A DNA stretch of 64,000 bases, from assembly GCA_963402885.1 (NCBI GenBank), contig OY727097.1, positions 17,050,001-17,114,000 of the forward strand, written 5' to 3'. This stretch comes from Antedon bifida (taxonomy: Eukaryota; Echinodermata; Crinoidea; Comatulida; Antedonidae). The translations under genes and the position numbers were made by a program. Below, piece by piece: positions 1-64,000 of this stretch; the first letter of the stretch is position 1, and each line of letters begins with the position of its first letter. The notes under the pieces are model-generated. The model did no database searches, was not told the origin of the DNA, and saw only the letters and a program-made list of their open reading frames with translations.

Positions 1-139
1 TTGCTGCTATTCATATTCTGCACAGCAATTTGACCTCTATTAACAATGGCCTACCATTTTTTAAAGTCAATCAGTTTAGACCTACAACAAATCTATGTAA
101 ATCTGTTAAATATAATAATGATGATAATAATATACATAC

Positions 140-2308
140 CATTATCACTGATTGAAGCTTGTTTAGATGGAGAATCAGGTGAAAATGAGTAATGGGGTGG
201 AGTGGATGGAGGAGGCAGAGTGGGAGAGGAGGGAGGGAGGAAAGTGGGAGAGGATGGAGGAGGGAAAGTAGGAGAGGATGGATGGGGTAGAGTAGCAGCG
301 GGTGGAGAGGGGAGAGTAGTAGCGGGTGGATAGGAAAGAGGGGGAGAGGATGTGATGAAGTTTGGTCTTGCCGCCATTTCTACTCTCATTCCCTGCAATA
401 TAATAAGGTTAAAACATGTTGGTACAGTACTAATCTTATAAAAATATTGTACTCGAAAAATGGTAACGGTACTGCATAAATTGTGCATCTTACCTTGTAA
501 GCACCCTTTATGCATGCTCTGCATGAAAGAAATTTGTCGAGCTTCGCATCGACCAAATTTAGTTTCGTCTCAATATTTTCAAAACGATTAGTGACGTCGT
601 CTTGAAGGACCTTTACCTTCAGAACAATAGAATTTTGTCAATGAGACCAGAGGTTGTGATACGGTAGCGCAAAGATGTTACTATGAAATTTTCGATATGG
701 GCATGAGCGAGCTTTGGATTTACTATGGCCGTGTTTCCGCAGCCAAAAATTAACCGATAAACTGCCTGTTGTGGAAACGGGGTTTAACCGATTCTACTCA
801 AGAAAAATTAACCGATAATTATCTCATTCAAATCAGATAATTATCGAATAAATGCGATAATGTTTAACCTTTGACCTGAAGAACAATTGTTGCGATGTGA
901 TTGGGCATCTGATTGTTTGGTAATGACTAATCATGCGGACTTTATTGGTTAAAAAATTAACCGATAATTTTGTTTTAGCTGCGGAAACACGGCCTTGGAC
1001 ATCGTCTTACTTTATTGTGCGAGTACAATAAAATCGACAGCTCTATATCATTGGTGCTATGAGTAATGCACTGAAAAAACTGAGCTTGGGAAAATCACAT
1101 TACACACGCTTTAAATTCGTATCATGAGTATTATACTAACTATAATTATAGAATATTATTAAGGACAAACTTTAAGTAAATTACCATTTCTAAAATGGCA
1201 TGCATATCTGATGGCTTGGCTTGGCTTTGGCTCAACAGTTCGAGTGTCTGCTTGTTATTTGCTTCACCTTGTGCCTTCTCTTTATTTTTTTTCCCCATTG
1301 CCTTCTTTCGTTTTTCTTCTGTAGCCTAAAATGAAATGTATTTGCGTTACGTAGAGAAATCGAGAAAATGAAGAAATGCACACAATTGATTTCAGGAGGA
1401 CCGTATAGTTACGCAAATATAAATGCGATTAAAAGAAAGTAGTACTATAAGATTATACGATGTAGTAGTGATAGCGTTTCGTATATTAGTTATTGTTGAT
1501 GTTTTATACGTGACGCGCATTCTATGCGTACCGGTACTTATAATTTTTGGTTTAAATAATATTCATAATTATAAAGTACCGTACAGCTCGCAATGGCATA
1601 TTTGGGCTACACCGAACACACAAATATAAGATGCACACAATATACAGATGTTTGAGGCATTCAATTTCGAAATCATGTTGCTATGATAGGCACATTATAA
1701 CCACGCGTTACTGTGGACATTACGCATTTATTTGGAAATTAAATTGATGATTAAGCGATGCATTTTGTTGCGTTCCTAACAGATTCGAGAAGTAAACTTA
1801 ACTGACATAATACTGTATGTGATTCCCGATTAATCGGGATTATGATCCCGGTCTATCGGGATCCCGATAGACCGGGATCGGGATCCCGATTAACCGGGAT
1901 TTCGATCGGAAATGTTGTTTTGACCTCGCTCCTATAATATTATCAAAAATAATTTTAAAGATCATTTAGGCCTTTCTTAATATAAGAACCGCGCCTAGTT
2001 ATGCGGCCAGTTCAGGATGGCTGAACTTTGTTTTTATTACCTAGGTCTAGGCTAGGAGGTGTAGGCATTGCTAGCGAGGCTTTGCCTACTTGTACCTAAA
2101 TAGGGATTGCCTAGATCTATATTCTGAAAAAAAACTACACAGCCTAGGCCTAATATAGCAGGCCTATATATATATATATAATAGGGCCGGGTAGGCCTAA
2201 ATAAAGACGGTACCTACCTCCAATCATACCAACGACTCCCTTTTGAATTCCGTAACCCCGGCATTTAGCGGTTACATAATCGCCTACTTTTGGTGGTTGG
2301 TCAACAGG
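140..2308 (-). CDS. 3' part of a multi-exon gene of unknown function
   Basis: Four exons are supported by splice borders on the minus strand: 2308-2218, 1325-1185, 616-494 and 392-140. The last three read through in phase 0. The donor after position 140 (gtatgtat) shows that the gene continues off the window edge. The 1325-1185 exon encodes a 47-residue, Lys/Glu-rich, probably helical piece (starts ATEEKRKKAMGKK). The 616-494 exon is coiled-coil-like and ends in a CRAC pair of cysteines. The 392-140 exon is a Pro/Ser-rich, disordered repeat built on PPSSPTF-like units. The 2308-2218 exon (VGDYVTAKCRGYG...) resembles a small SH3- or Tudor-like barrel, but its phase does not join directly to the next exon, so an exon may be missing from this model or it may belong to another gene. 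A coiled coil followed by a disordered region would fit a BEN-domain type chromatin protein, but no BEN domain is visible here. Function unknown. Confidence 0.5.
727..994. mobile_element. 268-bp MITE with GGCCGTGTTTCCGC terminal inverted repeats
   Basis: The left end GGCCGTGTTTCCGCAGC is repeated inverted at the right end (GCTGCGGAAACACGGCC). The subterminal motif ATTAACCGATAATT also occurs near both ends. There is no coding capacity. The flanks (tttactat and ttggacat) show no clear target duplication. It sits in an intron of the minus-strand gene. Superfamily unknown. Confidence 0.75.
1822..1912. repeat. CGGGAT/ATCCCG palindrome cluster with a perfect 36-bp palindrome
   Basis: Positions 1844-1879 are a perfect 36-bp inverted repeat with no spacer, centred on GGGATCCC. 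The flanks hold further CCCGATTAATCGGG-type inverted words. The same vocabulary recurs at 12144-12498. No coding sequence is seen. Confidence 0.85.
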
Positions 2309-2459
2309 CTGAATTACGGAAGAAATTTTAATGATATTCCCCGTAATAGGGGTATCATTAACCCACAAAATCAGTATAATAGACATGAAGATATGATGAT
2401 TTAAATTTGAAAAGCGAAGGCGGGAATAATCAGAAGATCCAAGAGGAGGAGGGATGGAC

Positions 2460-3827
2460 AAAAAAAAAGATGCACGACGGGTAAAATAATACGCCCGATG
2501 GGTAATAAAAAAAAATTGTCATTACGAACACAATATTCATGTAGGTATTTTAATTTGTAATAAGTGTATTTTCTTATTATTAATATAAGCACACTACATA
2601 CATTTTCTATAACGTCCTAATTAAATACTTATATACATTGACACATATTCATAATTTTGACAAAACATTTATTTGTTTCAGGCGCGCGCCAACAAAGCGC
2701 GTTTTTTTGGTACGCTTGCTTCTATTTAATTTGCTGGCGAGCGGTGTTTGTCACCTTTTTTACTGCGCCGAAATCATACTTTACAAAGCAAAAACCGATA
2801 CCAAAGGCGAAGAACAAGCAACTTTCAAAATACAGTAAGCTAAATCAAATAACTGAACCATGTAAAAAAAAACTAGGCCAATGCTGTCAATTCAAGGTCA
2901 TATGAGCATATTTTATGTGGCGGCACAACGCGCGTCTTTATAGAATGTAACAAATTATCTTTGTGTAATGCCGATTTCGCCGCCCACATAGCTAGTCAGT
3001 ATTATGGGAGAGTGAGATAGTTTCTGACGAAAAAATAATAAATAACAACAGTAGTAAGGCCTACTTTATAAACAATTATAGACTAGAGGTTTGAAGACAA
3101 ACAAAGCAACAAAACTCAAAAGATTGACTTTAAAATAACAAATTATGTTTATTCAATAAACCACAGTGAACCATTTAGCCTAGGCCTAGGCGGCCTAGGC
3201 ATTAATTTTTACATTATTTTTTATAATTCAAAGATTTTATTTTTAATTTTAAGCAAAAATATTCAAGCAAAAATGATTAGCTATGTTACAAATTATGTTT
3301 TAAACCATGCTTTAAAACTAGGCCTAGGTAGGCCTAGGATATGTAGGTCTAAAAAATAGAATAGAGGCCTAGCCAATTAATCCATTGAAAGAACGAGTTT
3401 TCACAGAAAACATTTAGGCCTAGGCCCTAGGCCTAGACATTTCAGTAGCTATAGCCTAAATCATAGCAAAGCTTTATGTTCATCCGGCAAAACAATGCTG
3501 AATATTCTCTTCAGTTATTAGGATTTCTTCTCTCCCGGTAATTTGACACAATCAATCTGAAATATTAAAATAATCAAATAACAAAATATGCAATAGGCTT
3601 TATTATAGTAGGCCTATATGACCTGGGATGAGATGAAATAAAAATACATTATAAAATACACATAGAATATGGACTTTTTAGACATTAGCTTAATATATAA
3701 TTTTTTTTTTTAAATTGATAATAAAAAAATAGGCCATGTTATTATTATTATTAAACTAATCAAAATTGGTCTGAATTAAAAAATAAATTTGGTTGGTTTT
3801 GCATTATTTTTTACTTTATTTATATAT
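2460..3827. other. AT-rich stretch with TAGGCCTA motifs, no convincing gene
   Basis: The sequence is mostly AT-rich. Clusters of the palindromic word TAGGCCTA/CTAGGCCTAG lie at 3175-3200, 3320-3375 and 3410-3440. A possible plus-strand exon follows tttgtttcag at 2681 and stays open for about 150 bases in two frames, but no partner exon was found. No gene is claimed. Confidence 0.4.
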
Positions 3828-3831
3828 TTAA

Positions 3832-4457
3832 AGACCCCTTCCCTGCAATTTTGGACGTTTTTTGGAAAATAATACATATATATCACTTTAAAAACATTAA
3901 ACCATGTCATTCCTTGTCTTAAATGTACGTTTTATGGTAAATTATGATAAAAAGTGAGAAACAATGCACTACCTAAGTAGCTCGCGGCGATCGACCTCTC
4001 GTGGACGGTCTTAGGCCTAGCCTAGCTAGGCTTAGTTTTGTAGGCCTAGCTGGTAAACATCGGTAACGTACGAACATCGTACGCTAGCTATATACCTAGC
4101 CTGACGTTGTATAGTTGCTGCATTAATTGTCTTTCTATTTTTGCCAGACTCCGTTGATACAAATTGGAGAAAACCCGGTATTTTCGCTGAAAAGTTAGGA
4201 GTCTTCCATTTGTTTTGGCCTCACGATCGATCGAAAAGTGGGCGAATTACAGGTGAAAAACAAAAATATCAATCCGCGCGCAATGCATTTTGGGATTTAT
4301 AGCGGGCCGCTATAATTATTAGAATCGACTTATTTTTCACATTTTTAACCGTTTAAAGACGAAAAAAGTTATCTCAATAGGACCATATAGTATTATTTTT
4401 ACATTAAATATAGTTTGTGATCTTAAATTAGATCTAAAAAACGTAGGGAAGGGGGCT
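3832..4457. mobile_element. TTAA-flanked MITE, copy 1
   Basis: The element lies between TTAA at 3828-3831 and TTAA at 4458-4461. Its ends are AGACCCCTTCCCTGC and, inverted, AGCCCCCTTCCCTACG. A second copy is at 31850-32333 in the same orientation, sharing internal blocks such as GTAACGTACGAACATCGTAC and AATATCAATCCGCGCGC. TTAA target sites suggest mobilisation by a piggyBac-type (or Kolobok-type) transposase. Non-coding. A TAGGCCTA-bearing insert near 4010-4060 makes this copy longer than the other. Confidence 0.8.
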
Positions 4458-4461
4458 TTAA

Positions 4462-5135
4462 TATTATCACTATAGGCCTATACAGGTTTGCATGTTATAT
4501 ACAGTACATTTATGTTCTAAATTTAAATGTGTTCTTTGTTGGCAAATTAATGGCAGGCCTAGCTAGCGGGGTAAGTTGTATCATCACGATGCAACCATGG
4601 AGGAAATATACATGATGCCACATAGCTTAGAGGGTTAAAATTTTTTGGGTGGCCTGTGCTGGGCTTAGCGTTTTTGGGCCTTAATAGCATTGAATAATTA
4701 TTGATCTTTCTAATATAAGGTAGTGTACTTACAGGTATAAAAAATGAGAAATAACATATTTCTGTTCCACTGGCGAAATTTATATTCCCTGAATAAAAAT
4801 ACGCACAAAACATAGCTTCGGAACATGCATTGATTATAGAGTATTATACACTTGCAGTGTGTGTAGCATGCGGCGGTTGGCGTGTGCAAAATCTGAAATG
4901 GTTGCCAAAACGTTTTCTAAAATGTTCCAAATTTTGTTTTATTTTCAAGCAAAACCCACTGATTCTACTTCCCCCAACGGAACCGATCCCACACTCACCA
5001 CACTTTTATGTTTCGTTTGTTTTAAAGATAAATGTAACTATTTTTGTCGTTCGTAGTATAAATAGGCCTATATAGGCCTATATTCTGCCAAAACCACACT
5101 TTTTAATTTACTGTTTGTTATTCTTTATAAAGAAA
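4462..5135. other. Upstream region of the EnSpm-like gene
   Basis: No coding exon with good borders was found. The region could hold the promoter and 5' terminal repeat of the downstream transposon, but no terminal repeat matching the 3' side was recognised. Confidence 0.3.
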
Positions 5136-8100
5136 ATGATTTCAGAACTGAGTTCGACATCGTGCACAGATGAGAGTCCACAGCAAACTCCAAAAAAGAG
5201 GAAGCGGAGGTACTCTAAACATTTCGGGTTTAATCCCCGAAGAGCGAGATATGTTCATCGGATGCGGGATCGGATGAGAAAATCTAGTCCAACTCCTTCA
5301 ATAAGCTCAGTAAATTCAGACAACCAGACCTGGCCTACCAATACTACTACTAGTAATAGCATCAGTAGTAGTAGTAGTGGTAGTAATATCAGTAGTAGTA
5401 GTAGCAGTAGTCAAGACGAGGAGATATCTACGTCGAGGTCTTCTTTGATATTTAGTGCTACCGCAAGTGATAGTGGAAGATCAGAGTCTGATATGGGTGG
5501 TAGTGATAGTGGAAATTTACATCAACATTTATTTGAAGGATCAAGCCACACCTACCTGAGTTTTTATACAAGCATACTTTTGTTTGTAATCAAACATAAT
5601 TTAACCAAGATTGCATTTTCCGATTTAATCAAATTATTGATTTCTGTTCTTCCAAATTCATGTAATGTTGCAAATTCAGTATTTAAAATCAAGAAAATCT
5701 TAAAACAAGAAACAAAATATCACAATCCAACACAGCACTATTACTGTGATCATTGCTTGAAAGAAGTGGTGGACTCCAACCAATGCCTATGTGGAGGAAA
5801 CATGATTGCTTATCACTCCATCAGTTTGGATAAGCAACTAGGAGACATGTTTAAAGGTATGGAATATGTATAGGCCTACTAAACTAACTATAGCTAAAAC
5901 ATAGTGTTCGATAGTTGAAATGTTTTGAGACTGAACTTAAAACAAACATGTGAACTAATAAGTATGATTTACAAAACTCATATTTCAGACAAAAAATTTT
6001 GCGATTCGGTTATGAAACCAAGAGGCCATCACAACACGGATATTTGTAGCGGATCAGAATTCAAACGAATTAGCAACACGGATTTAGGTCAAAATGATGT
6101 ATTCTTAACATTCACTCTGAATACAGGTGTGGTTTCTATGTTGTTTTGAATAGTTTGCCTACAGTTTTTTTTTTTTTATGAGGCGGAGGATATACCTCTT
6201 GTCATATAAAAATATAATAATCGTCCTTTCTTTTTTTCTATTCCGTTTTATTTATTACCTTAATCAGATGGTGTGTCTATTTTCAAGTCATGGAACAAGA
6301 GTCTCTGGCCAGTATACTTGGTGATCAATGAGCTACCAGTACAGCTAAGGTATAAGTACTAATAAAACTATATAATATTAGATCAGGCGGATTCCACATT
6401 AACCATCTTTTAAATAATTGTCTTGATACATATATATATATGACGTTATCCAAATTCCTTCACTTGCACTGATGGATGAAGGGCTAGTGTTGACCGAAAT
6501 CTCTGCTAACTTTTCTGGCTGTTTTACTTTATCGTTTTGATTTAGCTTTTCGCTTTTTTTTTGTATCTCCATTGAGATCCAGCCACTGATATACCCACAG
6601 CATTGTCATTTTTTCAGTAATTTGCCTTTGGATTTATATATATATAGGCCTATATATTCTATTACAGATTTTCAAGGAAGTACATTATTACAACCAATTT
6701 ATTGTGCAACACAAGCAAACCACACATGCAAATCTATCTTAAGAGTTTAGTTAATAACATACGAGCATATGACGACGGTTTGTATTTATATTTTTTGCAT
6801 TGCACATTACGATATGCCCTATTACTTTACCCGAATTTAGCACATTGTTTTAAAATTATATAATTAGGTGTGGATATAATGACCATATATTGCCCTATTA
6901 TACTTTAGTTAATTTAGCACATAACACATGTTTCAAATTGTATAATTATATAATTAGGCGTGGATATAATGACCGTATACGGTCAAAGACGGCTAAAGGC
7001 ACGCCTACTTGCCACCTCACTGGACCTGCCAGCAAAAGCGTTGGTTGCCAACACAAAACAATTTAATGGCAAATATGGATGTAACTATTGCCTGGCACCA
7101 GGACAGACACTACCCACTGCACCACTCCATAGATTTTATCCCTTTGAGGATAGTAAAAAAAGAACACATCTATCAATGATAAATGATGCAAGAGAGGCAG
7201 CATAACCAGTGATTCTGTGAGTTCATTATGTTGGTTTTTTGGTATAATTGTTATAGTGGTAAATGATATAATATTATTATTCCTTTTTTTATATTTTGAT
7301 TGCAGGTTAGAGGCATAAAAGGTGCATCAGCACTTGTTTATTTGCCATATGTCGATATGTCGACAATATTTACCATCGACTGGATGCACTGCGTTCTGCT
7401 AGGTATATCAAAACAATTGCTAAACCTTTGGTTTGGGAAGACGTCGAGAGGCGAACGGTTTTTTTTTAAACCAAAGGTATCATTTCCAAATACAATATTG
7501 CACTTTGTTGGTTTTTTGTTTCCGAGATAGTAGCTCAGAATCAATGGAACGATACAAAAAAAAAACAATATCGTAATAATATTAATAATAATAATAATAA
7601 TATTTGTTTATTTTTGTAGATTGATCTTCTTAACAAACGATTAATGGGCATCAGGGTCCCGCAATTTATTGCGCGTTGCCAGAGTAGCTTAGAAGAGAAT
7701 CAGCGCTGGAAAGGTATAGTCTTTATTTAATGTTTCGCTAAATATAGGTCTTATTAAATGTTGTTTTTGTACTAACCAAAACTTCATTTATATTTCATTG
7801 AAGCTTCAGAATATCGAGAATGGCTGGTCCATTTTTCTATACCAGTGCTGAAAGGGGTGATGGATGCAGATGCATTTGCACATTATTGTATGTTTGTAAA
7901 TGGAATTTCTCTGTTAACCAAAACTTCAATAACAGAAGAGAATTTAACCGAAGCTGAGAATTCTCTGCGGGGGTTTTGCCGCATTTTCCCAGAGATATAC
8001 GGTATCGTTTATTGATTTAAAGAGTTCTGATTTAATTTAAAATAATCTCTGTGGGTTATATTACTCTTTATAAAATTAAGGTATGAATAGCAATAATTAT

Positions 8101-9083
8101 TCTTTACTTTCATACATTACTAATTGTTATTATTTCACTTATTTTCCAGGGCAAACAAAACAAACGATGAATTTGCATTTGCTGACACACCTGACTGATG
8201 TGTGCAGGATGTTTCTTGTTTTGGGTTTGAATCAATGAATGCCTTCTTAAAGAAAATGGTACATGGATCGAGATTTGTTAATAGCCAAGTAAGGATCTTG
8301 ATTTGCAACGTTGTATCGGATACATGATTTATATAGTATGTTAGTTATACATACAATTACAATCATGATGACTCTGATTTGTTTATTTAACTTATATATA
8401 TATATATATTTTATGTTTGACTAATATAGATTTCATTTGCTGTTGGTATGGCAAAGGGCCTACCATCATTGGTTACAAATATTATCGGGGAAAGTGATCC
8501 GGTTATGACAACTTTGCTTAAGCAGTTGTCCGTTAAGTTCCTGAGGTAAGTTAAAGTAGAAATTGGTATACGTATGTAATTCAGTTAAAACAGTTTACAC
8601 TATATTTTACCAAAAAACAAGCTAACAATGTATATATATATATATTTTAGAGATGACTGTCAGTGTGCTGAAGAAACGACTAGTCGTATTTTACCTATCA
8701 CAGAAAACTGTGCTCATTTTGAATTAATTTCAAAAGTGCAATACACTGGGCAATTCAACCGCTATATGAAAGGAGGAAACACATTTACTTGTGCGGGTAC
8801 TGAAATTAGCAAGAGGAGAAGTAATTGCAGTGTTGTGTTTAGGAACGAAGAGAATGAGGATAGCTGTGGTCAGATAGTTAATTTTATTTCCACGGATATG
8901 TGCCCATATGTGATCATCCAAGAATACCACAATGTATCTAAGATTGTAAACCACATTCATTCAGTAAGGCCTGGGCAGATAATAATGTTACCAGTGTCGT
9001 GTATCCGATATAATTGTCTGTTCATTTACATAAATGATCAAATATATGTATCTGTTCCTAGGAACTTGTTGGAACACGATTAA
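5136..9083 (+). pseudogene. EnSpm/CACTA-like transposase gene, ten exons, broken
   Basis: This is a DDE-type transposase of the EnSpm/CACTA superfamily (Transposase_21-like), which would cut and paste its own element. Exons by GT/AG borders: 5136-5856, 5989-6126, 6268-6349, 6958-~7203, 7306-7476, 7620-7713, 7804-8001, 8150-8288, 8430-8545 and 8651-9083 (stop TAA). The start is the ATG at 5136. The first exon has a basic KKRKRRY segment, a Ser tract and a zinc-ribbon-like CDHC...CLCGG. Family landmarks follow in order: DGVSIFKSWNKSLWPV and INELP; KQFNGKYGCNYCLAPG; FTIDWMHCVLLGISKQLL; SEYREWLVHFSIPVLKG; NLHLLTHLTDV; FGFESMNAFLKKMVHG. Breaks: an in-frame stop ends the fourth exon; a frameshift with loss of a few codons lies in the 8150 exon; the exon expected between 6350 and 6958 is missing and its place holds a repeat insertion. 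A short duplication (GTGGATATAATGACC at about 6869 and 6959) precedes exon four. A smaller relative is at 54755. Confidence 0.75.
6460..6646 (+). repeat. Penelope-like dispersed repeat inserted in the transposon, copy 1
   Basis: This block matches 52551-52735 almost base for base (shared words TGCTAACTTTTCTGGCTG and GAGATCCAGCCACTGATA) and ends in (TA)n. It occupies the place of an expected transposase exon, so it arrived after the transposon. The head carries a CTGATG...CCGAAA pair like the hammerhead core of Penelope-like elements; a 4-base insertion disrupts it in this copy. Confidence 0.65.
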
Positions 9084-9092
9084 ATGTTAGGA

Positions 9093-10580
9093 TATCGACC
9101 CCGAAACCTAGACTCAGAAATACCGGGATGGTGTCCGGCGGGGGATAGTTTACCACAGAATATTTGTCGTTTTTTTTTCAATATCAATTTTCCATATCAT
9201 ATCGACCCCGAAACCTAGACTCAGAAATACCGGAATGGTGTCCGGCGGGGGATAGTTTACCATTGTAAATATATGTCGTTCTTTTTTCTGTATCAATTTT
9301 CCATATCATATCGACCCCGAAACCTAGACTCAGAAATACCGGAATGGTGTCCGGCGGGGGATAGTTTACCATTGTAAATATTTGTCGTTTTTTTTTCTGT
9401 ATCAATTTTCCAAATCATATCGACCCCGAAACCTAGACTCAGAAATACCGGAATGGTGTCCGGCGGGGGATAGTTTACCATTGTAAATATTTGTCGGTTT
9501 TTTTTCCTTATCAATTTTCCATATCATATCGACCCCGAAACCTAGACTCAGAAATACCGGAATGGTGTCCGGCGGGGGATAGTTTACCATTGTAAATATT
9601 TATCGGTTTTTTTCCTTATCAATTTTCCATATCATATCGACCCCGAAACCTAGACTCAGAAATACCGGAATGGTGTCCGGCGGGGGATAGTTTGCCATTG
9701 TAAATATTTGTCGTTTTTTTTCCTTATCAATTTTCCATATCATATCGACCCCGAAACCTAGACTCAGAAATACCGGAATGGTGTCCGGCGGGGGATAGTT
9801 TACCATTGTAAATATTTATCGGTTTTTTTCCTTATCAATTTTCCATATCATATCGACCCCGAAACCTAGACTCAGAAATACCGGAATGGTGTCCGGCGGG
9901 GGATAGTTTACCATTGTAAATATTTATCGGTTTTTTTCCTTATCAATTTTCCAAATCATATCGACCCCGAAACCTAGACTCAGAAATACCGGAATGGTGT
10001 CCGGCGGGGGATAGTTTGCCATTGTAAATATTTGTCGTTTTTTGTTCCTTATCAATTTTCCAAATCATATCGACCCCGAAACCTAGACTCAGAAATACCG
10101 GAATGGTGTCCGGCGGGGGATAGTTTGCCATTGTAAATATTTGTCGTTTTTTTTTCCTTATCAATTTTCCATATCATATCGACCCCGAAACCTAGACTCA
10201 GAAATACCAGAATGGTGTCCGGCGGGGGATAGTTTACCATTGTAAATATTTGTCGTTTTTTTTTCCTTATCAATTTTCCAAATCATATCGACCCCGAAAC
10301 CTAGAATGGTGTCCGGCGGGGGATAGTTTGCCATTGTAAATATTTGTCGTTTTTTTTTCCTTATCAATTTTCCATATCATATCGACCCCGAAACCTAGAC
10401 TCAGAAATACCGGAATGGTGTCCGGCGGGGGATAGTTTACCATTGTAAATATTTATCGGTTTTTTTCCTTATCAATTTTCCATATCATATCGACCCCGAA
10501 ACCTAGACTCAGAAATACCGGAATGGTGTCCGGCGGGGGATAGTTTACCATTGTAAATATTTATCAGTTTTTGTCAATTT
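9093..10580. repeat. 14-copy ~108-bp minisatellite next to the transposase stop
   Basis: The unit begins ATCGACCCCGAAACCTAGAC, contains GGTGTCCGGCGGGGGATAG and ends in a T-run plus TATCAATTTTCCATATC. Unit starts are near 9093, 9201, 9310, 9419, 9528, 9636, 9744, 9851, 9959, 10067, 10176, 10285, 10380 and 10488. Copies are about 95% alike or better; one (10285) lacks about 15 bases. Unit lengths of 107-109 are not multiples of three, so the minus-strand open frames across it are artefacts. The array starts ten bases after the EnSpm-like stop codon, so it may be the element's subterminal repeat. Confidence 0.95.
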
Positions 10581-10807
10581 CAATATACATATCGTTTATT
10601 TGTGGCAATAGTAGGTCCATGTTTGCGTATCTGTCTGTTTAGTCACAACTTCTGAACGAATTTGTCCATTGACCTTTAATCCACACTTAAACTCCATTAA
10701 ATTGTATTACGTGATCAATGCGCACTTTTTATACTGTTATTCAATCAGAAATACACCATACACCAAGCCCAGTTCATGATCATGTCAAGATCGTTATCGA
10801 AAATAAT

Positions 10808-11161
10808 CGATAACGATCGACGATAAATAGATAAATATGCATTTTCATACATAAAACAAAGGAAATCTAAAAAGTTTTCATTCTAGAACTATAGGATAAC
10901 CATCTATGCTGCCTTTGATGAAAATTATATTTCACACGTTCAATCAAATGACGTCATGATCAGTAAGAGCAATAATATCGTGACAATACAACGATGTTAT
11001 TGTTTTTATTGATCCTGATGTCATTTGATCGGATTTTTAGAAATTTTATTTTTATCAATGACAGCATAAATGATTATCCTATAGTTCTAAAACGAAAACT
11101 TTTACAATTTATTTTATTCAAGAAAAATGTGTGTTTATCTATTTATCGTCGATCGTTATCG
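10808..11161. mobile_element. Foldback element with CGATAACGATCGACG arms
   Basis: The left arm 10808-10835 (CGATAACGATCGACGATAAA...) is repeated inverted at 11134-11161. Internal stretches also pair (for example CTATAGGATAACCAT with ATGATTATCCTATAG). The right end continues into CCCAGTGTAAATGGGCC, a typical MITE terminus, but the left end lacks it and so looks truncated. Non-coding. Confidence 0.7.
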
Positions 11162-11760
11162 TCCCAGTGTAAATGGGCCTTAACGATTGGTCCGTTTGCT
11201 TTTTTTACTCTCTGATTGCAGTGTTCTTATTACAGTATGTTCTTATATTCGACACCAATATTAAATTAGTAAATAAACTAAAAACTGGGCAAGTCCCAGG
11301 ACAGCCATAATCATCATTATTGAATTAAATTTGTTTTATTTGCAGTCGGATCATTTTTTTTTTACAAATGTATTAATTAGTTTTAAATAAATTTAACTTT
11401 TTTATAACGTTAATTATTGATGATAATGGCTGTTTCGATCCTTATAGTTAGGGAGTTGGCTATTGATCGGATCTCCTGCATAAAACGAAACATGCATTGT
11501 TTATGCAGGAGTGCATATTGCACTCATCAGCTGGTAAACCAATAGCGTAATACCCTCAACTCAACATATTAAAACAACTCAACTTGGTTATCTCATTTAA
11601 ACAACAATTGAACTTGGTTGTAAACATATTGTATATTGAACAAAAAACAACTCAACATTTTTAATCAATTATGGTAAAAGTAAATAAAAACCAACGTATG
11701 AAAATGTTATATTATAGTGATGTAACAAAACTCAACAATTTTTGAAATGAATAAATAGCA
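11162..11760. other. No gene seen
   Basis: AT-rich sequence with a small inverted repeat near 11480-11510 (CTCCTGCATAAA / TTTATGCAGGAG). Nothing else is supported. Confidence 0.4.
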
Positions 11761-11942
11761 ATGGCGAATAAAATGAATGAACGAACAGTAAATGAATTCA
11801 TGGTCTCTTACCTTAAAAAAATGATCATCGACGACGCCGCATCACTTATACATTTGTGTTTAACTGAAGACATAATGATATACGTATCCACTAATTTTTT
11901 ACTAAAAGGTGAACACCATCCTTGCTATAAAAATGGGATACT
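11761..11942 (+). CDS. Possible first exon, 61 codons
   Basis: An ATG at 11761 opens a frame (MANKMNERTVNEFMVSYLKK...) that stays open to a good donor (gtaagttt) after position 11942. No downstream partner exon was recognised and the protein is not familiar. The support is only the ATG plus the splice donor. Confidence 0.3.
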
Positions 11943-12143
11943 GTAAGTTTCTAAGTGTCTAATCCTATCGACAATATTATCCCATAAGTGTAGCGTACGT
12001 AAAAGTATAACTTTTACGTATAAACAAATATTTTTTGCGATTCTTATTAAGAACAACCACTAACAAATCCGTTTTCGAATTGTATATTTCTGAAATATTT
12101 ATATTCATTTGGAAAACGAGTAATCTTAAAACTAAAACACGAC

Positions 12144-12498
12144 TATCGGGATGAATCATGCGGGATTTCTAATAAATCCCGAGTCCATCCCGAAATTAGG
12201 TAAATATCCCGATAAAATCCCACTGGGATTTAATCATCGCGAAGTTGTAACACAAATCCCGGTAATGGAACGGGATTTTAGCGGGATGATATTTCATCAC
12301 GCTAAAATCCCGTTCCATTACCGGATTTTATATTTCATCCCGATCGTCCCGATACGATCCCGTTAATTCGGGAAAAAATTCTGTCCATCCCGATATTGGG
12401 TAAAAAATCCCGATTTCATCCCATCGGGATAAGCTAATCCCGGTGGGATGAGCCTATCCCATCGGGATTCCACCGCATCCCGATCGGGATCCCGATGT
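12144..12498. repeat. Dense ATCCCG/CGGGAT cluster with a 25-bp-arm hairpin
   Basis: The motif ATCCCG or its complement occurs more than twenty times in about 350 bp. Positions 12259-12283 and 12300-12324 are perfect 25-bp inverted arms (CCGGTAATGGAACGGG...) around a 16-base loop that is itself nearly palindromic. It shares vocabulary with 1822-1912. The open frame at 12151-12366 is a by-product of the repeat. Confidence 0.85.
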
Positions 12499-12747
12499 CA
12501 TTTTCTAATGGGAATTGTTTAGATCACTGGCAGTCAGGCAGCATGCATAAAGTATATAGCCTTCCGACATACATCAGTATTTATGTGTGGCTATGAAGTA
12601 TAATGTATCATAGAGGATTATAGTGAATATTAATATTTTACACTATAATATCTATGGTATCATGTACTGTAGTTCACATTATGGCATCCGATTATTTTTT
12701 TCTAGACCACCAGCCGATACGTACTCAAATGTATCAATATCACCTAT

Positions 12748-13005
12748 TTACATTGGCATATTTAATTTCCTTAACAAATTGCTGTAAATAAATATTATAG
12801 ATAGAGCTATAATAAGAATTGCATTTGCCTTCACCCAGTGTGCTTTTTTCGGGGCTTCTCCTAGACGTACGTTCGCATTGAACTTGAACGCAAAACAAAA
12901 TACCGAGGTTCCGCACAGAGCACGCACGTCTAACATACGGCAACAAATGTTATCGTTTAAATAGTCCACGAGTCCAAGTACGATCGTTTTGCTCATTGGT
13001 AGCAT
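12748..13005 (-). CDS. Possible 85-aa single-pass membrane protein
   Basis: ATG at 13005; the frame runs to a stop at 12748. The C-terminal third contains a strongly hydrophobic segment (AILIIALSIIFIYSNLL, about residues 62-78), which would span a membrane. Four cysteines lie in the first half (for example NICCRML). The protein is not recognised. A splice-acceptor-like tcttgcag just before the ATG allows it to be part of a larger gene. Chance open frame remains possible. Confidence 0.3.
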   Translation of the reverse strand: MLPMSKTIVLGLVDYLNDNICCRMLDVRALCGTSVFCFAFKFNANVRLGEAPKKAHWVKANAILIIALSIIFIYSNLLRKLNMPM

Positions 13006-13632
13006 GCTGCAAGAGAGTGTCTTTTCCGGCCATCTAGGGGTGTCATTTAATTGGGTTGTGACCCAAATACTTAGTGTCCGAACCCCCCCTTGACAGATCC
13101 TGGCTACGGCCCTGCATACCCTACTCCTAAGCTAGTTTAAGCCTGTAGGAGTAAAGCTTTCTAGTAGAGCTAGAATATCTACCTTGAAAATGTAGTACGT
13201 AAACTTTGATACCGTTGGTAACAGAACAGTCGAGGGTGGCTGCCACCTTGCTCCTTTAAACTTTTGTCGTAAAGACAACGATAATTTCTTATTTCTGCCA
13301 AGAACAGTTTATCAAAATCGGTCATGTTTTGGGTTGCCATTTTTATCACTTGGTATTTTATAAATATTTATATTTCCCACCACCAAAACAGATACATGAC
13401 ATAGATTAAAATCAATGTGTGATTGGCCAGTTGCCCCGATTTATCGCCGACAAATCGGTAAAGTTGAACTTGGTTAAACATTCCTGATTTGTCTGCGATG
13501 AATTGGGGAGACATTCCTGATTGCGCGTCGGCTAAATCTGTGCGTGTAGCGATTTTAATGGAAACGGTGTAGCGATTTTATGGAAACCAGATTTTAGTGA
13601 AAGATTTACTCAATATATTACATAAGCTTACC

Positions 13633-14086
13633 ATATTCATCAATGTGTTTTATGCACGCATGCACTTTATTGAAGGCATAGAATACAGGGGTAAATTTTT
13701 CCTTGACCTTCTGTAGTTTTAGTTCAAGAAGCTTCTTGCAGTTTTCAGGACACAAGTATATTTGCTGTTGAAGTGTTGCAGTATTCCTTCAAGCAACTTG
13801 TCAATAATATTTACCTAGAAATGAGACAAAAATACTTGACCCATCTTAACTTCAAATGTATGATCAAAAGTCCAAAAATGTATTTGTACCGTACTGTATT
13901 TACAAACTCACTTTGCATGCCTTGTGCACATGGTTTCCAACAAAGCTTTATTGCTGTAACTTCATCAAGTTTGGTTGCTAAGGGTATAAGCGGAGGTCCA
14001 ATAGCTTGTTTAGAGAGCTCCCATTGCCATGTTTCTACACACTCAGCACACCAACTTTTTTTGTTAGCTAATACCCTTAGACACAA
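13633..14086 (-). CDS. Two exon-like fragments of an unknown gene
   Basis: On the minus strand, 14086-~13912 encodes a piece starting near KKSWCAECVETWQWELSK with a CAEC pair and ends at a gtgagt donor. About 13780-13633 encodes a Lys-rich segment (CPENCKKLLELKLQKVKEKF) and ends at a gtaagc donor. The two share strand and spacing but do not join in phase as read, so either one border is wrong or the gene is broken. The two Cys-x2/3-Cys pairs suggest a zinc-binding fold. Family unknown. Confidence 0.35.
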
Positions 14087-14099
14087 TAATCACGAGGTG

Positions 14100-14168
14100 T
14101 GCCGTTGCAAATTTACTGCGGCCATCTTGAAATCCAAGATGGTGGAAAAAATGGCCGCCATTTTATAG
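14100..14168 (-). promoter_or_regulatory. AAGATGGCGGCC-type (YY1-like) inverted motif
   Basis: The sequence holds AAAATGGCGGCC and CAAGATGGCCGC on the minus strand, arranged as an inverted pair around CCATCTTGGATTTCAAGATGG. The core is the known YY1 binding word (AAGATGGCGGC), usually at promoters or start codons. It lies just upstream of the minus-strand exon fragments. It could equally be part of a repeat family. Confidence 0.25.
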
Positions 14169-14494
14169 TGATGCACTTTATTGTTCATAACTTAATAAAT
14201 ATTTGATGTATTTTGTTGACATTAATGTTGATTATTAGCTAATTACATTATCTATTCAATAAAATATTTTTATTTCAACTTTATTGAAATTAAATTACTT
14301 TTTTTAAGGAAAAATGCAGAATTTTAGCAAAAAAATCAGCAAAATCTGTGATATACGATATTTATTATGTTAGTTAAGGCAAGAAGCCATAATTATTTTT
14401 TTTTTCATATATGCAAAATAACTGACCCAATATATACTAGAAATAATAATAATAATGTGTAAACTACATGTGCTTGTATAGTAATTTTGTAAAT

Positions 14495-14575
14495 GCAACG
14501 TTTTTAGCCTTGCGGCTACTTGTAAGTTTTATACCAGAATAAATAAATAAAAAAATAAATAAAATTTAGGGCAAG
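14495..14575 (+). mobile_element. Probable LINE 3' tail
   Basis: GCCTTGCGGCTACTTGTAAG is followed by TTTTATACCAGAATAAATAAATAAA and more ATAA units. This matches the form of CR1/L2-type 3' ends with ATAA-type tails. No coding part is attached. Confidence 0.4.
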
Positions 14576-14619
14576 TTTACAAAAATCAGTATCCCCAACA
14601 CCAAAAACCTGCACTGTCG

Positions 14620-14895
14620 ATGAGAAATCCCAGGTACAAACGCTGCCTCCACTCAGCCGTTGGGAAAGCGGCAGTTCAATCAGAACTAAATCAATCTTCT
14701 CCAGTATCAAACCTAAACCAAGTAGGCCTAAGTAACGGTTCCTCCTCTCGATTAAATGTTACTGAAACTAAACATACAGGAGGTCGATTGGTACACAATA
14801 AAGCAGTTTGGCGCCGTATTACCAGAGATATTAATATCCAGAGAATTGTAAATGATTATGAATTAGATAAAGAGATTGCTAGTCTCTTGGTTTAG
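14620..14895 (+). CDS. 91-aa open frame, unknown, running into an LTR
   Basis: ATG at 14620; stop at 14893-14895. The product is hydrophilic and rich in Ser/Asn in the middle (SELNQSSPVSNLNQ). Its last ten codons lie inside the LTR copy at 14867-15106, so the natural C-terminus was probably replaced by the insertion. The N-terminal part could be an exon of a disrupted gene. Not recognised. Confidence 0.3.
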   Translation: MRNPRYKRCLHSAVGKAAVQSELNQSSPVSNLNQVGLSNGSSSRLNVTETKHTGGRLVHNKAVWRRITRDINIQRIVNDYELDKEIASLLV

Positions 14896-17800
14896 TTACT
14901 TAACTACGATAAAAGACTACAACGTAAAGTACTCACCATTATAATAGCATTTAGCTGTATGATAATATAAGTGAGTAATAATATAGTTTACGTCTAGGTT
15001 CCGTCGCTGACTTATCCAAGTGTCCTCAACGTAGTTGACGTTCCAAGGTATACGCACGGCGGAGCGCGTCCAGGTGCTTAGAACAATGCGCTCCGCTTAA
15101 GCATTTACATTCCTCCTTGTTTTATTTTTTTGTCTTCCCTCTTGTTCTTCTACACACGTTGCTCTTCCTTTCTTTTCTTCCACTTCATTTTTCTTCTTTT
15201 TTAAACACAACAATAACACAACATACATAACATAGAATTACAGAAAAAGAAACTACCAAGAACCTAATAAAAATTTTGTAAAAAAAAATTGAACTAATTG
15301 GAATTAATTTAAAAATTACTTTAATAAAATTTTCATTAAATTTTCATTAATTTGGTCTTGGATTTTTTTGTTTTGTTTTTGTTTTGTTTTGGACCAAACT
15401 GGGCGTGGAAGTGGAGGTTTTCCAAGAATCCCTCCAACATCCTAACCGCCGCTGCCCTCAGCTGACCACTTCCCGGCTGAGCCAAACGCTCCACCACCTC
15501 CCGATTGGCATTGAATGCCGACCGCAGACCAACTCTGTCGGCCCGCCTTAACTGGCATAACAGAGGCGTGGGTGGATGGATGTTGTTTTCCACGTTCGGC
15601 TGCTGCCACCATGCTTGACGTGGTGATGGTCCGGTCTGTTGACGTAGTGGTCCAGTTGGTCTGGGAAATCGACGGCGTCTGGGCTGAGCCGAGGTAGGCC
15701 TACCATACCTCCGGCACAGCTCCACGAATGCCCTCTTATTATCCCTAGTGGCTCTCGCCACCAGGAAAAGGAGACACCGAGTGTGGAGTAGACCCAGCGG
15801 TGACACTAACGGCGATAGAGTGTTCGACTCGGGCATCTCGAGCCCCGCCGCCTCGCCCATCGACTCCATCATCCTTCTTAGGGATTTTGTGAAGAAGAAT
15901 CCAGGTTGGATTCTCCCCTCGGCGTTGAAAAGTGCTACCGCCTTGGTAACACTCTCGCCGCACTCTGGAACGAGTTTCACTAACTCCTGGATGAAACTCC
16001 AGCGCCGAGATGAGGTGGTCGACGATACCTCCGACGATGTCTCCGTCATGAATGGCGGTATGTGGTGCGCCAGGTGTTGCTTTGGGTTTTCGGGCACCCG
16101 GCCACATCCTGCCACTAGACACAGGAATGCCCGACGTGACCGCTTACCCGATTCCCTCTGACCGCCTTCAGGATGAGGTCTTTTGTTGTTGTCTTTTGAC
16201 CGTTTGTCGGCTTTTTCCTGAGGTTTTACTTTTGGTACCGCCCCAGCACTAGTCGCTGTACCAATGAGACGGATGTCTTGACACTCAAAGTCCGACTCCT
16301 TACTTCCCGGAGTTCGCCACGGCTGGCGCAGCCGGAAGCAACCCTTTACGGAAAATGGAGGGGGACTTTGGCCTCTCCGGCGATTCTGCCAAGACCTCTG
16401 GCGTCTCTCTGCCCTCTACTACTGGCGGATCTAGGTCCCCGACCTCCATTGCCACATCATCTTCTCCTTCCAATCCAGTAGGTGAGGGTGGAGACTTCCG
16501 TGTCGCAGTTGATTTTCCCAACGGCGGGAAGTCTTCCACCTGAAGCAGGAACAATTCCTCCTCCACCGTTACTTGACCGGAAGTAAAGTTATCCATCTGT
16601 AAAACATTAAGAGGCAAAACACAAGTTTAGTACAAGATAGTATTTCTACCCCTCGATTACAAATTGTTGGAACGGAGACTCTGGCGCCTGTTACAAATGG
16701 TGATCATCGTTTCCGCCAGAGGAGTTTCAATATCTCTTCAGAGCTCTAATTACCGAGTTATTTGTGATGTCACTGCCGTGAAGAATGTACAACGTAAGTA
16801 GTACATGGCTGCTTTCCCCTTCTTACCGAAGTGAAAAGCCTCCTTCTTCTCCGCCAGGTTCCATCCACTAACCCTCAAATCTATCCCAAAAAATGTGCCA
16901 GTCATCTTGACCAAAAAATTCCAGGTTTTTCTGAGGGCGGAAAGGTAGTCCTTCCCGACGCTCACCTTGCCGTTTTTCATTATGACCGTATCGACCACGC
17001 AAGTGGTCCCTATCCACATAATGAACTCGGCGCGGCTCACACCTGAAATTTTCGCCATTACTCCCTCTTTGAATGTACTCGTTCGTATTGTCCTCATTGT
17101 CGGGGTAGTAACACCCGCGATCTCGATCATTCGAAACCTCGACAATCGCAATGATCTGATTGGTTGCTGTAGCCAATCGTAGGATGCCCAAGAACTGCGC
17201 AGCAGTTTGTTCGAATGGACTAAGACCTGGATGAGATCTGAAACAATATCGAAAAACTATCGCCCAAGAAGACTAGGAGGATCTAATACAATTGACCAGT
17301 ATACCTTAAATACATTTTCAACCATCTTCCCTCTAATGAAAATTTTTTTTTCCCCCAAAAAAGGCAAAGTTGTTATTTATTTTTGCGGTTCCTGATTTAA
17401 AACTAATAAAATAAATAAATAAATTCTTCCAACACTGCCGACTTCCAGTGAAGGAACGACGTAAACAACTGGCCCACTAATATGATAACTAGGCCTAATA
17501 CTTACTAGCCTAACCTAATCGTATATTTTCTGAAATCGGACATGAAACACGGGCCATGTCCAGCGGGTTAACATACAAAACCCATTCACGTCACGAGCAT
17601 GAAATTCATGTCACGAGCATGAATAATAATATTCTTATACTTTCATCTAGTATAGGCCAATCGTTCATTCGTCGAATATTAAATATAAAAAATAAAAATA
17701 ATAAATCCTAATCCCCAACTCTCGGAGAGAACATGAACTTATAAGAAACATTCACGTTCTTATCCTCGAGGCGTTGATGAGAACAACGCATGTCCAGATT

Positions 17801-18093
17801 CGCGTATTTTCGGCGTCATATTTCTTAATTTTTAATTTTAATCCTCGTCGCCAATAAAGAGATTGCTAGTCTCTTGGTTTAGTTACTTAACTACGATAAA
17901 AGACTACAACGTAAAGTACTCACTATTATAATAGTCTTTAGCTGTATGATAATATAAGTGAGTAATAATATAGTTTACGTCTAGGTTCCGTCGCTGACTT
18001 ATCCAAGTGTCCTCAACGTAGTTGACGTTCCAAGGTATACGCATGGCGGAGCGCGTCCAGGTGCTTAGAACGACGCGCTCCGCTTAAGCATTT
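14867..18093 (-). mobile_element. Fossil gag-only LTR retrotransposon
   Basis: Direct repeats of 240 bp at 14867-15106 and 17854-18093 differ at only about six positions, so the insertion is fairly young. Read on the minus strand, the 17854-18093 copy is the 5' LTR. It is followed directly by TGGCGACGAGG, a primer-binding-site-like start common in Ty3/gypsy elements, and the other copy is preceded by a purine tract (AAGGAGGAATG). The interior has gag-like open frames but no reverse transcriptase or integrase, so it is non-autonomous. No target duplication is obvious. It looks degraded, with a few breaks. Confidence 0.7.
15336..17191 (-). pseudogene. Gag-like region of the fossil LTR element
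   Basis: Minus-strand open frames at 17191-16750, 16617-16300 and 16115-15336 cover most of the interior. The region is richer in GC than its surroundings. The last frame (259 codons) is basic and Pro/Arg-rich near its C-terminus, as in nucleic-acid-binding Gag tails. No protease, reverse transcriptase or zinc knuckle is seen. Family assignment to Ty3/gypsy rests only on the primer-site form. Confidence 0.45.
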
Positions 18094-18296
18094 GTAGCGG
18101 CACTACATAGAATTTGAATCATCAGAACTGTCACAGTATTGACATAATACAGTTACTTAATGATGATAATGACTTAATTAATATATTATCTGCTGCCACC
18201 TATTCGGAGTTGACCTTTGGCTGAATAAACACTTCAATATTGTTAATGCTACATGTTGTGTGAGCCTGTTTTATTACTGTGTTTCAATCTAAAAAT
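18092..18296 (+). repeat. Possible LTR fragment
   Basis: The sequence starts TGTAGCGGCACTACA, contains an AATAAA signal near 18220 and is followed by a gypsy pol fragment. The start and the AATAAA position are LTR-like, but no partner copy is in the window. Confidence 0.3.
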
Positions 18297-18309
18297 ACTT
18301 CCTAAAGCA

Positions 18310-18465
18310 TTCACCATCAAGAACATATATCACGACAAGAACCACCAATCCAAGCCTATATACCAAGGCCTTACAAACTCAATCATGAGGAAACAAAGGC
18401 AGTAACCAATGAAATCAATCGCCTTTTGCAAATTGGTGTGATTGAACACTCAAATCATGAGAATG
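18310..18465 (+). pseudogene. Fossil Ty3/gypsy pol fragment
   Basis: A plus-strand frame resembles the segment just before the reverse transcriptase palm in Ty3/gypsy Pol (recognisable pieces: IPRPYKLNHEE and LLQIGVIEHSN). It is a short relic with no other part of the reverse transcriptase attached. It may belong to the same old element as the integrase at 18890. Confidence 0.5.
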
Positions 18466-18889
18466 GTGAATTAGTGGATGGAAAATAAGGTTTAACCTAG
18501 AAATAATTGCATACAAAGGTTTTTCAACGTTTTTGGATTCTACTCTATGTCACAGAAAAAAAGTTCCGAGAAATCGGACCCTCCGAAGGGGTCATTTGAG
18601 GTCAAATTAAGTGGAAACTAACATAAATTAATTAAAATATCTTAATATCAATCAATCTTAGGCAAACTTTGTGTATCATATGACCAAAGTGAATTCCATT
18701 GATCATCTTATTTATCAATAATCATGTTACCATAGCAACCGTTGCTATGCGTAACTAAGGAAAATTAAATAATTAATAAAAAATAGTTATATTGTGTTTG
18801 AAATGTTAAAACTGATTAGTCATACCAGACAAACTAAGAGAACAAATTAAAGAACACATACATGCTTCCCACCTGGGACAGGAAGGCTG

Positions 18890-19823
18890 CGTACGAAGAG
18901 CCAGGGAAAGCGTATTTTGGTAAGCGATAACGGACCACAGTATACATCTGAGCAATTCAAGCGATTCGCCAAAGAATGGGACTTCGACCACCTTACAAGT
19001 AGCCCAGGAAACAGTCAGGCTAACGGAAAAGCGAAGTCCGCCGTCAAAACAGCGAAGCCCATAATCACAAAATCACTCAAAGCCGGAAGCGATGTACACA
19101 TAGCGATATTAGACCATCGTAACACTCCGACACAAGGTCTACAAACGAGTCCGGCACAACGATTGATGAATAGGAGAACACGCACTCTCCTACCAACCAC
19201 GGCAACACTTCTAAAACCGCGAGTGCACGACGAATCACACAACATGCACCGCAAACAAGCTAAAATGAAGGAAGTCTATGATCGCAAAGCAAGAGATATG
19301 AAACCACTAGAAGAAGGCGACATTGTTAGAATGAAGCCGTTGGTCAGAGGAAACAAGCATTGGGAAAAGGCGTTGGTAGCGAAGCGATTAGATGAAAGAT
19401 CCTACCACGTAGAAACGCAACAAGGAATGTACAGGAGAAACCGTGTACATTTAAAGAAAACACAAGAGCCACCCAATCACATCACAAATACAGGACAAAC
19501 TTCAACCGAAAGCGAACCGCGAAACGAGAACGTAGAGAAAAGGACGAGTAAATCAACATCCAAACGAGTAAGCGATAAGCGAGTTAAAGTTATTGTATTG
19601 AGGTATAAAAGAACGCTGCTATTAATACTAGAAGTTATCTGAATGATAAACAATAATTTCTCTACAACAATAGACTTAGCTAAAGAATGGGGGATGTAGT
19701 GAGCCCTCTATTGTATGACCTATGATAATGAACCGAGTCACTCAATAAAGTACCAGTACGACGTGAAGACGTGTCTATCTTGTGTGTGTCTGTACGTGTG
19801 AGTCAATATAGAGAAATACAACA
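18890..19823 (+). mobile_element. Fossil Ty3/gypsy (Mag/SURL-like) integrase end and 3' LTR
   Basis: The plus-strand frame to 19642 holds the integrase core and C-terminal part: VSDNGPQYTSEQF, TSSPGNSQANGKA and SPAQRLMNRRTRTLLP, in the form used by Mag/SURL elements of echinoderms. It is followed by a purine tract (AAAGAATGGGGGA) and a short LTR, 19695-19823, beginning TGTAGTGAGCC, with AATAAA near 19745 and ending TACAACA. The 5' part of the element is missing. A broken remnant. Confidence 0.75.
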
Positions 19824-19900
19824 GGAGGGGCCTTATTAGTTAGGCTTTGCCCTGGCCTAGTCTAGCCTAAAAAGAGAGTAGCCTAGGCCTACTACTACTA

Positions 19901-21441
19901 GGAGTGTTGACAAAGTGCGAGGCAGCGAGGCACGCGAGGCAAGCCAAATATTTGTGCGAGGCATCATTTTATCATTTCCAAAAGTGCGAGGCATGCGAGG
20001 CATATAGTTTACAATTCCAAAAAGGTGCGAGGCATATCTTAACGTGCTATTATGCTATATTATAGGCCTAATAATCAATTATTTATATTTTTATAATAGG
20101 CGTAGCGTATCTAAATAGATTCGTGTATACATTCATCATGTTATGTAACGATTATTTTTTTCATTCAAGTCATATCGTGTCAAATTTTACTTTTACAAAA
20201 GTGCCCAAACTGTTCAAAAGTTGTGCATCCGTATGCGCCATATTTTAAAAATCTGAACGATAGTCTTTAACTTTCGATAAACAATAATTGTTATAGCGAC
20301 ACTCATCAAATGTTTGTTGGCATTTCGAGCGTGTTCACTTTACAATTAATTTAACATGTCTCTCGATCATAGCAGAGTGAAAATAATATTTTGGCACACC
20401 CGCGCATCGGTCCGGTAGACCCGAGAGATGGAAAATCCCTCTTTACTATAGCACGTGGTTTCAGCAGCAACGCACAGACTTCTCTCTGAGCGGCGTGCCA
20501 AAGACATTTTTGACATTCCATTCTCTAGGAAATCAACACGTGTACCGCAAATAAAGTAAACAGCGATGGCCAGGACAAGTTCAATAACTGGCGGTGAATA
20601 AAAGGCATGCCGCAAAGAAAAAAATTGCGAGAGAATTCTTTAATGAAGAAGAATCACATAAAAAGTAACAAAGCGTGTTTCTCACACACTGTTCGCTAAT
20701 TTCACTTATTCAATGTTTAATATTTTTGTTTCTATGGAGCACCAAAAGAGCAACAATAATAGAGGACTAAACCTCAGTGGAATGCGTCAATTTCTCATGC
20801 ATTTATTGGTGAAAAACACGTTTAATTTCAATATATTTGTTAATTTGTCAATAAAAAATGCTGTAATAAGTTACTTCTGATACTGTTCTGTTTTCAAAGA
20901 ATAATAATCAATCCTAAATCAACATCACTTTTTCCTTTCTGACAAGTTACAGTGACAAAACCTATTGAAAATAATTGTACGTGATTTTCACCAAATAATG
21001 CGTTAAATATATGGATTCCACAGAGTTTTTAGCCCTCTAATTAATTTTGCTCTTTTGGCGTTCCATAGAAACGAAAATATTGAACATTGAGTGTGTGAAA
21101 TTCGCGAACAGTATGCGAGGAAAACGTCTGTAAAATCACCAATTTAACGGATATATTGTTACTTTTATATGATTTTCTTCATTAAAGTAGGTCTACTAAT
21201 TCTAAGGAGTGATATTCAGGATAATTGGTTAACAAATTTCGAGTTAAAATACAAGGCAGGTGCAAAAGGGAACTAGTGGGCCTAGGCTACTTCAATTTCG
21301 GTGATTTCCTGCCTTGCAATTTTGGGAAATGATAAAATGATGCCTCGCATTTTTGATGATGGTAAAACGATGCCTCGCATAAATTTCTGACTTGCCTCGC
21401 TTGCCTTCCATGCCTCGCTGCCTCGCACTTTGTTACTACCC
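19901..21441. mobile_element. 1.54-kb foldback element with 8-bp target duplication
   Basis: The target duplication TACTACTA is at 19893-19900 and 21442-21449. Terminal inverted repeats begin GGAGTGTTGACAAAGTGCG / GGGTAGTAACAAAGTGCG and carry arrays of GTGCGAGGCA on both sides. A second, inner inverted pair (about 20636-20760 and 21060-21190; shared words TTCAATGTTTAATATTTT and TTTCTATGGA) makes a nested foldback. There is no transposase. An 8-bp duplication fits hAT-type mobilisation. Confidence 0.85.
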
Positions 21442-21746
21442 TACTACTAGTCTAGGCCTATATAATAATAAGCTTAGAAGGTTAGTTAAGGCCTCCTAGG
21501 CCTACTAAGGTTATAATATTATAGGCCCTCTAGGCCTAGACCTAAACCTACAAAAATGTTAACATTTACAATGTCAAATTCAAAAGGATGCCTAGCTCTA
21601 GGCCTAGCAAGAGTTATAAAATACAACTCACTCTACTAAGAGCTAGGCTAGGCCTAGGTAGGCCCCTACTAGGCCTAGAGTAGGCCTACCCTAGGCCTAG
21701 GCTACTTTCTACTTCTACAGGCCTAAAGTAGAGTAGTAGTACGTAG

Positions 21747-22044
21747 CAAAGAACTTATAACACAAGAATCTCCTGTTCGTCCGAAGCGCGTAACAATTTC
21801 GAAAGACATTGTGGGATAGAATAGAGCTATGGGTGGTGCTATTGTGAGCCATGGAGTAGGGCGCCCGCATCAAATTAGAAAGTCAAAATCATAGAGGGGA
21901 TCTCCTAATACTCTAGTTTGGAGGGGGCGCTGCTCCATGCTGTGAAATGGCGTCGCCCAGTTTGACCTTTTAACCCTGTAATTCCGATACTGTGTTTTGA
22001 ATGCAAATTGAAGAACAGGAGATTCTTGTGTTATAAGTTCTTTG
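21747..22044. mobile_element. 298-bp MITE with perfect 32-bp TIRs
   Basis: Positions 21747-21778 and 22013-22044 are perfect inverted repeats starting CAAAGAACTTATAACACAAG. The flanks read cgtag and gtag; a short GTAG duplication is possible but not certain. Non-coding. The perfect arms suggest recent movement. Confidence 0.85.
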
Positions 22045-22564
22045 GTAGTAGGCACTAGTAGTCTAGGTTAACTTTTAGAGGGTTAGCCTATTTTTTAGGT
22101 AGCTATGCTTAGTACTCTAGTAGAAGTGGTAGGACTTTTTTTTATGATTCTCATTCATATGGGATTATGGGGGCTATGAGGCAGTACATAGGCAAGTACA
22201 GCACTTTGAAGTGCTGTAGGTCTTGTTTGTCTGTTAAAGATAGTCTTTAGGTTTACCATCTCATAAGTCATACCCTCTAAAAACTGCTTTATCACTGATG
22301 TGCTTAACCTATACTAGTACTACACAGACAAGCATATTATAAACTGTATAAACTAAGTAAGCCTAAATCTACTTTAACCTTACGTTAAAATGACAGTCAA
22401 TTCTCAGCTGTATCACAAATTTCATTTTCAATTTCAAATAATTTTCTCTCAAAACAGAAGTAATGTTATTAGCAACTCAATGCTTGTGGTATACATTGTG
22501 TACAGTAAATAAGTGCATTTTGATTTTATAGCTATTCAAATTCTATTTTTTTTTAAAACTCTAG
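22045..22564. other. No gene seen
   Basis: AT-rich sequence ending in a polypyrimidine tract and acceptor (ttttttttaaaactctag) that leads into the spliced gene at 22565. Nothing else is supported. Confidence 0.4.
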
Positions 22565-24291
22565 GAAGGTAATCAATCCTGAAACCGATGGCACTCTCTT
22601 GAAGATGTGTTTAGAGATTTAAAGAAATCGTAAGTACACATAATATGAATTATATACACATAGGGTTGATACGAGGCCTAATTCAATTATTTCCATTAAG
22701 CTTATTGATTACGTTTGACTATCATCAAATCGTTGACTTTAATTGAACTTGACTCAAATTAATAAAACTCATGTCTGTCTGTCTGTCTGTCCGGGTTTAT
22801 TGAAAGACTAGGGGTTGCACGATCTTCAAACTAATAAGTAACCCTGAGGATATTGAGTATGAATCTGATAAATGATGTTTTAAATTACATTTGAAACTTG
22901 CTCTGGGGTAGGTATACTTACTGGTAGATAAAAAACATTATTACTGTATTATTATACATTCCAGATGTGGCCAATTAAAAAAGTAGAGTTAGTTAATGTT
23001 TAAAAGTGACATTCAAAATGGTAAGGTTGCAAATCTACAAATGCAAATATTTTCTGTACAATTAAATTCGGCTGACCTATGAATATATTAATCTAGTAAT
23101 TTAGTTGAATGAGAATTTTACAACCATTTTCTGACTTGTATATTCTTTTTATTTCAGAGGTAGAATAAGGGATGACGACTCATCAATTGATGAAGAAACT
23201 GCTACTATCTTGACTACCACGGAAATGTAAATATTTACCAAATTGAATTGCTCAGTATATATCACATTGCTCTTGTAATTTTTAATTTTCAGTCATTGTA
23301 TAGCCCATTTTTCTAAAGTTAAGCTCTTTTTCAATGTTGAATTATAAGAATTTTCTTGATTTTTGATTGTAAACACTTGGAAGACATGATGATCGTTGTT
23401 CTTCCAAACCGCTTTCAGAAAATGATTATCAAAGTTTTTAGAAATATTTATATTTTTAAATAAGCAATAGAACGAACAGTTATTGTAGTAGACTAAACAC
23501 CTTTGTTAGCAATGTTGAGTACAAAAGTATTTTCTGTTAATTTCAGTGGTACAATAAGGAGTGGCAACTCATACAGTGAAGATAATTCGAACAAAACTAC
23601 TTTCTTACCAACAAAAAAAATGTAAATATTTGCCAAATTAAATTGCTATTTAACACGATGCACTTGTAATTTGGATGTATCTTGGAATATTTATATTTTT
23701 TAATAACCAATAGAACAAAGAGTTATTGTAGTAGACTAAACACTTTTGTCAGCAATTGAAAATTGTCTAGTATTAATTATAAATTTTTTTATTTCAGTGC
23801 TACTGACTGTAACAAAACGTTTATGAGTATATTTCACTATATGTTATTTGTAAATGTTGCTACCATCCTATACTGTCATTGGGTTTAAAAATGTATACTT
23901 TTATATTATAAATTGCTAATTTTTTATTTAGATTGCGACCAGTAAAGACAGCATATGACATATTAGATGGTCTTACATTCTGTGGTCTAAGAATTGTACG
24001 TATTTATTAACTCTTATCAAAATTAAATTATTACAGAAAACTACTGTATTTATATATATGCATAAGCAGAAATTCATAAACGATGCCATTGTCATAAATG
24101 TCCTGATTTATTCAATTTTTTAGCCAAGATCAGATACTAAGAATAATAATAATAATGGTATGCAATCTGAATTCAATGTGCGCTTCGGTCAGAAGTCTGA
24201 AAATGAAAAAAAACCCCAAAATTCCTTCACCGACATCTATTCACACAATGAAACAATGTTCACCACACGTACCACCTCTGACTAAATTGTT
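22565..24291 (+). CDS. Spliced gene with duplicated exons, function unknown
   Basis: Five exons join in consistent phase: 22565-22629, one after the acceptor at about 23157 ending in gtaaat near 23228, one after about 23546 ending near 23622, 23932-23998, and one after the acceptor tttttag at about 24123, reading to a stop at 24289-24291. Exons two and three are duplicates (SGRIRDDDSSIDEE versus IGTIRSGNSYSED), and a decayed third copy follows tttcag at about 23797. The fourth exon (LRPVKTAYDILDGLTFCGLR) is the best folded-looking part. The last has an Asn run from AAT repeats. The first exon contains an upstream stop in the coding frame and no ATG, so the true 5' end is unclear. It may be the 5' portion of the nuclease-family gene just downstream, or a separate host gene. 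No family recognised. Confidence 0.5.
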
Positions 24292-24455
24292 TTATCAAAC
24301 ATTGTTATGTGGATTATCTCCTAATCCCGGTGAGGCAGCACTGAGAAAAACGCAATCACAGTCATCGGATGCTGTTTTTGCAACTTCACGAGGTACTGTC
24401 AGGCCCTGGAAGAATACATCGTTAGGTCTTGGTTTAACGTCCATGCATTAATGTA

Positions 24456-25740
24456 CTACCGTATTTGGTTGAAACATTCTTTGCTCTGAACCGGCCAAAT
24501 TATGCTCGTTGGGGTTCACTTTTTATTGAAAAAATGAAGAATTTGGACTCCGCAGCATTAGCTGTTTTAAAAGCCAACAAGACGAACGAAGAAAACGTAC
24601 TCTAGAAGTCCAATAGATCTTACATTAGAGCAAACTGTTAACAGAGATGCTGCGTCATCGGCAACTGGAATTACATCTTTTGCGAACTCAGAGAGTGCAT
24701 TTCGTCGTTGGTGCGTAAGTCTCACTCAACAGAGTATGGCTGTGTCTGAAATGAAGTCCATGAGTGGAATTCAACACGGTGAAACACCAGCTAACCAGTT
24801 ACGTCGACGGAGGATTGAGAGAGATAATAATGATGTAGACAAGTTTCTCATTAAGCTAAATAGTACATGCAATCCATTTGCCACTGATTCACCAACCACA
24901 TTAGTAAATATTGCTACAGGTAAAGCTGTAAATGACATAACAAGTACATATTTGCTGGGAACACTACAGAGAGAAGCCCTATCACGACAGCTATTTCACA
25001 AAGAATGTGTTTTAGACGAAATAATATTATTAAAGAAGGTCAAGCGTATAAAGGTACGCAATTTTGCTGCTTCAAACATGAAGAAGAAATCGTTAAATGC
25101 AACAGAAGCTCTTGGTACAGCTGAAGGTGTTCATGATGCTTTTGGATACTTGTTATCAAAGACGACTACAGATTTGCATTATGTACTAAGTTTTCCGATC
25201 ACTGAAATACCACTAGCTATTGCACATTCCGATGGTACTCCAACAAAAACAGAGAAGGCAATTCTTGCGAAGATTTTAGAAAAAATAAATCTGGTTCACA
25301 TAAAGAAGATACTCCTGTGACCGACACAACTCTCTTTGATGGCGGACTTGTTCTGCATGAAGTTTTACCTCGTCATAATGTGTCTACATATGGGAAAATC
25401 GTTGCAGATATCATGATTAAGGTATGTTCAGCCAGTGGAAATTCTGTTCACCTGTTGCTGGACAAATATATAGAATCATCAAAGATGTCGAAAGATTAAA
25501 AGATAGAGCAGAACGCCAAGAACACATTCATTATAACAGGAGCGGATCAACAACAGCAAAAGAAAGGTATAGATCTATTATAGAATGGAGAATTTAAGGA
25601 AGCTCTAGCATAGAATGATCACTATGGTCCAATAATAGGTGACAAAACCGTATTCGTGTCACATGGTGGTAAATGTATCAAAATAAATTGTAACTTGATG
25701 GGTAAACTTGAAGTTAAGGAGACTGCCGACTTGCTGTCGT
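24456..25740 (+). pseudogene. PIN-like nuclease gene, N-terminal half, broken
   Basis: The sequence belongs to a large uncharacterised gene family of aquatic animals. Recognisable blocks are FFALNRPNYARWGSLF, then IDLTLEQTVNRDA, a long helical middle (24736-25320), and the first part of a PIN/FEN-like nuclease fold (HEVLPRHNVSTYGKI and LLDKYIESSK, where the family has DG-type acid residues and VWDxY). From the fold one would expect a metal-dependent nuclease acting on structured DNA or RNA; this is inference from motif order. The frame changes near 24600 and again near 25320 and carries stops after 25500, so it is not translatable here. The C-terminal half is 4.8 kb away at 30505-31644, after other genes and insertions. 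Confidence 0.6.
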
Positions 25741-25966
25741 GAATACATTCGTATATTTCATTTCAAGTTCCAATAAAAAGGGAATTGGCCGTGTGGATCT
25801 TCGTGTAATTCTTGTAGGCCCGGACCCAACGGGCATTTCTGGGCTACTGTCTGGTGCTACTGTCTGATCATTTTAAATAACATGAGGTCCGGTAAGTCTA
25901 TCCATTTGGTTTATTATTATTTAAATTATTAGTTTAAATTATGCAAAAAATAGCGCCACATTTTAG

Positions 25967-27302
25967 TTGTTGAGCATTTAAAAGCAGATCATTTCGATGG
26001 TTTTCACATATTGATTCAAAGCTTCATGATGGCAACGAAGAAATCAACATGCAAGCTCATTGTCGTTGAGCAATTCACCGAAAGAAAAAAAGACGCGGAA
26101 AGCAGTTACATTATGGGGATGCTCAGCGAAAGCATAAATGAAGATGACAAAGGACAAATCATCCCATGCTATATCAATGGAAACCTAGAGAGTGACGTGG
26201 CTCAAAAAGCCCTCGCTTTAGCGGTGGGAGACCGGTTCATCACAACCAATGTGATTAGAGGAGGAGACAATCTCCAGTACTTCCAAAGTAAACTATCATT
26301 CCTTTTCCAAATAATTTAAACATCTTATGTGAAAAATAATTCGTATAAAAGCATTACACGCAAAATCATTTATTTTTTAAGTCATTTTACTTATAATTTT
26401 AAAATATAAATCCAATTTTACAATTTGTTTTTGTATTTTGATTTTCAGATATTTACGAAAGTTACTAAATTTGCTGTTGACGATGTAGCAATACAAAAGT
26501 TCAAAACACCAGATTTTGTATCCATGGCGGAAGCCAAAGGTCTCCCGGTTAAGAGAAGATTGAGTTTAAATGGAGACGTTACAGAAGTAATTATTTTTTA
26601 TCATCGTACCAACCATGATTAATATGTCAATTATGTTTATGTTTATTTTATCTGCTGATTTTGAAGTTCCTTGCTAATAACCAAAAGTTTGTTTATTTGT
26701 TTTCCTTTTTATTTAGCTTGGAGAATTTGTTTCAACAACAAAATATAAAAGAAAGAGTATTAAATTGGAGTGTGATGATGTAAACATGGATATTGTACTC
26801 TGGGGGCAAGTGGCCGAGGAAGCAAACAAACTAGTCATTGGGGAAAACGTATCGATAACTGCCCTTATAAAAGAGAGTAATCGGTTGGTTTCGACACTTT
26901 CGAGCAAAATTGAAGTAAATATGAATTTAATATATTAATATACTACGTTCATGCATATTAGTGTGACAATGGAAAATGATTAGTACACATTTTTGTCCTT
27001 GGTAAAACATGACAATTGTACTTTGGCGGGTACATTGTATTAATGAAAAGTCAGAGTACATTCTCTTTTTAAATTGTATTTTTCAGGTGTCGGAATCTAC
27101 AGAAAAAGAAGGAATCGTTATTGGTATTGATGATTCCAATGGGTATGTAAATTTCAGACCACTGCTGCTCAGAGATTAAACAATATTAACTATTCCATAG
27201 TTATCGTCAATTGTTTATGCGTTTTTTTTTCTTTTAAGATACCCAATTGACATTGTCCTAGAAAGTGGGGAAACCATGCCCATACCAAAGCAGAATGCTT
27301 AA
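25967..27302 (+). CDS. OB-fold, RPA1-like single-strand DNA binding protein gene
   Basis: Five exons: 25967-~26286, 26449-26586, 26717-26914, 27087-27142 and 27239-27302 (stop TAA). Exons two to five join in perfect phase. Exon one joins exon two only if an inner acceptor (acgaaag, about 26462) is used. The third exon shows an RPA70-type OB-fold signature: KRKSIKLECDD, then VNMDIVLWGQVAEE and GENVSITALI. The fourth and fifth exons read like the start of a second OB strand set (GIVIGIDDSNG, PIDIVLESGE). Replication protein A-like proteins bind single-stranded DNA in the nucleus during replication and repair. Related proteins with this layout are multi-copy in marine invertebrates and some travel with transposons. 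It lies between the two halves of the nuclease gene. Exon one has a near-identical copy at 30942-31206. No promoter is recognised, and upstream exons are possible in 25745-25960. Confidence 0.6.
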
Positions 27303-27380
27303 ATAGCCTTCGCTAACCATTCGCTTGCTAATTTACAGGTAATTTTTAGAATTTAGGCATTCAAGGTTAAAACCACTTAA

Positions 27381-27616
27381 TCGGAATGCTAAGAAAAGTT
27401 TCCAAGCATTCTTTAGGAATGCTTACGAGAGTCAATAAGCATTCAGAAGCTATCCCGAATGGTAGTGTGAATGCTAAGATCATTGCTAGCATTCGGTGGA
27501 GATATTCTGAATGGTAGTGTGAAGCTAAGAACATTGGTAGCATTCAAGGAGATATTTTGAATGGTAGTGTGAATGCTAAGATCATTGGTAGCATTCAGGA
27601 AGAGATTTTGAATGGT
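27381..27616. repeat. 51-bp minisatellite, about 3.5 copies
   Basis: Units start GAATGGTAGTGTGAATGCTA at 27458, 27509, 27559 and (partial) 27610; degenerate GAATGCTAAG/AAGCATTC words extend upstream to 27381. AAGCATTC and GAATGCTT make it internally palindromic. It lies just after the OB-fold gene. Confidence 0.8.
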
Positions 27617-27795
27617 AAACAGGGAAATAATTGCTCAACCAATCAGATCAATCCTCACCAACTGCCAAAAAAACAACAACCAATTCAAATTCAAGAGACC
27701 AATGGTTAGAGAAAGGCTGACACAGATGTTGCTGATATAAAAGGTATTGTAGCTAGTAGCTAGGCCTAATAATAGGAGGAGTAGGCCACACACAG

Positions 27796-30052
27796 GAATA
27801 CAGGTCAACCCGTACCCATGCCAACTCGTACCCACCAACTCGTACCAAAATTTTGGCTTACTCGTACCCAAAATATTGGCTCACCCGTACCCATCATTGG
27901 CTGACCCGTACCCAATTTTAATGCTATTTAAAGTATATTTATATTACATTTAAACTCAGTTTTATTAAATTTTTAGATACCAATCATATGTTCGATATTA
28001 TAATGGCAAAAACTATTGACCTAAAAAGTATAATAATATGTACAGACTCGTACGAAAAAAGCACAGCTTTCATCGTATTTGGGTACGTCGTATTTGGTCA
28101 AGTTAATACTTGAGGGCGCTGTTTTACATGGAAGATGTCAGTGGTCGGCTGTGCTGCATTCTATTTTTTTTTCATTTATAAATAGTTATTATTAATCTAT
28201 TATTTACTACGAATAGTAGTACACGAAAATTGAAATACCCACTAGTTTGTGATGATGAAAACTTGAATTATTAAAAGTAAACATGAATCTTATACATAAT
28301 TTGTATTTTCATTTTATTTTACAGATAATGAAGTAATGTGCTTTTTGAAAATCGTTTTAAAACTAATGGTTTTTGTTGTTTTGTTTTGCAAGTTTTGGAA
28401 AATATTAAACTGTTTTAACATTTCGAAAATATTTAATACATTTTTAAGTAGTCACTCGTATTTTAAAATCACGAAACTATTTAAGTGGATACCAGCCTCA
28501 TTGCTGCTATGAGCATTTAGTAGTAGATTATCTGCCGTTTATCTAGTAGGCCTATACAAATGACGGATGTGAGAATAATAATAAAAGGTAACCTCAAATA
28601 ATTCAACATTTAATTACAAACGACGACATTTGCTGTTATTACGTTTTCATTTTATAATGATTATTACTGTATTATTATGACTAAAAACCGAAATAAATAC
28701 TACAAAAACTTTAAAAAAAAATCATCTTATCGCTGACATATACGTAAGTACTCAGACACGTGTATGTAGGCCTTCAAAACGTTTATATTATTTTAGTAAA
28801 TAAGACGACATCCGTTGCCATGGAAAAACGATCGTAGTTCATTCATTTGTCTTATTTGACACATTATAGAATGCGTATTTTTTTTTTAGAAAAGGGAATC
28901 CCTCGTCAGCAAAAACACGTAGCTGTAAGTTATTGAGGAAATATCTACCAAAAATGTTTAATTACCGTAAACAAACAGATAATTTTACTGAATTATTTAA
29001 GAAAAAAAATAAATAGAAAACGATCATACGACACATTGCGTTGTCTATTTTTTGACACACTACAAATGGACCCGTACAAATGCGTTTTTTTGTATATTAA
29101 AGAGGAATCCCCATTCAGCAAAAACACGTAGCTGTTATAGAAGAAAATCTGCCAAAATGTTTATTTGCCTTACAGTACAACAGTACGTGTATATGATCAT
29201 TTCACTGAATTATTAATAAATAAAATATATGGAAAACGATCATACGTCATTACTGAGTCATCTCTTTGACGCCCTATAAATGCGTGTTTTTTATAATAAA
29301 AGGTTAATCCCGGTCAGCAAAAACATGTAACACGAAATCTACGAGTAATTCGACCCCATAGCCCTGCAGGCTTTTTGCTTAAAACAGGGCGTTGTTAATT
29401 CAACCAATTTTAAATATACCAATACAATAGAAATAATAATTACTTGATCGAATGTAATCAGGGAAGATAATTAGAATAAAATAAAAGAATAAAAATTGAT
29501 AAGTATAAAAGTATACGTTGTTGGTACTTTACCTGGGCTTAATTGAATTGTAATACTAACTATACAACAGTTAAAATATTTTTTATATTCTCTTACGTAA
29601 ATAAAAAAGACACATCAAACATACGTTTATAAAACTATAATACTACATTTAAATAAATTTTACAAATATATGTCTAATTAAACGAAGTTTACACTCAAAT
29701 CAATGGTCATTTTTATTAGCACACATTTCACCGAGACCTGTAAAATAAAAAAAAATTTAAATATAAAAATATTCACATGGCAAAGGCATACCACTAGTTT
29801 TGCGCCGATCAAATCATTACAAGTAATTATTCAAATTGGGTACGAGTAGGCCAAATAATGGGTACGAGTAAGCCAAATGCTTGGGTACGGGTAAGCCAAA
29901 TATTTAGGTACGAGTTGGCATGGGTACGGGTTGGTTTGGGTACGGGTTAGCCAAAGTGGGTACGAGTTGACCAATTATTTGGGTACGGGTTAGCCAAGTT
30001 GGGTACGAGTTGGCATGGGTACGGGTTGGCATGGGTACGGGTTGACCAGCAC
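27796..30052. mobile_element. 2.26-kb TIR element with GGGTACGAGT arrays and 10-bp target duplication
   Basis: CCACACACAG flanks both sides (27786-27795 and 30053-30062). The left terminus has GGTCAACCCGTACCCATGCC and several CCCGTACCC/CTCGTACCC words to about 27914. The right terminus, about 29838-30048, has a longer inverted array of GGGTACGAGT and GGGTACGGGTTGGC. A 9-10-bp duplication is typical of Mutator-like elements. No transposase is seen, so it would be non-autonomous. The interior carries a tandem repeat (28826-29330). Confidence 0.8.
28826..29330. repeat. ~200-bp tandem repeat, about 2.5 units, inside the TIR element
   Basis: Units begin near 28826, 29017 and 29231 with GAAAACGATCATACG, and each contains AATCCC..TCAGCAAAAACACGTAG. 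Unit spacing is about 190-215 bp, with moderate divergence. Confidence 0.75.
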
Positions 30053-30504
30053 CCACACACAGCCTACTACTAAGTTGAGTTCAGCAGAGAGGGACCAGAT
30101 AGTGAGTGGTGGTACCTATAAATTGGATCCCCTAAGTCACTCCCTGGTTATATTGTGTAGCTAGGCCTAGGCTAGTTATAGTATACTCTAGCTATAACCA
30201 CATTGTATCACTGATCAAAGAGAAGGGCTAACTAAACTATTTATAAAAGCAATTTTAAATAAAAGCAGTTTTCACTCCATTTATTTTATTATAAGACCAT
30301 GGGATGATGGAGGCATTTTTTATGCCATGGCAGATTATTTCCTAATTCCAACATTTGAAATGAATACAAACAGTAACCACACAACAAGTATTTACTTTAA
30401 AGGGTAAATATTAAATAAATTCCTTTTTATTCAACCTGAACTAGAGAATAGTGCATAATTCAGTTTTATCTGATATATACTGACTGTACATAAAGGAACA
30501 GGTC

Positions 30505-31644
30505 TCACGACGTCATGCAAAATTAGCCATTTCTAACAAGGGCGATGTTGATAATCTTTCAAGCTCACAGCAAGAGGCAGACACATTACGAATACTTCAT
30601 GCCCTCCATGTGGCCAGTTTAGATAAAGAGGTCAAAATAATGTCACCAGATACCGATGTTATGTTGCTAGCATTAAGGTGATATCCAGACTTAGGACAGA
30701 TTTATTATTGATTATTGTTGATTATTAAGTTCATAAATAGACTTCTAAACAATAAACCATGTCACTAATTTATTAGATGAAATCAAGCAGCAGTTATATT
30801 ACTACACATTGACATTTTTGCGAAACACTACTGATATTAAGTTAAATTAAACTTCTACAGGTTGCTGTCACTGCCAGAAACACTGCTGGTAGTTAAATTA
30901 AATTTTAGAACTTCTTTGTTCACCTGTAATTATAAAAAATCTTTTCGATGGTTTTCGCATATTGATTCAAAGCTTCATAATGGCAACCAAGAAATCAACA
31001 TGCAAGCTCATTGTCGTTGAGCAATTCACCGAAAGAAAAAAAGACGCGGAAAGCAGTTACATTATGGGGATGCTCAGCGAAAGCATAAATGAAGATGACA
31101 AAGGACAAATCATCCCATGCTATATCAATGGAAACCTAGAGAGTGACGTGGCTCAAAAAGCCCTCGCTTTAGCGGTGGGAGACCGGTTCATCACAACCAA
31201 TGTGATAAATCCAATTTTACAATTTGTATTGTTGGCAACAAGAGGCACACTATACCTCTAAGACAAATCTATGAAGCAATAGGTGACAAGATGGTGAGAC
31301 ATCTCAAAAAGTCATGTGATAACGTACAATCAGTATTCGCACAACTGGGCATCACAGACACAGTTTCTTCTGAAATGAAGAGGACATTAGAAAAATTTGT
31401 TTGCTAGTGTAATGTACCAGATCCATCAAACTATGGATGGACAATTGACGACAAAACATACCGTCCTGTTGTAACTGAGCTTCCACCTGCACCAAAAGCT
31501 GTCCTCGAACTTGTCAGGTGCAAGTGTGCCAAAAACAGATGTTCAACCGCACGCTGCTCCTGCAAACGAGCAAATCAGAGGAAATATGTGAAAACACTCA
31601 ACCATACCGCCTCTGATTCAGAGCAAAGCGATGTTGAACTTTGA
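30505..31644 (+). pseudogene. PIN-like nuclease gene, C-terminal half, broken
   Basis: 30505-30676 encodes the acidic core of the family: SSQQEADTLRILHALHVAS and VKIMSPDTDVMLLAL, where E, D and the DTD triad are the likely metal-binding residues. A small exon follows cttctacag near 30862. From about 31240 the frame reads EAIGDKMVRHLKKS, then an in-frame stop near 31407, then GWTIDDKTYRPV, LPPAPKAVLELVRCKC and a cysteine-rich tail (CAKNRCSTARCSCKR), which is the family's usual C-terminus and could bind zinc. The exon duplication 30942-31206 lies inside and replaces family sequence. Together with 24456-25740 it represents one ancestral gene. Confidence 0.65.
30942..31206 (+). repeat. Near-identical copy of OB-gene exon one
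   Basis: This 265-bp block matches 25992-26256 with only a handful of differences. At its right edge it jumps directly to AAATCCAATTTTACAATTTG, which in the original copy lies about 150 bp further on (from about 26408) in the intron. The copy therefore carries an internal deletion that removed the donor side. It is embedded in the C-terminal nuclease half. Confidence 0.9.
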
Positions 31645-31849
31645 TCAGGTTAGCTAAGTGTACCCAATACACAATATTGAATGTCAGTTTGGCCATGGTC
31701 ACGTCAGATATGGAAATGTTATTATCTTGGTATATTTTATATATACACTATACATGGTGACATACTGTAAGCTTCATTTATACAATACATCTGATAGTCA
31801 TTTTGAAATTTTTACGAAACAAATATAAAAAGTATTCATTTTTAGTTAA

Positions 31850-32333
31850 AGCCCCAAGACCTGCAATTGTTGTTGTTTTGTAAAAATAATGCATTATATA
31901 ACTTTAAAAACATTAAACCAGGTCATTTCTTGTCTTAAATGTACGTTCTAAGGTTAATTATGATAAAAAGATAACGGTAACGTACGAACATCGTACGCTT
32001 GCTATGCTTAGCCTGACGTTGTCTCATTGCTGAAATAATTGTCTTTCCTTTTTTGGCAGAATCCGTTGGGGAAGACCTGGTATTTTCCCTGAAAAGTTAT
32101 GGTTCTCTTATTTGTTCTCACGATCGCCGACCGAAACTGGCTGTGCATCCATATCAACATGAAAATATCAATCCGCGCGCGATGCCTTGTGGGATTTATA
32201 GCGGGCCGATTAAATGATTAGAATCAACTTAATTTTCACATTTTTATCGAAATAGGATCATATAGTATTTATTTTTACATAAAATGTAGTTTGTGACCTT
32301 AAATTAGGTCGAAAAAACGTAGGTCGTAGGGCT
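31850..32333. mobile_element. TTAA-flanked MITE, copy 2
   Basis: TTAA at 31846-31849 and 32334-32337 flank ends AGCCCCAAGACCTGC and, inverted, AGCCCTACGACCTACG. It is homologous along its length to 3832-4457, with the TAGGCCTA-rich insert absent. Non-coding. Confidence 0.8.
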
Positions 32334-32337
32334 TTAA

Positions 32338-32979
32338 CACATTGTTCCAGTAATAAACTCACTTATTTTTAACTTGAAATAAGGTGTTAGCTATATTATA
32401 GACAAAATTTAAAATTTCTAGAAAATTGCCTGATGAATGTAGAAATCTATATGTACAGCTGTACTAAGTATAAAAAAAGCTTTCCGTCGATATTTATAGT
32501 TTAATTTAACCTTTGACCTCATTTTGATCACATGACATATGCAACAGAGATAATTGCAATGCATTTTTGGATATGGGTGTAATGGAAATAAATGATCAGT
32601 GCATGATTATCTTTCTAATGATACCACTTTTAATCATATTTGTGTGTAGAGGCAAAACACATGGTCTTAATTCTAACTATTAAAATAGTTTTTTTTCCAG
32701 ACTTTTGGCAGTAAAAAATGGAGGAAGCTAAACCTGGGGGAAATTGACCGGTACAAGCTTTATCTATGGGGAGTAACATGCCAGTGAGTGAGCGGCAAGA
32801 GAGTGAGTCCATATGATAACACAAGAGGTAGGCTGTATAATGTTTAAAATTTAATTTTTCGGGAAACGTTTTCTGATAATTTTTAAAAAAATAAATTAAA
32901 TATCATAAATGGTCTTTTTTTAAAAAAATATTTCCTATAAAATATTTTGAAAAAGAAATAGAATTATTAAAGTATTTTA
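32338..32979. other. No gene seen
   Basis: AT-rich sequence with open but featureless short frames; no exon with both borders was found. Confidence 0.35.
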
Positions 32980-33313
32980 TTTTTGAATGTACATTGTCAT
33001 GATAATATCAAATGATGGATGCATAGAACCAATTGAATTAATTCTTAATGTGAAGGAATTGGAAAAACTGGGATATGAAACGTGTGTATGCGTAGCAAAA
33101 CCATCTGTAAAAATGACAGGATTAGGGTCCTCAAAAGGCATGATGTTCCTACAATCTAAAAATATTGTAGGACAGTTCCAGTCATTTGTCTCATCAAGCG
33201 ACAAGCATCCAACAACAACAGATCTAGCGCTTTTAAGAAAACACGTTCAAACACTTTTTAATGAAAAATGTTGTGAGTTTTACATTTCTGTACATAATTA
33301 CCATTGGTTATAA
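32980..33313 (+). CDS. 108-codon open frame, part of a dispersed repeat, unknown
   Basis: The frame (KELEKLGYETCVCVAKPSVK, later SKGMMFLQSKNIVGQFQSF) ends in a stop at 33311-33313. A gtgagt donor lies near 33273, so the real coding part may stop there and splice toward the OB-type exon at 33326. A shortened copy is at 48830-49015. The protein family is not recognised; it could be the N-terminal part of the OB-gene family. Confidence 0.4.
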
Positions 33314-33325
33314 TGTAAAATAAAA

Positions 33326-33693
33326 TGTAAGCTGTGGGGAACCCATAGCGAGGCTATTACCGATGCAAACATCGGACAAACCGTCACTCTAACTAACGTT
33401 GAGATTGAGGTCTACAATGACGCTCAACAAGTCAAGTCAACCATAAACGTAAGAACTTACTTTTCAAAAATATATTCGAAATTACATATTACTGTTACAG
33501 AATAATGATTTTGATTCCCTGTAGCCAATTGTTGCCAAAAACCAAAGTTGCAAGATAAGTTCTATCTATATCCAGCTATTTGAGCAAATCATTACAGCTT
33601 CTCTCGCCTTCTTTTTCGTCACACAGGTTGACGATTCTGAAAAAACGTATCTTTGACAATCACGGCTGTGGATGAAGAAATTGATCCAGAACC
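33326..33693 (+). pseudogene. OB-fold exon fragment, second locus
   Basis: 33326-33448 encodes CKLWGTHSEAITD, GQTVTLTNVEIEVYND and a Lys/Ser/Thr end, then a gtaagaac donor. LWG followed by a Gx(T)VTLTN strand is the OB-fold form seen in RPA70 and its relatives. A second piece after ttcgtcacacag (33627-33693) ends with a gtaagt donor, and only its second half (LTITAVDEEIDPEP) continues the theme, in another frame. Probably a decayed relative of the gene at 25967. Confidence 0.5.
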
Positions 33694-33699
33694 GTAAGT

Positions 33700-34104
33700 A
33701 TATAAATTCAGAAAAACATCAACATGTAAATAACTGAAACAAAATTCACTTCACTAACACGAGTTTCTTTTCTTTCCATAGAAAAATTTATTTCCAAAAG
33801 TGATGAGATGTTGGTCTGCGACGTAAATGTTTTCAAGTCGTTAGTAAATTCTTCAATAGTCAAGTCTAACATGTTGCCAATAAAATGCAAAATAATAAAA
33901 AATAACGAATCAATTAAGTCAATTAAAATGGTTGAAAAAAAAACTTGCGTAATTGTCTTTTATACCATGTGTTTTGTTGACAGTAGTTTAATGCCTTCAT
34001 CAAAATGTCACTTTACTATCCTAGGCCAGTCGTCTAAAAAATCATATCGGTATTTGATTATCTCTTTCCTTCGAGTGTATAACAGTAAAAGCAGAATTCC
34101 TCGC
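33700..34104. other. No clear gene
   Basis: An open plus-strand frame (33808-34080) has ordinary Lys/Ser-rich content but no recognised family. The stretch leads into the gypsy fossil at about 34105. Confidence 0.3.
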
Positions 34105-34461
34105 AGGGGGGTGAGACCCAGAGCGCAATTTCGTTACAGGAACAGCCAAGACGCCAGGCGGCAGAAGCCACCAAGGAGATAAAACCTTCCGACAGCCCAT
34201 GGGCGTCAAACGTCGAAATACGGCACCAAGCGGTTCTGTGTGGACTACTGGCGGCTGAATTCAGTTACGATCAAGGACACTTACCCAATCCCTAGGATCA
34301 ACGACTCCTTAAATGCGCTTTCGGGTGCCAAATGGTTCTCGACACTGGACTTGGCTTCAGGATACTGGCAAGTGGAGTTAGATGACGATGCTAAGGATAA
34401 GTCCATGTTCACCATGCGAGGCGGCTTATATCGTTGGAAGGTAATGCCATTTGGACTCTGC
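34105..34461 (+). pseudogene. Fossil Ty3/gypsy reverse transcriptase, 5' piece
   Basis: Plus-strand coding resembles the N-terminal half of a Ty3/gypsy reverse transcriptase: DTYPIPRINDSLNALSGAKW, FSTLDLASGYWQVELDD and WKVMPFGLC. It is cut off by the element inserted at 34464. The rest of the same Pol resumes at 37698. Broken relic; no LTR is visible in the window. Confidence 0.8.
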
Positions 34462-34463
34462 AA

Positions 34464-37400
34464 CCCTTTGCAAAAAAGCCGTATACGATCCATATACGCT
34501 GAAAACGTATACGACGTATACGGATCGTATACGATTTCACTGTTTACATTATTTCCACTCTGTTGCTCCACAAAGAGTTGGCGTCGTATACGTTTAGCAT
34601 ACGTAACGTATACGTTGTTTATTCATGATAAGAATATCGTATACGGGACGTATACGAATCATATACGAACAAACTAGGCCATTTTATAAATTATAATAGT
34701 AGTAATGAGTAGAATAGAGCTAAATAAAACATTTAAATTGTCATTACAACAAATACGTACGTACGTAGGCTGGCTCTCTGGCCTAGCTAGCACCAGCCAC
34801 TAGTCTAGTACAGTATTATTAGTATAGCCTAGTAGTATTAGGAGCTAGGACATAAGACCATATTTATTTCTATTTATTAGATAGCCTAGGCTACCGATAA
34901 AATTCAAACAACGTTTTTCGCAAGTCAATAAAATACGCTAAACAGGTATACTACTACTAGGTAGGCCTAGAAACGACAAGACAAGGGGCCATTTTCACGA
35001 TGTTGTTTGCAGTTTTCCTTTACAAAATATGGCAGAGGTCAGTAAGTTCAGCCGCCGACGACGACCGAGCGTCGCTCGGTTGCCTACAATTGCAACTCGT
35101 GGTCGACTCGGCTCTCTGGTGGCCAATCATGCATATCATCGGGTACGTCGTTCAATCTTCTCAATTCGTCACACCACGTGCGAGCTTTGGGTGGTCAAAT
35201 TACATCGTTTATGTTAAGCGATATTATTCCACGACATGTGTTGTAGTATAGCATGGAGATGGAGTAACAATAATTTGAGGAAAACCATGATCCAAAACAG
35301 AAGTGGGATGTGTTGATATGTACATTAACATTATATAATAATAATAATAATTATCTAACGATGAATACAATCGGATTTTGAATAAGTTGATCACTTCCGT
35401 AGAAAAAAATTAAAAAACAAAATTAGTGGTTATAGCAAATACAATTATATCGAATTTCAATTTTTTCCCGGTTAAGCGAACAGATTGAATTGCTTTCATT
35501 TATCTCAGCGGTATTTCTGCTTGGTGATTAAGATATCATAAAACAAAATAAAAATAACCACCCTCAACTGTAAATAACAAATTAAATAAGTCTACTAAAC
35601 ATTGTTGATTTCCCATGGACCCAACAATACCCCAACTATTTCATTCATAATTGTTTATTTGTAACAGTTTATTTGAAATCCTTGTCCTTTGTTAATTCAA
35701 TTGTGTGACAATTAAATTAGATTGTACATGCTGATGCTGTATATTATGTAAAAAGATGAGTCATGTTTATCAGATTCTTGAAAAAGATCAAAACTTTGAA
35801 TTCTCAAAATGTGTTCTATATCTTTATTTGGCGTTAGACTCGTACTACATTCATTAAAATGATAAACAAATATCCAGCAGCCCTCAGCCGTGTGTACAGA
35901 GGGGGCACAACAAAACTATTAGCTACTAATATTGTACACAATTTATTACATCCTTTTTTAAGTAACACATATTCAATATTATAGTAAAACGTCTATACGT
36001 CAATACGTAGTTACGAGGCGGTATCCTCGCAACTAGGCTCATAGTTGTTTACCACTCCAACACATATGATATGAATAAAGCATATCTTATTAAATAGTAT
36101 CTCGCGCCCGCGCATATACAACAAAAAGTTACAAAGGTTCACATATTTATATTAACGATTTTTTTTAAATTTACGAATTAAATAAATAAAAATATAATTA
36201 AATACCGCTTGGCCTGTCAATGATGGAGGCATAAAAATGGGGGCGTGGGGTACCTTTTTACCAGGGAGATGTAAAATAAGTATTTAACATTTACCTGGTT
36301 TTACTACGTTCGCGTACAATTTATCATTTGGATTTTTTAAGTTACATGTAGGTTATGTTAAATTGTATTCATCAGTAACAACTCTAGGAAATTTACAGCA
36401 ATTAGTTCTGATGCCTAAAATAGTAAAATGCTTTAAAACTTCGGAGCTTCTTTTTTTGTATTTTTGGCTGTTGAATGTTTTGTTGGCACCCCCTAACTCT
36501 GCAACGATGATATCCATAAATGCATCATATTTTTATTTCACCGTTGTTGATTTACTACTAGCTAGAGTAGGTTATTATAATAATACAACCAATATAACCA
36601 AATCTAATATATGGGGGAAAGCTAGCAAGCTTATTTTCACAATGAGTGTACCACAGACTCTTTTCCTTGGCGTATTTTTCCCAGGCCTAGTTACTCTTAG
36701 TTTACTAGAGCTGCTGCAGTAGCTAGTTACTGCATGTTCGATCTATACAATTACAATATGCCTATAGCCTAGCTAGCTAGAAGTCATCGAATTTACTATC
36801 TACTTTGGCCTACTGTAACTAGGCCTACATCCCATTTTTTATTGCGAGTTAAAACCCGTAGCAAAAAAAATCCTGTTGGACAACAACAATGATGATTGAA
36901 AATGAATGAAATCTGATCCATGTGATGCATGCATGCAGCACACACAACACAGGCACGTTTTGGGCGAATTTATTTGGATCATTCCATATATATTATAGGG
37001 AGCCACATGTATTCTACATTTTTATTACATCGTAATTTATGGATTTTACTTACTTGTTTTAAATTTAATATACTGCGGGTCCAATTTAATATTTATTTAT
37101 TTCCAAGTACATTCATATTAATTAAAGCACTTTCAAAATTAATAACAGCACATTTTGTATGATTCACTTATTAATGGAACGTACCAAAGGTAAAGAAATA
37201 GGAGAGGGGATAAACAAGACGGAACAGCCTGGGTGGGTTTTTATGCTTGATAGAAAAATAACGTCTTGTAAAATACAGCACCAATTTTTTTCATTAGCGA
37301 AAACTATGAACTAAATCATCATAGGGAATTTAATGTACATATACCGACTGAAAAAAAAAAAAACAAATTGTACACTAATTATTGAAGTCAAGATGCTCCT

Positions 37401-37697
37401 GCCATCGTAAACGTATGCTATCGTCGTCTTGTAAAAAGAGGGACAGTCCTTTTTCGGTTTGTAATATGATGCAGTTTGTATACACGCGTACTCGTATCGT
37501 ATACGGATCGTATACGGATCGTATAATTAGGAAATTGTTTATAAATGATCGTATACGGTTCGTATATGTTTATTATGCGGGCAGGAACTTCCGAATTGAC
37601 GTATACGTTTCGTATATACGAAATGGACTTCCTATACGAAACATATACGAAACGTATGTAAATCGTATACGTTCGTATACGGCTTTTTTGCAAAGGG
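34464..37697. mobile_element. 3.23-kb TIR element with CGTATACG end arrays, inserted in a gypsy fossil
   Basis: Both ends read CCCTTTGCAAAAAAGCCG then TATACG in inverted orientation. The flanking dinucleotide AA (34462-34463 and 37698-37699) looks like a 2-bp target duplication. The first 215 and last 230 bases hold arrays of the palindrome CGTATACG and near variants in both orientations, like subterminal transposase binding sites. The interior is AT-rich. A short basic open frame (MAEVSKFSRRRRPSVARL, ATG at 35029) is too small to be a transposase, so the element looks non-autonomous. TAGGCCTA words occur inside. Superfamily unknown. Confidence 0.8.
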
Positions 37698-39134
37698 AAT
37701 GCCCCTTCTACATGGGAAAGACGGTGGAAGAAGAGATCGACCGCCTAGAGAAAGTGTTAAAATTAAAGCCCAAGAAGTGCACCTTATTTAAACAGGAGGT
37801 CTTGTACCTCAGACCATGCTGGGGTGATGACCGATTCTGAGAAGATAGAGTCTGTAAAGGAATGTCCAACGCCAAATACCGTCTTGGGATTGGCGTCCTA
37901 TTATAGGAGGTTCATAAATGGGTTCGCGTCCATAGCTGCCCCACTGCACAAATTGACAGAGAAGTCCAGACGATTTTCCTGGGACCCGGAGTGTGAGCAG
38001 GCCTTTCAAGAACTAAAGGACCGATTAATACAGGCACCAATTCTCGCTTACCCTTTGTCCCGAGGGACGTTGGCATTGGCACTGTATTATCCCAAGAACA
38101 GGACGGAGAAGAACACGTAATATGTTACGCAAGTCAGACTCTAAGTAAGACTGAGAGGAACTATTGCGCTACATGCCGAGAATTGTTGGCCATAGTGACT
38201 TACCTCAAACACTTTCGACAGTACCTGCATGGACAATTGATACGCACGAACCAAGCCTCCCTGCGTTGGTTAATGAGTTTCTATCTAAGGTGGTGTACTG
38301 CATCCAAGAGGGACTGAGAAAGAAACCAAAGGTCGTGCACGTGGAAGGAAGCTGTTGCCGAAAGTAGCGAGATGCCAACAGTCCCGGAGGAAGTTGACGG
38401 AGAAATCCAACGGCCCAAAACGCCTGAAGAAGGCCCATTGCTTACTGCCCCCGAGGAGCCCTCTGATCGAGGAAATATGCCTGTACCTCCACAGACCCCC
38501 ACCCCCCAGAGGGAAGGTATCCCAGGAGACGTGTAAGGTGGAGGCCTGCACGGTACGAACAATAAGCAGCTAGGTTCTCTTGCCGTTTATGTTTTACCTA
38601 ATGTTGTTTTGTTTGTTTGTTTTTTGTTTTTTTTTATATAAAGATGCGAGGAGGTGGTGACTACGAGTGTGACCGATGTCCGAGAACATACGGCCATTCA
38701 AGCGCCCTACGACGGCATCGGAAACCGAAGCCATGGCGACAGAAGAATTGATCACGTCTGTGAGCGTTGCTCTGCGACCTTTTCCAGGAGGGACGCCCTG
38801 GTCCACCACTGTGACCGGGTACACCGAAAGAGGGCCGCGACACCACCAAGCCTGACCAGCACGGAGACTCGGGTGGTGGCCGTCATGTCTCCTTGTTAGA
38901 AGTGTCAAATGTGGCGAGGGATGAAACCGTCGTGACCAATAAGCAGCGACCAACGGGAATACCCCGGAACCTGTTACAGCTGCTCCGAGGAGGTAGAGAC
39001 GATGACAGGGAAGGAGAAGAGGAATCACCCGAGATGGTCGACCTGGAAGAGGTGAAGGTGGTCAAGTATGGGACAGATGGAAGGCCGAAAAGGGAGAAGA
39101 CTACGACAAGAACATATGTGTTGAAGTTGGGAAA
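37698..39134 (+). pseudogene. Fossil Ty3/gypsy Pol, 3' piece, plus C2H2-like ORF remnants
   Basis: After the inserted element the coding resumes with the reverse transcriptase thumb (LKPKKCTLFKQEVLYLR), RNase-H linker (GLASYYRRFINGFASIAAPL) and RNase H region (NYCATCRELLAIVTYLKHF). Downstream (38640-38900) are two C2H2-like finger segments (CDRCPRTYGHSSALRRH and CERCSATFSRRDALVHH), and then an acidic-basic tail to about 39134, an accessory-ORF-like region. The integrase is not seen. Broken in several places. The 3' limit is the junction with the LINE at about 39135. Confidence 0.65.
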
Positions 39135-39508
39135 TTTTTGAAGATCCCTACCTCAGATTTAATTGCTTCAATTGTTTTAATCATGGTTTTTTGTGTCTCA
39201 TTAACATTATTAATAAGACCCATGAAATTGCCTACTGAGACTGAGCAGCTCCTACAGTACCAAAAAATGGATGAGTCATCTTTGGATAACCACTTATATT
39301 TGGCTTCATTAATTTTCTGACAATCTATGTGGAACCATAGCTTACAAAGACCGCATAAAACCGATTTGCCACCAGACAAAAAATGGCCACCACATGAACC
39401 ACATTCGTCTTCACCCTCGATATCTACTACCGTTTTATCAACTGTGCCTCCTGCATTACGTAATCTAGGCTTAGGCCTGGCACCTTGGTCTTTGCTTTTG
39501 GAAGCCAT
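39110..39508 (-). CDS. LINE ORF1 start with PHD finger, truncated
   Basis: The ATG at 39508 opens MASKSKDQGARPKPRLRNAG, followed by a PHD-type zinc finger at about residues 37-85: CGSCGGHFLSGGKSVLCGLC, WFHIDC and WYCRSC (Cys4-His-Cys3 order). A helical region follows (NNVNETQKTMIKTIEAIKSE). PHD fingers occur in ORF1 of several non-LTR retrotransposons (CR1-like and others), where ORF1 binds RNA. The frame ends where the LINE meets the gypsy fossil, so only the start of ORF1 is present. Behind it lie tandem 5'UTR monomers, which supports the LINE reading over a host PHD protein. Confidence 0.6.
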
Positions 39509-39518
39509 GCCCTAACTG

Positions 39519-40620
39519 CAAAGACAATCTAAAAAAAGAAAAATCTCACCAGTCCTTAGAATACACTAAGAGCTCAAGCTAAAATTTGAAGCAATAAGAA
39601 TAGGAATGATATGAAAGTAAAAGATCGTAAAAAAACTTTACAAACCCCGCCAGCAATAATAAAGAAATTTCCGACTTCAGAAGCACGTCCCACTACCATA
39701 AAGCGCGCACAATAAACTAGGGGGCCTAGGCTAGAGGCCTAGCAAAGACAATCTAAAAAAAGAAAAATCTCACCAGTCCTTAGAATACACTAAGAGCTCA
39801 AGCCAAAATTGGAAGCAATAAGAATAAGAATGATATAAAATAAAAGATCGTAAAAAAACTTTACAAACCCCGCCAGCAATAATAAAGAAATTTCCGACTT
39901 CAGAAACACGTCCCACTACCATAAAGCGTGCACAATAAACTAGGGGGCCTAGGCCTAGCCTATTTCTTAGCGTATGGTGCCTAGCTAGGCTAGAAGCCTG
40001 GTATAATCAACAGCTAAGGCAAGTAAAATCAGAGCACAGCCACAAACAACAATTGAATCAAAAGATGAGCAAAGGGAGTTTTATATTACTTAAGAAATAC
40101 CAAATCTATACAAAACTAGCAAACAAGATTCAAAGACTTTCCGATTACAGATATTCGTCCAACCACAAACCCAGGCCTAGCAAAGACAATCGCGCACAAT
40201 AAACTAGGGGGCCTAGGCCTAGCCTATTTCTTAGCGTATGGTGCCTAGTCTAGAAGCCTGGTATAATCAACAGCTAAGGCAAGTAAAATAAGAGCACAAG
40301 CAACAATTGAATCAAAAGATGAGCAAAGGGAGTTTTATATTATTTAAGAAATACCAAATCTATACAAAACTAGCAAACAAGATTCAAAGACTTTCCGATT
40401 ACAGATATTCGTCCAACCACAAACCCAGGCCTAGCAAAGACAATCTCAAAAAATCTCTCCAATTGAAAGATAAATCGAATAATACAAGGGCTTAAGCTAC
40501 ATTTGTAGCAATAAGAAGAGTGATGGAGACTTTATGTAAGTAAAAATCGTGAAAAAACTATACAAAACCAGCAAACAAGATTCAAAACTTTTACGACTTC
40601 AGAAACACGTCCAACCACCT
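39519..40620 (-). repeat. About five tandem 5'UTR monomers (~210-240 bp) of the LINE
   Basis: Two nearly identical units (39523-39744 and 39745-39960) begin GACAATCTAAAAAAAGAAAA. Two others (about 39965-40195 and 40205-40440) share GGTATAATCAACAGCTAAGG, and a diverged fifth runs to 40620. All share AGCAA..AAGATTCAAA and CGACTTCAGAAACACGTCC-like words. They stand upstream of the ATG on the minus strand, as the promoter monomers of mouse L1 do. TAGGCCTAG words lie at unit borders. Confidence 0.8.
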
Positions 40621-40861
40621 GGTTATTGTCAGGATCTTTTTTTTTTTCTATATTCTTCTTTCTTTCCACGAATTTTGTTGCACGCATATCTCTAATTCTG
40701 GCCAACATAAGATTGTATAACTTTGTCATAAGATTGTCTTGTAGCTGTAGATGTGCAAGAAACTTCGGTTTATGACTTTAGAGTTGCGCAACGTGATTTA
40801 CGTGCGATTTTATGAATTTCAATGATTGATCATAGATTAAAAACCAAAAGTAATTTTGTAT

Positions 40862-41332
40862 GGTTCAGGGACGATTCGGCCCGGGACTATTCGGCCCACT
40901 TTTGTTTTTATTTATCAAGTTTTTAAAAGTGTTCAACAATCCGTATTTTATTGATATTGACAAAGTTGATATAATATATATAATAAATTACTAAAAAAAC
41001 GTAAGTTTATACTCAATTTTATTACTTTGTTTATTTCGTGCATTCGCCAAGCGGCCAACAGAGGGTGTAACTTGTTTACATCGTTCGCATGACTAAAAAA
41101 TGATTATTTTCGACAATGTTTTCAAAATGTTTGCTTTATTGCATCTTTATCCCTAGTAGTGCTACCCCATAGTCTCTCTGAAAATAAAGTTTGAGGAAAA
41201 AAGCTTATTTTATGCTTATAAATGCATATCAAAGCCGATAAATGTAAGTGTGCCGAATCGTCCCGGGCCGAATAGTCCCGGGCCGAATCGTCCCAGGGCC
41301 GAATCGTCTCAGGGCCGAATCGTCCTGTTACC
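40862..41332. mobile_element. 471-bp MITE with perfect 8-bp target duplication
   Basis: TTTTGTAT is duplicated at 40854-40861 and 41333-41340. The ends GGTTCAGGGACGATTCGGCC and, inverted, GGTAACAGGACGATTCGGCC carry repeated (C)GATTCGGCCC words, more on the right. An 8-bp duplication fits hAT. No coding capacity. The exact duplication suggests a young insertion. Confidence 0.9.
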
Positions 41333-42204
41333 TTTTGTATTGACCCTTGGGGAAAATGTAAGTCATATCAAGGGCAAACTTTCTATGGATTAAAAATGGC
41401 ATGTTTCAGAGAAAGTTACGCGCGTTTAAAAATTTAGAATGAAAAAAATCAATTTCTAATCAACTTTCTACGCATTTCATGTCATTTTGAGCATGTCAAA
41501 AATTACCACATGCGCGCGGTTCGCATGTAGCGCTAAAAACATCTTTGTTTGCGTAATTTATGTTTTTTCAGCCTTTTCTAGTAATTTTACCAATTTTTAA
41601 ACAATTTCAACTTAAAATCACATCATACGAGCACTTCGAATTGGACAATTTGCACGCGTTTTTGGTTTAAAAATTCGTCAAAATTATGCCTTTTTCATAA
41701 AAGGTCATAAATTCTAAACTATGTGGTGAACTTTTTTTTAATTACATATTCTGGAAGTTGATGAGTTGTAGATATCGGATCATGAATCAATATGGCTAAC
41801 CGGACATTGTGACGTCATCATATGGCCACTCGAATATAAAATATAGGATTTTTGTCTCTTTCGTCATAGTGCATCACATTTAATAGAGCGCATCTCTACT
41901 TATCCGTATTCCATTTCCCCCCATTTTGTTATGTTGTCTAGATCAATCAATTATCTTTCACATGATTTACCATTTTTAAAATTGTGATGACGTCATCATG
42001 TTTAAAAGCGTCAATAACCTTGGTCACTTATTTTCACCTATTCTGCACTGTATGTAGTACGTATACAGTATATAGTTACAGTATACTGTATATAATTAGA
42101 CGCGACACTAACATTTTGACGTGCACGTATGACATGCACGTGGCGTTTGAACTGCGGATAACCTAACTCATCCATAGTGACGAGTTCAAATCTAGTTTTG
42201 TTTT

Positions 42205-42536
42205 TATTGTTGTTTGTTTTGGACTATTATCGGGGACCGATCATTTTAAGGGAGGGGAAGATGTAATGATTTCGGGAAGAAGAAAAAGATAGAGGGCGGG
42301 AGATGAGCAGGCAGTTGGAAAGGAGGAGAAGCAGAGAACGGACATGAAAAAAAATAAGAGACATTAGAGAGATTGGAGAATAACGGTGTTAAAGAGGAAA
42401 TTAGAGTTGAGTAATAAAAGGAAGAGTCATTCTTATCTGATGTTTGCGGTCTGCAAATCGATTTCTATACGCGTCTTACAAGTCTGTGTTTCAGGCTAAA
42501 TAATGTCATGTTATTGAAAACACCGATACTGTAACA
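42205..42536 (+). mobile_element. Fossil Ty3/gypsy 3' end with LTR
   Basis: A purine tract (TTTTAAGGGAGGGGAAGA) precedes an LTR-like unit, 42252-42536, that begins TGTAATGATTTCGGG, has AATAAAAG near 42414 and ends ACTGTAACA. The start of the same LTR family recurs at 56125. No pol coding is attached. Confidence 0.55.
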
Positions 42537-42898
42537 TGCATGTCTGAACAACACCCCTGGATGACTTGTTTTGAAAGCATATTCTTGTCTGGCTGGCTGA
42601 CTGACCTGGATGGTGTTTACCTGCGTATTTGGGACCCAGACAGTGGCTAGATAATATTAATAGTTTAGTAATAATAATTGTTAGACACTCTCATTCAGCA
42701 TACTGCAGAGAAAGGAGGTAGCAAATAAATGAAATACCAGATCACTATATATACGTCTAATTTCATTATTAATACTAATAGTCTGCAGTAGCATCTAATT
42801 ATAACAATAACTACAGACTTGGGGCAAGTCTAATTATCACATGTAAATGGAAAGGACAATTTAATTTTGAATGAGCTACTTTTTGGAAAAGTCATAAC

Positions 42899-43248
42899 TG
42901 AAAAGTACTTGAATATGCGCAAGTTAACATAACATATGTTGTAACTGTAATGGTGTTCTACGAGCACGTTAAACATGACAGGTTGCGCACGTAAAACGTC
43001 AAAAATGTTGCAAAATATGCCATACTTTTAAAAATGATACAGTTTATCAGAATGCGAGGTTACCCCAAATTTTTTTTTTTTTTTTTTTTAAACTATAGGC
43101 TACATTATTTACATATTATGTTTAGTGCTACCGACTTTAATTGATGGATTTTTTTTAGTTACACTGGACAGATAGTTTATTTTTTAATTAGCTAATTCAT
43201 ATGAAAAGTACTTGAATGCGCAAGTTAACATAACATGTTGTAACTTGG
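42899..43248. repeat. Direct repeat pair GAAAAGTACTTGAAT...
   Basis: 42899-42945 and 43203-43247 are about 90% identical (GCGCAAGTTAACATAACAT in both), and a shorter third form is at 43506 (GAAAAGTACGTGAATGTGC). Most of the rest of the interval is AT-rich, with a T21-like run at 43072. Confidence 0.7.
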
Positions 43249-43430
43249 TCAACATATAGACATTTAACTGAAGTTGTGCAGCCAAATTTTTTGACACGTA
43301 GCACAATTTACGCACGGTTTTTTGACTTCGAAACAAATAATCTTTTTAAGACAGTTTTTCTTTACCTCAATTTGCATCAAGGGGTTCACAACATACCGAG
43401 GAATACGAGGAATCTTTCTTCGGATTTGCT

Positions 43431-43510
43431 TTAGCAGGTGCTTATTTGGCTCATGTGTAGTGCAGTCGACTTTGCTATCAGAGGTACCGGGATCGAATCC
43501 CATAACTGAA
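43431..43510 (+). mobile_element. tRNA-like head of a SINE
   Basis: TTTGGCTCATGTGTAGTG resembles the A box and GGGATCGAATCCC the B box of an RNA polymerase III promoter, spaced as in a tRNA gene (about 45 bases). The acceptor stem does not close well and no CCA or intact anticodon arm is convincing, so this is a SINE head or tRNA relic and not a tRNA gene. Confidence 0.5.
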
Positions 43511-45204
43511 AAGTACGTGAATGTGCACTTTTAAATCTAGTACTACAATTTATTGTTTTCCAAGTGGTAGGCCTACTTTGATTGCATCTTCTTTTTGTAT
43601 GCTTCCTCGGTTAATATGTTCAATTGGTAGGGAATGTTTAAAAAATCATTTTAGTAGCAATTCACACAATCTACAATATTTATTTCGAAAAGAGGCCCTC
43701 TCTTCAAATTGCTATCGCCCAATGCATCGTAACACGCACATTTTATTTATCATGCTTAGTCTACAATAGGCTGCACTACAACGATTGTAACTGGAATACA
43801 TCAAAATCGTTCAATAAGTGTCAACAGTTGACGGTGTTAATTAGCATTGTAAACGGTTTAGTTAATTTTTATTTTACACCATATTAAGTTAAAAAAATTG
43901 GGGGTCACCAGACATCCCGGAGAGCTATAATCGATTAAAAATAGGCATATTTTTACACAAATTTGCATAAAATTACAAATTTTCAAGTGCATGATTTTTA
44001 AAGTTTGACATGCACGTGTGTCATTATTTTGCATTCATAATTCATCAAATATGAAAGAAATATATCATAAAACTATGAAAAACAATAATCAAGCGCAAAA
44101 ACGGGCTTTCTAGGCTGCGTACGAGTGAAGTGCGCAAAAGCGCAAATTCTATTTGGAAAATGTGAAATGCTTAAAATGTCCTGAAACGTGTAGAAAGTTG
44201 ATTAGAAATTGATTTTGAGCATTTTTAACTTTCAAAGCGCATGTACGTGCGATTTGACCAATGTTCAACATTTTTCTGATGATACAGGAAGATGACCCTT
44301 GACATGAAGCATACGTGTGTCAAGTGGTATTTAAAAATAGCTATTGGTTTTCAAGTTATAGTCAATCTAAGAATTTCAGAAAATCGTGCGTAGTTATGCT
44401 ACGCAACCATATTTTCATTAAACCAAAGCTTGTTGCACAACTACATATATACGTGCATCTACTGGCCAAGTTACAACATAACTGCTATTGCCGTTTTTGA
44501 GATATGCGACCAACAAAAAATGAGCAGAAAAAATGAAATTTTTATGACAATAACAACAGAGAGCGACAGCCTAAAAATAAAATGCCAAAATAAAGGGTGT
44601 AGGTGGAGCTACATTGGAATAACAGAGGATAAATGAGTTTATGAATGTGGCATGGCTGGTCCTGAAGTAGTGAAATTAACATCCTAGTCAGAATTACATA
44701 TATGTGATTGTGAGTCAACAGACAGAATTTATGAACTGGAAAAACAACAAAGATGGTTGCCACATTAGACAATCCATTGAAGATGCAGTACAACATTGAA
44801 ACCAAGGTCGTCATCACCTCATCAACTAATTTATAGAATAGAGGAATTCAGTTTCATATAAAGATTTGTTGTTGTTATTAGCATGAAGAATGGCTAATTG
44901 ATTTTAGTGTAGGAATAGTTTACAATGAACACCAGACCATGATTTACTGTTTCTTCTCATTGTTTTAAATGTATGCAGAGTAGTGAAAGTTAGGCATCAA
45001 TGGAAAATTCAGAATTTTAAAAAGAAAAAACATTCTTTCCAAATCTGTCAAAAGAGAAAAGAACAGTTTTAAACGAATAAGACACAACACAGACTTCATA
45101 CATTGACATTTATCAATGCATTGCTAATAATTGAATTAATCAATCCTGTAGCTCATCTTTAATTCAGACCTTTTTCCAAAATTGCAGGTAGAGGGGTAAT
45201 TTTT

Positions 45205-45350
45205 TACTATGGTACAAGGGAGAGATAATGGATGGAGAGGGGGACAGCAGAGAGAAATTTGATTCAACACGGTTTCGGTATTTTTTTTAATGGCATGGAG
45301 TGGAAATGTATGTTTTGAACTATGCTTTAACTGGCAACTCTGATATTTCA
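45205..45350. repeat. Dispersed repeat, copy 1
   Basis: CTATGGTACAAGGGAGAGAT and the next ~140 bases are nearly identical to 50999-51150. The second copy lies 200 bp after a BEL/Pao integrase shard, so both may be the 3' end of that family; this is inference. Confidence 0.7.
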
Positions 45351-45927
45351 TCATTTGCAACCACATAGGCCCTACTGTATAAGCCTTTTTTAAACCTAGT
45401 TTAAAAAAATGTAATGGGCTCGTGCATATAAAAAATATATCATATAAGGAAAGGGCCAAAGTTACAAAGAAATAATAAGCCTGCTTGCATCAATCAAGTC
45501 AACTGTTGTTTACTGCTTCGATGGATGATGTGGGCGAGTACTTGATTTTGATTGGTAGATTAATCTAGGGATACCAATCCTTACTATTCTTAGGTCTCTA
45601 TTGTTTATGCAGAACGGGGAGCTCGTCGGGATTGATTTATGGCCCGACGATAGACGGGCTGGAATTTTCTGGCCTGTTCTATTGCAGAGTATTAAGAATC
45701 TAGTTATTTTAGTCTATCCTACTTGGGTGGGAATGACATTACTGGTACTGGTACTGGTTCAAATAACCGTCTCACAGAGACATCTGGTAGCCATTGACTT
45801 AAAGTTGGCATTTGGATGTGTTACTTTTAAATGTAGGCCTACAGTATGAGAGTGACTACTACCAAATTACACAGTCTCAAAACAACTTATAAACAGTTCA
45901 TATATACAGTTAAAACATTGCTGGGAA

Positions 45928-47829
45928 TTATAAATTTCTGTTGAAGCAGGCTCTAATGAAGTTGCATCTAGTAAGTTGACTTTGTTGTACAACTCTATCA
46001 AGTATTGATGGTATCTTCCGACCTCTTCGTTTACTTTGGGTTGTGTGAAAAGTAAGAATTTTTGTAGGATCTTCATTTTCTTTTCTAATTACATGTCCGA
46101 TCCAGTTGAATTGTTGCTTGTAGACATATTCTTCTAGCGGTTGACAGCCAGTAATTTTGTAGAGATCGTCATTATCAATAACGTAACGCCAGTCTATATA
46201 GTTTTCATCTGTTTCTTCATCTGAGGATATGTCTACATGGTTTGGTGGGCAGACTCTTTGAAAGCCATTCACTAGCATTCTTCTTAGGAAGGTTTTGTAT
46301 GTTGTGCTAAGTTTGGACATTTCACTTCCTGTTGCCCTCCAAGCATGGCAACCATAGGTGAGTCTACTCCTAACTAGACCATTAAGAAACATCATTCTTG
46401 TTTGTAAGTGGATCGTTCTGTTGGTAAGCAATGCTCTATTCTCTGCAAATGCTCCTTTGGCTGAATTGATTCTGTATTTTACTTCTTGATCTCCAATATG
46501 AACATCATTGTAGGTAGCCCATACACCAAGGTATCTAAAGTGTGTTACGTTGTTAATGTGTACGCCGCCAATTTGTATGATGCATCTTGGGTATTCTTCA
46601 ACTTCCTCTTTCCAGTTCCATATAATGGTTTCTGTTTTGGGGGCACTAATTCTTAGACCAAATTCCAGACAAACTTTATTCAAGATGTTCACAATGGTTT
46701 GCAGTTCTTCTTGTGACCAGGAGCTTACAGCAAAGTCATCAGCATAGCCACTTTCAAAGTCGTCATAGATGCCCTTTGATGGTGCTTTACGTCTTTGAGC
46801 ACGATTTGTAGCTTCAATAGGAATTAGGTATTGTATCATTAGGCCATCCAAACTAGCATCTTTACAGCGTTGTTTGAACACTCTAATAACGTAATCAAAA
46901 TATTGGTTAAACATGCTGGTACTCTCAATACCACCCTGTCGCACCCCAGAAGATGTTTCGAACTTATCATCACTCGGATCGTCGTCAGCAAGGTATGCTT
47001 TCGTTGAGCTGTACAGTGATTGTATAATGTCAATCATAGTAGTAGACTGGTTTGAGTGAAACCTATTACGAACGCTTAGGAAAAGAAGATTACGATTCAC
47101 ATGGTCGAATGCTGCTGTTAAATCAATGAAGCATGTATAGAGTTTGCGATTTGAGCGATACGCAATTTCCTGGATCTGCTTGATTACATATATAGCATCA
47201 TTGCACCCTCTGTTGGACCTGAATCCAAACTGTGTGCGTAGAAGTTGACTTTCATAAAAGATGGAAAAACGTGAAAGAATGATAGCCATAAGTATCTTTG
47301 AAAATGTAGACCCAATCGATATTCCTCTATACATTGATGGATCAAGTGGACTGCCTTTTTTTTTCCAAATGGTTGTTAATTTGGACAGTCCCCAATCACT
47401 TGGTACTTCTTTCGTTCTCCAAATTTCCTCAAACAGTCTATGTACATGGTCGACGAATACTGGGTTCTCTGTGGCGACTTGCAACATTTCAGAAGCGACA
47501 TCTAGGGTAGCTTTGCGACCTTTTAGATGTCCGATTGCATCAATAATTTCTTTCTTGGACGGAGGTTCATTGTCTATCTCAAATTCTGGTTGTCTCAGGT
47601 TGATAATATATTCTGGAGGTGTGCTAATTTCATCTGGGATTTTAAGGCTAGATTGGTCTGGATTAAAGTGATCTTTAAAGTGTTCACGTAATCCAGGACA
47701 TTTTATAGGCTTTGGTGCTTTTCTTATAACATCACCGTGCTCCTTAGCTTTTCTCCATAAATCAAATATTTTTCTATTTTGGTGGGCTTCATTTAACTTG
47801 CTTGCTTCTTCATACAAATATTCATTCAA
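45928..47829 (-). CDS. LINE reverse transcriptase, 633 codons, 5'-truncated
   Basis: This is an uninterrupted minus-strand frame. The fingers region is at about residues 135-190 (WRTKEVPSDWGLSKL, YRGISIGSTFSKIL). Reverse transcriptase motif A is at 234-245 (FIDLTAAFDHVN), motif B at 293-310 (SSGVRQGGIESTSMFNQY) and the catalytic YADD at 362-365. The connection domain contains FRYLGVW, and the C-terminus ends RRGRKIPSILDRVVQQ, all as in RTE-like or related non-LTR elements. The upstream endonuclease is absent: an in-frame stop lies just before the first codon (TTG), so the copy is 5'-truncated. The catalytic aspartates are all in place. The enzyme would copy its own RNA at a nicked target. Clade placement needs a tree. 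Confidence 0.85.
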   Translation of the reverse strand: MNEYLYEEASKLNEAHQNRKIFDLWRKAKEHGDVIRKAPKPIKCPGLREHFKDHFNPDQSSLKIPDEISTPPEYIINLRQPEFEIDNEPPSKKEIIDAIGHLKGRKATLDVASEMLQVATENPVFVDHVHRLFEEIWRTKEVPSDWGLSKLTTIWKKKGSPLDPSMYRGISIGSTFSKILMAIILSRFSIFYESQLLRTQFGFRSNRGCNDAIYVIKQIQEIAYRSNRKLYTCFIDLTAAFDHVNRNLLFLSVRNRFHSNQSTTMIDIIQSLYSSTKAYLADDDPSDDKFETSSGVRQGGIESTSMFNQYFDYVIRVFKQRCKDASLDGLMIQYLIPIEATNRAQRRKAPSKGIYDDFESGYADDFAVSSWSQEELQTIVNILNKVCLEFGLRISAPKTETIIWNWKEEVEEYPRCIIQIGGVHINNVTHFRYLGVWATYNDVHIGDQEVKYRINSAKGAFAENRALLTNRTIHLQTRMMFLNGLVRSRLTYGCHAWRATGSEMSKLSTTYKTFLRRMLVNGFQRVCPPNHVDISSDEETDENYIDWRYVIDNDDLYKITGCQPLEEYVYKQQFNWIGHVIRKENEDPTKILTFHTTQSKRRGRKIPSILDRVVQQSQLTRCNFIRACFNRNL

Positions 47830-48640
47830 ACATTAGCATTTTTATTTATTTATTTCTTAGTTCGTGTAAATTGAATTGAGGGAATTTTTATTGGATTAGT
47901 TAGATAATTTTTTATTTATTAGGTGGTTTTTCTAGTTGAATTTCCTACCTATTATTTTCACGATTTATTTTTATTTTGGTGGTAATTATGCATAATTACT
48001 CCTGTTATTGTTATTATTTATTTTTAGCATGTCTCGACTTAGTTCATGCTATTTATTTATTTAGTTTAGATTGTTTAATTATTAATATTTTTTATTGTAC
48101 AGGCTATGCTGGTACCTATATTTTATTATTATTACATTTTTGTTTAGAATATTATTTTTGATACATTAGGCATTATTTTTATTAATTTAAGACCTGTATA
48201 CCTTTTACTTCAAGAATAAAATATTTTTCTTTTCTCGTCTCATTTACTTTTATAATTTAAGTCTAAATAAATAAATAAGTCATTTGATTTAGCTAAAATT
48301 TTTGGGATGGGGGGAGGTAACCCTTAATTTGTGATTATAGTTAATTGACCTGTGATTTAGTGCTAGGTCTGTATTGGGCTGGTAGTACCCCTGTTCTCTC
48401 TGGGCAGCCAACTAGTGACAAGCAGAAATAACCATCAAACAACATCAGAGAGATGTTACTATCGCTCGCTTGTTGGATGCACATGAGGGGGAAGGGGGTC
48501 GGGAGAGCTTACCAGATCTATAATGGACAATCAAATTAATTTAGAAGCATTTTCTTATTTTCCAGAGATGCCGAAAACTAATGAAAGGGAATAAAACACC
48601 TATAACCTTTAGGTTAATTTTGCTTGTAGGGCTAAGGATT
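47830..48640. other. No gene; T/A-rich with ATTT-type runs
   Basis: TTTATTTATTT and TAAATAAATAAATAAG runs flank this stretch, which adjoins the truncated 5' end of the LINE. No coding exon is supported. Confidence 0.4.
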
Positions 48641-48649
48641 TCCCACAGG

Positions 48650-48858
48650 GATTACCACCACCCTTGGCCGAGAAAATCATGGCCTATAAAGATAACTATG
48701 GAAATATAACTAACCCACACGATCTAGCACGGGCAGTCGGGCATGGACTTTTTGTCCTTTATAATCATTATAATTTGTCTATATTAAGGTTGACTATATT
48801 GCCAACTCTCGAGGGTAATGGTTTTTTTAATGTACATTGTCATGATAATATCAAATGA
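48650..48858 (+). CDS. Open frame of about 70 codons, unknown
   Basis: The frame (DFPQGLPPPLAEKIMAYKDN, then NPHDLARAVGHGLFVLYNHY) looks protein-like in composition. It may be an exon, followed by small exons at 49520 and 49981. Its 3' part merges with the dispersed repeat at 48830, so the original end was lost. Not recognised. Confidence 0.3.
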
Positions 48859-49015
48859 TGGATGCTTAGAACCAATTGAAAGAATTGGAAAAACTGGGAT
48901 ATGAAACGTGTGTATGCGACAACAGATCTAGCGCTTTTAAGAAAACAAGTTCAAACACTTTTTAATGAAAATTTTTGTAAGTTTTACATTTCTGTACAGC
49001 ATTACCATTGGTCTA
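48830..49015 (+). repeat. Shortened copy of the 32.98-33.31 kb repeat
   Basis: It matches 32983-33310 but lacks two internal blocks, of about 20 and 110 bases. The remaining parts are about 95% alike. Confidence 0.85.
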
Positions 49016-49519
49016 AATTGTAAAAACTAATTTCATCTCACTTATCCAACATTTCTATGACATAAGCTTTGTGTGACATAGTTTGAAGTTGTATTGATCT
49101 TGACTTTAATTTCATTTCATACAATCATAGGCTTGCTAACAGGATAAGCACAAGTGGCTTACAAAGAATGTGAAAGTGGAAAATGGAAAGTAAATGGCTT
49201 GCCACAGGGTATTTAAGCGCCCTGCAGCCTATGGCAGGAGTGTTTTGCACAAGTTAGTAAATGGTCGGCTGGGGATTTTAAATTCTAGCAGCAGGCCATC
49301 TTATTTTTCATTTATTATTCAGCTTTGTTTAATATACAGTATGTGTTTATTTTGGACACTCATAATAGATAAATTTTAGTTTCATCAATCCAATTTGTAT
49401 TTTGCATATTTGTATGTTTAATAACTGCCCTAAAAATGTTCCTTTTAATATGTTATTACATACAATGGTGTTTATTTTTCATCAATGAAGAGTTTTAATA
49501 TTTGTATCTATTTTTTTTA

Positions 49520-50032
49520 GGTAACGCTGTTGGTGAAAGTGATGAAGGTATTTTAAAGATTATTGTCTTAAATAAGTTGCAGACCATAGCAGAAACTTTT
49601 TGCATGTCCCCTTTTGAATTTATTGGTATTTTTTAAAATAACATAATCAAATGCCTTAACTTTGATTTTCAATACTTTTGCAGCCATTCTTCATATTACA
49701 ATACTTCTGAATATGCTTTTGATTAATCAATATTAAAAATAATTTTTTGACTTTATTTTGTGTTTGTTTTGTGAGATGGTTTTCATGATTATTGAATATT
49801 AATTATCATTATTACTATTATCATTATTACTATTATTATTATTATATTATGCATATAAAGCACACAAGCATTTTTTTCAACTAATTGGAGAAAAATGTAT
49901 GCAATTTGTTTTTAAAGAAAATCAATAAACATAAACATCATCAATGAAGTTTGGAATTGTAATGTTTTGTATGTATTCTAGGTAATGCTGCTGTGGAAAG
50001 CCCCAGTCCTGTTGCTGGTAAAAGTGATGAAG
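49520..50032 (+). CDS. Two related micro-exons
   Basis: 49520-~49546 follows a tttttttttag acceptor and encodes GNAVGESDE. ~49981-50032 follows tgtattctag and encodes GNAAVESPSPVAGKSDE. Both end at the same donor context (GATGAAG|gtattttaaa). They look like a duplicated micro-exon encoding an acidic linker. The host gene is unclear. A TTA/ATT microsatellite (49800-49848) lies between them. Confidence 0.4.
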
Positions 50033-50397
50033 GTATTTTAAAATTTGATCTATTTTTCTTTGTAGTCTTATTATGCCAAATTAATTTTCTATTTTAAGTG
50101 GACTATGAAATCACATTTTTTTTAATATTGAATAAAATAATAGGAGTTTAACAAATGTAGTTGCCATGTACTATAGGTATTATAGTTTATTATGTAAAAT
50201 AAACACTCAAAGCAAAAATGGTAACTAAGAGCGAGGTATCATAGAAGACAATTGTTCTCTACCAGAATAATGGTTTAGGAGTGCCTGGCAATGTTTTGGC
50301 TATAGTTTTTAGCACCTTAACCACTCGACCACATGCAGAGATCACACTGACACAAATTATGTTATTCAACCGTAAACGTCAGGGAAAGATTTAAAAA

Positions 50398-50700
50398 ATG
50401 ACAATCTCAGACTATACAAAGCTGAAGAAAGGAGAATCTCAAGTGATTAATATGAAGTTGTTGAGCAAGTTCGAGCAAGACTTAGCAAGGGTTATCTGGC
50501 GAATGGAGGTTGTTGGCAAGCGCAGAAGGTCAGTCCCTGTATTAATTACAGAGAGTGTGAAGTCAGCTCTTGATGAGCTTGTACAGCAGAGAGATACAGT
50601 TGAAATAGCTAAAGAAAATGCATGTGGGGCTAAACGTCCAAACTTATTGCGATCTACACAACTTAGAAAACACATTGTCACCATGTCTCAAATCAAATCA
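50398..50700 (+). pseudogene. Tyrosine-recombinase-like fragment
   Basis: The frame from ATG 50398 contains KFEQDLARVIWRMEVVGKRR, SVPVLITESVKSALDELVQQ and LLRSTQLRKHIVTMSQI. These match a repeat gene family of corals, fishes and echinoderms whose C-terminus (LRKHxAT...LGHD...) resembles the HxxR/GH end of tyrosine recombinases such as those of Crypton or DIRS elements. The GH...Y part is missing: after about 50700 the sequence switches to a BEL/Pao shard. Function as a recombinase is inference. Confidence 0.45.
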
Positions 50701-50737
50701 AACCAACCAAGAGTTACGAAGAGCAATTGCAGAGTGG

Positions 50738-50820
50738 AATCAAGACACCATTCATGATTTCTTGTTACAACGTCACATCAAGTGGAGATTCAACCCTCCA
50801 GCATTGACAACAATGGCCAT
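50738..50820 (+). pseudogene. Fossil BEL/Pao integrase shard
   Basis: A short frame reads HDFLLQRHIKWRFNPP, which resembles the conserved IxWxFNPP block of BEL/Pao integrases. No other part of the element is recognised, apart from a possible 3' end repeat at 50999-51150. Confidence 0.45.
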
Positions 50821-50998
50821 GATGACCAAGTGGGTAAAATGCAACGCTTCCAAATGTAGGCACAGGGGTTCAAGTAACAGTTCTGGATTTGAAAAAAAAG
50901 TCCATTTGCCATAAGGATAAACAAGATTGAAATGAATTCACAGGTAATTGTTTTTTATTGGATTTCACATACATTTTGTGATTGCCATCAATCAATTT

Positions 50999-51150
50999 TA
51001 CTATGGTACAAGGGAGAGATAATGGATGGAGGAGACGGGGACAGCAGAGAGAAATTTGATTCAACAGGGTTTCGGTATTTTTTTTAATGGCATGGAGTGG
51101 AAATGTATGTTTTGAACTATGCTTTAACTGGCAACTCTGATATATATTTT
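50999..51150. repeat. Dispersed repeat, copy 2
   Basis: Near-identical to 45205-45350, in the same orientation. Confidence 0.7.
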
Positions 51151-51769
51151 ATCATTTGCAACTTTAACTTAGAAATCTTACTTTAAAAAAAATGGTATTT
51201 TAGTTTTATGTTTATGTATTTTAATTAGTTTGTATTAGGTTATCCTGCTCTGGTTTAGCACAATCTTTTTTCGATGGTGTATGTATGCAGATGACACTAA
51301 AACTTATATAATATATAATCTAGATAGAAACATTTAGCCATGGTGAAATTCTGATTTTGGTATGGATAACGTGGATGGAAATGAACGTTAAGGGAGATAT
51401 TTTAAGGGCAACTGACATGATATTCCAACCTGATATTTTGTCAGTTTCGGTTTTTTGTTATGTTCTCATGCACTTCTGTTTGTTGATCCATGGGTGAGAT
51501 GGGGTGAAATAAACCGTTTTTGGGGGTGGAAGAGAAAGACCTACAAAGAAGGGCAGTGCAATTACCTTACAACAATGAATTTGTTCTCTTGCTATTGTTA
51601 CGCGAGTTGAATAAAATTTCAAAAAGGAAATTAGTGATTTTAGATTATACTGACATAACCGTAAAAATCTAAAAACTGTGAAATGGTCTATGTAGTAGTA
51701 TGATTTTTAGATCACATGCTATTTCCAGAAGATTTAGCAAACAAATAAAGGATTAGGATAGTTTTTCAT
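51151..51769. other. No gene seen
   Basis: AT-rich, no exon with supported borders and no repeat recognised. Confidence 0.35.
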
Positions 51770-51819
51770 TTTGTGGATGTTATTAAAGAACAAACTAGAA
51801 ATTATAGAAAACACTTCAT

Positions 51820-53310
51820 CTTCCTTCAGTTCACATTCCTTCAGTTCACATTCATCATGCAGTACACACAAAATGCTATACGTTACACAACAAATGCTAT
51901 GCAGTACACAACAATTGTTATGCAGTATACAACAATACAATGTAGTAAAATAGTGTGCAATTTATACCGCCATTTATCGAAAAAATTAAATATTAATATG
52001 TGACGTTTATTAGATAGCTCTATTCAAACTCAGCCCACCGTGTAGGTTGAACGTCTCTATGCCAAAAAAGAAAAAGTTATACTATTTAACAATAATTCAT
52101 AGAAGTGAAATGTCTTTTTTATTGATCCAATAGATCAAAAAGTATGAAATACAAAGTATGGTACTTACTGCGACGTTTTTTCAAAGTAGACTGTTGTTCT
52201 TGGTTACCTTTAGAGCTCTGTGTTTGATTGCGACACTGGTTCCCTGCTTGTTTCCTCGAGTCTGAATGATGTCATTGTAATAATATAAGTTATGTCCATC
52301 TTCATTTCTCTTCATTGTGTCTGTTCTGTTGATTTTCTTATCCAAATAGATTCTCTTACTTTTCTTTTGAACCATCAAGTTTCTTTTTGTAGAATTTGAA
52401 TGTCCCAGTTTCATGTGTGGTTGTATAACAGGTCTCTGCAATGGCTGATTTTGGATTATGATTATTCCTTGATCTGGTTTGTATGCCTTGTACATTCAAA
52501 TAGTGTTCCATAATTCTTTTTTGACAGTAACATTTTATATATATATAAAATCACTTGCACTGATGAAGGGCTAGTTTTGCCCGAAAGCTCTGCTAACTTT
52601 TCTGGCTGTTTACTTTATCGTTTTGATTTAGCTTTTCGCTTTTTTTTTGTATCTCCATTGAGATCCAGCCACTGATACCTACAGCATTGTCATTTTTTTC
52701 AGTAATTTGCCTTTGGATTTATATATATATATATTCTTCCTTCTCTACTTTATCTTTTGGGTGTACCAAACCTGACCTGATTTGTGGTATGAATTAAGTT
52801 TTTTTGTTGTGGGTTTTTAGTGTTTCTTTTTATTTTTTCCAAGTGAGTTTGATTGCAGTTGATGCCGATGTCCAGGCTTGTTATTTCAGCCATTCCATAA
52901 AAAAGTTAGCAATGATCGAACTAGCTGGGCTTCTCCTTGCTATCCCTTTCTTGTGTCTGTATCAAAAACACTGAGATGACGTATTGACCAGATTATGACC
53001 AAGAACAACAATTTTCTTGCAAACCGAACGTTTGCGAAATATTATAGAAATTACCATACTTTGTATTTCATTTCTGCTACCTTATTTACTAGTACCACAT
53101 GCTTGGGCCTTCTTTTTATTGTTAGCCATCTTGTGTACTACCGTAAGTTATACAGTTTGACTACACTTTATTTTACAGCCATCTAATAAACGTCACATCA
53201 TGCTTTTTTGATAGGTTGCGGTATAAATTGCATTGTAATTGTGTGTCCTGCATTGCGTTTGGTGTATACTGCATTGTGTTTGGTGTGTACTACATGTTGA
53301 ATGTGAACTG
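51820..53310. mobile_element. 1.5-kb inverted-repeat element
   Basis: Left arm about 51820-52030 (CTTCCTTCAGTTCACATTCA...TGTGACGTTTATTAGATAG) and right arm about 53165-53310 are inverted copies at roughly 75-80% identity. A shorter inner pair (GAAATACAAAGTATGGTA at 52145 and, inverted, near 53055) extends the symmetry. Short tandem words (AATGCTATGCAGTACACAAC) decorate the arms. The Penelope-like repeat at 52551 sits inside. No transposase. Confidence 0.6.
52551..52735 (+). repeat. Penelope-like dispersed repeat, copy 2, with hammerhead-like core
   Basis: It matches 6460-6646. The head reads CTGATGAAGGGCTAG then TTTTGCCCGAAAG: the conserved CTGATGA and GAAA boxes of a hammerhead ribozyme bracket a possible stem II (GGGC/GCCC). 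Penelope-like elements are known to carry such ribozymes. A convincing helix I was not found, so activity is uncertain. The tail ends in (TA)n. Confidence 0.55.
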
Positions 53311-53769
53311 AAGGCAGATGAACCGTTCCAAAGTAAATGGAGATTTATGTATCGGCTAAATTTTTTGGAAGACAGCATAACGCCACAACATCTAACATCC
53401 CATTTTAATTGTACAAAATGTATAACTGATATAGATATAGATATACAATGCAACGGTTCACCATCCTTCTGATCTGTGCATGGGTAAACTGATCTTCTTA
53501 ATAAATATAGCCAAAAGGTATATAAACCTTGTGACTGAGATTTTAGGCTTTTGGGAAGTTATGATGAACGTGGGTGCTAATAGAATCTTCTCTGGACCAG
53601 ACCATTAGTGGTAAATTATGGTAAAAATCAGAACTATGAACCAATAAAGAGACCAGAGTAGAAAATAATAGTGTAAAAAAAGGCAAAAGGGATAAGACTA
53701 TAACACTGGACAGATTATTACGAGAACCAATGGAATTAAAGGATGCAATGATGTTGCCAGAATATTTAA

Positions 53770-54036
53770 AGATATATTGTCCCCTAAAAAAATATATGTT
53801 ATTTTAATGTCACATAATAGTTATTTACTCTCACAAAAAATTGGGTCTGAACAAAATTTATTTACCTGAGACAATGAGTTTTTGGGTAATTTAACTATTT
53901 ATTTTGTCTTTTTATAGGTAAAATAATTTTTTTCCCCCGTTTTTTTTCTTATAGAAGTGAACAACTGCAAAATGGCCTATTCAAAGTACGATTTTAAAAA
54001 TCTTTATTTTTCATGATTTTGGGGGACAATACATCT
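53770..54036. mobile_element. 267-bp TTAA-flanked MITE, second family
   Basis: TTAA at 53766-53769 and 54037-54040 flank inverted ends AGATATATTGTCCCC / AGATGTATTGTCCCC. It differs in sequence from the MITE pair at 3832 and 31850 but shares the target choice. Non-coding. Confidence 0.8.
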
Positions 54037-54040
54037 TTAA

Positions 54041-54525
54041 ATAACATACAAGTAAAACTCATTGATTAGTACGAAGCTAGCTAGTTGAATTAACAACAAT
54101 ACCAGACGACGGAAATAGGATGGGCCTGAATAAGTTTAGCAAAGAGTGAAGAAGAATGAAGAAAAAATGTTATGGTTTAGTTGAGGTTCAGATCTTGGTG
54201 GTGGAGATGCAACGGCTCTAGCTACAGGTGGGTCTTAGGTCTAGGGAAACCAGCTGTTACAGGAGTAATGACAGGACTATAATATGGGCAAAACCCAAGT
54301 TGAAAAGGCAGGTACACATCAGCACAACATGCAGCGACAACACACAATTCTATACAAAGGGCTTTTCAGATTAGTATAAAAAAAATAAAAAAGCAAAGGT
54401 AAACATCTGATAGTGTGGTATCCGTAACAACTTAGTGTAAATAACCATATTATGTTCATAATCTTAAGTAAAATATAATTTTAAATAATTTCGCATTGAA
54501 ATGGCGCGATGGAACAGAACACCAC
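54041..54525. other. No gene seen
   Basis: No supported exon, repeat or RNA gene. Confidence 0.3.
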
Positions 54526-54661
54526 AAAATTTGTAAAAAATAATTCGGATGAAGACAAATTTCATTTCCTTTTTAAAAAGGGCGATGTCTTCTTTCAAAA
54601 GAAATATTCAAATTAAAAGGAAATGAAATTCGTCTTCAACTGAATTATTTTTTACAAATTT
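54526..54661. mobile_element. 136-bp foldback MITE
   Basis: ATTTGTAAAAAATAATTC and GAAATTTCATTTCCTTTT-like arms of about 45 bp are inverted around a central 40 bases, with a few mismatches. Non-coding. Confidence 0.7.
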
Positions 54662-54754
54662 TCACCTTGGATAATGCCTGATATTTTAAAATTAATGTAT
54701 GAGCAAGATTATGTAAAATCTAAGATTGGCAATCCTGACTTAAGAAGAGAATTT

Positions 54755-55085
54755 AAGCGTCTGCCCTATTACTTTACTCAAATTTAACACATTGTTTTAA
54801 ATTATATAATTAGGGGTGGATATAATGACCAAATACGGTCACAGACAGCTAAAGGCTCGCTTACTGACTACAACATTGGACCTGTCAGCGAAAATTTTGG
54901 TTGCCAATATGAAGCAATACAATGGTAAATTTGGATGGAATCATTGCCTGGCACCGGGACAGACTCTACGCACTGCACCTCTGCATAGATTTTGAGGATA
55001 TTGTGCCAAAAAGATCTTACCAATTAATGATGAATGATAAGCAGCCACAACCATGATTCTGTTTATTATGGTGGTTTTTTGGTAT
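54755..55085 (+). pseudogene. EnSpm/CACTA-like exon copy, decayed
   Basis: Homologous to the exon at 6958-7203 and the intron after it, including upstream CCCTATTACTTTAC. The remnant encodes GHRQLKARLLTTTLDLSAKI-like sequence up to the Cys pair region, with an early frame loss after the LHRF block. It is older than, or has evolved faster than, the main copy. Confidence 0.7.
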
Positions 55086-55167
55086 AATTGTTATAATATA
55101 TTCTTATGTCTTTCAAATAGAATGAATAAATGTGATAATAGATGAAAACGCTTGTTTTATTATGTAG

Positions 55168-55260
55168 GGATGTGCACTCGTGGAAATACCAAATTATAAA
55201 AGAAGGTGTGGTAAATTGGGGACTGAAGATCACAATGTGGACGTAATTTTGTGGGGTTAT
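55168..55260 (+). pseudogene. OB-fold exon fragment, third locus
   Basis: After the acceptor attatgtag the frame reads IPNYKRRCGKL and NVDVILWGYV, matching KYKRKSIKL and NMDIVLWGQV of the gene at 25967. It follows the EnSpm exon copy by about 80 bp. A decayed trace that resembles the end of the transposase (ATGATCAAATAAATGTCC, CCTAGGAACGAAC) is near 55627-55665, so the OB exon may lie within an EnSpm-type copy. Confidence 0.55.
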
Positions 55261-55679
55261 GTTAAACACTAATCTAAAATCATGCGCCTAAATAATACAG
55301 AAGTTGCAGTTATTGAACATTTTGCAATTGTAAAAACCTTGCTTAATGAAGACGGTTATGTTTGTTCGACACCTTGAATTGAAGAACACTAAATATGTGC
55401 ATTACCAATTTCATTGAGAGAGATTAATTTACAACTATTACCTCGATTTTATTGCATTGATCCATGTCATTTAAAGTTCTATCATATTCTATCAACCAAA
55501 AATATAAAATTATTGAATAATTTAGCAAAATATATTTGATTGTTCTGAAAAAAGACAAAGTGTATTATAACTGTACCGTATATAATTTTCAATTATACTG
55601 TATTTGGGCCAGAGGCCTCTATACATGATCAAATAAATGTCCTAGGTCACGTGCCTAGGAACGAACTATTCAAATATTG

Positions 55680-56124
55680 TGAATGCAAAATTATGTGTCT
55701 GATACAACCAATATTATAAAAAGATTTAAAGTAATTAGATTGTTGAACACATTATGCTTCAATTAATTTTGAATGAATGAATTGTTATCTTTTTTTCAAT
55801 AGGCATATTTTGTACTTAAGTCTTACTTTTTACATTTATGCTGACATGTTCAATCAGCGTCGCCAAAAAGGGGATTCGCCTGCCTGCTTTCAAGAGCGAA
55901 TTTACTTCCATTACCTCACAGTGTATCCAATGCGGTGTCACAGAAACACCTCCTCTAGTGCAAGAAGAACAAGTACCAATCAAATGGTTTCTTTTTATTA
56001 ATTAAACAAAGCAATTTTTATATATATATATATATATCTATTTATTGCAGACTTGTTGATAATCTTAAGTTGCGTAATAATTTTATAGCTCGAACTAATT
56101 CCTTTTATCGTTTTATCTTAATAT
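55680..56124. other. No gene seen
   Basis: One open frame (55777-56001) lacks borders and family. (TA)n at 56017-56035. Confidence 0.3.
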
Positions 56125-56340
56125 TGTAATGATTTTGGGGTAGAAAAAAAAGATAGAGGGCGGCAGATGAAGGCAAAGGTAGGCAGGAGGAGAACGGGGA
56201 GAGAGAGATTGGAGAAGGAAGGCAATGGAGGGTGAGTGCGTAATAAACAGGAGAAATAATAAAGAAAAGAGAGACAGTAGAGCCGGAGGTTACGCCTACT
56301 GGTTGTGTTACTGTGGAAAGGCGTCCGAGCGATGGGTCTG
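56125..56340 (+). repeat. Fossil gypsy LTR fragment
   Basis: Begins TGTAATGATTTTGGGG and follows the LTR at 42252 through AAAGATAGAGGGCGG, with an AATAAA-like region near 56250. A diverged, partial copy. Confidence 0.5.
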
Positions 56341-56741
56341 ACCAGAAGAAAGTCCAAGTTAGTGTTTTAGATCAAAATCTTTTTGGCGGAAGCCAGCCTG
56401 CAGCCTAAGCAATCAAAAAGACATTGCACCACGATACCCATCTGGCAAAGAAGAAAGGAAGGAATTACAATTGTACTATACACAGTGTTGCCATTGGCAC
56501 CCTATCCTTATAACTTGTGAGGCCTACCACCCAATAATGAAATTCGCAATGTCAGTATCGGCCAGGCAATGATAAATAATAAACTTGTATGCTACAATTG
56601 GCCTAATAAAAGTAGTGTCATAGACAGACAGACTGGTAATAACAAAGTATTAGTACCGTAACAGAAATTAAAAAAGTTACACTAGACTTTTGCTATTGCT
56701 AGTCCCAGGTTTTTTGTTATCAAAACTTAGGTTAACTTATT

Positions 56742-57730
56742 ATGTTAAATGTTATTTATAACCCATTGTTGGGAGCACTGGAAGGAAGTTTTCTCGGAAG
56801 GACCCATAATGGGTGGATGAACCAAGAGGTTTTCTTTGAGTGGATGGCAAATAATTTTTTCAAAAGTGTATCCGAAGCTGGTATTCCTTTCCTGTTTATT
56901 TTATTTTTTGACGGCCATTCCATGCACATGAATTTGGAATTTTACTTTATTGTTTTCTCAGTCAATGTAGTCATTATTCAACCTCTTGATTTATCACTTT
57001 TTTCTTCTTTGAAGTCATCATGGAGTCGTTCGTTACAAAAATTTCAATTCAGCAACCCGGGAGAAGCTGTCACTAAACAAACATTTTTTGTCTTTGCCCT
57101 CGCATGGATGCTACGAAGAAGATTGCGGTAAGTGAATTCCGGAAGGCTGGATTATTCCCTTTTCTGTAGAAGCAATAGATAAGAAGAAGTTCTCATAAGG
57201 CAGATGGATGAAGATGTTGCAACTGTAGGCGCTAACAAAGTCGACACCACTCTTGCTAATGGTTTCCATTGAGCACGCCGTCGTGCCATCCACCACAGCC
57301 ACAATCCCAATAACGTCCGCTAAAGAAACCCAATCAGAAAGGATGATGCCACTTTCAACTAGCCAACAAGTTCTGTTCTTGAAAAGCAAAAAGCTGTTGT
57401 TGTTCAAACGCCGCTATGAGTACCAAAAATGAAAGGTTCTAAAAAACGCAGCAATCAAGTCGTATTTTAAATCTATTACCGGTGAAGCATTCCCTCAGCA
57501 AAAATCCGATGACGAAGGACCAATCCCAACAACGTCAGGCAGAGAAAGTGCAGAACACTCCCCACTAGAACTTGTAAGTATTTAGAGACCACTTAAGTTA
57601 CCCCACAAAAGAATTGAAAGCCAAAGTGGTAAATAAAGCGATGCCCAAGGTGCTATCTGGCGCGCAATTTATTGCGTTCGCTGAGGCAAAGGCAAACAAA
57701 AGGGCAGAAGAGGATGCGGCAAAAAAATAA
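56742..57730 (+). pseudogene. Pogo/Tigger-type transposase remnant
   Basis: The 56742-57131 frame contains GWMNQEVFFEWMANNFFK, the catalytic-core strand FFDGHSMHMNLE (DGH with the usual SH changed to MH) and QPLDLSLFSSLKSSW, as in the DDE_1 domain of pogo, Tigger and CENP-B-like transposases. A few residues normally before QPLD are lost. In another frame, 57113-57200, follows VSEFRKAGLFPFSVEAID, the usual next block, and a Lys/Glu/Ala-rich C-terminal piece (QFIAFAEAKANKRAEEDAA) ends at about 57728. Frameshifts separate the blocks. The N-terminal HTH domains are missing. TAGGCCTAGGCC follows at 57760. Confidence 0.75.
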
Positions 57731-58550
57731 ATAATTCAATAGCGATTAGGATGACCTACTAGGCCTAGGCCTAAACTCAACAGCGCACTTGAAGCGTCGC
57801 CTAACAGCATTCTTATCCATCGTAAACACGCACACACACCACGTCACAGTCATCAGTCGTCGCACCAATCAGACTACTAATACACGTCACTTTGTTCGAA
57901 CCGCCGACGAATCGAAAGAAGGAGGAGCAAAGATAGCTTTGGGAGGAGTAATTAAAGTTTGTATAACGCCACTACATGGCGCTATACGATCTTTGGGAGG
58001 GAATATAGGATAGAGTGGGATTGGGGGAGGAGAAGGGATGATTTGGATAATAAAAGCCTCATATCGAGAAAAAAAAACGGGTTTTTGGCACTTATAATAA
58101 ATATATCTTAGAGAAAAAAGCACATGGCATGTGGAACTATATAATCTTAGCGTAGGAAGACATACAAATCCCAGGTCATGATAGGCTCAACTGCAAAAAC
58201 AAGGTTAAATAAGGTCGCGTACGGCCGTACGCATGTGCTAGATGGTAAGATATTTTGACCACATTTTTTACGTGTTTGGTTAGATGTAATGAAAATAAAA
58301 TATAGTTGATCTGAAGGGAATGATATGATATGTAAATAAACAAACACTCAAAAGAATTATGTTTACAGTTCAATTATTGTCAGAATAATAGTTTATTCTT
58401 ATTTGCCTAACTTTATTTTTTTCCTCGGCACCTTTGTCTGCCGACCCCGGCCCCCCCACTGGATATGCCACTGCTTGTGTGTGTAACGAGTGCAAGTAGA
58501 CCGACGATCGACTACCAGTATTAAATATTTTTTTAGAGGCAAAATTTAAA
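57731..58550. other. No clear gene
   Basis: Contains short open frames without borders, and GGCCCCCCCACTGGATATGCC-type text near 58450 that looks like repeat sequence. No feature is supported. Confidence 0.3.
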
Positions 58551-59520
58551 AATGTGGAGATTTCTAGAAAATTGTTCACCACCCAAAAAAAAAAAAAAAC
58601 CAAAACGTCTGATGAAAAGTTGGAAACCCAGAGGAAGTACGAAAAGGAAATACAAAATAGAAAGTTTTTATCGGCATGGCAGCATGGTCGTCCATGGCTT
58701 GTTCACAACAACAGCCAGCGACAGTGTCTTCCCCGAGCAAGGATGAAATGTTGTTCTGTAGCGTTTGCATAGCTGCATCGGCAACTAAAATAGTATGTTT
58801 ATTGATGGTTCCACACATTATAAATTAGAAACAATAAAAAAAACATGAATTGTTAGCCACTCATATTAGGGCAAAATCTATAGTAAAAGCAAAGGAAAAT
58901 CCTCAGAAAATGCAAGCATACAAGCACGTACTAACCAAACTTAGCATCTTGTTTAGAAATTGTCATTCGCTCGCCGTACATAACCGACCATTCACGGATT
59001 ATGAATGGCAGTGTACCTTGGACAAAGCTAAGGATTTGGATAATCGGAAACACCTATACAAATGTAACAACAGCAAAACAGTTCACAAATGCCATTGCTG
59101 ATGTAGAAAGGTCGAAGTTAAAATCGAACAGAAGTAAGACTAAGTATGTGTCCCTGTTAAGTGATGAATCCACAGATTCATCAATCAGGTTGCCGGACTA
59201 AGCTCGTATAACCACAATTTACTAATCTTGATAGACCAATCAACAAATATTGTATCCATATAACAGGTCTATGGTTCAAGTGAAGCAAAAGTTGGAGGGC
59301 CTTTAACTAAGGTTTTGCAGAAAGCTGATATCATTATCAGAATTTGTATCGATATGCAAGTCAATATGTCAAAAAATAATGACGTTGTCCAGCGTTATTG
59401 ATGATGCAGACTCAGATATGTTTGCCAATCGGATAGAATTTCCTACAGCCGCCAAACTAATTGATGATATCCATGAAGATGATGCTGTATTATGGCCAGA
59501 AAAAGGTACAAGAAATGACC
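58551..59520 (+). pseudogene. hAT-type (ZNF862-like) transposase remnant
   Basis: Blocks in order, in different frames: RKFLSAWQHGRPWLVHNN and a Cys (58554-58770), the start of the TTF-type zinc-finger region; FRNCHSLAVHNRPFTDYEW (58850-59040); NTYTNVTTAKQFTNAIADVE and KYVSLLSDESTDS (59040-59200), the DDE-region LSDxSTD motif; then ADSDMFANRIEFPTAAKLID (59405-59470). These are landmarks of the hAT-derived ZNF862/C17orf113-like family. Stops and frameshifts break it at least three times, and the C-terminal dimerisation domain is missing. Confidence 0.7.
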
Positions 59521-60639
59521 ATGCAGTACAAAAGTACACTTATTGTTGAGGCGGTGTTTTTTGGTTTTACTGTTCAGTACTACCCATTCCGGCATGCAGG
59601 CTAGGCCTATAGCCTAGACCTACTCTTCGATCGATATCTGGTGGGGAAATAAAAAAATCGGCCTTGGTATACCTTTAAGGCCAGTTTAATTACGTATGAA
59701 TAAAACATTAAAAAACTCAGTATTTTTCATCTGAAGACTTCGTAAATCAAGTCAATTCTGTTAGAAATATTTGACATATTAAAGACTGCTAAGAAATTTT
59801 CAAACAAGAAATTGACATACCAATGGAACGGTTTGAAAAACATTTGTTTTTACATGTCATTGTATAACAGTGATCTATATTTGCCAACTAATTGAAAGTA
59901 ATGTAGCATAACACGGAAATAATTTATTTCAATCTTGATTGTTTTTGGTTTTAAAAATGTTTTAAAACTACTGCATCGTGATATACGAGAACGAACGCAA
60001 AAAGGGACTGTCCCACTTTTTGCAAACAGCACATGACGATAGCGTACGTTGGTAGCTAAACATTGTTACTTGAATTTTACTGTTTTATAATATAATAATA
60101 ATCAATTTACTATACTTAATTTAACGCAAATCTGTACCGAATAGTTGACATAATAAATTAATAGCACAACAGGGATTGTAAAACTGTCGATACGGCAATA
60201 GAATTCGACTAGAGAGCGAAGCGAAGCCCGGGCGTAAGTCGAGCATTGCTTAATTTTTGTCAACAAAATCGCCGCCGAGCGAGCTATAGCTACTATACTG
60301 TTGATGATGAAAAATGTTAATTAATACAATTTGCCAAACATAATATCTCCGATTTTTTGAAATTCTATTGTGTGGATTTTTTTCCTTACACTTTTTTTCT
60401 TTTCTTACGTGTACGTCAAATGGAACTTTTTTTTCAATTCGCGCCACGGTGACTCGCATCATAACACACGTGGTAATTTCTTACAAAAAGGGTGCGTGTA
60501 CGTCAAATGGACCGCCACAACAATCGTTCAGCTCGCAGGAACACGCATGGTAATTTTCTTCTTTTTTTGGGTGCGGTGTACGTACAATAAATATACTGTA
60601 TTCCATGTTTATCATTTTACGTTAGGCTTTAAGTTTTAG
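59521..60639. other. No clear gene
   Basis: AT-rich; has a repeated phrase GTGTACGTCAAATGGA at about 60408 and 60496. No coding exon is supported. Confidence 0.35.
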
Positions 60640-61235
60640 ACAACGTATCAAGTCTAACATTATTGGTAGGACTGACAACTCTAAATTTTCTGCTTTTAAG
60701 CAGTTTCAACGCTCATGGGATAGGTTGCCTCAGGATCTTAGAAATACGCTCCCTATTAGCTTAGGCTCATTTATAAATGAATTAAAATGTTATTTAAAGC
60801 AAAATATTTCCTTTTATTCTTTTACAACTACCGGCCATTAATCCACGAATAATTAAAATTGTAACTTTAGTGATGGAAATACGTTTGATAATAATTTGTT
60901 AATATTCATTTGATATTTATAATGCTGTAATAATAATAACAGTAATAATTATAATGGTGGTAATAGTAGTAATGGCAATTATAATAATAATAATAATTAT
61001 AATTAAATGTCTAGGGTAATTATTGTATTAATATTTGTACTTTTTAATCTTTTTCGTTGTTTCTATTGTTGTAATTTTGTATTTCTTTGTTGGATGATTA
61101 TGTTTTGCTTCGGAGACCCACTTGATAGTTTAAATTAGTTCGCTTTTGGGAATCCTGTCTCTTTCTATTGTTTGTTTTTTTGTTTTTTTTTATATCTGAG
61201 ACTAAATAAATGAAATGAATTGATTTTTTGTAATA
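60640..61235 (+). mobile_element. LINE 3' end (CR1/L2- or RTE-like)
   Basis: 60640-60842 encodes the typical C-terminal end of a non-LTR reverse transcriptase: GRTDNSKFSAFKQFQRSWDR, LPQDLRNTLPISLGSF and INELKCYLKQN, then a stop. An AT-rich 3'UTR with an ATA/ATT microsatellite (60930-61010) follows, ending in AATAAATGAAATGAATTGA, a LINE-like tail. 5'-truncated. Confidence 0.65.
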
Positions 61236-62364
61236 TGTATTTAGGTTTAGTTTAGTAATAATATTGTTGATGATTGATAAATTATTGTATATACCGTAAT
61301 TAATGAAATGTAAAACAATTCAGTACAGTTTTTATGTGTTTTTCTGTTTATTGGATGTTCCAATGTTGTCCAATTGTTCTTTTTTTTGGTGGTAGACATT
61401 GGTTATTTATCTAAATCAATTTCTTATCTACATACTAATTGATATGCTAATCAAGGCGCGATCGACAAATTATTCCAGACCACAGAGAAGTGTCTAGACA
61501 CATCTTGTTGTTCCGAAACCAGTCTGCAAGGTACTACACCGTTTGAACGTTCGATATTCATGTTAAAAGAAACTCCTCCCCTTTAGCATGGTCGACTGCA
61601 TTTTTCTATTGTTACTTGAAAATACGAGGCCAGTGGGGTCCGTGTGGACCAGACATGTTATTTTTTTGAAAATAAACACAAACATACAAAAAAGAACAAG
61701 AAAAAATAAAAGGATAATAATTTCTCCAATTACATTGAGTTGTTAAATTGAAAGTACGCACGCATATACAAAAAATGAATAAATTAGCACCCCGCACGTC
61801 GCAAAGTATAATTACAAACAAGTTTGAACAGTAGACATAAGCCTCTTGAGTTTTATTAGAAGATACTAACTGTAAATTCACCTGTACTATAAATAGAAAT
61901 TCAGCAAGCGCGTTCGCTACTCCGCCGTGATCTGATCTTTTGCCAAGTTTGCTACACGGCGGTAAACAACAAAGGTGTCGGTAGCCGTTTGTTCGTAAGT
62001 AAATGTAGTTGTCAATGAATGTTCATTTCCACTACATTCTGAGACACAGACTTCATAGTATTATTAATTTATGATTAAATAGGCAATGGGCAACACCATG
62101 TTTTATTTAAATTGTTTGTATTTTTATTGGCTAATTATATATCACATGCTGTAAAACAAATAATTAATGTTTTGTATTCTCCGAATGGAGAGAATATTTC
62201 AATCGTTGAAAGATTGACTGCTCTATTTAACTCGGCTCCATGGATGTTAAATTTTAGGGCCTGTTTAGCCTCTGCCTAAATCTGTGCTTGCGTCTGTCAA
62301 ACCTGACAGTAGTCTACATTAAAAAGTGTAGTGTTATTTTTATTAAAGAATATGTTTTTTTCAG
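61236..62364. other. No clear gene
   Basis: AT-rich. The end has a polypyrimidine-rich acceptor (tttttttcag) at about 62355-62364 that opens the next gene. No other feature is supported. Confidence 0.35.
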
Positions 62365-63291
62365 GCATTGATACAGTTCATCATCTATTTAAGACTCCTC
62401 ATTTGGGAAGAAAGAGATCGAACAGATACAAAGGTTACATTGACGCTAAGATACCATGAAAGGATAACAGCAAAATGAAGCACAATAATAATGGACACTT
62501 TTATAATGCTCGAGTTAAATACTGCTTAGAGCTTAGTGCGAAATTCCCTAACAACCAATCATCATACCAACCTCATATACTACATGCGAATTAGACGCTC
62601 TCATCATTACAGCTTATGCTCCTGGCCAATCAGCCATGAATCCGATAGAACATGTTCGGTGTCCCTTCCTGACAAGATTAACGGCGAAGACCTATGTCCT
62701 TGGCAGCAAGATCTCACAGAAGAAGAATTGCACCATAAAGATTGTCAAGTTTATGATTCTGCTATGTTGTCCCTTGGGAGTTACTTAAACAATGTTCAAT
62801 TCGGGGGGCTCCCGATCAATGTTGATTTTATCCGATCAGCAAACGCTGACATGCCTTATGCAAACTATAATGATGTGTACCATGTAATGTCTTCTAATAG
62901 TGGAAAGGTTTTTAAAGATAGTAGTTTAGTGAAGGAGGCAGAATTTATGCTGAAACATTTAGAAAAGAGAATTGGGTTTCTTTGTTTTGCAAAATGTACA
63001 GATATTTCATGTGGCCATTGCAGTACTCATCCAGTAATTGCTACCAATGTCATGACTGATGTCTTTTATGGTGGCTTTCCATCCCCAGTCCCAAGTGAGA
63101 ATCTGGTAGATCACTTTGTAACTTTTGAGGAAGTGTTGTTACTACCCGCAAGGGGCACATTAGACAGTTATATGTCTTCTTCTGTTGGCCGTTGTTGCAT
63201 TTGCCCGTCTTTCATATTTTCTAGCAAAGCAGAAATTATGTCACGTAGACGAAAGTACCACCCAATGCAGAATGTGTTGATCCGATTTTAA
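62365..63291 (+). pseudogene. DDE-like mobile gene remnant with NPIE motif and C2H2-like tail
   Basis: After the acceptor at 62364 one frame reads TVHHLFKTPHLGRKRSNRYK, GYIDAKIP, then (after a stop) FYNARVKYCLELSAKFP. Another frame at about 62600 reads AYAPGQSAMNPIEH, whose NPIE is like the last catalytic block of DDE transposases. A third frame, 62640-63291, runs on to the stop: WQQDLTEEELHHKDCQVYDS, LPINVDFIRSANADMPYANY, then a Cys-rich part (CFAKCTDISCGHC) and CCICPSFIFSSKAEIMSRRR, a degenerate C2H2 finger. The order matches an uncharacterised multi-copy gene of cnidarians, sponges and echinoderms. A large piece between AKFP and AYAPG is deleted. AATAAA follows at 63323. Confidence 0.5.
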
Positions 63292-64000
63292 ATTTTCTTA
63301 TGATTATGTGAATTATTCAATTGAATAAAATATTTACGAAACTTAACTTCCGATGTTCATTTTGTTGTTAGTGTTGTAAAATAATTGTATAGGCCTAATT
63401 ATGTCATTAAATGATGATTAATAACAGTTCAAAATTATTCATAATTTTTAAATAGTAGGCCTAATAGTAATTAATGTACATGCAATTTTTATTTCATTCA
63501 ACCCTGACAGTAAGAACAATGGAACGTCCTTCACTGTTTTAAACAATGTACAGTAGTTATAATCTGTCGGGCTTTTGTTAAGTCCGTCTTTTATATAAAT
63601 CCAAAGGATTCAAATTTAACGCTCCCGTAAATCAACACTGTGCTCGGCTCCGCACTTATACTTTAAGAAAGAGCTTAATTTTTGGCGAAATAATGATGTA
63701 TATATTTTTATGATCTAAAGCTTCAAAATGAAAAGTACATCAGTGATTTTATATCTAAATTTAAAGGCATAAATTAAACGGCCAAGCCGAAATAAATATT
63801 TATATAAAGGTAATGAGAAATAATTATAGATTTTTTTTTGTAGATAAAAGAGCACTTTCAAAATTTATGGTAAATACATACATACAGTCTCGTGAATAAA
63901 TAATATATTCCACAATAATATGAATAATATATCGGGCGGTACAAATGTGTTAAGTGGAGTGGAGTGGAAACTGAGCTGTGGGAACATTTCTCATTGTTTA
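63292..64000. other. No gene; AATAAA after the preceding frame
   Basis: GAATAAAATA at 63322 could be the polyadenylation signal of the preceding gene. The rest is AT-rich with two TAGGCCTA words and no supported exon. Confidence 0.35.

What the first reader, a model, noticed from the sequence alone, without database searches (positions are those of the whole stretch)
25967..27302. RPA1-like OB-fold gene between two halves of a PIN-like nuclease gene
Four of the five exons join in perfect phase and encode OB-fold signatures (VLWG, KRKSIKL). The gene sits inside a nuclease-family gene, and related OB exons recur at 30.9, 33.3 and 55.2 kb. Repeated association of a single-strand DNA binding protein with a nuclease and with transposase pieces is what a mobile system using ssDNA intermediates might show. 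That they form one unit is inference.
Basis: partly seen in the sequence, partly recalled or inferred. Interest (0 to 1): 0.75.

Follow-up and report, generated by a model that had tools for sequence, protein, structure and literature searches.

The report
Decayed Helitron RPA-like gene copy
The OB-fold gene looks like a broken copy of a helper gene that some rolling-circle transposons (Helitrons) of this genome carry, and the two nuclease pieces around it come from two different elements, not from one split gene.

Summary
The OB exons are real: a copy on another contig (L012) matches 25870-27277 at 92.7%, exons and introns. The window copy is broken: 8 bp lost at the end of exon 1, homology lost in exon 5. 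The flanking nuclease "halves" are not one gene. The left piece is 77% and 71% identical in protein to L022 and L023; the right pieces match other subfamilies (L045, L061, L044, L049) and not L023. OB and nuclease are no unit: 1 of 13 other OB loci held has a nuclease piece in its flanks; 0 of 30 other nuclease records (23 places) has OB. The better partner is a Helitron. Four Helitrons on three contigs carry a homologous OB gene 7,987-8,028 bp from the Rep-domain start, same strand. Its homology to the window type is clear (49/155 identities, 0 of 2000 shuffles as good, same introns). But 23 of 25 window-type loci and 36 of 41 Helitron-type places have no listed Rep-helicase within about 6 kb, and the only fold model is poor and not an OB barrel. 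RPA-like genes in animal Helitrons are in print. Unexplained: in 11 of 12 copy pairs synonymous sites differ far more than introns.

The parts
25867..25890 (+). inferred first exon (ATGAGGTCCG|GT) of the OB gene; OB homology begins here
   Evidence: shared with L012, L015, L016 from 25865-25873 on; nuclease-element DNA ends at 25866
25967..26287 (+). exon 1, N-terminal domain; 8-bp deletion near its end breaks the frame
26449..26586 (+). exon 2 (IFTKV...DVTE)
26717..26914 (+). exon 3, OB-like domain with KRKSIKL and VLWG
27087..27142 (+). exon 4
27240..27277 (+). start of exon 5; homology to the longer exon 5 of L012/L053 is lost after about 27277
30939..31230 (+). second, partial OB copy: exon 1 piece followed by 26 nt of intron 1
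55177..55263 (+). remnant of OB exon 3 from another member (nearest L063)
24446..25721 (+). nuclease-like mobile element fragment, L022/L023 subfamily (not part of the OB gene)
25731..25866 (-). piece of the tandem array found 5' of the ORF in L022/L028, inverted relative to the nuclease fragment, abutting the OB copy
30547..31575 (+). nuclease-like fragments (30547-30675, 31282-31404, 31411-31575) of another subfamily (nearest L045), with the partial OB copy between them

Best explanation
The OB gene is a decayed copy of the RPA-like accessory gene of a Helitron (rolling-circle transposon). In intact form (L063, judged by eye) the gene has at least five exons and encodes about 270 residues. 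The most likely job of the protein is to coat and protect the single-stranded DNA intermediate that the Rep-helicase makes (inferred from known Helitrons, not shown here). The window copy is a broken, relocated fragment: its 5' side abuts a nuclease-like mobile element and its last exon is cut. A short piece of it was copied 5 kb downstream, between fragments of an unrelated nuclease, perhaps as filler during break repair (inferred). Shown: homology, shared exon structure, linkage of some relatives to Rep-helicase, decay of this copy. Inferred: OB fold, ssDNA binding, role in transposition, the route by which this fragment arrived.
For: OB exons occur in about 26 places, merged by hand from 51 rows. 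Helitron_like_N gives 39 hits. REPA_OB_2 at E up to 0.1 gives 6 hits: one strong (C7, taken as host RPA1) and five weak, and 5 of 5 weak ones lie 4.8-5.0 kb downstream, same strand, of a Rep-helicase. Four of these carry OB exons 2, 3 and 5 at 7,987-8,028 bp (exon 3) from the Rep match start (one of the four is the query's own source, L065), and 1,102 bp from just before exon 5 on are 95-99% identical in the other three. Exon 3 of L065 matches REPA_OB_2 just under its cut-off (E 9.1e-6, 26.0 bits, cut-off 27). The window/L012 protein aligns to L065 with 49/155 identities, score 150 against a shuffle maximum of 69 (0 of 2000), and the introns on both sides of exon 3 sit at the same place. Window-type gene L063 is followed 5.5 kb downstream by a 951-aa Rep-helicase frame (Helitron_like_N and PIF1). 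L062 is followed at 1.4 kb by Rep-helicase pieces. C8:20.919M and C14:11.943M are found by both the window-type and the Helitron-type query.
Against: Only 2 of 25 window-type places lie within 6 kb of a listed Rep-helicase (shifted control mean 0.11; 10 of 2000 shifts as good), and only 5 of 41 Helitron-type places within 5 kb; the list of 45 Rep-helicases is a lower bound. The window has none in 64 kb; the nearest listed is 151 kb away. OB lies downstream of Rep-helicase in the four Helitrons but upstream of it in L062 and L063. No hairpin plus CTRR end turned up in the stretches scanned. Of the 1,102 bp the last 450 or so also match some 35 other places, so that part is a dispersed repeat. 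The OB fold of the window protein is not shown: no Pfam match, exon 3 alone hits only Sec2p at E 0.12, and the single-sequence model of exon 3 is poor (mean pLDDT 55) and helical.
Confidence: 0.7

Rival explanations
1. A host RPA1-like multigene family, expanded and decaying in this genome, from which Helitrons captured a member; the window copy is a host duplicate.
For: Most window-type and Helitron-type places are not beside a listed Rep-helicase (23 of 25 and 36 of 41). The genes have several introns, and L063 reads as intact.
Against: A separate, strong REPA_OB_2 exon exists at C7:3.97M. The Helitron-borne gene has the same intron positions and occurs with its Rep-helicase in four dispersed places.
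Confidence: 0.2
2. OB gene and nuclease gene form one mobile unit.
For: They lie side by side, same strand, in the window and in L016; 2 of 25 places within 1 kb against a shifted mean of 0.07 (16 of 5000 shifts as good).
Against: 1 of 13 other OB loci with flanks has a nuclease piece, and 0 of 30 other nuclease records (23 places) has OB. Only 43 of 460 nuclease candidates were scored, so the control understates chance. The subfamilies differ between the two cases and between the two window pieces. Eight nuclease copies share a 5' end of their own.
Confidence: 0.03
3. The nuclease element prefers to land just upstream of OB genes, or both lie in a graveyard rich in mobile elements; the adjacency has no functional meaning.
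For: Two adjacencies with different subfamilies and spacing; other mobile-element pieces in the window.
Against: Does not say what the OB gene is; compatible with the best explanation.
Confidence: 0.07

Closest known systems
RPA-like gene of animal Helentrons/Helitrons (PMC4067079, PMC4683698; passages seen)
   Same: Separate gene for an RPA70-like protein carried with a Rep-helicase in a rolling-circle element.
   Different: PMC4067079 describes an intronless 358-aa RPA with DBD-A/B similarity in the mite element; here the gene is split by at least four introns, about 270 aa in L063 (by eye), and only the L065 type comes near an RPA model. The Helentron endonuclease was not tested here.
Plant Helitron RPA (PHRPA; PMC4683698, passages seen)
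   Same: OB-type accessory gene; the paper also describes an element with RPA but no RepHel, like the copies here that stand without one.
   Different: A plant-only clade in that paper; no sequence link was tested here.
Host RPA1 (RPA70)
   Same: LWG motif of the OB fold (recalled).
   Different: A strong REPA_OB_2 match lies elsewhere in the genome; the window family reaches no Pfam cut-off.

Membership tests
Helitron/Helentron RPA-like accessory gene | OB-fold, RPA70-related protein | tested here: inconclusive
   Window protein: no Pfam family; window exon 3 alone: only Sec2p, E 0.12. L012 exon 1: none; L063: only DUF4969, E 0.055; L062: PF01336 E 0.006, SHLD2_OB1 0.044, SSB_1 0.26; L019: SHLD2_OB1 0.13; all below cut-off. 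L065: REPA_OB_2 26.0 bits, cut-off 27. PDB: nothing useful. Single-sequence model of exon 3: mean pLDDT 55, two helices.
Helitron/Helentron RPA-like accessory gene | same unit as a Rep-helicase gene | tested here: not met
   Not met for the window copy (none in 64 kb). Met for four Helitrons at a fixed distance; 2 of 25 window-type places within 6 kb.
Helitron/Helentron RPA-like accessory gene | homology to a Helitron-borne OB gene with shared intron positions | tested here: met
   49/155 identities, 0 of 2000 shuffles as good; introns either side of exon 3 in the same place.
Helitron | 5' TC, 3' CTRR with hairpin, insertion between A and T (features from PMC4683698) | tested here: inconclusive
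   No hairpin plus CTRR in the L065, L012 and window stretches scanned; the element ends were probably not reached. 5' end and insertion site not tested.
PIN-like nuclease mobile element | conserved acidic residues of a PIN-like domain | tested here: inconclusive
   D, EEADT, a D-x-D motif and G-x-D conserved in L061, L045 and L049, but no convincing Pfam, PHROG or PDB match.
One nuclease gene split in two halves | both pieces from the same gene or subfamily | tested here: not met
   Left piece: L022/L023 type. Right pieces: L045, L061, L044, L049 at 34-45%; no match to the C-terminal part of L023, which was in the database searched.

The most novel reading that the evidence does not exclude
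The exons of this Helitron OB gene diverge by selection that acts on the spliced message, for example escape from host small RNAs that target transposon mRNA, so that synonymous sites change about 6 to 27 times faster than introns while the protein is kept. Copies with nearly identical introns would then carry synonymously recoded exons.
Probability: 0.06. Interest if true: 0.75.

Novelty: new member of a known kind. Interest (0 to 1): 0.35.

Why it matters
It moves the finding from a supposed nuclease-OB mobile unit to known biology: rolling-circle transposons that carry their own RPA-like protein. It adds intron-split members and many relics. The gap between synonymous and intron divergence, if it holds in more copies and in related species, would make a clean test of what drives synonymous change in transposon genes.

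Tried and rejected
DUF223 (PF02721, a domain of plant RPA-like proteins as I recall) gave nothing and its control rang nowhere. PDB and Pfam searches of the OB protein gave no useful match. Inverted repeats in seven nuclease loci: a few short pairs, none at the shared 5' end; the 3' ends are mostly not held. Composition as the cause of the exon/intron gap was not supported: fourfold sites differ more than introns for both A/T and G/C sites. Mosaic exon 1: of 32 informative sites 16 fit one nested tree by eye and no long tract stands out, but the rest do not fit, so exchange between copies is neither shown nor excluded. RNA families: none. Chance adjacency was tested with shifted positions. The one structure model (exon 3, single sequence) was too poor to use or to search with.

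Full report
What is there. The window is C10:17,050,001-17,114,000 of an unnamed 315.6-Mb genome in 27 contigs. The OB exons are present at the stated place and splice at GT..AG sites. A copy on another contig (L012) matches 25870-27277 at 92.7% with the same exons and introns. L012 itself lacks 2 bp in exon 2. A small first exon, inferred, ends at 25890.

Copies. Searches with exon 1 (11 matches) and with exons 2-5 (40 matches, E up to 0.05) give about 26 places when merged by hand; some are weak. Close copies besides the window pair are L012, L013, L014, L015, L016 and L053; more distant ones are L017-L020 and L062-L064. L063, about 160 kb upstream of the window copy, reads as an intact gene by eye. 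In the window, 30939-31206 is a 98.5% copy of exon 1 followed by 26 nt from near the end of intron 1. 55177-55257 is an exon 3 remnant; 33.3 kb has no supported OB exon.

The nuclease. The upstream ORF (24571-25317) has 56 matches in the genome. Relatives have open frames up to 1,700 aa and two copies are 98% alike in DNA, so it is a mobile family. Conserved D, EEADT, D-x-D and G-x-D motifs fit a PIN-like nuclease, but no Pfam, PHROG or PDB search supports it. The left piece is 77% (L022) and 71% (L023) identical in protein. The right pieces match L045, L061, L044 and L049 at 34-45% and not the C-terminal part of L023. They are two different elements. Nuclease-derived DNA ends at 25866, in an inverted piece of an array found 5' of the ORF in L022 and L028, where OB homology begins.

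OB and nuclease together. Of 13 OB loci outside the window held with flanks (L012-L020 with about 5 kb a side; L053 and L062-L064 with about 0.5 to 3 kb), one (L016) has a nuclease piece nearby, of the L061 type. Of 31 nuclease records with 1.5-kb flanks (24 distinct places), the only one with OB is the window's own. Genome-wide, 3 of 26 OB places, two of them in the window, lie within 1 kb of one of 71 merged nuclease places; counting the window once, 2 of 25 against a shifted mean of 0.07, with 16 of 5000 shifts as good. That is some excess, but only 43 of 460 nuclease candidates were scored, so chance is understated.

The Helitron link. Helitron_like_N gives 39 hits, 11 of them in open frames above 3,000 aa. 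REPA_OB_2 gives one strong hit (C7:3.97M, taken as host RPA1) and five weak hits; all five lie 4.8-5.0 kb downstream of a Rep-helicase on the same strand. One was fetched (L065): it holds three exons with the layout of the window gene. Searching with it finds four Helitrons (C8 twice, one being the source, C10, C12) with exon 3 at 7,987-8,028 bp from the Rep match start and with exons 2 and 5 in place (Rep starts). The 1,102 bp from just before exon 5 on are 95-99% identical in the other three; the last 450 or so of these also match some 35 other places as a dispersed repeat. Against L065 the window/L012 protein scores 150, L063 131 and L062 149, with no shuffle of 2000 as good in each case; the introns on both sides of exon 3 are in the same place. 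L063 has a Rep-helicase frame 5.5 kb downstream and L062 has pieces from 1.4 kb downstream.

Against it. Of 41 merged places of the Helitron type, 5 lie within 5 kb of one of 45 listed Rep-helicases, all on the same strand, one more at 13 kb, and 35 are farther or alone. Of 25 window-type places 2 lie within 6 kb. The Rep list is a lower bound (48 of 78 candidates scored). So the OB family is carried by Helitrons, but many copies, the window's among them, stand without one. They may be relics or captured pieces, or a host family may be the source. A single-sequence AlphaFold2 model of exon 3 (67 aa) is poor (mean pLDDT 55.2, pTM 0.34) and shows two helices, not a barrel; I give it little weight, but it does not support the fold.

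Literature. PMC4683698 (passages) says RPA homologs occur in Helitrons of zebrafish and sea anemone and in Drosophila Helentrons, and that an element with RPA but no RepHel exists in rice. PMC4067079 (passages) describes animal Helentrons with Rep/Helicase and a separate RPA ORF. The kind is therefore known. My searches (listings) showed no paper on this particular family; that is not proof of absence.

An unexplained pattern. Window against L012: exons differ at 63/747 sites (dS 0.25, dN 0.051), introns at 13/622. One search has 12 pairs with measurable introns, made from few and related sequences. In 11 of them dS is 0.25-1.0 against 2-9% in introns (nine pairs of the window group, and L062 against the two tandem copies of L064: 0.53 and 0.56 against 9%). 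In the twelfth, L012-L053, it is 0.063 against 1.1%, and exons as a whole do not differ from introns. Four further pairs had no intron to measure. dN/dS is about 0.09-0.22. The outer 20 nt of exons change little in some pairs (window-L012 7/194 against 56/553 in the middle; window-L053 5/118 against 19/173; L012-L016 1/64 against 54/293), but are close to the middle in L012-L013 (8/60 against 73/387) and L012-L015 (6/37 against 54/291). Other comparisons do not show the gap: L017-L020 (dS 0.18 and 0.00 against about 0.13), L064a-L064b (nearly identical); L062-L019 shows a small one (0.73 against 0.41). Intron alignments in L013, L015 and L016 are partial, which can flatter them; those of L012 are end to end. 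Base composition does not explain it. Upstream of the gene, L012 and L016 share short, closely matching blocks parted by large gaps, so introns are not the only conserved noncoding part. Known parallels are gibbon opsins, where conversion homogenises introns (PMC3213168, abstract), and exon switching in venom genes (PMC2474615, abstract). I cannot choose between conversion of introns, imported exons, or selection on the spliced message.

Verdict. Ordinary in kind, corrected in identity: most likely a relic of a Helitron RPA-like gene, lying among debris of unrelated nuclease elements. The exon/intron gap is the part worth a second look.

Noticed in passing
window OB gene against L012/L013/L015/L016/L053; L062 against L064: Synonymous sites differ about 6-27 times more than introns in 11 of 12 pairs; L012-L053 shows 0.063 against 0.011; not seen in L017-L020, small in L062-L019.
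   Followed up: partly
27803-30047: Foldback-like insert with tandem GGGTACGAGTTGGC-type repeats inverted at its two ends.
   Followed up: no
G000 C8:21.58-22.19M (17), C8:11.17-11.22M (3), C22 (1): 21 OB exon 3-like matches of 58 aa, most with the same score, on both strands, as if a larger recent repeat carries an OB exon.
   Followed up: no
L061 (C10:16,999,534-17,002,704); C7:20.48M, C11:26.45M, C12:2.35M: Mobile nuclease-like family with long open frames and recent copies, no convincing Pfam or PDB match; 8 copies of the L022/L023 subfamily share a 5' end near TAGACCGGGCGCCCGG, two of them with a variant.
   Followed up: partly
L062, L064, L017, window exon 4: After exon 4 the frame runs on as GYVNF.. 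or GYVNY.. to a stop in distant copies, as if a short alternative C-terminus were used beside splicing to exon 5 (by eye).
   Followed up: no
9064-10692: Tandem array with a period of about 108 bp.
   Followed up: no
56736-57128: DDE_1 transposase fragment (Pfam E 5e-6), about 1.5 kb from the OB remnant at 55.2 kb.
   Followed up: no
45928-47832 (-): 634-aa frame that looks like a LINE-type reverse transcriptase (recognised by eye, not searched).
   Followed up: no
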